A stretch of DNA of 5,526 nt, from positions 1 through 5,526 of the forward strand of contig JALOPK010000242.1 of NCBI GenBank assembly GCA_025453925.1, given 5' to 3'. Every line of letters starts with the position of its first letter. The stretch's first letter is position 1. The notes below the pieces were generated by a model. It ran no database searches. It had not been told where the DNA came from and worked only from the letters and a program-made list of their open reading frames with translations. The position numbers and the translations under genes are program-made. Below, one piece after another: positions 1 through 5,526 of the stretch. This DNA is from Candidatus Eiseniibacteriota bacterium. GTDB taxonomy: Bacteria > JAFGKV01.

Positions 1-1043
1 CCCTTGGTGAAGAACACGACATTGGCCTTCACACCGGGGCTGTAGGGCGTGAACGTGCCGCGGGGAAGGCGCAGCACGGTATGCAGATCGCAGTATTCCG
101 TGACGATCTTGAACACTTCGCCCGCCTGGTCCGCGAACAGGCAATTGTCCGGCAGCACCACCGCGGCCCGGCCGCCGGGCTTGAGGATCGTCAAGATGTG
201 CTGGACGAAGTTGAGCTGCTTGTTCGAGGTGGCGATGGTGAAGTCGTCGCGGGTCGGCGCCTGGTTCGCACCCTTGGTGCCGAAGGGCGGATTGGTCAGC
301 ACCACGTCGAAGCGCCGGCCGGTGGGCGGATCGTAGATGGAATCGCCCAGCGCGATATGGGGCGTGATGCCGTGCAGGTAGAGGTTCATGAGGGCCAGGC
401 GACGCGGGCGTTCCACCAACTCCTCGCCGAAGAAGGTCTCCTCCTTGACTCGTTTCGCCACATCGCGGTCCAGGGCGCCACGGCTTTCTCCTACCAGCCA
501 CACATAGGTCGCTACCAGGAATCCTCCCGTGCCCACCGCCGGGTCGCAAATGGAGAACTCCGCCCGGGTGCGGGGGTCGGGCTTCATGCAGCGCACGATG
601 GTCTGGATCAGGATGCGCGGCGTGAAGTATTGCCCCGCGCCCTTCTTGCCCTCACTGGCCGCCTTCTCCAGGAGCCCCTCGTATGCCGCGGCCTTCACGT
701 CGACCTCAAGGGAGGTCCATTCCGTCTCGTCGATGAGCGAGACCAAGCGCTTCAAGTTCACCGGGTTGTTGAAGCGGCTCTGGGCCCCGGCGTAGATGTC
801 GCCCAGGATGCCGTGTGTTCGACCGAGGGTGCGCAAGACATCAATGTAGTGATCGATGAGATCGGTGCCGCTGCGGTCGCGGATTCCGGGCCACGCGCAG
901 CCTTCGGGGATGTCGATCCCCCGCTCGTCCGCCATTTTGAGGAAGAGCAGGTAGGTGATCTGCTCGATGTAGTCGCCGTAGTCGATGCCGTCGTGGCGCA
1001 ACGTGTGGCAGAATCCCCAAAGTTTCTGAACGATGTCGGTCAT
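1..1043 (-). CDS. hsdM: Type I restriction-modification system DNA methyltransferase subunit HsdM (3' end cut by window edge)
   Basis: Modification subunit of a Type I R-M complex. With HsdS it transfers a methyl group from S-adenosylmethionine to adenine N6 in the recognition site, and the M2S core is also needed for HsdR to cleave. About 347 codons are visible; the family is usually about 480-540 residues, so the C-terminus lies left of the window. The N-terminal helical domain starts MTDIVQKLWGF. The family signature GAGQYFTPR is at residues 135-143, motif I DPAVGTGGF at 167-175 (SAM binding) and catalytic NPPF at 251-254. The visible end reads NVVFFTK, a usual HsdM strand. The start at 1043 is chosen because the N-terminal motif begins there and GAAGG (plus 1051-1055) lies 7 nt upstream. 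It is the third gene of the operon, 64 nt after the small gene. A REP-like hairpin occupies that gap. The family call is firm; sequence specificity cannot be read without HsdS. Confidence 0.96.
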   Translation of the reverse strand, partial: MTDIVQKLWGFCHTLRHDGIDYGDYIEQITYLLFLKMADERGIDIPEGCAWPGIRDRSGTDLIDHYIDVLRTLGRTHGILGDIYAGAQSRFNNPVNLKRLVSLIDETEWTSLEVDVKAAAYEGLLEKAASEGKKGAGQYFTPRILIQTIVRCMKPDPRTRAEFSICDPAVGTGGFLVATYVWLVGESRGALDRDVAKRVKEETFFGEELVERPRRLALMNLYLHGITPHIALGDSIYDPPTGRRFDVVLTNPPFGTKGANQAPTRDDFTIATSNKQLNFVQHILTILKPGGRAAVVLPDNCLFADQAGEVFKIVTEYCDLHTVLRLPRGTFTPYSPGVKANVVFFTK

Positions 1044-1050
1044 CAGAGAG

Positions 1051-1055
1051 CCTTC
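1051..1055 (-). promoter_or_regulatory. Ribosome binding site of hsdM
   Basis: GAAGG on the minus strand, 7 nt before the ATG at 1043. It lies between REP copy A and the start codon, so the hairpin at 1069-1087 sits about 13 nt upstream of it and could affect its accessibility. That last point is inference. Confidence 0.55.
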
Positions 1056-1067
1056 ATGCGGGGGTGG

Positions 1068-1095
1068 GCACGGCGGAGACCGCCGTGGCTACAGC
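1068..1095 (-). repeat. REP-like palindromic element, copy A (between the small gene and hsdM)
   Basis: Single copy of the element that is tandemly repeated at 1743-1872. On the minus strand it reads GCTGTAGC, then a hairpin. Arms are plus 1069-1076 and 1080-1087, 8 bp (CACGGCGG with CCGCCGTG), with the 3-nt loop AGA (plus strand). The GTAG tetranucleotide is plus ctac at 1089-1092, one base from the stem. GTAG followed by a GC-rich palindrome is the form of REP elements mobilised by REP-associated tyrosine transposases (RAYTs); no RAYT gene is in the window. The element starts 12 nt after the stop codon of the small gene. It has no U-tract, so it is not a typical intrinsic terminator. Its 28 nt are identical to copy C (1791-1818). 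Confidence 0.85.
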
Positions 1096-1107
1096 ATCGG
1101 ATGTGTG

Positions 1108-1716
1108 TCATGGGCGGTCCTTCGTGTGGGCGAACAGGGCCACATCGGCGGCAACGGGCGAGTAGAACACCTGGAGCTCCTTCGGCGTGCAGCCCAACGC
1201 CTCGGCAAGGCGCTGCGTCGTGATGTTCTTCCATTCCTTGTCTCGCCACCTGTGCTGGTAGAGGACAAGAGTGTCGCCTGGCCGAAGAATGCCGAACAGC
1301 TCGGCGATCCTGCCCGGGCGGATGTGTTTGGCGCGGGTGGAGCCGCTTTCGGGTTCGAGACCGGTATCGGGGTCGAGGAAGAGGATGATCGGGTCGGGCG
1401 AGCTCCTGAACCAGGCGCGCACTCCCGCGATGACGTCGTCGAACCAGGCGATACTGTCGCCCTGATAGGGCCTGCGGTAATGAGAGATCTCGATGCCGGC
1501 CCGCGCAGCCAGACGATCGATGTCATCCAGGTCGCGGAAGTGCTCGATGACCTCCTCGGGGAAGTCCGCGCCGTCCGGTTCGGCGAATTCAAACCTCGTC
1601 TCGTTGTCGGTGAGAAGCCAGATCCAGAGGACCGCAGCGCCATTCTCCCTGGCCAATCGCACAAGCGTTGCCCATTTCAGAAGATCACGGTTGTCCCCGT
1701 ACCATTCATGTCGCAT
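1108..1716 (-). CDS. Uncharacterised protein embedded in a Type I R-M operon, 202 residues
   Basis: I do not recognise a named family and assign no function. From the start MRHEWYGDNRDLLKW the protein is soluble-looking, with no signal peptide or membrane segment. Conserved-looking features are GDNRDLLKW (residues 7-15), a hydrophobic strand running into LDPDTGLEP (114-122), RPGDTL (145-150) and LYQH (152-155). The alternation of strands and helices, with an acidic DPD turn after a hydrophobic strand, would fit a Rossmann-like fold. That is a guess from pattern, not a match. The start at 1716 is preferred because GGAGA (plus 1724-1728) lies 8 nt upstream. The frame stays open to 1794, but the extra 26 residues would be encoded by REP sequence. 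The gene follows hsdR by 162 nt and precedes hsdM by 64 nt, on the same strand, so it is probably co-transcribed. Both flanks carry the same direct repeat, which suggests a mobile or inserted cassette. It could be an accessory nuclease, a regulator or a separate defence factor. Confidence 0.8.
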   Translation of the reverse strand: MRHEWYGDNRDLLKWATLVRLARENGAAVLWIWLLTDNETRFEFAEPDGADFPEEVIEHFRDLDDIDRLAARAGIEISHYRRPYQGDSIAWFDDVIAGVRAWFRSSPDPIILFLDPDTGLEPESGSTRAKHIRPGRIAELFGILRPGDTLVLYQHRWRDKEWKNITTQRLAEALGCTPKELQVFYSPVAADVALFAHTKDRP

Positions 1717-1723
1717 GTGATGG

Positions 1724-1728
1724 TCTCC
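1724..1728 (-). promoter_or_regulatory. Ribosome binding site deciding the start of the small gene
   Basis: GGAGA on the minus strand, 8 nt before the ATG at 1716. It favours the 202-residue form over the longer reading from 1794, whose start would fall inside REP copy C. It lies 16 nt after the end of copy B. Confidence 0.6.
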
Positions 1729-1742
1729 ATGGAGCGTTCGCG

Positions 1743-1872
1743 GTACGGCGGGGACCGCCGTGGCTACAGCAGGGAGCGGGAGGAAGCATTGCACGGCGGA
1801 GACCGCCGTGGCTACAGCGCGCGGCAGGAGGAAGCATTGTACGGCGGGGACCGCCGTGGCTACAGCAGGGAG
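1743..1872 (-). repeat. Tandem array of three REP-like palindromes, 48-bp period
   Basis: Three copies fill most of the gap between hsdR and the small gene. The 26-nt cores are at 1745-1770 (B), 1793-1818 (C) and 1841-1866 (D). Each carries a perfect 7-bp inverted repeat, ACGGCGG with CCGCCGT, around a 3-nt loop (GGA in B and D, AGA in C), plus the GTAG head on the minus strand (plus ctac at 1764, 1812 and 1860). The 22-nt linkers (1771-1792 and 1819-1840) share GGAGGAAGCATTG at 1779-1791 and 1827-1839. The unit is therefore about 48 bp and was amplified in tandem. The GTAG side always faces the hsdR end. Copy D starts 12 nt after the hsdR stop. REP hairpins inside operons are known to stabilise upstream mRNA and to tune downstream gene dosage, and that is the likely role here if there is one. 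Confidence 0.88.
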
Positions 1873-1878
1873 GCAGGG

Positions 1879-4560
1879 TCATGCGGCGATGGCCTCGTTG
1901 AGTGTGTGAATCATGGATACCAGCTCTGACTCGCCGAACACGCGGCGGGCAGCGGCCCAGCCGCCGGCGTCAGAGAGGGCAGGCTGGTAGTCGAAGTCTT
2001 CGCGGTCAAGGGACAAGGTCTTCTGCATGACGGCTTGGATGCGCGCCAGCCACTTCTCCTGATCCGGTGTGAACGAGAGATTCAGGGTCAGCCGCGCGAA
2101 GGCACGCTCGACGCGCTCCGCGGCAGTCAGGAGCGGAGCCTCCTCGTCAGCAGCGTGCTTCACCATGGAGATGATATCGACCAGGGCTTTGTGGTACCGC
2201 AGCTCGTGGACCTTCTGCAGCGTCTCCACGCTGAACCGGTAGCGGCTCTGCGCCAACTTCTCGCGCAATTCACCCAGGGCGGCCGCGCTCCAGTCGCGGG
2301 GCCGGTCGAGAAGGATCCGCAGGGCTTCGATGTGGGCGGGATTCTCCCGCACGAACCGTGAGAATGCCACCAGGTAGTCCTCGGGCTTGTACTCCTGCCC
2401 CATGGTGTCGCGAATGAGCAGGGCCGAGGTCACGGTATCGCCATACTCATCTGCCTTCCAGAACTCACGGGCGGGGCGTGGGTAGTCCACCAGCAGATGC
2501 TGGAACTCGGGAGTGCGGAGCAGCTTCATCGTGCCCACGAAGTCGTCGGCCAGGGCCTGGCGCAGGCCTCGGCCGAACCGCGCTACGTCGCCCTGCGGGA
2601 GGTACGCGGCGAACAGCGTGCGGGCATTGGATGCCATGCCGCGGTCGATGCGGTGGAGCCGCTTGATCAGGCAGGCGGTGTTGTACTCGCGATCGCGATT
2701 GGCCCAGATATCCTCGATGACCTCAACGATGGTGCGGCTGGGCTGGTCGGGAGGGCCAATCGTGATGCCGGTCGCACCTCTGAAGTAGGCCAGCAGCGTG
2801 CCGTCGAAGCAGTCGAACACCGTGAAGTAGGGCTTGTCGGTGAACGTCTCGCCCTTGCGGGTGCCGCGGCCCAGCATCTGCTCGAACAGGATGCGCGACT
2901 TCACGGGGCGGAGGAACACGATGAACTCCAGATCCGGGATGTCGACCCCCGTGCTCAGGAGATCGACGGTGACCGCGATGCCGGGCTTGGCCAGGTTGCG
3001 GAACTCCCGGATCCGCTGCAGCGGCCGGTCGACACGGCCCGTGATCTTGCACACGAAATCATCGCCACGACCGAATACGTCGCGGGCGAGGTCGGCGAGA
3101 GCGTCGGCGTGGGACATGTGGGGAAGGTCGTTCACCGCGAAGATCAACGTCTTGGGGAACCGGCCGAACTCCTGCTCATGTGCATCTGCATAGCGCTTGA
3201 CCTCCTCCAAAACGAGCCGGTTCGATTGGGGCGCCGTGATGCGCGTCTCGATGTCGGAGGTATCGAACGTCCGCTCGTCTTCCAGGGTGTCCATGGCGGA
3301 GAGGCCGGTGTGGGGATCGACGACCTCCACGTGATCGCCCTCCCGAAGGAAGATCCCGTGCATGCGCACATCCGAACGAACGGTGACCGCGTGGTAGTCA
3401 ACCAGGCGTCCGTCCTGCACCGCCCGTTCGTAGGGATAGTCGAACACCTTGTGGACGAAGTACGCCGAGGTGTGGGAGGCGGGCGTTGCCGTGAGCCCGA
3501 TCTTGATGGCATCGAAGTGATCCAGGGTGCTGCGCCATACGGAGAGCTCCTGGGAGGTGTAGCCTCGGTGGCACTCGTCGGCGATGACCACGTCGAAGGC
3601 ATGGATCGGGATGGAGAGTCGGTCGGCGTCGTCATCGATGGCCTCGTCGCCCGCGCCGAAGATCGCCTGGCGGCCCAGGATGTTGATGGCCATGCGCTGG
3701 ATCGTGCACACGTAGACGAACGCGTGGCCCGGCTGGGGATCGGTCAGATAGTGGCCCGGCATCACCTTGGGATCGAAGGTCTCGCCCTCGCCGAAGTCGT
3801 CGCGGTGGAATCTGCTGCTGTAGACCTCGTAGATCCGGTCGAACTTCAGCCCCGCCTCCGGCTCGAATGCGGCGAACGCTCGCACCGCCTGGGCAGCCAA
3901 GGCGCGGCGGTCCACCAGAAACAGCACTCGCTTGGCCACGCCCGACTTCATGAGGCGGTAGGTCTCGCTGACCATGGTCATGGTCTTGCCCGTCCCAGTG
4001 GCCATGGCCAGGAGCATGGCGCGCGTGCGGTCGGCAATAGCGGCTTCGATGGCGGCATTGGCCTCCTGCTGGTGGGGCCACAGACGCTCGATGTTGATGG
4101 GGATGCCGGCGAGGGTGGTGAGGGAGCCTTCCAAGTCCCGCGCCAGCAGCTCCCGGAGGGCGTTGGGCGTGTGGAACTCGGCGATGCGGCGGGAGCGGTT
4201 ACGAGGATGGCGCGCATCCCGGAACCAGATCTCCTCACCGCTGGTCGAATACAGAAACGGGCAGCGAAGACCCTCGAAGTTGAAGCCCGACTGATGCAGG
4301 CCGCGGGCGTAGCGCTCCGCCTGGGAGAGCACCTCCTGGGCGCCGAGGGTGACCCGCTTCGCCTCCACTACTGCCTCTATCCTCCCGTCGAGCCAGAGGA
4401 CATAGTCCGCGGGGCCATTGGCCGTCTCGTGCTCCTCAGTTCGGAATGGGCCCGCCATGGGCCGCACGCCAGCGGGGGCCAGCGGCCACCCGCACGCATC
4501 CAGCCGAGGGTCGATCCGCGCCTCGCGGGTCAGCCGTTCGGGTTCGGGCAGGTCAGACAT
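1879..4560 (-). CDS. hsdR: Type I restriction enzyme, restriction (R) subunit HsdR
   Basis: ATP-dependent translocase and endonuclease subunit of the Type I complex. It binds the M2S core, reels in unmethylated DNA and cuts far from the site. The product is 893 residues, close to the shorter EcoEI/EcoAI-type R subunits and shorter than EcoKI HsdR (about 1170). The N-terminal PD-(D/E)xK nuclease domain shows D52 and E66-A-K68. The two RecA-like motor domains show Walker A ATGTGKT (187-193), DECH box (328-331), TATP motif III (357-360), motif V region DLLSTGVDIP (533-542) and motif VI QMLGRGTR (561-568). The helical C-terminal region, about 620-890, would contact the methyltransferase. All key residues are present and the frame is unbroken. 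The start at 4560 keeps the usual N-terminal region (ID at 16-17 through ACGW at 22-25). There is no clear Shine-Dalgarno before it. It is the first gene of the operon, downstream of a strong dyad. Confidence 0.96.
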   Translation of the reverse strand: MSDLPEPERLTREARIDPRLDACGWPLAPAGVRPMAGPFRTEEHETANGPADYVLWLDGRIEAVVEAKRVTLGAQEVLSQAERYARGLHQSGFNFEGLRCPFLYSTSGEEIWFRDARHPRNRSRRIAEFHTPNALRELLARDLEGSLTTLAGIPINIERLWPHQQEANAAIEAAIADRTRAMLLAMATGTGKTMTMVSETYRLMKSGVAKRVLFLVDRRALAAQAVRAFAAFEPEAGLKFDRIYEVYSSRFHRDDFGEGETFDPKVMPGHYLTDPQPGHAFVYVCTIQRMAINILGRQAIFGAGDEAIDDDADRLSIPIHAFDVVIADECHRGYTSQELSVWRSTLDHFDAIKIGLTATPASHTSAYFVHKVFDYPYERAVQDGRLVDYHAVTVRSDVRMHGIFLREGDHVEVVDPHTGLSAMDTLEDERTFDTSDIETRITAPQSNRLVLEEVKRYADAHEQEFGRFPKTLIFAVNDLPHMSHADALADLARDVFGRGDDFVCKITGRVDRPLQRIREFRNLAKPGIAVTVDLLSTGVDIPDLEFIVFLRPVKSRILFEQMLGRGTRKGETFTDKPYFTVFDCFDGTLLAYFRGATGITIGPPDQPSRTIVEVIEDIWANRDREYNTACLIKRLHRIDRGMASNARTLFAAYLPQGDVARFGRGLRQALADDFVGTMKLLRTPEFQHLLVDYPRPAREFWKADEYGDTVTSALLIRDTMGQEYKPEDYLVAFSRFVRENPAHIEALRILLDRPRDWSAAALGELREKLAQSRYRFSVETLQKVHELRYHKALVDIISMVKHAADEEAPLLTAAERVERAFARLTLNLSFTPDQEKWLARIQAVMQKTLSLDREDFDYQPALSDAGGWAAARRVFGESELVSMIHTLNEAIAA

Positions 4561-4618
4561 GGTCGTTGGTGCACGGGATGTCGTCGGGGCTGTGGTTGGC
4601 CTCGACGGAACGGGCCGT

Positions 4619-4654
4619 TGGTGGCACTATTCTAATGTGAGAATAGTGCCACCA
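4619..4654. promoter_or_regulatory. Perfect 15-bp inverted repeat upstream of hsdR, candidate operator
   Basis: Arms 4619-4633 and 4640-4654 are exact reverse complements around the 6-nt loop AATGTG. The inner arm is AT-rich (ACTATTCT) and the outer arm GC-rich (TGGTGGC). It lies 59-94 nt upstream of the hsdR start. On the minus strand, TAGAAT at 4634-4629 (across arm and loop) is one mismatch from a -10 box, which would place a transcript start near 4622; I see no good -35. There is no T-run after either arm, so an intrinsic terminator is unlikely. A dimeric repressor site over the R-M promoter is the simplest reading, but no regulator gene is in the window. The repeat itself is certain; its role is inferred. 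Confidence 0.6.
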
Positions 4655-4665
4655 CATCGGATGTG

Positions 4666-5526
4666 AGGCCCTATGAGCACGAACCATCGGGCATGACTCC
4701 CCTGGGGTGGGTGCGCGCCGGTGCGCCATCCCTGGATGGTGGATCGAAACGGAAGGAACGCGCAGTAGTGCCGCTGTCAATGACGGCGAGTGAACCGGGT
4801 GTTGGGTGCAGAGAAGATCCGGTCGTCCGCACGGCAGTCACGGGTCGGACCTCCCCCTCGACTCCGCTCCCGACTTCGCCAGGGCTGCGACGTGGCCGAC
4901 AGGGTCAATGACCTCCGATCTCCATTCGCGAAAAGGGCAGATCCGCGGATCGTGGCGGCCCAAATGGGGCCGGGTATCGCTTTGGGGGGTTCTTGGCCAA
5001 TGGGTGACGGATGGGCAGAAGGAACAGGCCTGAGAAGGCAACCGCTGGAAGTGCTTTTGTCTGCAGGTGCGGAAGGGTGAGCTCCCTGTTGGACGACGCG
5101 CCCAGCCACCCCCAGTGGCGTGTGTCCTGCCGGCGGAAGCAAGGTCGGCGTCAATGGTTGAGAGATGTCAGACAAAGGAACACCCCAATCCTTGTCCGTC
5201 AATACCTGCATTTGAGCCATCTGTGTGCCCGCGAACGAATAGCTCGTTGTGACGTGTCACGACATTCGACGACAACTCCGGTCAGCAGCCGCCTCAAACA
5301 TGGCTCGATCACTCATCAAGAAGGTATCAGCGGGCTGTCTTGCTGCATGCTCAATAGTAGGAATGGTTCGAAGTTGATGGAGCGCGCTGCTGCAGAGTCC
5401 CGCTCCCACTATCATCGGTCGAACCATGCTACGCGCCACGCGGAGCCCATCGCCGCGTGCAGGAGCAGCCGACTAGGCCGATCCGGGCTGACCGGGAAGC
5501 TCGCTTCCAGCAAGAAGGCTCTGATT
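4666..5526. other. Non-coding or unassigned region upstream of the operon
   Basis: About 860 bases without a gene I can support. Open frames on both strands are short (at most about 147 residues, minus 5220-4777). They are rich in P, S, R and G, overlap one another and match no family I know. I found no tRNA, rRNA, transposase or terminator with a T-run. Small dyads are present: CCATCC/GGATGG at 4727-4740, the 12-nt palindrome GATCCGCGGATC at 4940-4951, GTGAC/GTCAC at 5249-5260, and GGAAGC/GCTTCC at 5495-5508. GTCAATGAC occurs twice, at 4776-4784 and 4904-4912. The stretch could be decayed mobile DNA or a junction of the R-M island, but nothing shows this directly. Confidence 0.5.
5363..5427. 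repeat. Nested inverted repeats in the intergenic region
   Basis: The outer arms ATGGTTCGA (5363-5371) and TCGAACCAT (5419-5427) are perfect 9-bp complements. Inside them, GGAGCG (5379-5384) pairs with CGCTCC (5401-5406). TGAT and ATCA between the two layers could also pair. Together they could fold into one long imperfect stem in RNA or single-stranded DNA. No product is recognised. A short structured RNA or a decayed element end are both possible, and chance is not excluded. Confidence 0.35.

What the first reader, a model, noticed from the sequence alone, without database searches (positions are those of the whole stretch)
1743..1872. Tandem REP-like hairpin array inside a Type I R-M operon
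Three GTAG-headed hairpins at an exact 48-bp period lie between hsdR and the next gene, all in one orientation. REP elements are normally singlets or inverted pairs (BIME-like). A direct tandem array with a conserved 22-nt linker inside a restriction operon is unusual. It could set the ratio of restriction subunit to downstream methyltransferase by mRNA processing or partial attenuation.
Basis: partly seen in the sequence, partly recalled or inferred. Interest (0 to 1): 0.62.

Follow-up and report, generated by a model that had tools for sequence, protein, structure and literature searches.

The report
Tandem REP hairpins in restriction operon
Four short, nearly identical DNA hairpins between the genes of a restriction-modification system turn out to be members of a known class of bacterial repeat (GTAG-type REP elements), here lined up head to tail at a spot where a sister species carries a similar line-up, so they are mostly ordinary but may tune the neighbouring genes.

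Summary
In detail: three GTAG-headed hairpins (minus strand, 8-bp stem, 3-nt loop) repeat at exactly 48 bp between hsdR and a 202-aa gene.

The REP reading is right in kind. The host is a draft genome whose same-genus relative (G001) is a Candidatus Fermentibacteria MAG. It holds about 50 relatives of the element, mostly with compensated stems, and a gene above the cut-off of the REP-associated transposase (RAYT) model. That RAYT's flanks carry another REP type, so the cognate transposase is not pinned down.

Genome-wide the family sits as inverted pairs or singlets. Direct copies closer than 120 bp occur only at this junction, and in G001 only at its orthologous hsdR-hsdM junction, alternating there with a second GTAG hairpin. 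The window copies resemble that locus more than any other copy in their own genome. So the array looks inherited and locally duplicated, with the 202-aa gene now splitting it.

Direct tandem REP arrays are already published (P. fluorescens SBW25). Ratio-setting is untested; no intrinsic terminator is present. I favour a passively transcribed array that at most tunes the 3' end of the hsdR message.

The parts
1840..1863 (-). REP copy 1: GTAGCCACGGCGGTCCCCGCCGTA; GTAG starts 15 nt after the hsdR stop codon
1816..1839 (-). linker 1 (CAATGCTTCCTCCTGCCGCGCGCT), shares CAATGCTTCCTCC with linker 2
1792..1815 (-). REP copy 2: GTAGCCACGGCGGTCTCCGCCGTG
1768..1791 (-). linker 2 (CAATGCTTCCTCCCGCTCCCTGCT)
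1744..1767 (-). REP copy 3: GTAGCCACGGCGGTCCCCGCCGTA
1069..1092 (-).
1879..4560 (-). hsdR, EcoEI-like type I restriction subunit (ResIII, EcoEI_R_C, HSDR_N)
1108..1716 (-). 202-aa gene of unknown family, present here and not found in the sister species' locus or genome; low-confidence model with only weak methyltransferase-like matches
3..1043 (-). hsdM (N6_Mtase, HsdM_N), cut by the end of the contig

Best explanation
The hairpins are GTAG-superfamily REP elements of a family confined, among the three genomes of the phylum searched here, to one genus of Candidatus Fermentibacterota. An ancestor had this REP subtype in the hsdR-hsdM spacer before the two species split. It multiplied there by local tandem duplication of REP plus linker, not by fresh insertions from the genome pool. 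In this genome a 202-aa gene now lies between copies 3 and 4. The array is co-transcribed with hsdR (inferred from gene order). Most likely it acts, if at all, as a passive set of stable RNA hairpins at the 3' end of the hsdR cistron, slowing 3'-to-5' decay or slightly damping translation near the stop codon, and not as a dedicated switch. Shown: family membership, copy numbers, orientation pattern, shared locus in two species. Inferred: duplication history, insertion of the gene, and any RNA effect.
For: Family: 51 pattern matches in the own genome, 38 in the same-genus genome and 0 in the same-family genome G002, with reversed-pattern controls of 1, 3 and 0. Stem changes are compensated, with two pairs changed on both sides. 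RAYT-model genes over the cut-off: G000 C309; G001 C117 and C207; that of C207 sits among about 20 GTAG hairpins, mostly of other types. Inheritance and local amplification: same-family neighbours up to 120 bp apart are head-to-head in 13 and 9 pairs, and direct only at the hsdR-hsdM junction, in both genomes. Window cores match the sister locus at 21-23 of 24 while no other copy in the own genome lies within 3 mismatches. hsdR fourfold sites are only 65% identical. Homology between the loci stops at REP copy 4 (window 1-1094) and resumes 7 nt past the hsdR stop. RNA hairpins. REP RNA roles near stop codons: PMC12306157.
Against: The RAYT that moves this family was not found: the own RAYT is flanked by a GTAG-1-like repeat. 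The genomes are draft MAGs, the own one 82% complete. REP singlets are thought to be dead remnants (PMC3116915), yet these are strikingly uniform, which may point to selection or gene conversion. The 15-nt distance from the hsdR stop is not kept in the sister species (29 nt to its first hairpin). No RNA data exist.
Confidence: 0.66

Rival explanations
1. The array is a selected RNA device that sets the amounts of restriction and modification subunits, by partial attenuation (for example Rho-dependent) or by processing that stabilises the hsdR part of the message.
For: Codirectional GTAG hairpin arrays occur at the orthologous junction of two species whose fourfold sites differ at 35%. Cores are better kept (20 of 21 non-loop bases for copy 4) than fourfold sites predict (P about 0.001). 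The spacers are C-rich relative to G, more than hsdR on average. REP copy 1 starts 15 nt after the hsdR stop, within the distance reported to damp translation in E. coli (PMC12306157). Intercistronic stem-loops set subunit ratios in the C. cellulolyticum cip-cel operon (PMC4423207 abstract).
Against: No terminator-like site. A similar C-over-G excess is reached inside hsdR. Number, spacing and hairpin type differ between the species, and the stop-to-hairpin distance is 15 against 29 nt. Gene conversion among copies would also keep the cores alike.
Confidence: 0.2
2. Recent RAYT-driven insertions: several REPs landed next to each other because the spacer or an existing REP is a preferred target.
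For: The own genome has a RAYT; [quoted passage not shown]
Against: Linkers 1 and 2 are copies of each other (units 41/48), as duplication gives. The window subtype (CACGGCGG stem) is absent elsewhere in the own genome within 3 mismatches but present at the sister locus. The typical dispersed form here, the head-to-head pair within a longer palindrome, is absent from the window.
Confidence: 0.1
3. A protein-binding DNA array (for example nucleoid protein or gyrase sites, as for BIMEs), acting on the chromosome and not on the message.
For: 8-bp palindromes at a regular 48-bp period; known roles of BIMEs (established knowledge).
Against: 48 bp is not a whole number of helical turns at 10.5 bp; in the sister species the spacing is 114 and 87 bp. 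Only four copies of this subtype are seen in the genome.
Confidence: 0.04

Closest known systems
GTAG-tagged REP superfamily (Di Nocera et al. 2013, PMC3733652)
   Same: Unpaired GTAG at one end, 8-bp stem (most published families 6-9), 3-nt loop, stem subfamilies by compensated changes, intergenic, many head-to-head hetero-dimers (here mostly with a 3-nt gap).
   Different: A family in Candidatus Fermentibacterota; [quoted passage not shown]
Tandem REP arrays of Pseudomonas fluorescens SBW25 (Bertels and Rainey 2011, PMC3116915)
   Same: Evenly spaced one-type direct arrays (like the window) and alternating two-type direct arrays (like the sister locus).
   Different: SBW25 alternation has 112 and 72 bp spacing; here 48 bp, or 34 bp between the two types, inside a restriction operon.
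REPINs (inverted REP doublets)
   Same: Elsewhere in this genome the family occurs as inverted doublets.
   Different: The window copies are not doublets.
RAYT (REP-associated tyrosine transposase, NF047646)
   Same: Genes over the curated cut-off in the own and sister genomes.
   Different: None found flanked closely by this REP family.

Membership tests
GTAG REP superfamily | short stem-loop with unpaired GTAG at one end | tested here: met
   All four copies: GTAG, 8-bp stem (7 in two copies), 3-nt loop
GTAG REP superfamily | many copies dispersed over the genome | tested here: met
   51 matches in G000 against 1 for the control; over about 30 contigs. Moderate, below the >100 usual in REP-rich genomes
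GTAG REP superfamily | intergenic location | tested here: met
   No sampled copy lies inside a predicted gene; gene calls are rough
GTAG REP superfamily | stem changes compensated across copies | tested here: met
   2 of 8 pairs changed on both sides among 12 copies; CACGCCGC, CACGTCGC and CCCGGCGC stems elsewhere
GTAG REP superfamily | cognate RAYT with REPs of the same family beside it | tested here: inconclusive
   RAYT-model genes present but flanks carry other GTAG hairpins; own genome 82% complete
REPIN | two inverted REPs forming one hairpin | tested here: not met
   Window copies are all in one direction; pairs occur elsewhere in the genome
Intrinsic terminator | G+C hairpin followed by a run of U | tested here: not met
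   No site in the window
CRISPR array | identical repeats with differing spacers | tested here: not met
   The two spacers are near copies; related repeats are dispersed in the genome

The most novel reading that the evidence does not exclude
The hsdR-hsdM junction of this genus keeps a direct array of transcribed REP hairpins under selection: an RNA element built from mobile repeats that tunes the balance of restriction and modification, with hairpin type and number free to change as long as the array remains.
Probability: 0.14. Interest if true: 0.55.

Novelty: new member of a known kind. Interest (0 to 1): 0.32.

Why it matters
It extends GTAG REPs, with compensated stem subfamilies and RAYT-model genes, to Candidatus Fermentibacterota. 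It also gives a clean case in which the same operon junction, and no other place found for this family at short spacing, carries a direct REP array in two diverged species. If the array tunes a restriction operon, it would be a testable example of mobile repeats put to use in a defence system.

Tried and rejected
Chance repeat: rejected. Mis-binned contig, suggested by the strict search that found only four copies: rejected, since the same-genus genome carries the same operon and repeat and the family is spread over the own genome. CRISPR: rejected, spacers are copies and related repeats are dispersed. Intrinsic terminators: rejected. Known Rfam RNA: none at the gathering score; sub-threshold hits only. 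Coding minisatellite (48 = 16 codons): considered because a plus-strand frame stays open over the array, rejected because the offset between the two hairpin types in the sister species (34 bp) is not a multiple of three and the copies elsewhere are inverted pairs. Naming the 202-aa gene: Pfam, NCBIfam and PADLOC empty, no plasmid or phage relatives, single-sequence model of pLDDT 64 with poor matches. Exact family pattern in other species: none in genome contigs for the strict core (records close to the own genome may be left out there); three viral contigs for a looser one, not followed up. Literature on REPs and hsd genes: nothing relevant by title or abstract.

Full report
What is there. 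The window is a whole 5,526-bp contig (C266) of a 3.9-Mb, 82%-complete draft genome. On the minus strand run hsdR (4560-1879), a 202-aa gene (1716-1108) and hsdM (1043 to the contig end). Between hsdR and the 202-aa gene lie three copies of GTAGCCACGGCGGTCYCCGCCGTR at a 48-bp period, and a fourth lies between the 202-aa gene and hsdM. Each folds into an 8-bp stem (7 bp in copies 1 and 3, where the last base is A) with a 3-nt loop. Units 1 and 2 with their linkers agree at 41 of 48 positions.

Is it a REP? Searched strictly, the element exists only in this contig, which looked like a refutation. With stem changes allowed, the genome holds about 51 copies and the same-genus genome G001 38, while the same-family genome G002 holds none (reversed controls 1, 3 and 0). 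A model built from 12 copies gives the same picture. Stem variants are compensated (CACGGCGG, CACGCCGC, CACGTCGC, CCCGGCGC). Sampled copies are intergenic (rough gene calls). This is the make-up of GTAG-tagged REPs as defined by Di Nocera et al. 2013 (PMC3733652). G001 is named Candidatus Fermentibacteria bacterium Zod_Metabat.355 (taxonomy), so the window comes from a relative in that genus.

Transposase. The own genome has one gene above the cut-off of the NCBI REP-associated tyrosine transposase model (C309), and G001 has two (C117, C207). G001 C207 sits among about 20 GTAG hairpins, mostly of two other types. G001 C117 and G000 C309 are flanked by repeats like GTAGGAGCGGCTTCAGCCGCGA, by eye from the printed flanks. 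None is flanked closely by the GTAGCC family, so its mobiliser is unknown.

Arrangement. Counting family neighbours within 120 bp, the own genome has 13 head-to-head pairs (offset 27-29 bp), no tail-to-tail pair and two direct neighbours; the two direct ones are the window array. G001 has 9 head-to-head pairs and two direct neighbours; the two direct ones are at its hsdR-hsdM junction. Four looser direct neighbours (148-257 bp) occur elsewhere in the own genome. The census is by pattern and may miss decayed copies.

Orthologous locus. G001 carries hsdR (89% amino-acid identity) and hsdM without the 202-aa gene. Its 349-bp spacer holds three GTAGCC copies (two with a GCAG head) and four of a second hairpin, GTAGGGGAGGGC..GCCCTCCC (one with a GTAC head); in three units the second type precedes the first by exactly 34 bp. 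All point the same way as in the window. Nucleotide homology runs from hsdM up to and including copy 4 (window 1-1094) and from hsdR to 7 nt past its stop (1872). Copy 4 and its G001 counterpart both lie 25 nt before the hsdM start. Copy 4 keeps 20 of 21 non-loop bases with that counterpart, where fourfold sites of the genes agree at 64-65% (binomial P about 0.001, not corrected for the choice of site and blind to gene conversion); the 25-nt leader after it agrees at 13 of 25. The simplest history, inferred, is an ancestral REP at this junction, local tandem duplications in each lineage, and arrival of the 202-aa gene between copies 3 and 4 here (or its loss in G001; no outgroup decides).

How it may work. 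No intrinsic terminator or sigma-70-like promoter is found in the window (the scan is simple). Hairpins behind a stop codon can protect upstream mRNA or damp translation: a 2025 study of REPs cites earlier work in which E. [quoted passage not shown] Copies 1 and 4 both start 15 nt after a stop codon, just inside that limit, but the first hairpin of G001 is 29 nt away. I therefore favour a passive array with at most a mild 3'-end effect (0.66 for the whole statement), over a dedicated ratio-setting device (0.2).

Known or new. Evenly spaced single-type and alternating two-type direct REP arrays are described in P. fluorescens SBW25 (PMC3116915), and clusters of REPs repeated in tandem with flanking DNA are described by Di Nocera et al.. 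The element is a new member of a known kind. What stands out is its confinement, as a short-spaced direct array, to one operon junction in two species.

Noticed in passing
window 4619-4654: A perfect 15-bp inverted repeat about 60 nt upstream of hsdR contains ACTATTCTNNNNTTAGAATAGT, a palindrome with 68-69 matches per strand (up to 2 mismatches; most sites match on both strands) in the own genome and 78 in G001, with 0 in G002 and 0 for reversed controls. Of 21 copies looked at, none lies inside a predicted gene, 7 lie between convergent and 1 between divergent genes (rough calls), and the bases outside the core often pair although they differ between copies. Function unknown: terminator, operator or another hairpin repeat. 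May deserve its own study.
   Followed up: partly
L108, L112, L114, L145 and others: Many head-to-head REP pairs of the family lie inside a longer imperfect palindrome, GGTTGAGAGTAC before and GTACTCTCAAACAAG after the pair, with another hairpin upstream; about 90-140 bp are alike between loci. The window lacks it.
   Followed up: partly
L058 (G001 C207): RAYT-model gene at 2791-3279 within about 20 GTAG hairpins of at least two types, including direct runs at 37-40 bp spacing.
   Followed up: partly
window 1108-1716: 202-aa gene between hsdR and hsdM without any family match; only weak relatives (26-28% identity) in three of 290 searched genomes.
   Followed up: partly
G001 C130 12304-13503: A specificity-subunit (Methylase_S) gene of G001 lies about 4.5 kb after hsdM, with an ATPase gene and others between; none was found in the incomplete own genome.
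   Followed up: no
L067 (G002 C200): The other genus of the family has a strong RAYT match flanked by GTAGGTCGGGTTAGC..GCGTAACCCGAC hairpins, a different REP type.
   Followed up: no
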